A stretch of 51,319 nucleotides of DNA from contig CAMXBD010000003.1 in the NCBI GenBank assembly GCA_947179245.1, positions 1-51,319 of the forward strand. The letters run 5' to 3'. A program made the position numbers and the translations under genes. This document shows, piece by piece, positions 1 to 51,319 of this stretch (positions within the stretch are counted from its first letter, which is position 1; the number at the start of each line of letters is the position of its first letter). This DNA comes from an uncultured Lachnospiraceae bacterium (GTDB taxonomy: Bacteria; Bacillota; Clostridia; Lachnospirales; Lachnospiraceae). The notes under the pieces were generated by a model. That model was given only the letters and a program-made list of their open reading frames with translations. It did no database searches and was not told the DNA's origin.

Positions 1-140
1 TTCATTGATTACTCTTGTTTGGATTATCATATACCATTAATTGTCCGGTGTCAAGCGGTTTTTGGATTTAGAACGTGATCCTTTGCCGTCAGCATGGTCT
101 TTTCTATTTTTGCTTCCACAGCAGCAATTCTCTATAATAT

Positions 141-187
141 AAAACGCCCTCTAGGATACGTACTAATCATATCCACAAGGGCGTTTA
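141..187 (-). terminator. Putative rho-independent terminator downstream of flagellin
   Basis: Inverted repeat aaacgccct...agggcgttt with a T-rich minus-strand tail, just 3' of the flagellin stop. Confidence 0.65.
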
Positions 188-232
188 TATTCTCATAAAT
201 AAATTAATGGCAAAACAAGCTTCCTGCCAAAA

Positions 233-1003
233 CTAGAAAAGCATGCCTGTCATCATACTCTTCTGACTCATCTGGCGTCTTAACATCATCATCCGATACT
301 CATTCATAACTTCTTTCTGCTGCTTCTCAGAAATTGCCTTCGGAAAATCCAAGTCTTCCAGACGGCTTCTTGCGCTAAGCTGTTCCAAAGAAGCACTGTT
401 ATTATAATTGAAAGTATGCTCTAAGCGATTCGTATAAGCGCCAATGCTGCTCCTCTGCGATGATACCATATCCAATGCTTTATCGATAGCATCCAGACTG
501 AAATTATCTGAAGTAACATCAAGATCAGCAATCCCAAGCGCCTCCAATGTAGCATTAGCCATCTGAATCTTCATGCCTCCGCCATTAGGATTGGTCGCAA
601 GACCCATGTCAGCCATACTTCCATCTAATAATTTCTGTTCATTCAGCGACGTATCCTTAGCCAGCGACTGAATACCCTGCTTAAGCTGATCGATCTCATT
701 CTGATAAATCTTCTTATCATCTGCGGAATTTAAACCGTTCATGGACCGCAGCGCAAGATCACGGATTCTCTGCAGATAATCTGTCATTCCGTCAAGTGCA
801 CCATCTGCCACATTCAGAACACCTATTCCAGCCTTCGCATTCTCAGCTCCGACACTTAATCCGGTCTCTTCTCTCTGCATCTTCTTCGCAATCGCGAGCC
901 CTGCCGCATCATCTGCTGCCGAATTGATTCTTTTACCACTGGAAATATGAGAATAGGACTTAAAAATACTATTATCTTTACCGTTAATCGTCATGGAACT
1001 CAT
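233..1003 (-). CDS. Flagellin-like protein, short, with atypical D0 termini
   Basis: ORF with flagellin D1 signatures ISSGKRINSAADDAAGLAIAKKM and LQRIRDLALRSMNG; C-terminal SLEQLSARSRLEDLDFPKAISE; RBS ggaaggagg upstream of the start. Confidence 0.9.
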   Translation of the reverse strand: MSSMTINGKDNSIFKSYSHISSGKRINSAADDAAGLAIAKKMQREETGLSVGAENAKAGIGVLNVADGALDGMTDYLQRIRDLALRSMNGLNSADDKKIYQNEIDQLKQGIQSLAKDTSLNEQKLLDGSMADMGLATNPNGGGMKIQMANATLEALGIADLDVTSDNFSLDAIDKALDMVSSQRSSIGAYTNRLEHTFNYNNSASLEQLSARSRLEDLDFPKAISEKQQKEVMNEYRMMMLRRQMSQKSMMTGMLF

Positions 1004-1095
1004 AACTACGCCTCCTTCCCTGTTTCTATTCTACGTTCATCTACAGAAATATTTACCAATAAATATATAATTTGGCAAACCCTGCTTTTATAATT

Positions 1096-1124
1096 ATCAT
1101 ACCTATATTCATCGAAACAGTCAA
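1096..1124 (-). promoter_or_regulatory. Putative sigmaA-type promoter for flagellin
   Basis: Minus strand reads TTGACT-N17-TATGAT upstream of the flagellin start. Confidence 0.5.
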
Positions 1125-1180
1125 GGTATTTTCTCACATTGACTACTTATTTCTGCATCTTACCCGGCATTACGCGCGGC

Positions 1181-3568
1181 TCATGCTTCCTGCTTGATTT
1201 TCATCGTCAGTCCGATACGTTTCTTCGCCACATCCACAGTAAGCACCTGAACATCTACCACATCGCCTACACTGACTGCCTCAAGCGGATGTTTAATGAA
1301 TTTGTTTGTAATCTGCGAAATATGCACGAGTCCGTCCTGATGCACGCCAATATCCACGAACACACCGAAGTCTATAACATTACGTACCGTACCTTTCAAG
1401 ATCATTCCCGGCTTTAAGTCTTTCATATCCAGTACATCACTTCGCAGGATCGGTGCCGGCATGTCGTCACGCGGGTCTCTCGCCGGTTTCTCAAGTTCTT
1501 TCAGGATATCAGTCAAAGTAATCTCACCGATACCGAGTTCTTCGGCAAGTTTCTTCTTATCCTTGATCTTTTTCTCTAGGCTGCTTACTGTTATCTCTGT
1601 CTTGCCGCCATTCTTATTGTTATCTGTGCCTTTTCCGGAACCGGCATTTGTATCAGAATCATTTTCTAACGACATACCGCCCATGGCTGCCGCCAGAGCC
1701 TTGCCCATAGCGGTATTTGTGTTACGGATCACTACCTTCTGCTGCGGTTTCTTCTTTTCTTTGACAGGTGTCTCTTTTTTACCGGAGGCTTTCTGTGCAG
1801 CCGCTTTTTTCTGGGCTTCCTTGACATCCTCCATGGTCAATCCCATCTTGTCAAGCAGTTTCGACGCCGCCTCATAGGATTCCGGATGCACACTGGTAGC
1901 GTCCAACGGATTATCTCCGTCCGTGATACGCATAAAGCCTGCACACTGCTCATAAGCTTTCGGTCCTAATTTTGCTACTTTCAAAAGCTGTGCCCTGTTC
2001 GTAAATCTGCCGTTCGTCTCGCGGTAATCCACAATATTTCTGGCAATCACCTTTGTCACGCCGGAAACATACTCCAGAAGAGAGGCAGAAGCAGTATTTA
2101 AATCTACGCCTACTTTATTTACACTGTCTTCCACTACTCCGTTTAATGCTTCGCTCAGCTTCTTCTGGTTCATGTCATGCTGATACTGCCCCACACCGAT
2201 AGATTTGGGATCAATCTTCACCAGTTCTGCCAGCGGATCCTGCAGTCTTCTTGCAATCGACGCTGCGCTTCTCTGTCCCACATCAAAATTCGGAAACTCC
2301 TCTGTAGCAAGCTTGCTTGCAGAGTAAACGGAAGCACCCGCCTCGTTGACGATAACATACTGCACAGGGGTATCCAGCTCTTTTAACAGCTCCACGATCA
2401 CCTGCTCTGACTCTCTCGATGCCGTTCCGTTACCCACAGAAATGAGGGACACGTTATATTTCTTAATCAGCCTTTTCAATTCTGCCTTTGCTTCTACAAC
2501 TTTATTCTGAGGCGCCGTAGGATAAATGACTTTCGTGTCCAGCACTTTACCTGTCTCGTCTACCACTGCCAGTTTACAGCCCGTACGAAAAGCCGGATCC
2601 CAGCCCAGAACCACTTTGCCTTTGATAGGCGGCTGTAAAAGAAGCTGCTCTAGGTTCTTCCCGAATACAGAAATTGCGCCATCCTCCGCTTTTTCCGTCA
2701 GATCATTTCTGATTTCCCTCTCAATGGCGGGCGCAATCAGTCTGTCATAACTGTCTTTGATAACATCCTCCAATACTGGAGATGTGACAGGATTGTCATT
2801 TGTAATCACTTTCGTACGCAGAAACTGCAGGATGCGCTCCACCGGAGCCTCCACCTTAACTACGAGAAACTTCTCATTCTCCCCACGGTTTAAAGCCAGC
2901 GTCCTATGTCCGACCACTTTCTTAATCGGTTCTTCATACTGATAGTACATCTCATAGACGCTTTCAGCCTTCTCGTCCTTGGCTGTACTCACCAGCTTAC
3001 CTTCCTCCACGGTAATGCCGCGGATATAGATACGGTAATCCGCCTCATCGGAAACCATCTCGGCAATAATGTCCTTAGCCCCTTGCAAGGCTTCCGCCGC
3101 TGTCTTAACAGCTTTTGCGGTATCTTCATCCTCATGGATATATTTCTCTGCCTCGTTCTCAATAGGTTCCGTAGTCTCCTGTGCCAGAATAAACTGTGCC
3201 AGACCGTCCAGCCCTTTCTCTTTCGCCACGCTTGCCCGTGTCTTTTTCTTCGGGCGGTATGGACGGTATAAGTCCTCCACTACCACCATCGTCTCAGCCG
3301 AAACAATACGCTCCCTAAGCTCGTCAGTCAGCTTACCTTGTTCTTCTATACTCTTCAATACCTGCTCTTTCTTGTCCTCAAGATTGCGCAGATACGTCAG
3401 CCGTTCATCCAGATTACGCAGCACCTCATCGTTGAGGGAACCGGTAGCTTCCTTTCTGTATCTTGAGATGAAAGGAATCGTATTTCCTTCATCTATCAAT
3501 TTGACAGCCGCCTCCACCTGCCATTTTTCTACTTTCAATTCTTCTTTAAGTTTTAATATAATGTCCAT
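1181..3568 (-). CDS. tex: Tex-family RNA-binding transcriptional accessory protein (YqgF-like, HhH and S1 domains)
   Basis: Full-length Tex-like protein: VVLGWDPAFRTGCKLAVVD, SIGVGQYQHDMNQ, C-terminal S1 domain GTVRNVIDFGVFVDIGVHQDGLVHIS. Confidence 0.95.
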   Translation of the reverse strand: MDIILKLKEELKVEKWQVEAAVKLIDEGNTIPFISRYRKEATGSLNDEVLRNLDERLTYLRNLEDKKEQVLKSIEEQGKLTDELRERIVSAETMVVVEDLYRPYRPKKKTRASVAKEKGLDGLAQFILAQETTEPIENEAEKYIHEDEDTAKAVKTAAEALQGAKDIIAEMVSDEADYRIYIRGITVEEGKLVSTAKDEKAESVYEMYYQYEEPIKKVVGHRTLALNRGENEKFLVVKVEAPVERILQFLRTKVITNDNPVTSPVLEDVIKDSYDRLIAPAIEREIRNDLTEKAEDGAISVFGKNLEQLLLQPPIKGKVVLGWDPAFRTGCKLAVVDETGKVLDTKVIYPTAPQNKVVEAKAELKRLIKKYNVSLISVGNGTASRESEQVIVELLKELDTPVQYVIVNEAGASVYSASKLATEEFPNFDVGQRSAASIARRLQDPLAELVKIDPKSIGVGQYQHDMNQKKLSEALNGVVEDSVNKVGVDLNTASASLLEYVSGVTKVIARNIVDYRETNGRFTNRAQLLKVAKLGPKAYEQCAGFMRITDGDNPLDATSVHPESYEAASKLLDKMGLTMEDVKEAQKKAAAQKASGKKETPVKEKKKPQQKVVIRNTNTAMGKALAAAMGGMSLENDSDTNAGSGKGTDNNKNGGKTEITVSSLEKKIKDKKKLAEELGIGEITLTDILKELEKPARDPRDDMPAPILRSDVLDMKDLKPGMILKGTVRNVIDFGVFVDIGVHQDGLVHISQITNKFIKHPLEAVSVGDVVDVQVLTVDVAKKRIGLTMKIKQEA

Positions 3569-3625
3569 GCTTTCCTCCGCTCTTTCCTGCTTTTCTCATT
3601 ATCTCCGGCTGTGTACTTTACAGCC

Positions 3626-5098
3626 CTATATAATCTTTTCATCCTGCCGGAGTGCTTCATCCAGCCACTCCACAAGTCTTAAATCTACTTTGCCCTTGTC
3701 AGCCATACTCTTTAATATCTCGATCGCCTTATCCCTTGGAATCGGTTTCTTATAAGGTCTGTCCGTAGCCGCAAGCGCATCATAGATATCCACCACCGTA
3801 AGAAGCCTTGTCTCTAAATCAAGCTCCTCGCCTTTTAAATGGTTCGGATATCCGCTGCCATCCAGATACTCATGATGTGCGCCAACCCACTTAGGCACCA
3901 TAGAAAATCCCTTGTAGAACTGCACCTTATCCAAAATTCTGGAGGTCATGACCACATGATTTTCCATCTCCTTGCGCTCCTGTACTGTCAACGTTCCGCT
4001 CCGAATACTCAAGCAGGCTGTTTCCCTGTCAGTCAGATACGGAAGAACCGATCCATCCTCATTTATATGCTTTTTCTTAGAAAGTCTTTCTATATGCTCA
4101 TATGCCTCATCATCCACATAACCAATCACATCGATCTCATGAATGAATGCAAGTTCCGACTCCAGATTGTCTATAGTCTTCTCATATTCTTCCTGCGTGA
4201 TCCTGCCCCGGAGCATATCGATCTCATACAGCGCCTTAAGCAGGTCAAACCGGGCATCTACCTTCTCAAGTTCTTTGTCCAGTCTGGTAGCCTTATTCAT
4301 AATGCTTAACGGCACCACCATTTTGCCAATATCATGAATAAGCGCCGCAAGCATTAACTGCTCTTTTCTTGCGGGATCAAATGCAACTTCGCATTTCCCT
4401 TCTTTATGTAACTGCGTAATATAGTCAGCCAGAAGGCTCGCATATTTTTCTACATTCCTCGTATGCAGGGCATTGTACGGCGTACGCTCCTCTAACGCCG
4501 TTGTAAGCGCCTCCACAAAGGAATAAATCTGCGTCTTGAGCGCCTCCACATAAGACAGGTTTGTAAGTTCAATCGCCGCCATAGAGCCCAGCGCGCAGAT
4601 AATAATCTCATACTGTTCGTCAAAGGCGGTAACATTACCTTTCTCGTCCATGGCATTGATCAACTGCAATACCCCGATCAACTCATTTTCGTTATTCGCA
4701 AGAGGCACGACTAACTGTGACTGCGTGCGGTACCCGGTCAGATTATCATACTGCCTCGGACCTGAAAAATCAAACTGACTGCTGGCATAAACATCCGGTA
4801 TATTCACGACTTCTCTGTGAATTGCCGCATAGGAACATACATTTTCCTCTCTCATAGGCACCGGCGGCAGATCAATGGATTCCCCATCCATCCCACGGCT
4901 GACTCCTTTGGAAAGCGTCTTCATATATTTAAAGGTCAATTCATCATTTTCATATAAATACAAGGTACTGGCATCACAGTTCGTAATCTCCATCCCTTTA
5001 TCCAAAATGGTCATGAGCAGACGGTTTCTGTCTCTTTCTGTAGAAAGACGTATTCCAATATCCATTATCTTTTCAAAATCTTTGTATTGCAAATGCAT
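3626..5098 (-). CDS. GAF + HD-GYP domain protein, putative cyclic-di-GMP phosphodiesterase
   Basis: GAF-like N-terminus, LIHDIGKMV and HHEYLDGSGYPNHLKGEEL motifs. The start MHLQYKDF is chosen over the longer ORF start. Confidence 0.9.
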   Translation of the reverse strand: MHLQYKDFEKIMDIGIRLSTERDRNRLLMTILDKGMEITNCDASTLYLYENDELTFKYMKTLSKGVSRGMDGESIDLPPVPMREENVCSYAAIHREVVNIPDVYASSQFDFSGPRQYDNLTGYRTQSQLVVPLANNENELIGVLQLINAMDEKGNVTAFDEQYEIIICALGSMAAIELTNLSYVEALKTQIYSFVEALTTALEERTPYNALHTRNVEKYASLLADYITQLHKEGKCEVAFDPARKEQLMLAALIHDIGKMVVPLSIMNKATRLDKELEKVDARFDLLKALYEIDMLRGRITQEEYEKTIDNLESELAFIHEIDVIGYVDDEAYEHIERLSKKKHINEDGSVLPYLTDRETACLSIRSGTLTVQERKEMENHVVMTSRILDKVQFYKGFSMVPKWVGAHHEYLDGSGYPNHLKGEELDLETRLLTVVDIYDALAATDRPYKKPIPRDKAIEILKSMADKGKVDLRLVEWLDEALRQDEKII

Positions 5099-5099
5099 C

Positions 5100-5906
5100 T
5101 TATTTCTCCTTTTCCATCGGATATATCCCATGTTGTTTCATGTATTCAAGCGACCTCTTCTGTGCTTCATATCCGCTTACTTCCACCAACACCGGCGCCT
5201 CTATGCGATACTGCCTGATAAGATGGTCAAATTCCTGCCAGTCCAGTTGTCCCTCGCCCACTGCCAGATGCAGGTCGTTTTCCAGATCATTGTCATTAAT
5301 ATGCATATGCCGGATATAGGGTGCCAGTGTCTCAACCCACTCCTTCCCCGAACATCTTGAAAGCATAGCGTGGGCATAATCCAGACAGATTCCGAAATTT
5401 GCGACATTCCGCATCTTTTCAGCCAGTCCTGCCATAATATCCGGCGCTTCGTCAAACATGTTTTCCATATAAATCTGCTGCTTAGGATATTGCTGGGCAA
5501 GTTCCGTGAAAAACGCCGCATTTCTGTCGCACCAGTTTTTCAGATAGCTCGATGCCCGGAATCCTGCAAGCCGTCCCGTATGAAACACGATGCCCTTTAA
5601 TCCCATGTGCCCCGCTGTCTCCATGGACTGGCGGATCCGGAGCATGGAGGCGTCCCTGATCAGAGGATCGTCACTGTGTATCGTCACATCCAGAAACGCA
5701 CCGTGCATCGTATCCTTAGAAAAATCGTTCCTGTATCTTCTATAGTCTTCGATATACTCCGCCTGTCCTGCAGGATCATCCATAACTTTCGGTATATAGA
5801 AATCATTATATTCAAATGCACATCCATATTCTGCCGCCAGACTGCACATCCGTTCCATATCTGCCCTGTCGGGAACCAAATACAGTTTATTCATTTTCTC
5901 ACACAT
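5100..5906 (-). CDS. Sugar phosphate isomerase/epimerase (xylose isomerase-like TIM barrel)
   Basis: TIM-barrel pattern GIVFHTGR, IYMENMFDE, FGICLDYAHAM, HMHINDND, VLVEVSG. Start overlaps the stop of the upstream cyclase gene. Confidence 0.8.
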   Translation of the reverse strand: MCEKMNKLYLVPDRADMERMCSLAAEYGCAFEYNDFYIPKVMDDPAGQAEYIEDYRRYRNDFSKDTMHGAFLDVTIHSDDPLIRDASMLRIRQSMETAGHMGLKGIVFHTGRLAGFRASSYLKNWCDRNAAFFTELAQQYPKQQIYMENMFDEAPDIMAGLAEKMRNVANFGICLDYAHAMLSRCSGKEWVETLAPYIRHMHINDNDLENDLHLAVGEGQLDWQEFDHLIRQYRIEAPVLVEVSGYEAQKRSLEYMKQHGIYPMEKEK

Positions 5907-7707
5907 CTTTCTTTACATCATCAATCTGATACACGAAGACACCATTACTTTTTCCCTTAAGTGAAATCTCACCGATAGGCGTCGCCATAACCCTGTCCTT
6001 TACCGCCTCATAGACCTCTTTGCTGACCAGAATCTGTCCCGGCCGCGCATTACTCTCCAATCTGGCTGCCGTATTGACGGTATCACCAATGGCTGTATAA
6101 TCCATACGGAAATCACATCCGATATTGCCCACAACGGCATTGCCGCAGTTTACCCCGATTCCGAAAGACACGCTCTTACCGTATCTTTCACGGAATTTCC
6201 CGGCAATTCTCTCCGCCCCTGCCTGCATATCCCACGCAGTAGAAACTGCACGGAAAATATAATCATCCAGATCAAAAGGCGCATTGAAGACCGCCATCGT
6301 CGCGTCTCCCACAAACTTATCGAGTGTTCCTCCGTTATCAAAAATTGCCTGCGTGGTAAGCCCTAAATACTCGTTCAGAATTTCCACCACTTCCTCCGGT
6401 TTTAAACTCTCCGACATAGTCGTAAATCCCCGGATATCCACAAATAATACTGCAATATGGCGGTTTTCTCCACCGATCACCAGCTCAAAATCCTTATCCT
6501 TACTGATCTTATCCACCACCTGAGGCGCTACATATTGCTTAAATACATTGATCACACGCCGTCTGCGCATGATTTCCGACAAATATCTGCGCATCATCTG
6601 TATCAGATAAATTACAAACAGGCAGACCGGCAGGAGTATTGTCGGAACGATCCACCCTTTCACGTACATTCCTCTTGCAAAAGCAATATCAAAGGCGAAC
6701 AGCGCTGCCAGAAGAATCGTGGAGTGCAGCATCCTCATCTTTTCACTGCATACATAGAATGCTCCGCACACAAGCGCCGCCACAACCGCATATGCAAAGG
6801 GCGATACCGGAAGCTGTGTTTTCCCTTCCAGCAAAGCCTCTATAATGTTCGCATGTATTTCCACCCCGTACATCTGACTGTTATGGGCGATAGCCGGCAT
6901 ATAAGAATCCTGCATTCCCACAGCGTAGGCGCCCACCAGCACCACCGCATCCTGAAAGATTGCGGCATCCACTGTCCCGTCCAGCACGTCCGCCATGGAA
7001 ACTACACTGTAGCCTCCCGCTTTGCCGGAATAGGTGAAATAGAACCTGTTATTTCTTCCGTAAGTATCAGGGAAAACCGCTTCTTCTCCCCTGCTCTCCT
7101 GATAGACTTTATAAACCATAGAAGAGAGACTATACTTTCTTACTCCCTCATAATCCAGATAAGCCATCGCCTGCCGCACATATCCATCCGTATCCACAAA
7201 GGTATTGGCAAAACCACACATAACCTCATTTTTCAGGCTGTCATAAGGTTCTATCACATGGTCCACATAATAAGGATTATAAACAATCCTGCCGTCCTCT
7301 CCTTTTTCGGGCTGTTCCTTAAACGAAAAACTCATAGCGGCAACAACGTTCTCCGTCTGCCCGCAGACCTTAGCGAAATAATCATCCGCCTCCCGATCCG
7401 CCTCCTCACTGTAGATCACATCGAATCCGATGACCGCCGGACGTACATCTCCCGTGCCGTTCAGAATCGATACCAGCTCAGCCGGAATCTTCCTGCTCCA
7501 AGTGTTGACAGGACCGTATTGTTCCAATGTTTTATCATCAATTCCAATAATATAGATTTTTTTATTGGTGACAGTCTCCCTCTGGTTCAGCCTGTCGGAT
7601 ATTCCCATGTCCAGAAAGCCCGCTGTGCCAAAATACAGAAATGCAAGAGATGCCAGAATAACGGCGGCTGTAACCGCCGCCGCTTTTATTCCGCTCAGAT
7701 GTTTCAT
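5899..7707 (-). CDS. CHASE2-domain class III adenylate/guanylate cyclase
   Basis: N-terminal TM plus CHASE2-like extracellular region (IIGIDDKTLEQYGPVNTWSR), TM helices, and a cyclase domain with VLFVDIRGFTTMSE, TLDKFVGDATMAVF, YTAIGDTVNTAARLE. Confidence 0.93.
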   Translation of the reverse strand: MKHLSGIKAAAVTAAVILASLAFLYFGTAGFLDMGISDRLNQRETVTNKKIYIIGIDDKTLEQYGPVNTWSRKIPAELVSILNGTGDVRPAVIGFDVIYSEEADREADDYFAKVCGQTENVVAAMSFSFKEQPEKGEDGRIVYNPYYVDHVIEPYDSLKNEVMCGFANTFVDTDGYVRQAMAYLDYEGVRKYSLSSMVYKVYQESRGEEAVFPDTYGRNNRFYFTYSGKAGGYSVVSMADVLDGTVDAAIFQDAVVLVGAYAVGMQDSYMPAIAHNSQMYGVEIHANIIEALLEGKTQLPVSPFAYAVVAALVCGAFYVCSEKMRMLHSTILLAALFAFDIAFARGMYVKGWIVPTILLPVCLFVIYLIQMMRRYLSEIMRRRRVINVFKQYVAPQVVDKISKDKDFELVIGGENRHIAVLFVDIRGFTTMSESLKPEEVVEILNEYLGLTTQAIFDNGGTLDKFVGDATMAVFNAPFDLDDYIFRAVSTAWDMQAGAERIAGKFRERYGKSVSFGIGVNCGNAVVGNIGCDFRMDYTAIGDTVNTAARLESNARPGQILVSKEVYEAVKDRVMATPIGEISLKGKSNGVFVYQIDDVKKDV

Positions 7708-7740
7708 ATCTTTCTATCTAATACCCTTCCAAGTCAAATC

Positions 7741-9111
7741 TTATTCTTTCCACTTAATAGTCGTATTTGCCTTAATTCCGGTTCTGAAATCAAAGTCCCA
7801 TTCACCATTCTCCGCCGGAATAAGCAAAGGCTCCGAAGCTCTTTCTCCGCTCTTTACTTCCTGTGTGGCAAACACAGTGCCCTGATACTCAAAAGTCACT
7901 GTATAAGTCACCGGCTGAGGCGGAATCACAGGATAATTAATCTCCGGTACGTCATAACTTGGTATATCATAATTCGGCACATCATGCTCCGGCTGATTGT
8001 TGTTGTCAGAATCTCCGCCGCCATTCCCGCCCGAAGAACTGTCTCCTCCTGCGTTATCATTGCCGGAACTTACACTGTCCGCCGTCTCCGCTGCCTTGGG
8101 CTGTGTCCCTTGCGCGGTCTGCGGTTTCTGCTCCGGCTGGTTCGGCTGATCCGCCGCCGTTTGCGCCGTCCCAGAATCCTTTACGTCCCTGCTTGCGCGC
8201 GTAGAAGCATTTCCTGCCGTATTTCTCGCTGCAGCGGCATCTGCTGTATCTTCATCTATATCACTATATTCTGAATCCTCTTTCGTATCGGACAACGCTG
8301 TCTGCTCCGGCTCACTCTCTCCGGACTCTTCATTTACCTCTGCTGTGTTACCGGAGTTATCAATCTTCTCCGTTAACTCCATCAAGTCCTTCAACGTTAT
8401 ACCGGTCATAGACTGACCACTCTCCGACATACTTCTCAAGTTGTTGAGTGCCTGTTCCGGAAGCTCCTCATATGCAATATCTCTGAGATCATCCACTGTT
8501 CCATCACTGTATATGATCAGCTCACTGCCTGCCGGAACCAATACCTCTTCCCCGTAAGTTCCGTCCGGAAGAATGGGTGTCGTTCCGACTTTACCCTGAA
8601 AACAGCACAGTTTTGTATTCTTCTCTCCATTATCATCAATATATATTTCCGCACGATATATTGTTCCTCGAACCGCCATGACAGAGTTTGGTGTGGAAGT
8701 CTCATACTGAGACCCTTCACTCAGAGGATGCTGAATCTCATTAGTAACCGCTCCCTGCTCCAGACGGATTCTCGTCTTGGAATTTTCGTCCGTTCCTTCC
8801 GCTTCAACAGAAAATATCGTATCCGCCTCCGCCATCACATATTTATCATTATCTAGCTTCATACGCATGCTGGATTCCTGTGCAACGGTAACTCTGTCAT
8901 CGGATTCCAGATACAAATTCTCCGCCGCGTTCATGTTCCCTACGCCAGCCCTCTCTATCGAGGCGGTTCCTTCCACCTCATAGACTAATATGGAACGGTA
9001 TGATTCTTCTTTATTTAATAAAAGCATACCCACTACTGCTGCAATCACAGCCACCGCAGCACAAATACAAATGATGATTTTTTTATCTGCTATCTGCTTC
9101 TGCATAATCAA
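7741..9111 (-). CDS. FecR-domain secreted/membrane protein with low-complexity linker and InlB-like C-terminal repeat
   Basis: N-terminal TM, FecR-like SIERAGVGNMNAAENLYLESDDRVTVAQESSMRMKLD and TPNSVMAVRGTIYRAEI; Gly/Ser/Asp-rich linker; C-terminal YTVTFEYQGTVFATQEVKSGE. Confidence 0.85.
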   Translation of the reverse strand: MIMQKQIADKKIIICICAAVAVIAAVVGMLLLNKEESYRSILVYEVEGTASIERAGVGNMNAAENLYLESDDRVTVAQESSMRMKLDNDKYVMAEADTIFSVEAEGTDENSKTRIRLEQGAVTNEIQHPLSEGSQYETSTPNSVMAVRGTIYRAEIYIDDNGEKNTKLCCFQGKVGTTPILPDGTYGEEVLVPAGSELIIYSDGTVDDLRDIAYEELPEQALNNLRSMSESGQSMTGITLKDLMELTEKIDNSGNTAEVNEESGESEPEQTALSDTKEDSEYSDIDEDTADAAAARNTAGNASTRASRDVKDSGTAQTAADQPNQPEQKPQTAQGTQPKAAETADSVSSGNDNAGGDSSSGGNGGGDSDNNNQPEHDVPNYDIPSYDVPEINYPVIPPQPVTYTVTFEYQGTVFATQEVKSGERASEPLLIPAENGEWDFDFRTGIKANTTIKWKE

Positions 9112-9147
9112 CCACGCCCCTCTTTCGGCTTACTGCTCCCGCTAACC

Positions 9148-10266
9148 TTAGTATTTCATAAATACATAATCACCGGCTGTTTTTGCATAAAATGAACTGC
9201 CGCCGCGATAAACTGTGCTGTCGCCGTATATTTTCCATTTCCCTTCTGCCAGCTTATACTCTACGCCTGTTTTTAACGAGTACATTCCCGTCTTAGATAT
9301 CACATTCCCGTCTGCTGCCGGGTCTCTTCCGGATACTGTAATACTGCAGGTCATCTCATTGCCTGCCTTATCCTTTATCCTGATCACACAGGAGGAAGAT
9401 GTCCCGTTTGCGCTCACCCGATAGCTTCCGTCCGCTTCAGGAGTTACAAGCTTTTCATTAATTCTGACACTCTCTAAATTGGCTTCCGACACCTGAAATG
9501 CTGTTCCTTCCGGATAAGTCTTTCCCTCCACCAATACGGTCACAGCCGGAGATATGGTATCTACCACGATTCCGCCGGATCTGGCATAAGTGGTCTGTCC
9601 GTCTGCTCCCACAGCTTTCACATATAAAATATAGCTTCCGTCCTTTGACAGAGAAATCCTCTCCGAAGAAGACTGTGCACTTTGCCATGACAGGGAATTC
9701 ATCTGTTCATTTCCCTTGGCTTCAGCAGTCGTATCTGAAACCTGCTCCAGATAGTACTCAAGTGTAACCGCCTGACCGTCCTGATTTGCCAGACATTCGA
9801 ACGCCTGATCATGATTATTAATATATTTATAATTTATCTTGCCGCCCAAATCATACTTCTGGCTCTGCCCCTGCCATTTGATATCAATCACCGGCGCGGC
9901 AATACCCGCCTGTGTCTTGGCATCCACCGATGCCGGCTCATTCTCTGCCCCGGACAAGAAATCAATGCCGTCAACTGCGGCATTATCCGCGTCCACCTCA
10001 CTGCCGGCATTCTCAATATCTGTATTTATTTCACCTCCGGCATTCCCAGCATCTGCATTCACTTCACTATCGATATTCACACCATCATCCGGAATCGCAT
10101 CATCCCCGCTGACCACAGTATTACCAGAAACAGAATCTGCTTCAATCTCTTGAACAACTACTGTATTTTCCTCCGCTGCCAGCATCGTGCCCATCGGCAT
10201 CATACATCCGGTCAGCGCTGCCATACCCAGTACAGATAATCTTCTCCATTTCCCGTACATAATCAC
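9148..10266 (-). CDS. Secreted Ig-like (bacterial cell-surface type) protein
   Basis: Signal peptide (LSVLGMAALTGCMMPMGTMLAAEE), acidic repeat region, Ig-like strands (DGSYILYVKAVGADGQTTYARSGGIVVDTISP). Confidence 0.7.
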   Translation of the reverse strand: MIMYGKWRRLSVLGMAALTGCMMPMGTMLAAEENTVVVQEIEADSVSGNTVVSGDDAIPDDGVNIDSEVNADAGNAGGEINTDIENAGSEVDADNAAVDGIDFLSGAENEPASVDAKTQAGIAAPVIDIKWQGQSQKYDLGGKINYKYINNHDQAFECLANQDGQAVTLEYYLEQVSDTTAEAKGNEQMNSLSWQSAQSSSERISLSKDGSYILYVKAVGADGQTTYARSGGIVVDTISPAVTVLVEGKTYPEGTAFQVSEANLESVRINEKLVTPEADGSYRVSANGTSSSCVIRIKDKAGNEMTCSITVSGRDPAADGNVISKTGMYSLKTGVEYKLAEGKWKIYGDSTVYRGGSSFYAKTAGDYVFMKY

Positions 10267-10501
10267 CGCCTCCAGTTCTCACACCTAAAACACAGATTTA
10301 TCCTAATTACACATACTACATATCATATATCGACCTTTCTAGCCTATATATTACACATAATCCAACATTTGGTCAATATCACTCCTATACAAAAGACCTC
10401 TGGTTTTTCCTGTATAAATATGCTACAATAATCCTAAACTTTGGAAAATTGTATTCCCATAGCTGTATTTATTTCATTTCCCGCGTGTCAAGGAGGAATT
10501 T

Positions 10502-10915
10502 ATGGATTTTCAACCGAATAACCCATATACGAACAGCGGCTATCCCCGTACCCTTTCCAGACCAAGCGGAGACGGATTGGCAACGGCTGCTATGATATTG
10601 GGAATCCTTTCCGTTGTCACGGCTATGTCGCTTACGGTTTATCTCTCTATGATGTTTGGCAGTATCGGCATTGTACTGGCGCTTTTATCCAAAGGGCGTG
10701 CGCCAAAACTAATCTCTAAAGCGAGAATAGGCATTACCTGCGCTGTAGTCGGCATACTGTTTACCGGTTCCTATATTATCACGACCACTAAGTGCGCTTA
10801 TGATAATCCTGAACTCTTAGAACAGGCGCTAGACAATTTTGAGGAACAATACGGTATTTCTTACGAAGAACTGATAAATACTATGTTGGATGGTGGGGAA
10901 CTTCCCACAAATTAA
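10502..10915 (+). CDS. DUF4190-like small membrane protein
   Basis: Two hydrophobic segments with GDGLATAAMILGILS...GSIGIVLALLSKG, preceded by RBS aaggagg. Confidence 0.7.
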   Translation: MDFQPNNPYTNSGYPRTLSRPSGDGLATAAMILGILSVVTAMSLTVYLSMMFGSIGIVLALLSKGRAPKLISKARIGITCAVVGILFTGSYIITTTKCAYDNPELLEQALDNFEEQYGISYEELINTMLDGGELPTN

Positions 10916-10931
10916 GAAAGGCTGGTGCGAT

Positions 10932-11471
10932 ATGATTGATGGAATCTCTAACCCATATGCTAATTTCACCCCTTACGGGAATGTGAACTCTTATGCTTCC
11001 GCTTATGATGCGGCAGGCAGTATTGCCGCAGGTGAAGATACATCTGCGGAACGTGTAGTGATCCGTAACCCCGGTGAATCCACAGAGAAACAGGCGGGTA
11101 AAGAATCCTCTCCTGCCGAGTGCAAGACATGTAAAGAACGTAAATATCAAGATGGTTCCGATGAGGACGTGTCCTTTAAAACTGCGGCACACATCGACCC
11201 CAGCGCTGCTGCCTCCCGCGTAAGAAGCCACGAACAGGAGCATGTCAGCAACGCCTATAAGAAAGCAGCACAGAATAACGGCAAGGTAGTTTCCTGCAAT
11301 GTCTCAATACACACTGCAATCTGCCCGGAATGCGGACGCACATATGTATCCGGCGGCACTACTGCTACGCAGATTAAATACTATAATGAGGAAAATCCTT
11401 ACCAGAAAGATATGAAATCCTCCGATGCCGCTAACAAATATCGGGGCATGAATGTTGATATGGCATGTTGA
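10932..11471 (+). CDS. Conserved hypothetical protein with HExxH motif (putative metalloprotease-like) and paired CxxC motifs
   Basis: Start ATGATTGATGGA at 10932; CKTCKERKYQDGSDEDVSFK, VRSHEQEHV, ICPECGRTYVSGGTT. Confidence 0.75.
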   Translation: MIDGISNPYANFTPYGNVNSYASAYDAAGSIAAGEDTSAERVVIRNPGESTEKQAGKESSPAECKTCKERKYQDGSDEDVSFKTAAHIDPSAAASRVRSHEQEHVSNAYKKAAQNNGKVVSCNVSIHTAICPECGRTYVSGGTTATQIKYYNEENPYQKDMKSSDAANKYRGMNVDMAC

Positions 11472-11504
11472 TCTGCGGCATGTATATAGACAGGAGTTTA
11501 CGCA

Positions 11505-12224
11505 ATGAATAATTATCGGTCTTCTGCGGAACTGAAAGCTTCCGCTAAAGAGCATATGTTTGGACACTATGGAACTGCCATCGGCGCATATCTGCTTGTG
11601 ACATTCGGCACAGGCATCTTTACGCTGATGGTGCTTTCTTTGACCGGAGATACCTCGACCTTCATCGGAACATGTATTTATATCGCAACATCATTTGCGC
11701 TGTCTCTTCTGGCTGGTCTGTTCACTTCCGGCGTTTCATATTTCTATCTGAAAATCGTATGTAACCAGCACGTTACCACCGGCGACGTTTTCTATGGATT
11801 TAAATTTTATCCCGACAAAGCGCTGCGCATACAGGCTTGGATCACGCTGATTACTTATATCGGAAGCATACCCGAATATATCATGATTTATCGTATGCCC
11901 GCCCATCCCGGAACCGAAGACATGATACCTTACCTGCTCTGCTCGTTACTATCGGGTCTCGTCACTTTAATCCTCAATCTGTTCTATGGACAGGCTTTCT
12001 TCCTGTTGCATGATTTCCCGCAATATTCTGCGGGAGAACTATTGGCTGCAAGCCGCAAAGTGATGCGCGGACAGAAACACAGATTATTCTATATCTACAT
12101 CAGTTTTATTCCGCTTCTGCTTCTCAGTATACTCTCATGCGGCATCGCCATGCTGTGGATCACTCCTTACATGAATGCCACACTGACAGAATTTTATTTT
12201 GATCTCGTCCAGAAGCGGCAATAG
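11505..12224 (+). CDS. DUF975 family integral membrane protein
   Basis: N-terminal RSSAELKASAKEHMFGHYGTAIGAYLLV and multiple TM segments typical of DUF975; RBS-like caggag upstream. Confidence 0.8.
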   Translation: MNNYRSSAELKASAKEHMFGHYGTAIGAYLLVTFGTGIFTLMVLSLTGDTSTFIGTCIYIATSFALSLLAGLFTSGVSYFYLKIVCNQHVTTGDVFYGFKFYPDKALRIQAWITLITYIGSIPEYIMIYRMPAHPGTEDMIPYLLCSLLSGLVTLILNLFYGQAFFLLHDFPQYSAGELLAASRKVMRGQKHRLFYIYISFIPLLLLSILSCGIAMLWITPYMNATLTEFYFDLVQKRQ

Positions 12225-14527
12225 ATATACGCCCAGCGCTTTTTCTTTTTCAGCAGCAAGAGCAACTCTTTCTGCTGTTTTTTTGCCACGTCTATCGCTT
12301 CTTGATCTGCTGTCCGGCTGCCATATATGATTTCCTCATAATTTTCCAGAAACCGTAGACTGCCTTTGTCCAGAGATGTATCTTCCACACGCTTTCTAAA
12401 TTCTTCCAGCGTCTCCTCTTCTCTCTTAATCCCCATCATCGCCAGAATCTGCATATTCTGACGGATTTCTGCCCTCAGCTTCTCCTCCCCGCCCATTTTC
12501 CGGTAACGGTAATCGGCAATCAGCCGGTTCAAAACACATATAACGGCACCCGTGCCGGCGACAAACAATACTGCTGCAGCAGCCATTCTTATGAACTGCC
12601 GTATGCTGTTTCCCACGGCATAATCTGCCGGCTCCGTGATTTTCCCGTTATAAATCAGCTGCTCTCCTGCTTCTTCAGGTTTCTCTCTGCTTGTCCTCCA
12701 TTCCTCCTCTTCCCCTGCCGGATACTCATATTCGCTCTGGAGCGCCCACGGCGTATACCGTACCTCCGAATAACCGGGCGTAGGCTCATAAGGAATCCAC
12801 CCGATTCCATCCAGATATACTTCCGGCCATGCATGCGCCATATCTGAATACACCACGGTTTCCCCATTTCCCGAAAGAGGGATACAGAAGCCTTGGACAT
12901 AGCGCGCCGGAATCCCTTCCGCCCGTGCAAGAAGTGTAAACGCAGTGGCAAAATGGCTGCAATATCCTGCCTTGCTCTCTAACAGAAAATAGTCAAGGAA
13001 TTTCCCGCCATCCATGATCGTACCCGGCAGTTCTCCCGGCGTCAGCGTATAATAATAAGTAGATAGTTCCGTCTCGATTGCTCTCAGTTTCTCCTCATCC
13101 GTCTCTGTATCCGCCGTAATTTCTTCCAGATACTCCCTTACCTCGTCGGAAATCTCTGCCTGCTCCGTATAGTGTTCGTATATCTCCTGTCTGTGGCGCA
13201 CCATGTCGTCCATACTGACACTCACACCCGTCCTTTGCTCTAAATCCTTAAGGAGCCTTGCCAATATTTCCTCATCCGGCGGCATGACTCCCGCTTCGCG
13301 TAAAAAGCGGTCAAACCCACTCTGTCCCACATTCAGCTGATAGAAGGACACCTCATATTCCGTTCCGTATCCTTTCGCCTTATCAAAGAAAAGGCTTCCG
13401 CCCTCCTCACGAAAATCCAGACTCGCACCATTGTACACGAAATTCAACGGCTTTAAAGGAGCAAACAAATATTCTGAACGGAAATATTGATAATTGATCT
13501 TAAACTCTGCATACTTCATATAATCTGTGAAGTACTTGTTATCATACCGTCGCACGGCATACATGGTCTCCACCGTATCCATGTAACGCTCTTTGGAAAT
13601 ATCGTCATTTAGTTGCTCCCACTGTCTGCCGTCAAAGGTATCATAGACTTTGCCGCTCAGATACACATTCGTCACCAGACCGCTCTCATCCCATATTCTC
13701 ATGATTTCACGGTCATTCTCAAGCATATCGCTGCCGATATCACCCCTGTCTGAAAAGCCTCTCAGGCTCAGATCATAATCTTCACCGCCGCCCCTTATGA
13801 TACGCTGTGATACTTTTGTAAAAGATTCTGCAAGATGCTGGTAAACATTCTTAACAAAATTCCAGTGATAGGGCTCATCAGGCACCGCGCAGAGCATCAT
13901 AAACACAAAGTAAACCGCAACAAAAGGCACAATCCACACCATATACGCCTGAATGCTCCTGCCACGTTCCTTTTTCCAACGTATCTGGGTCCACTCTACA
14001 TAGCTTAAGATAATATAGCAGATCATCAAGCCTACTCCCGGCTTGGAGATCTCTTTTTCTGCAAAAAGGGCATACAGCAGTCCAACGATGAGCGCTGCCG
14101 TACCTGCCATTTTGATCCGGAAGCTTTTCTCCATGATGCGCTCAAGCAGATAGCCTGCCAGCACAAGCACAACTGTCTGCATCATTTCATATCCCGCCGT
14201 CCACTCGTCCCGCCATCTCGGCAGACCAAACAGCCAGCGGAAATATGAGAGGAAAAACTCCATACATTCTCTAGCCCCTGCGGCTACTCCCACGCCAACT
14301 AAAACTGCGCATATAACAGCCATGCCAAGGAGCCTTCCCCGCAGTGAAACGCGATCCAGCGCCATCACTATGAGGAGCATTATCACAGACGTAATAATCG
14401 TTCTGAAGCCTGTCTCAGAAATTCCAAGCAGGGTTTTTCCGCAGGTCAGACCGATACAGACAATAAGCGCTGTATTTATCATACGCCAGATATTTTTATC
14501 ATCAAAATCAGGCACTGCCACCATCAC
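12194..14527 (-). CDS. Transglutaminase-like (TgpA-type) membrane protein
   Basis: Multiple N-terminal TMs plus GYCSHFATAFTLLARAEGIPARYVQGF and SDMAHAWPEVYLDGIGWIPYEPTPG transglutaminase core. Confidence 0.92.
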   Translation of the reverse strand: MMVAVPDFDDKNIWRMINTALIVCIGLTCGKTLLGISETGFRTIITSVIMLLIVMALDRVSLRGRLLGMAVICAVLVGVGVAAGARECMEFFLSYFRWLFGLPRWRDEWTAGYEMMQTVVLVLAGYLLERIMEKSFRIKMAGTAALIVGLLYALFAEKEISKPGVGLMICYIILSYVEWTQIRWKKERGRSIQAYMVWIVPFVAVYFVFMMLCAVPDEPYHWNFVKNVYQHLAESFTKVSQRIIRGGGEDYDLSLRGFSDRGDIGSDMLENDREIMRIWDESGLVTNVYLSGKVYDTFDGRQWEQLNDDISKERYMDTVETMYAVRRYDNKYFTDYMKYAEFKINYQYFRSEYLFAPLKPLNFVYNGASLDFREEGGSLFFDKAKGYGTEYEVSFYQLNVGQSGFDRFLREAGVMPPDEEILARLLKDLEQRTGVSVSMDDMVRHRQEIYEHYTEQAEISDEVREYLEEITADTETDEEKLRAIETELSTYYYTLTPGELPGTIMDGGKFLDYFLLESKAGYCSHFATAFTLLARAEGIPARYVQGFCIPLSGNGETVVYSDMAHAWPEVYLDGIGWIPYEPTPGYSEVRYTPWALQSEYEYPAGEEEEWRTSREKPEEAGEQLIYNGKITEPADYAVGNSIRQFIRMAAAAVLFVAGTGAVICVLNRLIADYRYRKMGGEEKLRAEIRQNMQILAMMGIKREEETLEEFRKRVEDTSLDKGSLRFLENYEEIIYGSRTADQEAIDVAKKQQKELLLLLKKKKRWAYIYCRFWTRSK

Positions 14528-15702
14528 AACGTTCCTTCCAGTTTGGCATCCATAGGTATCGCAATCACCTTGCTTCTCTCGGTACTCAGCCGGATATAGC
14601 TCTCTATGTCTTCATCCGTAACAACATAGAAAACAGTCATGACTCCCGCTTTGTCAAGTTCTTCCGTAATTTTCATGATCTCTTCATCGATCCTGTGCAG
14701 AACACAGAACACGATTCTGCTCTCAATAAAATCTCCTCTATCCATAAGGAGCGTCAGCATTTGCCGAAAATCTTCGTCTTGGTCAAAAATCACATCCGAC
14801 ACATTCTTATAGAAGCTGTCGAAGTCTCCGATTCCTCTCACCTGCTCTCTGACAATGCCCTTTTGCCCGTAATACGCTTCAAAAGGAATGTTCTTATCGG
14901 CAAGAAAAATTCCCAACGCCACCACTGCCTCTAAAATTTTATCTTCTACAGGAAGATATTCCCGCTGTCTGCTGCTGCATCGTCTTGTGTCCCACAGCAG
15001 GGAAATACCTTGTTTCTCTTCTCCTATCCTGTTTCTTACTTTAATCTTCTGCTCTCTGGCAGTTGCCTTCCAGTGAATCTGCTTGACCGCGTCTCCCGTC
15101 ACATAGTCTCTCACGACAGCATCCGGCTCCGAACGTTCCCGCATAGATTCCCTCTGCATCAGTGCAGTAAGGTCATCGATGCTGTTCAGTCTCGTCACAC
15201 GGGTCATCTTAGGCAGCACCTGTGCCTTGATCGCATGGGGAATCCGATAGCGTATCTTAAAAAGCTTAAAGAAATCCGTCATGACGATCTCCTTAACTCC
15301 TACTTCATACTCACCTCTGTATTTGCAGGTCAGCTTTGTCTCGAAAGTTTTCTTATCCTTCGGAAGCAGCTCGTATTCCGTGTCTCCCGGCAGCTCTTCC
15401 ACCGAAGAAAAAGACGAGAACATACCCACACTCACACCCGCAAACACACAGAAACTCTCATTCTGCAAGATAAATAAATATGGCATAGCCTGCCCGCATA
15501 CCATATTCTTGCTCTCTATCTGCTGGAGTATCCTGAGATTGAAATAGACCGCCGCCAGATAAACTAACGATATGACCGGAATAAGGGTTATTCCAAAAAA
15601 GATGCCATAGCTGACAGCGCCCCCATAAAGGCTGATCGCCGCCAGTGACAGCACCCACATATCTAATAAAATCCATCTGCGCATTTTCATAGTAGCTCCC
15701 AC
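14524..15702 (-). CDS. DUF58 domain protein
   Basis: DAVVRDYVTGDAVKQIHWKATAREQKIKVRN DUF58 signature; overlaps the downstream transglutaminase gene start. Confidence 0.9.
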   Translation of the reverse strand: MGATMKMRRWILLDMWVLSLAAISLYGGAVSYGIFFGITLIPVISLVYLAAVYFNLRILQQIESKNMVCGQAMPYLFILQNESFCVFAGVSVGMFSSFSSVEELPGDTEYELLPKDKKTFETKLTCKYRGEYEVGVKEIVMTDFFKLFKIRYRIPHAIKAQVLPKMTRVTRLNSIDDLTALMQRESMRERSEPDAVVRDYVTGDAVKQIHWKATAREQKIKVRNRIGEEKQGISLLWDTRRCSSRQREYLPVEDKILEAVVALGIFLADKNIPFEAYYGQKGIVREQVRGIGDFDSFYKNVSDVIFDQDEDFRQMLTLLMDRGDFIESRIVFCVLHRIDEEIMKITEELDKAGVMTVFYVVTDEDIESYIRLSTERSKVIAIPMDAKLEGTL

Positions 15703-16671
15703 CTAAACCGGAATTTTCGCCTGCACGATCAGACTTTTCAAAATTTTATCCTTATCTTCCCTGCGAATCTTCGCCTCAGAAGACAATGTCAACCTATGAC
15801 CAAGCACCTGAATCGCCACAGCCTTTACATCATCCGGTTTCACATAATCGCGCCCCTTAAGAAAAGCCCTCGCCTGTGAGGCACGCACCAGCGCCAGCAC
15901 CGCTCTGGGGCTTGCCCCGATCACAAATCGTTCCTCCTGTCTGGTAAGGCACACGATATCTTCTATATATCCAAGCACTGGCTCTTTCACGGTAACAGCA
16001 GACACATCCTTCTGCATAGCGATAATGTCTTGCGCCTGACAGACAGCTTCGACCTGATCCGGCATCTTGCCCTGAATAAACTGTGCTGCCATCCTGATCT
16101 CCTGCTCTCTGTCCGGATAGCCGATGGACAGCCGCATCATAAAACGATCCATCTGAGCTTCCGGCAGCGGATAGGTTCCTATAAACTCTATAGGATTCTG
16201 CGTTGCTATGACGAAAAAGGGCTTCGGCAGTTCGTGTATACATCCATCCACCGTAACCTGTCTCTCCGCCATTGCTTCCAACAGACTCGCTTGCGTCTTC
16301 GGCGAAGTCCTGTTGATTTCGTCCGCCAAAAGTATCTGATTCATCACCGCCCCCGGCTGATAGACAAACTCACTCGTATTCATATGATATACTGACACAC
16401 CTGTCACATCTCCCGGTAATGTATCCGGCGTAAACTGTATCCTGCCGAAACTGCATCCTGTACTCCTCGCAAGAATAAGCGCCAGTGTCGTCTTGCCAAC
16501 TCCGGGTACATCCTCCAAAAGCACATGTCCTCCTGCCAGCAGACAGATCAACAGATTCTCTGCCGCTTCCTCTTTCCCTACAAAAAACTGATTCACATTA
16601 TCCGCTAATTTTACTGCTGTTTCGTGGCTGTTCATGATCTCCTCATTTCTTTTATGAATTTGATCTGTCAA
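15703..16671 (-). CDS. MoxR-family AAA+ ATPase
   Basis: Walker A DVPGVGKTTLA, LLADEINRTSPKTQASLLEAMAERQVT, FFVIATQNPIEFIGTYPLPEAQMDRFMM. Confidence 0.95.
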   Translation of the reverse strand: MTDQIHKRNEEIMNSHETAVKLADNVNQFFVGKEEAAENLLICLLAGGHVLLEDVPGVGKTTLALILARSTGCSFGRIQFTPDTLPGDVTGVSVYHMNTSEFVYQPGAVMNQILLADEINRTSPKTQASLLEAMAERQVTVDGCIHELPKPFFVIATQNPIEFIGTYPLPEAQMDRFMMRLSIGYPDREQEIRMAAQFIQGKMPDQVEAVCQAQDIIAMQKDVSAVTVKEPVLGYIEDIVCLTRQEERFVIGASPRAVLALVRASQARAFLKGRDYVKPDDVKAVAIQVLGHRLTLSSEAKIRREDKDKILKSLIVQAKIPV

Positions 16672-16800
16672 AATGTACGTAAGATTTTTTCTGACAGAAA
16701 AACCCAGAGCGGAGCTTTTCCATACTCACTCAGGGTTTTCTTTGCGTTTTCTATATAGTCTAATCATTTTATCACGGTTCAACCGGCTTCGCGCTCACTG

Positions 16801-17905
16801 TTATGTGTTGATCCAACGCAGATAAGCATTGATGAAAGGATCGATAGCGCCGTCCAGAACAGCATTGACATTGCCTGATTCTTCCTCGGTTCTGTGATCC
16901 TTCACCATGGTATAGGGCTGCATAACGTACGAACGTATCTGATTACCCCAGCCAATCTCCTTCACATCCCCCCGGATACCGGACAGTTTCTCCGCATTTT
17001 CCTCCTGCTTAAGCAGATACAGCTTCGCCTTTAACATCTGCATTGCCTTGTCTTTGTTCTGGAATTGGGAACGCTCATTCTGGCAGGTCACCACAATTCC
17101 TGTCGGGAAGTGAGTGATTCTGATCGCCGATGAGGTCTTGTTGATGTGCTGACCCCCGGCGCCGCTGCTCCTGTAAGTGTCTATGCGGATATCTTCGTCT
17201 CTGACCTCCACATCCACGTCTTCCTCAATATCGGGCATAACATCCAGTGATACAAAAGACGTCTGCCGCTTGCCCTGCGCATTAAAAGGCGAGATACGCA
17301 CCAGTCTGTGGACACCCTTCTCCGATTTCAGATAGCCGTAAGCATTCTCACCATTAATCTGAAAAGTTACCGACTTAATACCGGCTTCATCTCCGTCCAG
17401 ATAATCAATGACATCCAGTGTATATCCCTTGCGCTCCGCCCAGCGTGTGTACATCCGGTAGAGCATACTGCACCAGTCACAACTCTCTGTACCGCCCGCA
17501 CCTGCGTTCAGTTTCAGAATGGCATTATTTCTGTCATATTCACCTGACAGGAGTGTGCTGATACGGATATTCTCAAATGTCTCCTTAAATTCCTTAAGCT
17601 CCTGTTCGATATCCGGTATGATTGCAGGATCGTTGTCCTCGTAGCCCATCTCGATCAGTGTCAAAATATCATCATACTGGCCACTCAGCGCATTCATTGT
17701 ATCTACAATATCTTTCAGACTCTTAGATTCTCTCATCTTCTGATTGGATTTCTCCGGGTCCTCCCAGAAGTCTGGAGCCTGCATTTCCATCTCTAATTCT
17801 TCAATCCGCTTCGACTTATTTTCTAAGTCAAAGTGAATCCCTCACTTCCGCTAAGGGACTTTCGTAGCTTAAAAGCTCGGATTTCATGTTATCCAGTTCT
17901 ACCAC
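16801..17905 (-). CDS. prfB: Peptide chain release factor 2, expressed through a +1 programmed frameshift
   Basis: ORF contains GGQ (SSGAGGQHINKTSSAIRITH). The upstream 0-frame from GTG at 17905 (VVELDNMKSELLSYESPLAEVRDSL-TGA) joins in +1 at CTTTGAC to DLENKSKRIEELEMEMQAPDFWED. Confidence 0.95.
17827..17833 (-). promoter_or_regulatory. prfB: prfB programmed +1 frameshift slip site CTT-TGA-C with upstream SD-like AGGGA
   Basis: Minus strand: gtg AGGGAT TCA CTT TGA C tta gaa aat. Confidence 0.93.
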
Positions 17906-17944
17906 TTAACGTCACCACCTTTTCTAAATATATGATATTCTTGT

Positions 17945-20509
17945 TTATCGTCTGCCACAACACTGCTTATATTTCTTACCCGAACCACACGGACACGGAT
18001 CGTTAGGGTATACCTTGGCTTCCATACGCTTTACGGGACCTTTCTGGAGCGTATCGTCCTTGTTTGTACCCGTCACCTTAGCAACCTGCTCTCTCTCCAC
18101 CTTCTGTTCGATACGGACATGGAAGAGCAGCCGAACCGTTTCTTCTTTAATGTTCTGTGTCATCTCGTCGAACATCTCATATCCGCTCATCTTGTATTCC
18201 ACCAGCGGATCTCTCTGTCCGTATGCCTGCAGTCCGGCGCCCTGACGCAGCTGATCCATATCATCAATGTGATCCATCCACTTTCTGTCGATCACCTTCA
18301 GCAGAATCACACGCTCTATCTCACGGATTGCTTCCGGTTCAGGGAACTCTGCCTCTTTGCTCTCATAAAGCTTCACCGCTTCTTCTTTCAGCTGTTGTTT
18401 CAAGCTGTTCTTCTTAGGCTTCAGCACACGGCTCGCCTTAAGCGGCTGCAACGGAATCGTAGGTAAAAGAAGCGTATTTAACTCATTGTAATCCCATTCA
18501 TCGAAATCCGTATCATCACCGATACAGATATCTACACAATTCTCCGTGATATCTGTAATCATCTTGTAGATGGCATCGCGCATGCTTTCGCCATTTAATA
18601 CGCGCCTTCTTTCCTCGTAGATGATCTCTCTCTGCTCGTTCATGACCTGATCGTATTCCAACAGGTTCTTTCTGATTCCGAAGTTGTTGTTCTCTATCTT
18701 CTTCTGCGCCGTTTCAATTGCTTTGGTTAACGCCTTATGCTCGATTTCCTGTCCTTCCGGTATACCTAAGGCATTAAACATGGTGATCATTCTGTCTGAG
18801 CCGAAAAGCCTCATCAGATCATCTTCCAGAGAGATATAGAACTTAGACTCACCCGGATCTCCCTGACGGCCGGAACGTCCACGAAGCTGATTGTCAATAC
18901 GTCTGGATTCATGACGCTCCGTACCGATAATCATCAGACCACCCGCCGCCCTTGCTTCTTCATCCAGCTTAATATCCGTACCACGGCCTGCCATGTTGGT
19001 AGCGATGGTCACTGCCCCGTGAATGCCTGCGTCAGCAACGATCTCCGCCTCCATCTCATGAAACTTCGCGTTCAGAACTTTATGCTCAATGCCATTCTTT
19101 TTCAAAAGACCGCTCAACTCTTCTGAGGCATCAATATTGATCGTGCCGACAAGTACCGGCTGCCCCTTGCTGTGAGCCTCTTTTACCGCTGCAACAATCG
19201 CACGCAGTTTCTCTTTTCTTGTCTTATATACGGCATCCTGCTGATCAACACGCGCTACAGGCTTATTGGTAGGAATCTCCACAACATCCATGCCATAGAT
19301 GTCACGGAACTCCTTCTCCTCCGTAAGCGCTGTACCTGTCATACCGGACTTTTTCTCAAATTTATTAAAGAAGTTCTGGAAAGTAATTGTAGCAAGCGTT
19401 TTACTCTCACGCTTCACTTTCACATGTTCTTTTGCCTCAATTGCCTGATGCAGACCGTCAGAATAACGGCGTCCCGGCATAATACGCCCGGTAAACTCAT
19501 CGACAATCAATACCTGATCATCTTTCACCACATAATCCTGATCCCGGAACATCAGATTGTGCGCACGCAGCGCTAAAATAATATTGTGCTGGATCTCCAG
19601 ATTCTCCGGATCCGCCAGATTCTCTATCTGGAAGAACCGCTCCACTTTGGCAACGCCCTGTGCCGTCAGATTAACTACTTTATCCTTCTCATTGACGATA
19701 AAGTCACCTGTCTCTTCACGTTCTACGCCCATGATGGCATCCATCTTCGACAACTCTTCCATGTCCTCGCCACGGGTCAGCTGTCTTGCAAGAATATCGC
19801 ACGCCTCATACAGTTTCGTAGACTTGCCGCTCTGACCGGAAATAATAAGCGGGGTACGCGCCTCATCGATAAGTACTGAGTCCACCTCATCGATAATGGC
19901 ATAATGCAGATCTCTGAGCACAAGCTGTTCCTTGTAAATGACCATATTGTCACGCAGATAATCAAAACCCAATTCATTATTGGTCACATAGGTGATATCG
20001 CAATTATATGCTTCCCTGCGCTCCTCGGACTTCATATCATTTAGGACAACGCCCACCTTTAAGCCAAGAAACTCATGCACCTGTCCCATCCACTCCGCGT
20101 CACGCTTCGCCAGATAATCATTGACGGTGACAACATGTACACCTTTCCCCTCCAATGCATTTAAATAAGCGGGCAAAAGACATGTCTGCGTCTTACCTTC
20201 ACCGGTCTTCATCTCGGCGATACGTCCCTGATGCAGAACAATGCCGCCAATCAACTGCACACGGTAATGCTCTGTATTCAGGATTCTTCTTGCTGCCTCT
20301 CTCACCGTGGCATATGCCTCCGGCAACAAGTCATCCAAAGTCTCCCCTTCTGTCAGTCTTTTCTTATAATCTTTTGTCTTATCGCGCAATTGCTCGTCCG
20401 ATAGCTCCATCATAGCCGGACGCAGATCCTCAATCTTCTTGACAAGACCTTCAATGCGTTTGATCTCTCTTTCACTGTGTGTTCCAAACACTTTCTGTAC
20501 AACACCCAT
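17945..20509 (-). CDS. secA: Preprotein translocase ATPase SecA
   Basis: [59 protein letters not shown]-terminal [22 protein letters not shown]. Start MGVVQKVFG preceded by gaggaag. Confidence 0.97.
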
Positions 20510-20644
20510 GACTTCCTCGTTTCCGTGTATCGGATACATACTGTATCAGATACGCACTTGCTTTTTTCAAAAAGTCCCCTCATCATGTAACATAAAACAC
20601 CAACGTATATTTTATCAGATTTACAAGGCAAATTCAACTGAAAA

Positions 20645-20684
20645 AAAACGTCCGGCAAAGTATGTATCCTCTGCCGGACGTACT
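20645..20684 (-). terminator. Rho-independent terminator downstream of butyrate kinase
   Basis: Perfect stem cgtccggca...tgccggacg followed on the minus strand by an 8-T run. Confidence 0.85.
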
Positions 20685-20706
20685 TATATCATATATTATT
20701 ATCTGC

Positions 20707-21774
20707 TTAGTATACCATAGCCTTTTCTTCGCCATTCAATACACGCAAACCGCCCTGTACAAGCGCAAGCAGTTCATCCTCGCCCGGATATACCGTCATA
20801 GGTGCAATCCAGCCTGCCTGAGCCTTAAGACCTTCTACTACGACTTTGTCATAAGCGATGCCGCCAGTCACCACGATCTGATCTACTTTGCCTTCCAGAA
20901 CGCATGCCATAGAACCAATATCTTTAGATACCTGTCTGATGAACGCGTCGCGGACTTCCTTAGCCTTCGCATCGCCTTCTTCCACCATCTTGTCTACATC
21001 ACGCATATCGTTGGTGCCACAGTAAGCATTGAATCCGCCATTGCCACAAATTTTCTTATATACTTCCTTCTCGGTATACTGTCCTGAGAAACACATTTTA
21101 ATCAATGCACCACTGGGTACTGCGCCCGCCCTCTCAGGGGAGAAGGCTCCGTCACCGTCCAGTGCATTAAATACGTCTATGACCTGCCCCTGTCTGTGAG
21201 CGCCTACGGATACACCGCCGCCCATATGCACTACAATCAAATTCAGTGATGCGTAATCCTTACCCTGTTCCTTGGCGTAACGTTTTGCTACCGCCTTCTG
21301 GTTTAGCGCATGGAACACACTCGTTCTTGGGAGTTCCGGAACACCTGAATAGCGGGAAATCGGTTCTAATTCATCCACTACGACGGGATCTACAATATAG
21401 GAAGGAACCCCGACAGAATCCCCTATCTCTCTTGCCAGAATACCGCCTAAATTGGAAGCGTGCTGTCCTTGTTTACCAATTTTCAAATCTTCTAACAGAT
21501 CATCACTGACCGCATATGTTCCACCCGGAATAGGTTTCAGCATACCGCCGCGTCCAACTACCATATTCAGAGAATTGATATCAAAATCTTTTTCCTTTAA
21601 CAGATTCACAATAATGTTCTTACGGAAATCTTTCTGATCCACAATAGACGCATACTGCGCAATCTCCTCTGTCGAGTGTCTCAAAGTCTCCTCAAAGAGG
21701 AGAGTTTCATCCTCAAATACACCAATCTTGGTAGATGTAGAACCCGGATTAATTATTAAACTTTTAACTGCCAT
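20707..21774 (-). CDS. buk: Butyrate kinase
   Basis: Acetokinase-family motifs: [49 protein letters not shown]. Confidence 0.95.
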
Positions 21775-21855
21775 GTTGTTTTACCTCCTGTCCGAATCAT
21801 AATATCATTTTATATTACCTGCCGCTTTATTACTGCATGACCACATGTTTTCCTG

Positions 21856-22776
21856 CTAATTCATCTTAGCCATTGCACCCGCCATAACTGCACCGAGTGC
21901 AAGCGAATTTACCTTGGTCTCGAAGTCATCGGAACGGGAAGTCAGAATAACGGGAGCCTTCGTACCCGTAAGAATATTGCCGTTCTTAACCTTTGCCGTA
22001 TGTACAAGACACTTATATACCAGATTACCCGCGTGGATATCAGGGAAAAGAAGCACGTCAGCATCACCCACAATCTTTCTGCCCTCAGCACCCTTATGTT
22101 TAGCTGCCTCTGGATCGATAGCAAGGTCTAAAGAGAGCGGTCCGTCTACGACACAGCCTGTGATCTTGCCTTCCTCACACATCTTAGTGAGTTCGTCCGC
22201 ATCAACGGTAACCGGCATCTTGGGATTTACCACTTCTACCGCCGCAAGAGGAGCCACCTTAGGATTCGGAATGCCGCATGCATGGCAGACATCCACAGTA
22301 TTCTCGATAATATGTACCTTATCTTCCAATGTAGGATATGTCATAAATGCAACGTCAGATAAGAACAGAAGATGATCGATTCCTTCCACTTCAAATACAC
22401 ACACGTGGGACAATGCCTTGCCGGTTCTCAATCCTACTTCTTTATCCAGCACGCTCTTTAAGAAGGATTTCGTGTCTATCAAGCCTTTCATATACATATC
22501 TGCTTTGCCTTGATGCACCAGCTCAACAGCTTTCAGCGCTGCCGTGTAATCATCTTTCTCATCAATAATCTCAAAACCGCTTATGTCAACATTGTCAGCG
22601 GCGGCTACTTCCTTGATCTTATCCTCATCGCCAACCAGAATTGCTTCTGCAATATTGCGCTCTTTCGCCGCAACTACCGCTTCCAGCACGGCGCTGTCCT
22701 GTGCAACTGCAACTGCAACTTTCTTGATACTACACTCAGATACTTTAGATAACAGATCATCAAAACTCTTACTCAT
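21856..22776 (-). CDS. ptb: Phosphate butyryltransferase
   Basis: Phosphotransacylase-family ORF immediately upstream of buk: EAILVGDEDKIKEVA, MKGLIDTKSFLKSVLDKEVGLRTGKALSHV, VGDADVLLFPDIHAGNLVYK. Confidence 0.94.
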   Translation of the reverse strand: MSKSFDDLLSKVSECSIKKVAVAVAQDSAVLEAVVAAKERNIAEAILVGDEDKIKEVAAADNVDISGFEIIDEKDDYTAALKAVELVHQGKADMYMKGLIDTKSFLKSVLDKEVGLRTGKALSHVCVFEVEGIDHLLFLSDVAFMTYPTLEDKVHIIENTVDVCHACGIPNPKVAPLAAVEVVNPKMPVTVDADELTKMCEEGKITGCVVDGPLSLDLAIDPEAAKHKGAEGRKIVGDADVLLFPDIHAGNLVYKCLVHTAKVKNGNILTGTKAPVILTSRSDDFETKVNSLALGAVMAGAMAKMN

Positions 22777-22958
22777 TTTACCATTCCACTCCTTTGTTTT
22801 GTTGTCTTAATATCCGATGCAACATCCTCTGATATTCTCATGCTGCATCAATCATACGCAGGATTTCACTACAGTAAACCCATCGTTAAAATAATAACAC
22901 TATCAACTGAAAAAATCAATTTATATGTGGATTTTATGCGGTTTATCTCATTATAACA

Positions 22959-23002
22959 GAACAAGTGCAGTTTCCATTTAACAATAGAATCTGCACCTGT
23001 TC
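22959..23002 (-). terminator. Putative hairpin/terminator downstream of the 56-aa ORF
   Basis: Inverted repeat gaacaagtgcag...ctgcacctgttc (one G-U-compatible mismatch); T-tract is weak. Confidence 0.45.
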
Positions 23003-23021
23003 CTGCGTATTAACTATAAAG

Positions 23022-23192
23022 TCATTTTTTAATATCAAGTTCACTCGTAACAATACCAAAAGACTCAAGTTTCGCTTTTACCAGTGTTAACTGGTAATCA
23101 AGTTCCCTTTCAGCATCGTCAGCATTTTTGATGCGCTGTAAGTTTGAATAAGTATCAATTAAATTATTGATCATTTCTTTATCGCTAGGCAT
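23022..23192 (-). CDS. Small 56-aa protein, uncharacterised
   Basis: ATG ORF MPSDKEMINNLIDTYSNLQRIKNADDAERELDYQLTLVKAKLESFGIVTSELDIKK with strong RBS GGGAGGTG; below the size cutoff of the supplied ORF track. Confidence 0.7.
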   Translation of the reverse strand: MPSDKEMINNLIDTYSNLQRIKNADDAERELDYQLTLVKAKLESFGIVTSELDIKK

Positions 23193-23383
23193 ACTATTCA
23201 CCTCCCAAATAAAAAATCGAACAAGTACAATTACGAAATTCGCTTCGCGAACTCGAAAGAACGGAACAATTTCCTATTATATAAAATAAGAACTTGTTTA
23301 TTATGAGTTATTATATCATGGCATATATTTAAAGTCTATTTATTTGTCTTACCCTTATTTTAATCACGACATTCATCGCACTT

Positions 23384-24565
23384 TTAATGATGGAACAGCC
23401 GTATCCCCGTAAAGCACATCGTCATGCCGTATTTATTACATGTTTCAATCACGTTATCATCCCGCACGGAACCGCCCGGCTGTGCCACATACTTCACGCC
23501 GCTTCTGTGGGCGCGCTCAATATTGTCGCCGAAGGGGAAGAATGCATCGGAACCCAATGCCACATCATTCATCTGATCCAGCCATGCACGCTTCTCTTCA
23601 CTCGTGAACACTTCCGGTTTCACCTTGAAAATCTTCTGCCATGCGCCATCCGCCAGAACATCCATGTAGTCCTCGCCAATGTATAAATCGATGGAATTGT
23701 CTCTGTCCGCACGTCCGATCCCTTCTACAAACTGCAGTCCAAGCACCTTCGGAGACTGACGAAGGAACCAGTTATCCGCCTTGGAGCCTGCCAGTCTGGT
23801 ACAGTGGATGCGGGACTGCTGCCCGGCACCGATACCGATTGCCTGTCCACCCTTTACATAGCACACGGAATTAGACTGTGTATATTTCAAGGTAATCATA
23901 GCGATTGCCAGATCGATTTTCGCCTGCTCCGGCATATCTTTGGACTCTGTCACGATATGATTGAAAAATTCGTCGTCAATTTTTAACTCATTTCTGCCCT
24001 GCTCGAAACTGATGCCATATACCTGCTTCACCTCGACAGGTGCGGGTACATAATTCTCATCGATTTCAATCACATTGTATCCGCCCTTCTTCTTCGCTCT
24101 TAGAATCTCCAACGCTTCCGGCTCATATCCCGGCGCAATCACGCCGTCGGACACCTCTCTCTTAATGATCTTGGCAGTTGCCACATCACAGACATCGGAC
24201 AACGAAATAAAATCGCCAAAAGAACTCATTCTGTCTGCGCCTCTTGCTCTCGCGTATGCATTGGCGAGCGGCGTAAACTCCATATCCAGATCATCCACCC
24301 AGTAGATCTTCTTCTCCACCTCTGTAAGCGGCAGACCTACCGCCGCGCCTGCAGGCGAAACATGTTTAAAAGAAGTTGCCGCAGGAAGCCCAGTCGCCTT
24401 CTTTAGCTCTTTCACTAACTGCCATCCGTTAAAAGCATCCAGAAAATTAATATATCCCGGTCTGCCGTTCAACACCTTGATCGGCAGTTCACTGCCATCC
24501 GCCATATAAATACGCGACGGTTTCTGATTCGGGTTACATCCATATTTCAGTTCTAATTCGTTCAT
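23384..24565 (-). CDS. Standalone phosphoribosylaminoimidazolecarboxamide (AICAR) formyltransferase, PurH C-domain type
   Basis: LKYGCNPNQKPSRIYM, AATSFKHVSPAGAAVGLPL, SNSVCYVKGGQAIGIGAGQQSRIHCTRLAG; no N-terminal MGS-like IMPCH domain. Confidence 0.93.
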   Translation of the reverse strand: MNELELKYGCNPNQKPSRIYMADGSELPIKVLNGRPGYINFLDAFNGWQLVKELKKATGLPAATSFKHVSPAGAAVGLPLTEVEKKIYWVDDLDMEFTPLANAYARARGADRMSSFGDFISLSDVCDVATAKIIKREVSDGVIAPGYEPEALEILRAKKKGGYNVIEIDENYVPAPVEVKQVYGISFEQGRNELKIDDEFFNHIVTESKDMPEQAKIDLAIAMITLKYTQSNSVCYVKGGQAIGIGAGQQSRIHCTRLAGSKADNWFLRQSPKVLGLQFVEGIGRADRDNSIDLYIGEDYMDVLADGAWQKIFKVKPEVFTSEEKRAWLDQMNDVALGSDAFFPFGDNIERAHRSGVKYVAQPGGSVRDDNVIETCNKYGMTMCFTGIRLFHH

Positions 24566-24609
24566 GTTGTTATCCTTTCGATATTAATTTGTGACATTTC
24601 GATATATGA

Positions 24610-24762
24610 GCTCAGATGAGAGTTGAATTCTAAAGGAGCCCCTTAAAAAGCGTCAGCACTTAGCGAGGTCATAAGCTGCTTTGCAGCGCAACGAGCTTAG
24701 TGTCTGTTACGCTTTTTACGGAGCGAAAGCGCGGCGACGTAGAAATCAACTCTTGTCTGAGC
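24610..24762. repeat. 153-bp imperfect palindromic element between the two late purine genes
   Basis: Outer arms gctcagatgagagttgaattcta / tagaaatcaactcttgtctgagc; inner arms aaaaagcgtcagcacttagc / gcttagtgtctgttacgcttttt; apex gctgctttgcagc. Confidence 0.7.
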
Positions 24763-24773
24763 GCATTATTTAA

Positions 24774-25487
24774 TTATTGATTTTTGTTTACAATTCTTGT
24801 CTCATATTTCCCGCTCTCGATTTCAATAAAGCGGACAAACAACGACACCTTGTTCTCTTCGTTCAGATTTTCCCATATCGTCTTCGTAAAACTATCGATG
24901 TCTCCCTCGACACTTACCAGTACAGGCTCGCCCTCAAAACTCGGAAGCGGATTGCCGTCGCCCATATATGTATGGATAAAATGTCCATCGCCTGCTGCCG
25001 GATTCTCGTAGGCAAAAGTATAGCGGTTGCAGGAAGACGGATCGCCGTTATTACTTTTCAGAATAGACATCGCATAATTGTATCTGCCGTTCTCCAGATG
25101 CATAATACCTGAAATGCGGGGTGTATAGTTAGGCGCATCTGGCTCGAACTCTCTTGTACGCAGCGCCTGTTCAAAAGTCTGCTGCTTATCCATCAGATCA
25201 TAGATGGTGTCTGTCTGGTCGCCGTTGGTCACAATCGTCTTATTGCCAAGAACTCTGACCGGCGCATAGATAATCAAACTGGGGTCTTCCAGTTTGGAAG
25301 GATCAAATGCCTGCGTCCGAATACCCTCTCCGTCTTCCACAAAAACACGATTTCTGCTGTTAGAACTTCTTCCCATAATAAAATAAGCTGTTACCGCATA
25401 TTTACCATCCGCCGATTTACCGATCACGATACCTCTGCCGGGATATGAATTACCCGCAAGTTCCTGCGCTAAATTCTTTTTCTCCAT
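24774..25487 (-). CDS. PurO-type IMP cyclohydrolase
   Basis: NSYPGRGIVIGKSADGKYAVTAYFIMGRSSNSRNRVFV, typical of the IMP_cyclohyd (archaeal PurO-like) family. Start MEKKNLAQ chosen. Confidence 0.85.
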   Translation of the reverse strand: MEKKNLAQELAGNSYPGRGIVIGKSADGKYAVTAYFIMGRSSNSRNRVFVEDGEGIRTQAFDPSKLEDPSLIIYAPVRVLGNKTIVTNGDQTDTIYDLMDKQQTFEQALRTREFEPDAPNYTPRISGIMHLENGRYNYAMSILKSNNGDPSSCNRYTFAYENPAAGDGHFIHTYMGDGNPLPSFEGEPVLVSVEGDIDSFTKTIWENLNEENKVSLFVRFIEIESGKYETRIVNKNQ

Positions 25488-25540
25488 ATTCTCCTCCTCA
25501 TTTCTGTGTATTTCACGCAATTTGTCTTTATATATATAGT

Positions 25541-28276
25541 TTATCCTTTAGGCTTGTTGGAAGAATTACTGGCTCTTCCTTGTTTACGTTTTCCTGCCGG
25601 CTTCTTTTTGTTTTGCGTTTTACTGCCAGACATATTTTGGCTGCCCGTCTTTACGTATTTCTTCTCAAACTCTGACGCCGGCATGGGTTTGTCGAAATAA
25701 TACCCCTGTATCATTCTGACCTTCATACCCTCCAGCACTTTATATTGTTGTTTTGTCTCGATACCTTCCACGCAGATGGAAACGCCGATAGCATCCGCCA
25801 GATCAGAAACCATTTTAATAAAAGATTTGGAATAAGTATCTTCTGCCAGATCCCTGACAAAACTCTGATCCACTTTAATCACATCAAATGGCAGTTCCCT
25901 GATATGCCCTAAAGACGAATAACCGGTACCAAAATCATCCAGCGCGATCCGCACGCCCAGCTCCTTGATCTGCCCAAGTATCTGCTTCATTTTTTCTAAA
26001 TCATTGATCGCCAGTCCCTCTGTTACCTCCAAAGTCAGGTTCCGTGGATTAATCCCGCTTTCCTTGACGATGTCCGCTATGGTTTGCACGATATCCTGCT
26101 GTAAAAGCTGCACCACCGATAGATTTACATTCACTTTATAGCTCGGATGGCCGTTGTCATTCCAGCTCTTGCACGCCTCACATGCCTGTTTCAACACATA
26201 GCTTCCAATCGGGTTGATCAGTCCCAGATATTCGGCAAGCGGAATAAAATCTGCCGGAGACATAAATCCCATCTCCACACTGTTCCAGCGGATCAGCGCC
26301 TCTGCTCCGGTGCATATATTGTTCTCCTGAATATCGATGATCGGCTGATAATACACTTCAAACTCTTTATATCCGTCGAGTGCCGCGTCGCGCATATTCT
26401 TTTCCATATCAAGGCGCTTATCGGAATCGCTCTTAATATTGTTGTTATAAACTGCGGAACGATTTTTGCCGGACTTCTTCGCCTCGTACATGGCAATGTC
26501 CGCTTTCCTGATCAGCTCCTGTACGCCTTCGCCCTCTGCCGGATAATACACGATGCCCATGCTCATCGTACAGTAATAATCCGCATTTTTTAAAAACCAC
26601 GGTCTGCCGAAAACCGCCTTGACATCCTCTATAATCTGATCGAGTTTCCCATATTGGTCAGGGGACACTATAACGACAAACTCATCCCCGCCCATACGAT
26701 AGCAGGAATGCTGGATACCTTCTACCTTCCTCATACCGTTGGCAATAGATTTCAACAGCACATCTCCGTATTGGTGTCCGAGGCTGTCATTGATGTGTTT
26801 AAAATCATCCAGATCCAGATAAAGTACCGCGCCTTCTCCGCCCTCGCTCTTAGCATCATCTACATACTTAGCCAGATCGCGTTCACAGCACAATCTGTTG
26901 AAGAGACCGGTCAGGAAATCTGTATACGCCTGTCTTTCTATCTTCTTCTGATACATCTTCTTCTCTGTCACATCATAGAGTGAACACATGAATCCCTCTC
27001 TGCCATCCACCCATTTGATGTTCTTATAAAAAACATCATACCAACAGCCTTTATCCTCCGCAAAAACTTCTATGCTGCCCTCCTTCCCGTCCTCAGGTAT
27101 GCTGTTCTCAAAAATAGCTGCTAACGTATTTCGTTCCAGCTCATCCCGAAAATAATTTCTTAAGCATCTGTTGGCAAACAAGATATTGCCGCTTTCTTTA
27201 TCCCTTACATAGATTGAGCTGCCTACATTATTCAGTACTTCTTCCAGCGCCGCATATGACTCCGCCAGTGAATTTTTCTGAATCCTCTTCATTATGATGC
27301 TCTGCAGCACCTTCACGGAATCATTTAGAAACTTAATCTCTTCCACGTCCCAATTACGTGAAACACGCTTCATAATAAAACATGCATACATGCCGATGCG
27401 TTCTTTCAAAACAATCGGAAAAGCGGCAAGCGCCTTGATGCCATCCTTATCTAAATCTTCCTCGTAACCTTCCCTGCCTGAAGAATCGGAAAGCACCAGC
27501 GGCTTCTCACGATACAGATAGGACGGACGCGGCTGGTTTCTCGTCTGGTCATAGACGGAAACCACACCGTCATTGTGCCACCCGGCAATCACATCCATAT
27601 TGTCCGCATCCACTCCGTCTATAGAACATAAATAAGCACAATCAATCTTTACAAAGCCACCCACAGCCGCAAGAATACCTGCCATAACGCTCTCTATGGG
27701 CGCATCACTGTCCAACATCTGCACGATCTGCGTAGTAACGGCTGTCCGCTTCAGCGCTTCTTCCATCTCATTTCTGGAACTGCGGATTCTAAGGTTCTCT
27801 GCCTTTGCCTCCTGCATCGAAAGCTTATCACATACCATATGTCTGCTTATTCCGCGCAGTAAGTCCAGCGCCTTGTTAAATCTCCACTCCGTCGTCTGAT
27901 AACGAAAGTTCTGTGCAAACTCTTTGCCTTCCTGCGATTCCACATCGGATAAGACGGCACATACCATCCATGCCAAGACTGTCTGCCCATCTTCCTTGAT
28001 ACAGACCACGGCATACTTCAATGCATCATTCCCAGTCTCTTCTATCGCCTGATCTTCCAGACTGCTCTCCGATACTCTGTGAAAAAGAGAGAGCATTTTC
28101 TCTCTGGACACCTGCTGTATCAATGCCGCTTTGTCCTGTTCATCTCCTGACATTTCTGTCATATCTATGCCGTTATCGTCTATGCAGAATGCATAAACTC
28201 CTGCTGTCATGCAAAATTCATTCTGTAACTGCTGTAGTTGTTCCCGGTCTAAAATTGCATGGTATAAACCGTCCAT
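25541..28276 (-). CDS. GGDEF-EAL bifunctional diguanylate cyclase/phosphodiesterase with PocR-like/GAF/PAS sensory region
   Basis: YRMGGDEFVVIVS; TGAEALIRWNSVEMGFMSPADFIPLAE; N-terminal sensory domains. Confidence 0.94.
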   Translation of the reverse strand: MDGLYHAILDREQLQQLQNEFCMTAGVYAFCIDDNGIDMTEMSGDEQDKAALIQQVSREKMLSLFHRVSESSLEDQAIEETGNDALKYAVVCIKEDGQTVLAWMVCAVLSDVESQEGKEFAQNFRYQTTEWRFNKALDLLRGISRHMVCDKLSMQEAKAENLRIRSSRNEMEEALKRTAVTTQIVQMLDSDAPIESVMAGILAAVGGFVKIDCAYLCSIDGVDADNMDVIAGWHNDGVVSVYDQTRNQPRPSYLYREKPLVLSDSSGREGYEEDLDKDGIKALAAFPIVLKERIGMYACFIMKRVSRNWDVEEIKFLNDSVKVLQSIIMKRIQKNSLAESYAALEEVLNNVGSSIYVRDKESGNILFANRCLRNYFRDELERNTLAAIFENSIPEDGKEGSIEVFAEDKGCWYDVFYKNIKWVDGREGFMCSLYDVTEKKMYQKKIERQAYTDFLTGLFNRLCCERDLAKYVDDAKSEGGEGAVLYLDLDDFKHINDSLGHQYGDVLLKSIANGMRKVEGIQHSCYRMGGDEFVVIVSPDQYGKLDQIIEDVKAVFGRPWFLKNADYYCTMSMGIVYYPAEGEGVQELIRKADIAMYEAKKSGKNRSAVYNNNIKSDSDKRLDMEKNMRDAALDGYKEFEVYYQPIIDIQENNICTGAEALIRWNSVEMGFMSPADFIPLAEYLGLINPIGSYVLKQACEACKSWNDNGHPSYKVNVNLSVVQLLQQDIVQTIADIVKESGINPRNLTLEVTEGLAINDLEKMKQILGQIKELGVRIALDDFGTGYSSLGHIRELPFDVIKVDQSFVRDLAEDTYSKSFIKMVSDLADAIGVSICVEGIETKQQYKVLEGMKVRMIQGYYFDKPMPASEFEKKYVKTGSQNMSGSKTQNKKKPAGKRKQGRASNSSNKPKG

Positions 28277-28349
28277 TTAAAATTTCCCCTTTTGTATCTT
28301 ATCGCACAGCTTTCCATCCATGCTCTAATCACAATCCGTCCGTATACTT

Positions 28350-29834
<1,485 letters not shown>

Positions 29835-29844
29835 TTATATGTAA

Positions 29845-29878
29845 AGAATACTGCCAGTTAAATAACTGACAGTATCAC
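29845..29878 (-). terminator. Putative terminator
   Basis: Hairpin atactgccagtt-aaat-aactgacagtat just 3' of the 29899..30393 gene. Confidence 0.55.
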
Positions 29879-29898
29879 TTTTCACCCGGTACTATTCT

Positions 29899-30393
29899 TT
29901 AATCCGTAAACACCTTGCGCGGCGCAATACTCTGGACAGCCTTAATCATTTCCACATTCGGTTCCAGAATGATCTTAGTATTGCCGTTCCAAACCATCAT
30001 GTATCTTCTCTCCGGCTGCGCAGCAATGCCCGAACTGTAATCCAATGTCTTGAGCTCACGGTTCTTGTAAGAATCCAGTCTGTGGGAATTAAGCGGCGCA
30101 AAAATCTCCATCTGCTCTATTGCAAATGTCCCTGCTTTCTTTCTCTTGCTCTTCGCCATGACCTTATCGACGCTGATCTCTTTGTCCAGATACAAATACT
30201 CATATTCTACATTCGCATTCATAGTGGCGAAATATGCACCCACGCCCGTAACAATTGCCACCAGCAATCCCGGAATAAACACAACCCCAATCACTACAAA
30301 GACAACCGTCAGCATAATCAACAGCATTTTCAAAAAAGACAGGATTGCTGAGGGTTTTCTGGCTACCAGACATTCTACATATGTCTCACTCAT
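29899..30393 (-). CDS. Conserved hypothetical membrane protein (possibly DUF6106-like)
   Basis: MSETYVECLVARKPSAILSFLKMLLIMLTVVFVVIGVVFI with TM segment and PH-like C-terminus. Start chosen at MSETYV. Confidence 0.65.
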   Translation of the reverse strand: MSETYVECLVARKPSAILSFLKMLLIMLTVVFVVIGVVFIPGLLVAIVTGVGAYFATMNANVEYEYLYLDKEISVDKVMAKSKRKKAGTFAIEQMEIFAPLNSHRLDSYKNRELKTLDYSSGIAAQPERRYMMVWNGNTKIILEPNVEMIKAVQSIAPRKVFTD

Positions 30394-30599
30394 ATTTCCT
30401 CCGTTCCGAAGCATCCGGCTTGTCTCCCGGTGCTTCATAGGTTTCTATTACTTCATCTGTCTGCCACATTCGTGTGTCAAAGACAGTCCCTCACGAAAAT
30501 ATAGGACTATCATATAACAAATTGGGGAAAGTTGCAAGTGGTGGGAGAGCCGCTGGTGAGTATTTTTATTCGGAAAAAACTTCAACAGTTTGTTTCCCT

Positions 30600-30632
30600 A
30601 AAAGAGACACTGCTAAACGCGGTGTCTCTTCC
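30600..30632 (-). terminator. Rho-independent terminator
   Basis: agagacac-(tgctaaacgcg)-gtgtctct stem with minus-strand T tract, downstream of the 30662..31027 ORF. Confidence 0.7.
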
Positions 30633-30661
30633 ACACAATATTAACCTTTTTTTCATATAAG

Positions 30662-31027
30662 TTATATTCCCAAAGCCTGTAAAGAATGCTCACTTATAAA
30701 GGCAAGCAACATATCTAAAGACAAATAACCTCTGAACAATTCTCTCAGTTCATCCGTTGTCTTACCATTCCTCAATGCGATGCATTTCTGCTGTTTAGCA
30801 TTCATTCTGACCTCAAAAAAATCCGAATAGTCATGAAGAAACGCCTTCGTTCTCTCCTTAGATATAATCAGTACAGCTTCTTCGTTTTTTGCATTCAACG
30901 TCTCAATCACGATTGCTCCATAATCGTTTAACTGCTCATATGTCACTTCTCGATTATTCTCATCATTGTCAACTAACTCAATCAGTGCATTCGCGACTAA
31001 ATCTGCTATTCCGATTCTAATACTCAT
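30662..31027 (-). CDS. Hypothetical protein, 121 aa, possible partner of the HD hydrolase
   Basis: Intact ORF 84 bp downstream of and co-directional with the HD gene; followed by a terminator hairpin. Confidence 0.65.
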   Translation of the reverse strand: MSIRIGIADLVANALIELVDNDENNREVTYEQLNDYGAIVIETLNAKNEEAVLIISKERTKAFLHDYSDFFEVRMNAKQQKCIALRNGKTTDELRELFRGYLSLDMLLAFISEHSLQALGI

Positions 31028-31111
31028 ATGCCACCTCGTATCATTATAAAAATATTATAGTTCTATTATATCCAAATTCATCGCCTTGTACATGGCAAAA
31101 CTTACTAAACT

Positions 31112-32806
31112 TTATCCACCATTTTTGTTTGCAATACTTGCCAGTCCCTGCACAAACGCTTCAATATCAATTGTATCTTTCTGTTCTACGTTCGTATTTC
31201 TTCTATAGAATATATAAAAAAATTCTTCCTTCTCCGTTTTCTCGACATTCATCGTATTAACAATTTCCCCAAACTTATTAACACAATTCCTTTCCGGAAA
31301 CAAAATCGGCAATTGCGCAAATTCCTGTTTCATAAAACCACTATTAAACTGATTTGCCTTCAAAATTAGCAAGTCAAAAATCACCCCACTCTTTATCGTT
31401 ATATCATACATGCATTGGAGTACTTTTAAGTGCTTTTGCGCTTCTCTCAAAAGATTGGCAATCTCCCTCTTCTCCCTTTTTTTTACACTCTTCGATTTAT
31501 TTTCCAATTCGACAATCTGTTCCTTACAGGCATCCAGTGTAGATTCATCAATTGTATCTTTACCTGTTATATTAATAACATATTGCGAGAGATCATCAAT
31601 TTCTTTCTCAATGTAATTGGTTATATCACTATTTTCTCCTGTCCTACAATAAAACAGACTTCTATATTCCGCTTCTGACTTCCACACCGGATGTCTTCGC
31701 TTCTGCCTATTAAAGTATTCTTCTGTAGTTTCATCCGAACATACATTTTTCATCAAATACACTAAATCGTCGTCCGCCAGCAGAGATATATGTATATGCT
31801 CATCTAATTGATTTCCCGCTTCCGTCAACGTCTCGTAAGAGAATAATCTATGATTTGCCGTTGAAAAGCGACGATTAACTTGTTCTATGGCATGATTTAA
31901 TATAAAACCTTCGTATTGCACTACCGGATGATTCTGTATCCAATGTCTCTCCGCATCATGTGCAAAGACAACATTCTGAATAACACTAAGCGCTGATTTG
32001 TGGAACACTAATCTCCAAGGCTCGTTCTCTCCATCCTTCCACAAACATATCGCTCCCAACAGTCTGGTATAGTCTATCTGAACTGTATCGAACCCTGTTA
32101 TATATGCATCACGAATCAAATAATCCAGCTTGTCTACATCTATCACATCAGCATTCAGTAATTGTATCAAACAATTCCATATATCTTGATTTTTATTCAA
32201 ATTACTATAACAATATCCTGTAATGCATCTGGCAAAAAAAGAACGCTCTTTATCATCTCTAAACAGTGTGGGGAACTGCCGCAACGCTACAATTGCACTC
32301 ATAATCTCATGGGGTTTCGCAGGCACAAACCCTATTTCTCTACTTTTAACATCTGCTTTGAACTGTGCATTTCCCACAGCATCTATAAGCATCTTATGCA
32401 GTTCACTATATCTTTTATTTCCCTTTTCTTCTAAATTTAAATAGTAATCCTCCCCTGTATGCGAAAATGGCGCATGTCCCACATCATGCAAGAGACAAGC
32501 CAAAAGAAAAATCTCTCCATATCTATCTAAAATTTTTAAAACATTACTCTTTACATTCTGGGAAATAGACTTATAAATCACTTCATAAGCAAGCTTTCCC
32601 AAATGATAAACTCCTAGCGAATGAATAAAACGATTATGCACCGCTGCAGAATAAAGTGGCGCATAACTAGTCTGCACAATATTACGCAATCTCTGAAAAG
32701 CTGGTGTGTCGACCACATTATACATAATCGCCTCGTCAATCGTTATATAACCATATATCGGATCTTTTAAACTTTTATCCGCCATGATTACATCCATCCT
32801 CTCCAT
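31112..32806 (-). CDS. HD-superfamily (dNTPase/SAMHD1-like) phosphohydrolase
   Basis: NRFIHSLGVYHLGKLAYEV, LLACLLHDVGHAPFSHTGEDYY, NADVIDVDKLDYLIRDAYITG. Alternative start at 32785 is possible. Confidence 0.85.
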   Translation of the reverse strand: MERMDVIMADKSLKDPIYGYITIDEAIMYNVVDTPAFQRLRNIVQTSYAPLYSAAVHNRFIHSLGVYHLGKLAYEVIYKSISQNVKSNVLKILDRYGEIFLLACLLHDVGHAPFSHTGEDYYLNLEEKGNKRYSELHKMLIDAVGNAQFKADVKSREIGFVPAKPHEIMSAIVALRQFPTLFRDDKERSFFARCITGYCYSNLNKNQDIWNCLIQLLNADVIDVDKLDYLIRDAYITGFDTVQIDYTRLLGAICLWKDGENEPWRLVFHKSALSVIQNVVFAHDAERHWIQNHPVVQYEGFILNHAIEQVNRRFSTANHRLFSYETLTEAGNQLDEHIHISLLADDDLVYLMKNVCSDETTEEYFNRQKRRHPVWKSEAEYRSLFYCRTGENSDITNYIEKEIDDLSQYVINITGKDTIDESTLDACKEQIVELENKSKSVKKREKREIANLLREAQKHLKVLQCMYDITIKSGVIFDLLILKANQFNSGFMKQEFAQLPILFPERNCVNKFGEIVNTMNVEKTEKEEFFYIFYRRNTNVEQKDTIDIEAFVQGLASIANKNGG

Positions 32807-32871
32807 AGCATTGTTTCATATTGTCAATTATACTATACGCATAGTCATACTGCAATGTCATTTATTATCTG

Positions 32872-33102
32872 CTACCTTCTCTCCGACATACGCACATTTT
32901 CCGGCATTTGTCCTCTGCTGACATGCCTGATCATCTTTTCTACTTCCGGGATCATATTAACCGGACATAATATAACCCGCGGATGTGCCAATGCATATAC
33001 CCGGAAAAGTTCATCCGCAAATCCCTCTTCTATATCTGTATACATATCAAATACCTCCGACAAATTTCTGGATATCTCGTTTTCAAGTGTCATCATAACC
33101 AT
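32872..33102 (-). CDS. Hypothetical small protein
   Basis: 76-aa ORF in its own intergenic space; no convincing RBS seen. Confidence 0.4.
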   Translation of the reverse strand: MVMMTLENEISRNLSEVFDMYTDIEEGFADELFRVYALAHPRVILCPVNMIPEVEKMIRHVSRGQMPENVRMSERR

Positions 33103-33199
33103 AATATATTTGTATTTATTATAACATAATTTTTATCAAAATACAATATCTTATCGAGATAATTTTATCACTATTTCGTGAATTAAATTAATAAAGCAA

Positions 33200-34246
33200 T
33201 CACCTTAAACTCTCTACCGTCCTGCGCAGTCCCTCACGCATATGGGTTCGCGGACGCCATCCCAATCCTTCTATTTTCTTCGTGTCAAGAAGCGCCTTGG
33301 TCGCTGTGGAATACCCCGCCTGTTCTGCCGCATCCGGTATGTCGAAACTTACATTAACGCCATTGTCCTCTGCCAGCCATTCCGCAATCTGCCTGAGTGT
33401 CACTTCCGATTCCGTATCAGAAATATTATATGCTCCCCCGCTTTCTCCTCTTAATAATACTGTAATAACAGCTAACGCCGCGTCCAACGCATAAGTATAG
33501 GAATAGCACTGCGTTCCGGTACTCTTTAAGATTATGTCCCCGCCTGCCGCCGCCTTCTTGATGAATTGGGCGATTGCCTTGGAGTCTGACATGAGCATGG
33601 TAGGGCCATATACCCTGCTAAGGCGCGGAATGACAAAATCAAGCCGATGTGCCTGTGCATAAGCATTGCAAAGCGCTTCACCCACTCTCTTACTCTCCGG
33701 ATACCCTGCCCGCAATGTATTACAATCTAAATAACCCAGATAATCCTCTTTAAATCTGTCCACATCTCCCCGGTTTTCTCCATAGACTTCCACTGATGAG
33801 ACAAAACAGAAACGTTCTGCATGACAGGAGACGGCATAGTCTAACAGATTCTTCGTTCCAATGACGTTGGACGTAATCGTTCCGATGGGATCACCCGAAT
33901 ATTGCAGCGGATGTGTATTGCTTGCAGCATGAATCACATAGTCTGCCCTTCCGCACTCCGGAATCCCTTGATTGATATCACAGGAAATATATCGAAAAGT
34001 GTCTTTATCCCAATACCCACCAAGCCGCCGCCTCGCACTTTCTTCACCTCTGCTGAGTGCAATAATGCTGACCGGACAGTCTATGAGAATCTCCTCATTA
34101 CATTGCATCAATAAATCAACCATGCACTTTCCGATCATGCCTGTGGCTCCGGACAGAAGTATTGTTTTACCCGCCAGTTTATCCCATGGCAGATCCTGAT
34201 TTTGTTTTAACAGTAATTGTACTTCTTCTCTATAAGTCTGCATCAT
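33200..34246 (-). CDS. NAD-dependent epimerase/dehydratase (nucleotide-sugar SDR)
   Basis: TILLSGATGMIGKCMVDLL, VIHAASNTHPLQY, FVSSVEVYGEN, RAGYPESKRVGEALC (YxxxK). Confidence 0.92.
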   Translation of the reverse strand: MMQTYREEVQLLLKQNQDLPWDKLAGKTILLSGATGMIGKCMVDLLMQCNEEILIDCPVSIIALSRGEESARRRLGGYWDKDTFRYISCDINQGIPECGRADYVIHAASNTHPLQYSGDPIGTITSNVIGTKNLLDYAVSCHAERFCFVSSVEVYGENRGDVDRFKEDYLGYLDCNTLRAGYPESKRVGEALCNAYAQAHRLDFVIPRLSRVYGPTMLMSDSKAIAQFIKKAAAGGDIILKSTGTQCYSYTYALDAALAVITVLLRGESGGAYNISDTESEVTLRQIAEWLAEDNGVNVSFDIPDAAEQAGYSTATKALLDTKKIEGLGWRPRTHMREGLRRTVESLR

Positions 34247-34301
34247 ATGATTCCTTCCCCTTGTTTATCTTTAGTCCGGCATATTTGACGGGTATATTTT
34301 T

Positions 34302-35573
34302 CTAAACCAGCCATGTTTTGCCCGCATACATAATCTTAAGTTTTTCCCGGTTTTTCAGGAAATACAGCGTCGTCAGGTTTTCGCCTAAATATCCTGCAAA
34401 GCGGTCGGCACGTTCTGAACCCTTTGGTGTGGTAAGCTCTTCCGTCCGCATCAAAACCTTAAAAAGGAAATTGCAATAATCATCGAATACCTCTGCCTTA
34501 GCTATCAGCATATTAAAATTATTGAAAAACTGTTCTCCATCTGCAATGCCATTCTCATAAGCATCCAAATATTCCGGCGCCGTCTCTTTTAACGCCTGCA
34601 GCATTGCATCCCAATCGGATTCGCTTACATATCTGGCATGCTCTTTGGAAATATCTGGATAATAAACGGACGGATAGGGTAAAATCACATCCCACTCCTG
34701 CTCCAATTCCATCAGCCTCTTCATCTGCGCATCACTAATATCAAAAATACGCCTGTAGTGGCAAATTCCCTTGTAAGCCGCGCGACAATTTCTCCACGCA
34801 TGATATGTTGCAGTCAGTTCACAATAATTACGATTTTTGTGAGAAATGTTATCTCCTTGATTGTCTTGGAGATCGGCGAGTTTTTGACTGGTGAGCGCAG
34901 CTCCAACTTGAATAGGATGTATGTATAGCGGTTGCGTATTTCCTATATATTGATTCAATAATGGTCTGTCCAGATGCGATTTGGCTTGGTACACCTGAAT
35001 CTTAGGGATTTCTGATCTGAAATCTGTAGTATATGTCTCCGAACATCTTCTACAATTGCATTCTTCTTCAGCAATTTCCTGAGTCTGCCTTTGTATCATC
35101 TGCCCCAATATCGTAGCATGTCCCGGCAGACTGCTATAATATGCCTCCATCAATTCATTTTCTAATTCATTGGTAAACAAGACGATCTGCGAATCTTCTA
35201 TCCGCAAGTTTTCCACAGAATGTAAAGAAGCTATGATTGCCGAATGGTGTACTTGCGGTGCCGCAATCAGGTAATACTTCGGAAGAATGAAATCAGACAT
35301 GCTGTTTTGCAGTTCGCGCTCCCATGCAGACAAACTCTTGACTGCAATATTGTCAATCTCTGTCAGTGTTTGTTCAGATACTTCTCCGTGGTGCCCGCCG
35401 CTCTCCTCGCAATCCGACACCATAAAGAACAGCGGCTCCTTGTGATATAGTGTTTTGATTGCAGTATAAACCCCGGTCGCAACGATTCCTGCTCCATAGA
35501 TGCAAAAAGAGTTGGTACACAGTTCTTGGAATTGCATAATTTGCTCCTGTTTCGCTTTACTCTGATAAATCAC
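34302..35573 (-). CDS. DUF4422 (capsule-associated glycosyltransferase-like) protein with N-terminal Rossmann-like module
   Basis: C-terminal ELTATYHAWRNCRAAYKGICHYRRIFDI and FNNFNMLIAKAEVFDDYCNFLFKVL; N-terminal SFCIYGAGIVATGVYTAIK. GTG start overlaps the upstream stop (GTGA). Confidence 0.82.
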   Translation of the reverse strand: MIYQSKAKQEQIMQFQELCTNSFCIYGAGIVATGVYTAIKTLYHKEPLFFMVSDCEESGGHHGEVSEQTLTEIDNIAVKSLSAWERELQNSMSDFILPKYYLIAAPQVHHSAIIASLHSVENLRIEDSQIVLFTNELENELMEAYYSSLPGHATILGQMIQRQTQEIAEEECNCRRCSETYTTDFRSEIPKIQVYQAKSHLDRPLLNQYIGNTQPLYIHPIQVGAALTSQKLADLQDNQGDNISHKNRNYCELTATYHAWRNCRAAYKGICHYRRIFDISDAQMKRLMELEQEWDVILPYPSVYYPDISKEHARYVSESDWDAMLQALKETAPEYLDAYENGIADGEQFFNNFNMLIAKAEVFDDYCNFLFKVLMRTEELTTPKGSERADRFAGYLGENLTTLYFLKNREKLKIMYAGKTWLV

Positions 35574-36772
35574 AGTAAATGACTTAAAATATAATTATCT
35601 TCTTTGACAAAATCTTCACTCAGCCATCTGATTTTCTGCTTATTTACTCCCATACCCTCTAAAAAACTACAGACTGATCCGGCTGTCCTCCGGCTGTTAA
35701 TTGCAAGAATAATATAATCATACATTTCATGATTGCAGCTACTTATTTGTTCAGGATCATTTACATCAGGATTCATTCTTCGATATGCGGCATAATTTTT
35801 ATCTAACCAAGCAACCACTTTAACTGTCGTCTGCTCCTTCACATACCGATAAAGGCTTTGCCCCATTTTTCCTGCACCATATATGATAATCCGCGCATAT
35901 GGCTCAATCCCGCCATATGGTGCCAAGATCCCGTTCCTATCTTTCAAGTCAAAATAAGCAATGTTTCTTGTTAATAATAAATTTTTAGCATATTGATTTA
36001 ACTGCCTGTCTAAATATTGTGAATACAATGATTCTGCAAATACTTTTCTTAAATATCCGATCAGACACTTATTCCGCACCAATTCATCCGCATCATAGCA
36101 GTCCATCATAGAACCGGTGCGCTGTATGTAATGATATCCTGCTAAATCAGAAATATAGACTTTCTGCGTTTGTAATATATACGGGTATGTAACCGCAACA
36201 TCTTCCCCGCAATTGATCTGATCATCCACCTGAATCTGAATATCCCATAGAATATCTTTTCGGAACAATTTCGCCCAGATAAACTGGCTTATTCCAAATT
36301 GATAGAATTCCTCCGCGTACAACATAAAAGGAATGATATCTTTCGTCTTATAAACTCCCGGCTCTAATTTGCACGATACCCTCTGGGTATATCCTTCCAT
36401 ATCACAGTAATGATTTGATACAACCAGATCTGCCTCATGCTCCACCATATCGAGACTCAGGCTCTCTATCATGTCAGTTTCTATCCAATCATCACCATCA
36501 ACATAACAAATATATTCGCCTGTCGCAGCCGCCAAGCCGCTCTTTCTTGCCCTGACCAGCCCTTCGTTCTTCTTATGGATTACAACAACTCTGGAATCCA
36601 TTACTGCGTATTGATCACAAATCTGCGCAGATCCGTCAGTTGATCCGTCATCCACGAGAATAATCTGTAATTTATCGTATGTCTGTCCAATAATACTGGA
36701 AATGCATTTCTCAAGGTATGCCGCAACATTATAAATCGGAACGATTACAGAAACTTTCTCATTGTTTTCCAT
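35570..36772 (-). CDS. GT2 glycosyltransferase with C-terminal Rossmann-like module
   Basis: KVSVIVPIYNVAAYLEKCISSIIGQTYDKLQIILVDDGSTDGS, YVDGDDWIE; C-terminal IIIYGAGKMGQSLYRYV. Alternative GTG start at 36805. Confidence 0.9.
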   Translation of the reverse strand: MENNEKVSVIVPIYNVAAYLEKCISSIIGQTYDKLQIILVDDGSTDGSAQICDQYAVMDSRVVVIHKKNEGLVRARKSGLAAATGEYICYVDGDDWIETDMIESLSLDMVEHEADLVVSNHYCDMEGYTQRVSCKLEPGVYKTKDIIPFMLYAEEFYQFGISQFIWAKLFRKDILWDIQIQVDDQINCGEDVAVTYPYILQTQKVYISDLAGYHYIQRTGSMMDCYDADELVRNKCLIGYLRKVFAESLYSQYLDRQLNQYAKNLLLTRNIAYFDLKDRNGILAPYGGIEPYARIIIYGAGKMGQSLYRYVKEQTTVKVVAWLDKNYAAYRRMNPDVNDPEQISSCNHEMYDYIILAINSRRTAGSVCSFLEGMGVNKQKIRWLSEDFVKEDNYILSHLL

Positions 36773-36844
36773 CAGGTCACTTTGCTCCAATCCTTCTAAA
36801 ACCACCTTGTAACAATCTTCAGGGTATTAAAACGTCATGAACAA

Positions 36845-38074
36845 TTATATTTCCACGTTCAGACACACGTAATCACGAAATCCATGTTTTTCTAATATAC
36901 CCTCAATCTCCTGATTGTATATCTTATTGGCAGCGATTAATACAATTGCATCGTCTTTATACGCCTTCAGCTCCTGTATCTCATATATATGATGCCCATA
37001 CATGCTCCTCTGCGCCTCGTTTCGTTTCGTAACTGCAAAGCCGGCTATTTCAATCCCATACTTCTGTAATAGTTCAATGATCTCCTTCGAGACATATCCT
37101 GCTCCATAAATAATCACATGACTTTTCTGCCGTATTCTGGTTAGTATTTCTTCACTAAATTCAATTCCATATATTTTGGTTTCCTGCTGAAGAATACGAA
37201 AAATATATTTTGCAAAAGCTGTTTCTAACCCTTTTTCCACATCCTGTTTATCGGACGCGGAAAGATTCAATATACCACCGGCTATTTTTTTGTACTGATC
37301 TTCCAAAAAAGGCTGTAATCCTACAGCATCTTCATGCTGTGAATAATATTGTAAAATATCTATATACTGTGTAATTTGTCCTATTAAAAGTTTTATCTTA
37401 GCATTAGCGCCGCGTGAAATAGATTTTTCATGAATCCTATAGCGATAATATTTCTTCGGACAGACTATTACTTTTTCTGCAAGGCATAAAGCCCGTAAAA
37501 TAAAATCCCCGCCCTCCCCAATCGAAAGCTTCTTATATCGAAGCCCGTTTTCTTTTATAAAAGAACTCTTATAAAACACTGAGCACAAATAAAGGAAAAA
37601 GTCATTATTCTTTACAAATTCTCCTATTATTTCTCTCCCATTATATACCTTCGGGTAGTTTCTCAAAATTCCTTCACGCAATCCTGTTTCGCTTATATTG
37701 TTTTCTATATGTAGATGCATCCCTAAATAACACATCTCTGAATTATGCTGTTCCGATAGAATATATAGATTTTCTAATGCGTCCGGCTCCAGATAATCAT
37801 CCGAATCAACGAACTGGATATACTTTCCTTTTGCTATATCTAATCCTCTGTTTCTGGATAGAGCTGCACCTATATTCTCTTCATTACATATAATATTAAT
37901 ACGATGATCCTTCTTTTGATATTTATACAATATATCTGTCGAAGAATCTGTCGATTTATCATCAACGAAAATAATTTCTATCTCCTTCAAAGTCTGCGCC
38001 AGTAAACTTTCTATACAGTTTTCCAACATTGATTCCGTATTATATACCGGCACAATTACAGATACTTTAACCAT
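36845..38074 (-). CDS. GT2 glycosyltransferase with C-terminal Rossmann-like module
   Basis: MVKVSVIVPVYNTESMLENCIESLLAQTLKEIEIIFVDDKSTDSS, FVDSDDYLE; C-terminal VIIYGAGYVSKEIIELL. Start at 38074 with GAGGAA upstream. Confidence 0.9.
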   Translation of the reverse strand: MVKVSVIVPVYNTESMLENCIESLLAQTLKEIEIIFVDDKSTDSSTDILYKYQKKDHRINIICNEENIGAALSRNRGLDIAKGKYIQFVDSDDYLEPDALENLYILSEQHNSEMCYLGMHLHIENNISETGLREGILRNYPKVYNGREIIGEFVKNNDFFLYLCSVFYKSSFIKENGLRYKKLSIGEGGDFILRALCLAEKVIVCPKKYYRYRIHEKSISRGANAKIKLLIGQITQYIDILQYYSQHEDAVGLQPFLEDQYKKIAGGILNLSASDKQDVEKGLETAFAKYIFRILQQETKIYGIEFSEEILTRIRQKSHVIIYGAGYVSKEIIELLQKYGIEIAGFAVTKRNEAQRSMYGHHIYEIQELKAYKDDAIVLIAANKIYNQEIEGILEKHGFRDYVCLNVEI

Positions 38075-38167
38075 AGCATTCCTCATACTTTATCACAATA
38101 CTTCTCTAAGCATTTTACAACTCCTGATAGTTCTGGCGAATCGAATCGCCCAGTAACAATATGTTTT

Positions 38168-40507
38168 TCATATGAAACAAGTTTCCTTTAAATATTCGTC
38201 TAGCTCTTTAAATTTGTCTTTAATATCGTTTATCGGCAATACAGCATCGTTTTCCACGGACATAGCCTGTCTCAAACATATTTCAAAGTCCTCTTCTTTT
38301 TTACAAAGAACAATATGTGGATTCTCTTTTATCCATTGATATGATTCCGATACTTTACCCGACAGATTATCAAATGCAACACAGGGCGTATCAGTAACTG
38401 CGCAAAAAATCATCGCATGTAATCTGTCTGTAATTACAACAGATGCCTGTCGTATTTTATCTAACAATGCCATGACATATTCTTCCCTGTTATCCAAGAA
38501 CACATCCACTGTCGATATAGTAGTAAACCGTTTCGCTTCTATTCCCTTTTCCTGCAAAATTCGCGTAATACGAGTCTCATCGATCCCCATAGCTTCTTTG
38601 TCATCCCTGATGCATACCAACCCGCCACTGCGTTCAAACGAGCCCTCATATTTCAGCGATAATGCAATATCCGGAGTCAAAATTTTCCTGACTGAATTAT
38701 CTAATAACTCTGATGCCAGCCGATACGACGCTTTATCTCTCAACATGATTGTCAAGTCAGTATGAAAATTCAATACAGAAGATAATGATTTCTTTTCGCT
38801 TTCTCCTAATCCCGAATCTTCAAAGTACATCGTCTGTGGGAAAATAATGATCTTATTCTCCGGATACTGCTGAATAATATTTTTCGTAATATCTTCCAGC
38901 CATAGCCACAGTGAGCCTAAATATCCGCCGCCGCTAATAATCAGAATATCCTCATCCTGTATTACGTTTTGAATAAGCAGATTCTCTCTTATATACTGTT
39001 GACAGGAAATTTCAATAAACTCAATGTCCGGAAATAATCTACGAAACAGTTCCCTTTCTGCCAGTGCAATTGCATGGTCTCCCAGATTGCTGTAATCGGG
39101 ACTGTTAAATAAGATAAATGCCGGTTTTCTGTCCGCCGCAAATAATTTATCATAATCGGACCATCTGTTTATATATGCAAAATTATTATCATATAGCTTT
39201 TGCTGCATTGCCGCCGCATACGTTCCCTTAACCCAATGTGTGGAGTCCTCCGCTCTCCGGTCCCTTACTTTAAAATAGTTATCGCATACAATCTCCGGCG
39301 CATCGCCCCATGCCAGAAAGGCATGATTATTAAAACAGTAATCCAGACGGCACCCATGTCCGACAGGCATGACCGGCAGTACTTTCTGCCCCTCATCAAA
39401 GACAGTCCCGACTAATTCCTGCTGGTAACAGCTTTGCAGATTACCGTTCACAACATTAACCCGATAACTCCAGCTGCCGGCATAACATGTCTGATGAATC
39501 TTTTTCTTATATAAATCGCACTTTAAATTAAATAAATCAGAATCAAAAGTCTGCCAGACATTCTTATACTCTTCCAGAGACAGCTCAGACAATAAATCCA
39601 AGCCTTCCTTGTTGGTATCTCTTGTAAAAGTGATATGCGGCATGGCGCTCCCGGCATGAACTGCAAATTCTTTCTTTATATTATCGATTTCATCAATAAG
39701 ATTATCACATGGCGTAATCTCTATCGAATACGAACAAGGTGAATTTTTAATCTTATCTGCATTCTTCCAAAAAACATCTGATAATTTTGTTCTTTTCAGC
39801 TCCGCATAATGAAAAGAAAGCTTAAAAAACATACGTTCCAGAAGCTCGTCCGGAAACTGCAATATGGCATCTATCCTAGGTGTGATCGTGCCGTTTGTGA
39901 TAATAGAAAGATAATGTCCTTCATCCAACAGCTCATATGTTAATTCAACAATATCTTTAGATAATAACGTCTCTCCCAAAGCACAGGCATTAATATGACA
40001 GGGACCGCCTAATTTTGCCTGCGATAAAGCTTCTCTTATTTCTTTGGCTGTATATTCAGATGTTATACTTCCCGGCGTAAACTCATGTTTTCGCCAAACA
40101 TAACAATACTCGCAATGAAAATTGCATTCGGTTGTACCATGTACCAGCAGCTCGATAAACTTATGTATCCTGCGGCGTTGAATTGACTGAGGCCACTGGC
40201 ATTTTACCGGCTTCAATTCTATCTCCTGCAAGAAATCATAAACTCTCTGATGCGGAAGACCATATTCGTCACACTGTTCCTCTATCGCCTTAATACTGCT
40301 CTCACGCTCTGCCATGATCAGAACAAACGGAGATTCCAGTTCGCGCAAGCGCCTTGGCTCCATACATATCCGCTGGTCGCCTAAGATGTGCTGCCCCCAT
40401 TTACCGCTGTCATTGTCACTGAATACGGCAATTTCGCATACCGCATCCAGCCGCTCAACCAACGAATAAAAATTTGCTCCTATGCCAAAAGCTGCTAATG
40501 TTCTCAT
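38168..40507 (-). CDS. Three-part fusion: N-terminal Rossmann-like module + radical SAM (SPASM/twitch-like Cys) + polysaccharide pyruvyl transferase
   Basis: FGIGANFYSLVERL; TTECNFHCEYCYVW (CX3CX2C); CYAGSWSYRVNVVNGNLQSCYQQ and CRLDYCFNNH; YSNLGDHAIALAERELF, ISGGGYLG, ITDRLHAMIFCAVTDTPCVAF. Start MRTLAAFG preceded by AGGTGG. Confidence 0.85.
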   Translation of the reverse strand: MRTLAAFGIGANFYSLVERLDAVCEIAVFSDNDSGKWGQHILGDQRICMEPRRLRELESPFVLIMAERESSIKAIEEQCDEYGLPHQRVYDFLQEIELKPVKCQWPQSIQRRRIHKFIELLVHGTTECNFHCEYCYVWRKHEFTPGSITSEYTAKEIREALSQAKLGGPCHINACALGETLLSKDIVELTYELLDEGHYLSIITNGTITPRIDAILQFPDELLERMFFKLSFHYAELKRTKLSDVFWKNADKIKNSPCSYSIEITPCDNLIDEIDNIKKEFAVHAGSAMPHITFTRDTNKEGLDLLSELSLEEYKNVWQTFDSDLFNLKCDLYKKKIHQTCYAGSWSYRVNVVNGNLQSCYQQELVGTVFDEGQKVLPVMPVGHGCRLDYCFNNHAFLAWGDAPEIVCDNYFKVRDRRAEDSTHWVKGTYAAAMQQKLYDNNFAYINRWSDYDKLFAADRKPAFILFNSPDYSNLGDHAIALAERELFRRLFPDIEFIEISCQQYIRENLLIQNVIQDEDILIISGGGYLGSLWLWLEDITKNIIQQYPENKIIIFPQTMYFEDSGLGESEKKSLSSVLNFHTDLTIMLRDKASYRLASELLDNSVRKILTPDIALSLKYEGSFERSGGLVCIRDDKEAMGIDETRITRILQEKGIEAKRFTTISTVDVFLDNREEYVMALLDKIRQASVVITDRLHAMIFCAVTDTPCVAFDNLSGKVSESYQWIKENPHIVLCKKEEDFEICLRQAMSVENDAVLPINDIKDKFKELDEYLKETCFI

Positions 40508-40570
40508 ATAGTCCCACCTGCGTTTGGATTGTTCATTCTTTCTGATAGCCTTTTCTCTCATTGAAATATA

Positions 40571-41914
40571 TTAATAAAAACATAAAAATTGATTTATATC
40601 TATTACTTCTATGTCTCTTTCTCCTACTGCATTCTTTACATCATCATATATCAGACAAGCCGAGATAATAACAGCCTGTACCCTGTCTATAGCGCCTTCC
40701 GGAGAAACAACTATATATCCTTGCAATATACTTCCCTGTTTATCTTTGGATTTGTCAATTACTGCTTCTACTTCCAATTTGTGCTGTATACAAAACTCCA
40801 ACAGCACTTTTCCATTGTTACCACAGCCCCATATTGCAATCCTTTTACCTGCTTTCTTTAATTTCTCATATAAATCTACTACTTTATCCTTTTTACTATA
40901 TAAAAATGCTTTTAAAATACTTTCCTCATGAAACCAGCCGGATTCAAAGCTTTCAGCTGCAAATCGTTCCAATCCTGTTCGTATATATTGATCTGATATG
41001 CCATTATGATGTTTATCTAATGCACATAAATTATGAATGCCTTCCTCTTGTATGAAGTTATAGAAAGTTCTTGCACGTTCAATATTACGATCCTTCTCAA
41101 GTGCATATTTCAATGAAAAGAAAACTCTGTAATAGAAATATGGCGATAATTCTTTGAATTTATCTCTTTTCACCAGCTCCTGTCCCATCTGCATTAACGC
41201 CTTGTAAGCGCATCCGGAATCTCTGTCACATGAAATCCTCCCGGATTCAGAGTGTTCACGAACATAAACCATCACACGGTCATCCTCTAATACTATAGTT
41301 CCTGATGACAGCAATAATGCCATACAGACAAAGTACACGTCATTATTACAGCTTAAATCTTGAAATTCAAGATAATTTTCTCGTATAAAAGTTTTTCTGT
41401 ATAGTTTATTCCATGGCGCTGATGTCCAATATGCAAACTCGCAAGGGGCGCAGTCAGACACTGTAAATGTATTTTTGCAATATCTAGCTTTATATTCTTG
41501 TCCATGAATGATACGCTGCTTATTATGAATCTGCTCCGTAGGCACATGCTTATAATCAAACATAACAATATCTGCTGCTTTATTTTCTAATGTATCGTAT
41601 GCTTTCTCCAGCATCATCTCATCAAAAATATCATCCCCATCTAAAAAGGCAAGATATTCTCCGTTTGCCATGCCCATGCCTTTGTTTCTGGAATAGGCGG
41701 CTCCTAAACGCTTGGAATTGGATACAATCCTCAGTCTGCTGTCTTTTTGTAAGAATTTCTCTAAAATATCCAGTGTGCCATCTGTCGATCCATCGTTCAC
41801 ACAAATCAGCTCGTAATTTGTAAAAGTCTGCCTCAACACACTTTCCAAGCTTTCTTCCAGATACTTTTCTGAGTTATATAGCGGCATAATAATCGATATG
41901 TTGACATTGTCCAT
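40571..41914 (-). CDS. GT2 glycosyltransferase with C-terminal Rossmann-like module
   Basis: ISIIMPLYNSEKYLEESLESVLRQTFTNYELICVNDGSTDGT, FLDGDDIFDE; C-terminal IAIWGCGNNGKVLLEFC; RBS aagggga. Confidence 0.9.
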   Translation of the reverse strand: MDNVNISIIMPLYNSEKYLEESLESVLRQTFTNYELICVNDGSTDGTLDILEKFLQKDSRLRIVSNSKRLGAAYSRNKGMGMANGEYLAFLDGDDIFDEMMLEKAYDTLENKAADIVMFDYKHVPTEQIHNKQRIIHGQEYKARYCKNTFTVSDCAPCEFAYWTSAPWNKLYRKTFIRENYLEFQDLSCNNDVYFVCMALLLSSGTIVLEDDRVMVYVREHSESGRISCDRDSGCAYKALMQMGQELVKRDKFKELSPYFYYRVFFSLKYALEKDRNIERARTFYNFIQEEGIHNLCALDKHHNGISDQYIRTGLERFAAESFESGWFHEESILKAFLYSKKDKVVDLYEKLKKAGKRIAIWGCGNNGKVLLEFCIQHKLEVEAVIDKSKDKQGSILQGYIVVSPEGAIDRVQAVIISACLIYDDVKNAVGERDIEVIDINQFLCFY

Positions 41915-41982
41915 TATTTTCCCCTTGGCTCTCTGTTATCAATAGGGGCTGTTCATTATAACACCCCCTATTCATACAATCT

Positions 41983-42474
41983 CTATAAGTTGTTCTCTAA
42001 TACTTCATCTATAACTTCTTCAAGCGAAATAATCGGATACTCCACTTTCTGCTCCAGCATGTCTTCGATTTCATCCATATAATGGATTGCAGTCACAACA
42101 ATAGCATCCACTTCTTCTAACGTTTCTTCCGGCGTAACGATATCTACATCCGCATACATTGTGTCTGCTTGCTTATCAATAATATATTTCACTTCTACCT
42201 CAGAATCTTTTAATTCATCAAACAACCGCTCCCCTAACTCTTTCATTCCATATATGGCAATTGTTTTGTATCCATTCTCTACAAAAAACGATCGTATAGA
42301 ATGACCTTTCTGCTCTATCTCCAGCCACTTCAGCAGTAATTCATAAAACTCACCCATCTTCCGCAGACGGTCTCTGGTAGCTGCATCCTTTTTCTTTTGC
42401 TTAAATCCTACTGCTGCCGCTCCTGTAGATGCTCCCAATAATAAGGATAATCCTGTAAGTGTTCCCTTTTTCAT
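41983..42474 (-). CDS. Standalone Rossmann-like protein with N-terminal membrane anchor
   Basis: LTGLSLLLGASTGAAAVGF hydrophobic N-terminus followed by IAIYGMKELGERLFDELKDSEVEVKYIIDK; RBS aaaggag. Confidence 0.75.
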   Translation of the reverse strand: MKKGTLTGLSLLLGASTGAAAVGFKQKKKDAATRDRLRKMGEFYELLLKWLEIEQKGHSIRSFFVENGYKTIAIYGMKELGERLFDELKDSEVEVKYIIDKQADTMYADVDIVTPEETLEEVDAIVVTAIHYMDEIEDMLEQKVEYPIISLEEVIDEVLENNL

Positions 42475-42542
42475 ATTTCTTGTTCTCCTTTTTTATTAAT
42501 ATTATCCGGTTCGGACAACCGGCAGAATCCGTAATCTCTGTT

Positions 42543-44234
42543 TCAACCGATCAAAACATTTTTCCCTTCAAAAGCAAATCCGTATTTTCTAATTCGTTCT
42601 GCCGGAATCCCTCTTTGCTTCAAATCGGTTTCATACTGTTTTTCCTCTATCTGGGCAAGCGCCGCTTCTACAGTGTCTTCTAGGCTGTTGTCCCTTCTGG
42701 GATTATATACTTTGAACTCTATGATATATGCCTCCAGTCCCTCTTTCTTCGGTTCTAACATAATATCATATCGGCCAAATCCACTCTCCCGATTAGATGT
42801 AATATGGTATCTGCCTTCCAATTCTACGATCAGCCCTAATACAAACCCATGATAGAACCGTTCCGGCTCCGCTTTGCCGGATGCACGTTTCCCTGTATCA
42901 AAGTAACTGAATGTTGCACTGGTAACACGGTTCATATATTCGTTCATGGCTTCCACATCGCCCACTAGCAAGGCCTTCACAAAATCATTGTAATCAGAAA
43001 TATTCGCGGCGAACCACCCCCGCACCATGTTCCGGAACATAAGGCTTACTTCGTGATTCGTTAACGTCAGTTCATATTTAGGTGCATCTGTCACGTCCTC
43101 TGTATCATATCTCTCATAGTTCAGCACCTTCAGATAACCGCTTGCCACAAGGAGACTCCATATCGCATATTCATTGTCGTCCAGCTGGCTATAGACAATC
43201 TGTTCATCAATCGGAATAAATAAATGCCCACCCTGCAACAGATACTCGAAGGATTCTTTCACTGCCTTATTCCCCTCGCGGAGCAGTTTCCCTACAAGGC
43301 TGTTGGAGCTGGTGTTCGCCCAGTATGTTGTGAGATTTCCTGTATCCAGATAATTTAATATAGACCAAGGATTATATACATCTTCCCATTCTCCAAATAT
43401 GAAACCGTCATACCAGCGCTTTACCTCATTCTTCTTTTCAAAACCATATTCATCCATTGCATTAAAAACTTCGTTTTCCGTAAAACCAAAGGCACTCCCA
43501 TATTCGTTTGACGTAGTTGTCACCACTTTCAGATTATTCAGATCTGAGAAAATTGATTCTTTACTGACTCTGGTTATCCCTGTCATTATCGCCCTTTCAA
43601 GCCATGGGTTTGTCTTAAATGCCGAATTAAAAAGACTTCTGGTAAAAGAAACTAGTTTCTCCCAGTATCCATGTACATATGCCTCCTGCATGGGCGTATC
43701 ATATTCATCCAAAAGAATGATGACCTTCTTATGATAATAACGGCATAAATATTCCGATAACTGATGCAGCGCTAATGTTGCGTCAACATCACCCATATCA
43801 ATGGACTTCCTGCGAAACGTGTCTTTTTCCTGTTCTGTCAGGCAATCCCCTTCCAGCAAAAAAGCGCACCTCGAATATTCACTTGCAATCAACTGGCATA
43901 TTTTGGCACGCGCATCCTCATAATTTGGTTCTTTCACATTTGCAAAAGAAAGGCTGATGACAGGATATGTTCCCTGCAAGGTACGGAATTTTGCTTCCTT
44001 CCAGATGGCAAGGCGTTCAAATAAATCATTTCTCCCCACATACTTTAATGAAAAAAACTGTTCCACCATGCTCATCGTCAAGGTTTTCCCAAATCTTCGC
44101 GGGCGGGTAATCAGCGTTACCTCATCACCGCTCTCCCACCATTCCTTTATAAAAAAAGTTTTATCAATATAGAAGTAATTATTTTCAATTATCTTACTAA
44201 AATCCTGTATTCCGATTCCTATTGTTCTAGCCAT
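42543..44234 (-). CDS. AAA-ATPase-like protein with C-terminal PD-(D/E)XK nuclease-like domain
   Basis: FYIDKTFFIKEWWESGDEVTLITRPRRFGKTLTMSMVEQFF, ILLDEYDTPMQEAY, C-terminal ESGFGRYDIMLEPKKEGLEAYIIEFKV. Confidence 0.93.
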   Translation of the reverse strand: MARTIGIGIQDFSKIIENNYFYIDKTFFIKEWWESGDEVTLITRPRRFGKTLTMSMVEQFFSLKYVGRNDLFERLAIWKEAKFRTLQGTYPVISLSFANVKEPNYEDARAKICQLIASEYSRCAFLLEGDCLTEQEKDTFRRKSIDMGDVDATLALHQLSEYLCRYYHKKVIILLDEYDTPMQEAYVHGYWEKLVSFTRSLFNSAFKTNPWLERAIMTGITRVSKESIFSDLNNLKVVTTTSNEYGSAFGFTENEVFNAMDEYGFEKKNEVKRWYDGFIFGEWEDVYNPWSILNYLDTGNLTTYWANTSSNSLVGKLLREGNKAVKESFEYLLQGGHLFIPIDEQIVYSQLDDNEYAIWSLLVASGYLKVLNYERYDTEDVTDAPKYELTLTNHEVSLMFRNMVRGWFAANISDYNDFVKALLVGDVEAMNEYMNRVTSATFSYFDTGKRASGKAEPERFYHGFVLGLIVELEGRYHITSNRESGFGRYDIMLEPKKEGLEAYIIEFKVYNPRRDNSLEDTVEAALAQIEEKQYETDLKQRGIPAERIRKYGFAFEGKNVLIG

Positions 44235-44305
44235 ATGAGCCCACCGCCTTTAATGCTATATATAAAAATAATACTTTAAATTCGTTGCAAAAACAATCCT
44301 TCCGT

Positions 44306-46225
44306 CTACGCCGTTTCAAACTTCCACTTTTCCCCAGCCTTGTCTATTTCACTTTGAAGCCACATCTCCAGACTCATCATACGGAATAATTCGTCTGCCC
44401 AATTTTTATCTCCATTTAAATGTTCTGTATAAATTTGTTCTATCGAATCACTATCCACTATGTTCCTCTCTCTAAATGCATCAATGTATTCTTTTATTTT
44501 CTCTCTAAACCGCTCATCTCCCACCCATTTGTCAAAAGGCGCCGGAAATCCCATTTTACTTCTTCGACGGAATATTTCTCTAGGCAGATACTTTTTACAG
44601 CTTTTCCGCATGATATACTTTGTCCATCTCCCACGTATTTTGTATTGATCCGGAAGTGTATAAGAAAACTCCACTAACCTGTAGTCCAGAAAAGGAAGTC
44701 TTACTTCCAAGGATCTTGCCATGCTATTACGGTCAACATCGTGCAGAATACGCGGCAGTATTTTATACCAAAATCGTAAGTAAAGATCTTTATCCAATTC
44801 ACTGACTATAGACCCGTTTTTCTGTAAATTATTTTCTAAATCTATTGTATCAAATCCATCTTTGTATTTTATCTTCACATCAGATACTTTACGGAAACCT
44901 TTTCTTTCTCTCTCTTTCTTTAACTCCCTATACCCCCGTGCTCCTAATGTTTTTAATAACAAATCTTTATTCAATAAATACATTTTGTCCGGCCATTCAT
45001 TTTGAACCGACAACACCAATTTAACGGCCTGTATCTTGGAACTAAAAGTGTTCTTCCGCAATAGTTCTTTGAGCTTTGCATTATAAAAAGTAAGATATCC
45101 GCCAAAGAGTTCATCCGCTCCCTGACCATCCAGAAGAACTTTGACCTGTTTATCCACCCCACGATACACGCAGTAACCACTATAAGGACTTGCGCTATGA
45201 CAGGGTCCGTCATGATAATATATCAAGTCTTTGATGTCCTGCATGATATCTTCCGATTGTTCCGGATATATATAATGCGGTATCGCATCCGCATATTCAT
45301 TCATGCAATCAATAAATTCTCTCTCATCACAATTCTTTTCATTATATATTGAAGAAAATGTGTGCATCTTCGTATGAAATTTTTTACAAGAAATACCTAC
45401 TATCGTACTGGAATCCAGTCCTCCTGACAAACTTGCCCCTACTTCCACATCAGCACGCAATCTTATCCTGATAGAATCCTCTAGCAGTTCACGAAATTTT
45501 TTGTACGGATTTCCGTACTTCCATCTATTTTGAAATTCTGCGACGTTAATCTCCCAATATTTCTGATACTCCTTTGTTTTCGTATGCAGATCGTATATCA
45601 TATTATGGCTTTTAGGGAAATTATGAATATTTCTATAAAAAGTATGTTCATCCAGATCTTCCTGAACCCCTCTCAGATATCTCGCAATCTGTGTAATATC
45701 TGCAAGCTTCTCTTGAGGTCTTATGGCTGTAATACATTTAATCTCCGATGCAAATATGATTTCCTCTTCCGATTCATAAATATATAATGGTTTCACCCCA
45801 AAACGATCCCTTGAAATAAAAACCTGTTTTCGCATAGTATCATATAGAACGATGCTCCACATACCATTAAAACATTGGCTGCACTCTTTTCCCCAATAGC
45901 GATACGCTTCTATAATCACTTCTGTATCCGTCTCAGTACAAAACTTTGCACCTTCTTTTTGCAATTCTTCTTTCAGCTCTATATAATTATATATTTCACC
46001 ATTAAAAATCAGGACAAATCTCCTATCATAACTTATCATCGGCTGACTGCCACTGTCTGTCAAATCTACAATCGAGAGCCTTCGATGTCCGAGTCCGATA
46101 TTATGATCTATATAGATTCCCTCCGAATCCGGTCCCCGATGCGCCATTATGTCATTCATTTTCCGGATTTCAGCTTCATCTACCCTGCCATTTTGTTTAT
46201 TTATTATTCCTGCAATCCCACACAT
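44306..46225 (-). CDS. Asparagine synthetase-like glutamine amidotransferase (AsnB family)
   Basis: MCGIAGIINKQNGRVDEAEIRKMNDIMAHRGPDSEGI; VGASLSGGLDSSTIVGISCK; LLDGQGADELFGGY. Confidence 0.94.
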   Translation of the reverse strand: MCGIAGIINKQNGRVDEAEIRKMNDIMAHRGPDSEGIYIDHNIGLGHRRLSIVDLTDSGSQPMISYDRRFVLIFNGEIYNYIELKEELQKEGAKFCTETDTEVIIEAYRYWGKECSQCFNGMWSIVLYDTMRKQVFISRDRFGVKPLYIYESEEEIIFASEIKCITAIRPQEKLADITQIARYLRGVQEDLDEHTFYRNIHNFPKSHNMIYDLHTKTKEYQKYWEINVAEFQNRWKYGNPYKKFRELLEDSIRIRLRADVEVGASLSGGLDSSTIVGISCKKFHTKMHTFSSIYNEKNCDEREFIDCMNEYADAIPHYIYPEQSEDIMQDIKDLIYYHDGPCHSASPYSGYCVYRGVDKQVKVLLDGQGADELFGGYLTFYNAKLKELLRKNTFSSKIQAVKLVLSVQNEWPDKMYLLNKDLLLKTLGARGYRELKKERERKGFRKVSDVKIKYKDGFDTIDLENNLQKNGSIVSELDKDLYLRFWYKILPRILHDVDRNSMARSLEVRLPFLDYRLVEFSYTLPDQYKIRGRWTKYIMRKSCKKYLPREIFRRRSKMGFPAPFDKWVGDERFREKIKEYIDAFRERNIVDSDSIEQIYTEHLNGDKNWADELFRMMSLEMWLQSEIDKAGEKWKFETA

Positions 46226-46232
46226 AACGTTC

Positions 46233-46697
46233 TCATTTACATCCTTTTACTTTCTTCTCAAACCAATATAGCAAAGTAATATATGTCTTAACCACGCTTA
46301 CCAGCAAATCATGTGTCCGCGAAAACATAATCTCTTTATTCAGATCATAGGTCACAATCTCATCCTTACGTATCACCTTATAATATGCCTTGCAATACCG
46401 CAATTCTGAAATAACAGCGTAAACTTCCCAATAAGTATAAATATTATTAAGATCAGGAGACGGTACCCATATTTCATGAAATTTAATGTCCGGTATCCGG
46501 TTTTCTTCCATGATCGTTTTATAATCTATATATTTCCCCTTTGTACCTATACAGTGAATCCCCAACCCTAATCCATTATAAATACTCGTTTCATTCTCTG
46601 GCATAACAATATAAACATTATTATTTAACGTATCAATATTACCGAGCAGATGTTTTGTTCTCTCTTCATTTACCGTCTTAAAAATTAAAACATTCAT
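46233..46697 (-). CDS. Hypothetical protein, 154 aa, glycan-locus associated
   Basis: Intact ORF immediately upstream of asnB (7-bp gap), co-directional. Confidence 0.65.
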   Translation of the reverse strand: MNVLIFKTVNEERTKHLLGNIDTLNNNVYIVMPENETSIYNGLGLGIHCIGTKGKYIDYKTIMEENRIPDIKFHEIWVPSPDLNNIYTYWEVYAVISELRYCKAYYKVIRKDEIVTYDLNKEIMFSRTHDLLVSVVKTYITLLYWFEKKVKGCK

Positions 46698-46828
46698 CCT
46701 AATCCCCTTACAAATATATCACATGATTCTATTTTACCATCCACTCCTCATTTGCGTAAACAAAAATCTTTATCATACCATACGCACATCCATAGACCAT
46801 CACTTTATATCCCATATTATTTTCTATA

Positions 46829-46856
46829 TTGAAACACCGCTTTTTTATGATAGAAT
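46829..46856 (+). promoter_or_regulatory. Putative sigmaA-type promoter for the divergent plus-strand genes
   Basis: TTGAAA-N16-TAGAAT, followed by RBS aggggg and ATG at 46896. Confidence 0.45.
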
Positions 46857-46895
46857 AATAGAGAATCATTTTGTCATTCAGGGGGATCAAATCAT

Positions 46896-48968
46896 ATGAT
46901 AGAACTTAAAAATATTCAGGAATTTGAACAATGGCTGGTTGCACAAAATAAAATATATCTTTACGGTGCTGGTAAAATGTGTGACAAGTTGATAAAAAAA
47001 ATACATCATATGGGCTTAAAGGACTCTGTTCAAAGTATTTTGGTTTCAGATATCAGCCATACTTTCAAAACATTATTCGGCGTAAATGCCGTAAAATTTA
47101 ACGCAAATGAGATATCCCGAGAAATACCCATCTTACTTGCTGTTGCCGGTTTGCCCCAAAAAGAAATTATGGCTTTTCTTCAACAACAAAATATCAATCA
47201 TTTTGTAATATTATCAGACGATTTTGAAAACAAGTTAAATGAAAATCTAAACCAGATAGAAGCCCCTGAATTAAAGGAAAAAATATATGATTATTCCAAA
47301 AATAATAGCGGACAGGCTCCAAAAGATATTTTGTTCTTATCCCCTCCATATTGGGATTTCCACTCACCTTTCAGTGCAGTACCCTGCCTTGTTGCCGAAT
47401 TAAAGCAGCATGGTTATTCCGTGGCTCAATACGACATTGGTATTCATTGCATACACCATTTAATTCATGAAAAGTGGAAAGAATCCGCCGAGCAGTGCTT
47501 AACCGAATCTTTCTATAACAATACATTCAAAAATTACGAAAATAATGAATATTCTTCCTATGAGGAATACAGGGATGACATGTGGTTTTTCAAATCAGAT
47601 GGATTTGATGTGGCTCTGGTTAAAACCAGATATTTTGAATTAAACGCTGTACAAAAAAGAGTTTTGGAAGCATTTTACTCCAAAATTTATCTTTTTGACA
47701 TAACAGATATAGATTTTGACAGATGCAGCAATCTGGAATCAGAAATTAACCAATGGTATTCACGGAATATGCTTGAGACTTTATTTACCGAGGGACTCAA
47801 AGAAATATTCATCAACATCCCGAAAGTTATCGGTATTTCAATTACCAGTACCTGTCAGTTTATTCCCGGCTGTATTTTAGCGGAGTTAATCAAGCACTGC
47901 CGACCGGACGTCAAAATTATTTTGGGTGGAAGCTGTGCAGATTTATTTGCGAACAGTTCTTATGCCCCAAAAACAGATATCAAGAAATATTTTGATTATA
48001 TTATTATCGGAGAAGGTGAAACTGCCCTTGTTAATCTTATGCGACATTTCGATAATATGGCTGCTTTGGATACCATTCCTAACTTAATGTTCATAGACTC
48101 CGACAATGAAATCCGTTATACAAAACAAATTGTTGAAGATGTCACCAGACTTCCCGCACCGGATTATGACGGCTTAAATCTGGATTTGTATCTGGCTCCA
48201 GAACTTACCCTGCCTTACCAGACCTCCAGAGGCTGCCATTACGGATATTGTGCTTTTTGTAATCATGATGAAAAATACAGGCATAACTATCGTTCCAAAC
48301 AAATGGATACGGTTGTGAAAGACTTATTATCACTATCCGGGAAATACAACAACAAATGTTTCCAATTCGTAGACGAAGCGATCCGTCCCGATTGTTTTAA
48401 AGATATGATCGAAGAAATGGATAAACACAAGGAATTCAAAGAAATGAAATGGTTCTACTACTCCAGAGTCAGCCGTAAGTATGATGAAGAGTTATTAAGA
48501 AAAGCGCACGCCAACGGCTGTGAAATGGTCATGTTTGGAGTCGAAAGTTTCAACCAGAGACTGCTAAATTTTATAAAGAAAGGTATTACCGCAGATACAT
48601 CAAAATATTGTCTGGAATTGTTTCACAAATGCGGTATAAAAACTTATGCATGGTTATTGTGTAACCTGCCCTCCGAAACACTTGAAGAAGCCAAAGAAGA
48701 TTTAGAAGAGGTAAAGCGAATGCATAAATATATCGATGCATTCTCAGTCGGTGTATTTCGTTTAGAACGTAATACAGATATGTACATCAGCCCGGAAAAA
48801 TATAACATAATAAGCATTAACCCAGATGATCCGCGGAAATTTCAATCCCATAAAGATAATGTACCGATTGATAAAAACAGCATTTTGAATTTTGCCGCGC
48901 AAGAGTACTCACGCTATCAAAAGGAATGCCATGCCTTGGGAAACAGATATACGATTTTTTTTGAATGA
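46896..48968 (+). CDS. B12-binding-type radical SAM protein with N-terminal Rossmann-like module
   Basis: IYLYGAGKMCDKLIKK; DILFLSPPYWDFHSP; IILGGSCADLFAN; IIIGEGETALVNLM; TSRGCHYGYCAFCNH (CX4CX2C). Confidence 0.88.
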   Translation: MIELKNIQEFEQWLVAQNKIYLYGAGKMCDKLIKKIHHMGLKDSVQSILVSDISHTFKTLFGVNAVKFNANEISREIPILLAVAGLPQKEIMAFLQQQNINHFVILSDDFENKLNENLNQIEAPELKEKIYDYSKNNSGQAPKDILFLSPPYWDFHSPFSAVPCLVAELKQHGYSVAQYDIGIHCIHHLIHEKWKESAEQCLTESFYNNTFKNYENNEYSSYEEYRDDMWFFKSDGFDVALVKTRYFELNAVQKRVLEAFYSKIYLFDITDIDFDRCSNLESEINQWYSRNMLETLFTEGLKEIFINIPKVIGISITSTCQFIPGCILAELIKHCRPDVKIILGGSCADLFANSSYAPKTDIKKYFDYIIIGEGETALVNLMRHFDNMAALDTIPNLMFIDSDNEIRYTKQIVEDVTRLPAPDYDGLNLDLYLAPELTLPYQTSRGCHYGYCAFCNHDEKYRHNYRSKQMDTVVKDLLSLSGKYNNKCFQFVDEAIRPDCFKDMIEEMDKHKEFKEMKWFYYSRVSRKYDEELLRKAHANGCEMVMFGVESFNQRLLNFIKKGITADTSKYCLELFHKCGIKTYAWLLCNLPSETLEEAKEDLEEVKRMHKYIDAFSVGVFRLERNTDMYISPEKYNIISINPDDPRKFQSHKDNVPIDKNSILNFAAQEYSRYQKECHALGNRYTIFFE

Positions 48969-49046
48969 AAATGATAGAACATATAAGCATAAAAGAATGG
49001 CAAATTATCCAAATAATATATACAAATGTAACGGGAGACTGTTAAA

Positions 49047-50351
49047 ATGAAAATAAGCACAATTATTCCGGTATATAATGCAGAAAAATACATAGCGCGC
49101 TGTCTGGATAGCATTTTGAACCAAGGTATTGAATCCCATGAAATTATCTGCGTGGATGACGGTTCCACCGACCATTCTTTAGAAATCCTAAGGAACTATG
49201 AAAAAGCACATGAAAACATCCATGTATTAACACAAAAAAACAGCTATGCCGGGGCTGCGCGAAATAACGGACTGGCGATTGCCATGGGGGAATATGTCCA
49301 CTTTATGGATGCGGATGACTATGTCCTGCCCGGCGCATATGCCAAAGTCTATGAAACTGCCAAAGTATTATCGGCAGACTACGTTAAAACAAGAAGCAAG
49401 ACCTTCGATATGCAGTCGGGCAATTTAATCGATAATAATTATTTCTCCATGTCCGGATTCCCTGACAACATTTATGGAAAAGTCTGCTCCTTGAGTGATT
49501 GTCAGGATGTCCTCCTCAAAACAGCAAGAGCCCCATGGACAAGTTTTGTAAAAAGAAGTTATCTGATGGAGCATAATATCAGATTTAACTCCCTTAAATG
49601 CGTAAATGACCGTTCTTTTTATATGGATGTCATCATGCACACAAATAGAATCGTCATCTGTGATTGTTATATGGTATGCTATCAAATCAATAACAAAAAA
49701 TCGTTAATGGGAATTAGAAATGACAATTTTATATGTCTTATAGAGTCATATCAAATTATAAAAGATATGGTCGCAGATATGCCATGCGATCTAAAAAAGA
49801 AAGTACTCGGATATGAATTCAAAAGCTTAGCGGGACCATATGCAAAATTAAACACAACGCAGCAAAAAGAAATTGAAGATGTATTGAAACCTTTTCTGGA
49901 AAATATCGTTTGGAGTGAGTTGGACGGAAATGTCCTTGCTGCTTCTGTTTCAAAACCTATATATGAACTTATGAATATAGAATTTCCAGATAATTATCAG
50001 ATAAACAGCCTCTCCACATTGACAGATCTCTATACAAATTCGCGCGAAATAATTCTGTACGGCGCCGGAACAGTGTGCCTTGCGCTGATACAGTACCTTG
50101 CGAAATACAACTATAATCTGAACAGAATACAGTGTATCGCAGTGTCTGATAAGGCAAATAATCCCGATTGTATCATGGGGATTCCAGTACGTTCCGTGGA
50201 AGAATGCAATATAAGCTCCACCACTGAGATTATCATCGCTACTTTTGAGAATGTGCAGCTTGCGATTTATCACGGATTATCATTGGGCACTTCCTGTAAT
50301 ATACGTGGAATTACTGATTACTTATATACATTACTTCAACAGGAAATCTAA
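49047..50351 (+). CDS. GT2 glycosyltransferase with C-terminal Rossmann-like module
   Basis: ISTIIPVYNAEKYIARCLDSILNQGIESHEIICVDDGSTDHS, FMDADDYV; C-terminal IILYGAGTVCLALIQYL. Confidence 0.9.
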   Translation: MKISTIIPVYNAEKYIARCLDSILNQGIESHEIICVDDGSTDHSLEILRNYEKAHENIHVLTQKNSYAGAARNNGLAIAMGEYVHFMDADDYVLPGAYAKVYETAKVLSADYVKTRSKTFDMQSGNLIDNNYFSMSGFPDNIYGKVCSLSDCQDVLLKTARAPWTSFVKRSYLMEHNIRFNSLKCVNDRSFYMDVIMHTNRIVICDCYMVCYQINNKKSLMGIRNDNFICLIESYQIIKDMVADMPCDLKKKVLGYEFKSLAGPYAKLNTTQQKEIEDVLKPFLENIVWSELDGNVLAASVSKPIYELMNIEFPDNYQINSLSTLTDLYTNSREIILYGAGTVCLALIQYLAKYNYNLNRIQCIAVSDKANNPDCIMGIPVRSVEECNISSTTEIIIATFENVQLAIYHGLSLGTSCNIRGITDYLYTLLQQEI

Positions 50352-51319
50352 AATTCCTTTAAAATATCAGTTGAATGCTCAATGACATATTGATAATACC
50401 GGACCAGCTTTTTAACCATAATCTCTGGCGCCAGTTTATCGATCCGCCTCCTTGCCTTTCTTCCCATTTCTGTTTTCTGCGCTTCATTCATGGCTGCCGC
50501 TTCATTCATTTTATCCAGCAGGCTCTCCGAGTCACCCGGAATACATAATAAGCCATTTTCGCCATCATCAATTAGCTGCTCATAACTAGCACCGTCGGTT
50601 CCAATTACAACCCTTTCAAAATACATCGCTTCCATACATGTATTAGAAAAATTTTCGATGAAAGACGGGCAAATAACAAAATCTGCCTGCATAACAATCG
50701 GATATAATGAATTATGCGGAAGGGCTTTCACATAAATGAATCGATCTCGATATTTTCCAGCCCCGTTTCTCAAAGATCGTACTAAGTTTTCTTTACATCC
50801 GCCCTGCTCAATACCGCAGCATACAAAGTAATACTCCCGATTCAGTTCTAAAAACCGCTCTAATATATTTGCGATTACTAAAACGCCTTTTGTAATCGTT
50901 AATCGACCAAAGAAAAGAAAATATTTTTTTCCTTCTAATCTATTATGATATACGCTGGCGTCATATTCACTGCATTCATTCCAAAACGGCGTTTCGATAA
51001 CCTGAACTCGTCTGTGAGTATCCTTTGCAAATGCATTTGCATTAACTTTGCTTGGTGCAAACACTGCTGTACACCTTTTAGCTGCCAAGCGTTGCAGGAA
51101 TGCCCGTGTATTTGCTATCGTTTTATTTGGATAGTCTCTATAGTACAATTTATCATAACTGGATAATCTCATAGTGGCTGGAATCTTCCCATAATATAAA
51201 ATTGACCAGCTCCGTATGGAAGAAAATTGAATAATATCCACTTTTCTTATACTGATAAGTTCTGAAATTTTTCTATTAACAATAATTATAAAACTGTAGT
51301 GTTTTGGAATTTCTGAAAG
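50348..51319 (-). CDS. GT4-type glycosyltransferase, 5' end truncated by window edge
   Basis: KKYFLFFGRLTITKGVLVIANIL, ADFVICPSFIENFSNTCMEAMYFERVVIGTDGASYEQLIDDGENGLLC. The frame stays open upstream of the GTG at 51244 to the end of the window (LSEIPKHYSFIIIVNRKISELISIRK). Confidence 0.85.
   Translation of the reverse strand, partial: LSEIPKHYSFIIIVNRKISELISIRKVDIIQFSSIRSWSILYYGKIPATMRLSSYDKLYYRDYPNKTIANTRAFLQRLAAKRCTAVFAPSKVNANAFAKDTHRRVQVIETPFWNECSEYDASVYHNRLEGKKYFLFFGRLTITKGVLVIANILERFLELNREYYFVCCGIEQGGCKENLVRSLRNGAGKYRDRFIYVKALPHNSLYPIVMQADFVICPSFIENFSNTCMEAMYFERVVIGTDGASYEQLIDDGENGLLCIPGDSESLLDKMNEAAAMNEAQKTEMGRKARRRIDKLAPEIMVKKLVRYYQYVIEHSTDILKEF

Follow-up and report, generated by a model that had tools for sequence, protein, structure and literature searches.

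The window, the whole stretch of 51,319 nucleotides that was analysed, comes from an uncultured Lachnospiraceae bacterium and carries on its reverse strand an open frame, 38168-40561, with zero internal stops over 797 codons. The chain that it encodes runs from a Rossmann-like module through a radical SAM enzyme to a PF04230 pyruvyltransferase (PT). The features of this fusion and of its neighbors, which lie in a glycan island whose start is marked by a drop in GC from ~0.46 to 0.36-0.40 at ~30-31 kb, are given below, with loci compared across genomes labelled L.

33200-34246, reverse strand: SDR sugar-nucleotide epimerase/dehydratase-like enzyme (58% in L029; an SDR, 28%, in the same place in L050)
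34302-35573, reverse strand: DUF4422 putative glycosyltransferase (position conserved in L027-L029 and L050)
35570-36805, reverse strand: GT2 glycosyltransferase with a C-terminal Rossmann module
36845-38086, reverse strand: GT2 glycosyltransferase with a C-terminal Rossmann module (58-61% orthologues beside the fusion in L027-L029; 39% in L050)
38081-38171, reverse strand: SGNH/GDSL hydrolase gene remnant (MKNILLLGDSIRQNYQEL* and a 3' scrap; intact genes of ~200 aa by the fusion in L027, L028, L029 and L050)
38168-40561, reverse strand: fusion ORF (797 aa; probable start at 40507, Met19, giving 779 aa)
38174-39136, reverse strand: PF04230 pyruvyltransferase domain (residues 476-796; from Pfam, and from Pvg1p 5AX7 by sequence and fold)
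38354-38740, reverse strand: span of the putative PEP-binding residues R608, R713, H715 and K736 (equivalent to CsaB residues by alignment)
39167-40171, reverse strand: radical SAM core and twitch-like domain (residues 131-465; from PF04055 and fold matches)
39335-39487, reverse strand: four auxiliary-cluster cysteines, C359, C378, C404 and C409 (invariant, 30/30)
40103-40126, reverse strand: CX3CX2C motif, C146/C150/C153, predicted ligands of the SAM [4Fe-4S] cluster (invariant, 30/30)
40226-40507, reverse strand: N-terminal Rossmann-like module (about residues 19-112; alternating strands and helices in the AlphaFold2 model)
40571-41914, reverse strand: GT2 glycosyltransferase with a C-terminal Rossmann module, upstream of the fusion

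An earlier note on this DNA began the protein at 40507, the codon of Met19. This is probably correct, because every sequence of the four-member fusion alignment has that Met and an AGGTGG-like ribosome site closely precedes it. The note had also read the frame as a single polypeptide, and this reading holds, with full-length relatives and a confident AlphaFold2 model of the whole chain (pLDDT 91.8, pTM 0.91) now added to the stop-free ORF; the motifs that it quoted are all found in the translation. The same note had named an assembly or frameshift artefact joining two genes as what could refute the fusion. The draft assembly is fragmented (233 contigs, 87.6% complete), the window being one of those contigs, and this would leave room for such an error, but the identical junction occurs in five genomes, one of them from another class, and we rule the artefact out as having a practically negligible likelihood. 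These five genomes, the source and four others, span two classes of the phylum: the full-length fusions of L027, L028 and L029, from other Lachnospiraceae, are 68-70% identical to the window fusion, and searching the phylum with a radical SAM profile recovered that of L050 (genome G691, from a different class), with 801 aa and 46% identity. At L030 both enzymes are encoded separately by adjacent genes. Because the five fusions group together as one clade in both domain trees (support 100 for the radical SAM domain and 94 for the PT), phylogeny points to a single fusion event followed by vertical descent or transfer, with separate genes elsewhere.

The radical SAM half matches PF04055 at residues 143-228 of the fusion (39.2 bits against a cut-off of 29.5), and its best Foldseek matches are all radical SAM proteins, the fold neighbors being SuiB, SkfB, DesII, BlsE, anSME, PqqE, BtrN, EpeE, MoaA and AbmM, among which BlsE gives the most balanced TM-score (0.54/0.55). 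Exactly seven cysteines are invariant across 30 radical SAM sequences, those of CX3CX2C, C359-X13-G-X4-C378 and C404-X4-C409, and over C359/C378 the sequence can be aligned to the Cys-X-Gly-X-Cys stretch of SkfB (6EFN). As judged from this spacing, the auxiliary motif fits a twitch-like domain for one Fe-S cluster. The label "SPASM/twitch-like" given earlier therefore stands in its second part and falls in its first, since a full SPASM domain has seven cysteines (CX9-15GX4C-gap-CX2CX5CX3C-gap-C), whereas here only four C-terminal cysteines are invariant and the second half is CX4C. The invariant polar residues of this half, N223, S249, H251, N267 and D286, would, we infer, suit a sugar. Viperin was rejected as an identity (NF038283 scored 34.3 against 180 bits, with only the SAM-binding stretch matched, and the PADLOC pVip match was weak), as was any other defense role, for which the weak matches were confined to the SAM-binding stretch and lay far under the cut-offs.

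No cysteine beyond the seven cluster ligands is invariant in the 30 sequences (C188 reaches 27/30 and C193 26/30), and because these extra cysteines vary, a universal hydrogen-donor cysteine like that of NeoN is not evident. The candidate donor columns include 308, with Cys in 12/30, and 285, with Cys in 13/30, and four sequences have no cysteine at 276, 285 or 308. A clear diagnosis as epimerase or dehydrogenase from a conserved donor cysteine thus failed, and with variable donor positions and no extra invariant cysteine, epimerization and oxidation are indistinguishable. Column 308 holds Cys (12) or Pro (18) and nothing else, and Cys285 is found in 12 of the 18 Pro308 rows versus 1 of the 12 Cys308 rows (Fisher p 0.002, ignoring the kinship of the sequences). 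These near-exclusive columns may mark different modes of radical quenching, the related sequences not being independent.

Sugar-acting enzymes (BlsE, DesII, BtrN, AbmM) stand among the fold neighbors of this half, and its best fold and sequence matches also include the peptide-modifying SuiB, SkfB and anSME. The best Foldseek E-values belong to these twitch-SPASM maturases, and SkfB, which aligns over the CX(n)GX4C stretch, is a weak sequence match as well, as might be expected if the radical SAM half were a protein or peptide maturase (RiPP- or sulfatase-type) fused by happenstance. We consider this very unlikely: the maturases target peptides or proteins, whereas the fusion has a glycan context and a four-cysteine auxiliary set, its surroundings are glycosyltransferases, a flippase and a polymerase, the NCBIfam maturase cut-offs are not approached, and casual inspection turned up no precursor-peptide gene. 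The sugar-acting BlsE, DesII, BtrN, NeoN and HygY resemble the fusion in having a radical SAM core and an auxiliary-cluster C-terminal domain, with identities to its radical SAM half of 11-17% for those compared. They are enzymes of antibiotic pathways, and to our knowledge none lies in a capsule operon and none is fused to PF04230.

In the other half, PF04230 is matched at residues 492-732 (111.5 bits; cut-off 25.3), and the nearest solved structure is Pvg1p (5AX7; fold E 1.4e-11). The residues implicated in PEP binding in CsaB/Pvg1p are R148/R217, R306/R337, H308/H339 and K328/K361 (PMC10435577); R608, R713, H715 and K736 of the fusion match CsaB R148, R306, H308 and K328, and in the PT alignment R608, H715 and K736 are conserved in 34/34 sequences and R713 in 31/34. 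The specific CsaB equivalog, TIGR03609, was rejected at 32.5 bits, under its cut-off of 213.1, and this score would be compatible with another transferase of the same fold that is not a ketal pyruvyltransferase. Such an identity is nonetheless highly improbable, with every residue implicated in PEP binding retained and a true pyruvyltransferase, Pvg1p, as the closest solved structure. Pvg1p and CsaB are like the PT half in fold and in the R/R/H/K PEP-binding residues, but no paper was found that describes a radical SAM fusion or pairing for either.

The fusion's own N-terminal module has no Pfam match, whereas sister modules pass the PglD_N or Methyltransf_14 cut-offs. A home-made profile built from the modules of these loci matches the fusion N-terminus, the C-termini of three window GT2s and a stand-alone protein, and the module looks like a common docking or nucleotide-binding tag of fusion-cluster enzymes. 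The profile finds it on 15 of 19 GT2s of fusion clusters versus 4 of 66 in other loci, counts that are biased because the profile was part-seeded from the window.

Common to the fusion loci is a block in the order fusion, SGNH, GT2, GT2, DUF4422, SDR, which varies in that the SDR is missing in L027 and L028, an extra gene is present in L029 and one GT2 is less similar in L050, from the other class. The intact SGNH gene overlaps the 3' end of the fusion in L027, L028, L029 and L050, and that of the window has been cut down by an internal deletion to 18 codons and a 3' scrap. The remnant suggests that the gene has decayed naturally or that the glycan varies within the population. Since the gene is so reduced and no intact SGNH copy was found elsewhere in the source genome (87.6% complete), the fusion enzyme may work without SGNH here, or the glycan may have lost a modification.

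No Pfam match covers the N-terminal 215 aa of the DUF4422 protein (34929-35573, reverse strand). A second, distinct radical SAM protein, absent from the window, is encoded in the fusion clusters L028 (8835-10016), L029 (14200-15387) and L050 (13263-14336), and in L028 and L029 it has a CSLKCKxC motif and an N-terminal Rossmann module. The window island also holds, beside a GT2, a radical SAM protein of the B12-binding type that has 280 additional aa at its N-terminus (46896-48968, forward strand) and resembles RiPP C-methyltransferase and PhpK models at scores below the cut-offs, and an AAA-ATPase_like/PDDEXK_9 protein (42543-44234, reverse strand), a 34% relative of which lies near the pair in L036.

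Distribution of the radical SAM family is patchy: it is present in 16 of 396 genomes sampled from the family (source included) and, further afield, in 2 others among 388 class genomes and 1 other among 398 phylum genomes. Among 31 radical SAM proteins of this family, 5 carry PF04230 as a fusion, 24 are separated by 0-2 genes from a PF04230 gene on their own strand, and 2 show neither arrangement; most of the separate gene pairs touch or overlap. In searches with the radical SAM sequence only, so that the PT played no part in locus selection, the pair (as a fusion, or on one strand with at most two genes between) was present in 18/20 loci outside the source genome, a count that includes L063 with its broken radical SAM gene. 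The two unpaired exceptions are L034, where the radical SAM domain shares one chain with an SGNH hydrolase and a Rossmann module, and L062, where the gene is broken. A chance PF04230 neighbor is unlikely because the 3.4-Mb source genome has three PF04230 matches. Radical SAM and PT distances over 23 cognate pairs gave a Mantel r of 0.34 (121/20000 permutations), to which shared organism history may contribute. As judged from gene order, then, the pair is functional and not accidental, and the earlier inference of a coupling between radical SAM chemistry and pyruvylation appears supported by the near-constant adjacency of separate genes and by their capsule and glycan clusters.

Several of these loci have features of their own. 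The L034 fusion (8055-10025, reverse strand; 656 aa), with the PT absent nearby, is a second Rosetta-stone link, and L039 (6737-11694, forward strand) carries a tandem PT-radical SAM-PT-radical SAM array, two diverged pairs at a single locus. The broken genes of L062 (8958-10339) and L063 (9268-10363) are frameshifted members of the fusion's family and hint that some genomes have recently been losing the system. FrhB/F420-hydrogenase-beta proteins paired with PF04230 in glycan loci (L044) likewise place an Fe-S oxidoreductase beside PF04230, but theirs is an Fe-S family unrelated to the radical SAM half of the fusion and without SAM radical chemistry.

The two halves might instead modify different parts of one glycan independently, with fusion and adjacency serving co-expression or co-localization only, and the intervention of 1-2 genes in five loci, with an order that can be reversed (L036, L040, L052, L058, L060), and the reshuffling of PT trees relative to radical SAM trees would all agree with this. 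Independent action is nevertheless unlikely in our view, as the touching or overlapping of most pairs is a stricter adjacency than shared cluster membership demands, and the chain is predicted to fold as a single unit at the pTM given above. Co-localization does not prove that the radical SAM and PT halves have one target residue.

The separate pair is also found in a cultured organism, Lachnospira eligens ATCC 27750, inside an annotated Wzx/Wzy-type capsule operon with the order CpsB, Wzz, CpsD, sugar transferase, glycosyltransferase, HAD, EpsG, glycosyltransferase, PT (EUBELI_RS11780), radical SAM (EUBELI_RS11775) and Wzx-like; between the CpsB and Wzx-like genes no sugar-nucleotide enzyme is annotated. 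At other loci the pair adjoins MurJ- or Wzx-like flippases and a Wzy-like protein. Our literature searches found neither work on the structure of the L. eligens capsule nor a link to flagellin glycosylation, and the sole annotated operon is this capsule one. Radical chemistry probably belongs to surface-polysaccharide decoration in these bacteria.

On balance we lean, with modest confidence, toward the fusion having two functions in the tailoring of a surface polysaccharide (capsule/EPS-type): a radical modification of a sugar on the lipid-linked repeat unit would be coupled to pyruvylation. The radical SAM half, using SAM and the twitch auxiliary Fe-S cluster, would abstract a hydrogen atom from a sugar ring carbon within the undecaprenyl-pyrophosphate-linked repeat unit, with stereo-inversion (as for NeoN/HygY) or hydroxyl oxidation (as for BtrN) as the outcome. 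The PF04230 half would then transfer pyruvate from PEP to the same or a neighboring sugar as a ketal, in the cytoplasm and before flipping. The Rossmann-like module, common to the glycosyltransferases of the same clusters, would probably bind a nucleotide or nucleotide-sugar, or dock partners, and the SGNH hydrolase would usually be part of the set, though deleted in the window. We place the radical step on an assembled, lipid-linked sugar by analogy with the PF04230 enzymes CsaB and WcfO, which work on lipid-linked precursors in the cytoplasm (PMC6801904), and with NeoN/HygY, which act on assembled sugars, NeoN epimerizing the assembled aminoglycoside (PMC10991966).

The near-constant PT company of the radical SAM family would also be accounted for if this half acted after the PT on the pyruvate substituent itself, for example by changing the ketal stereochemistry or forming a lactyl-type ether. 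We regard this as quite improbable: no precedent was found, and there are PT homologues without such a radical SAM neighbor (L041-L045). Reduction, moreover, needs an electron donor beyond the usual SAM chemistry. Returning to the coupled modification of the repeat unit, a bolder version of it is that a dedicated radical SAM family, together with the pyruvyltransferase, tailors lipid-carried capsule/EPS repeat units, for instance through post-assembly inversion at a non-acidic ring carbon; this we put forward as a tentative possibility that is rather doubtful at present. L-Altrose is the C5 epimer of D-galactose, and known uronate C5-epimerase chemistry would not make such a change. A connection of L-altrose (PMC10794557) with the radical SAM family should be taken as a lead and does not amount to evidence.

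Both domains of the fusion belong to known superfamilies, and it is their conserved pairing that is real and undescribed. In the open-access literature searched we found no description of a radical SAM-PF04230 pair, whether as a fusion or placed in a capsule operon, and the earlier note, which knew of no such fusion, is borne out within that literature. Work on radical SAM enzymes is familiar where antibiotic sugars, cofactors and peptides are concerned; we are aware of no member demonstrated to modify a bacterial surface polysaccharide, and the open-access literature searched yielded no example. The genomic case for the radical SAM-PT pair is solid, and the chemical reading is drawn by analogy from known enzymes. 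The conserved PT partnership in gut Lachnospiraceae, including a cultured strain, makes the question testable, and the fusion offers a naturally linked enzyme pair for glycan engineering. For the bacteria themselves, the radical SAM-PT pair could explain how rare or inverted sugars enter the capsules that face the gut environment and phages.
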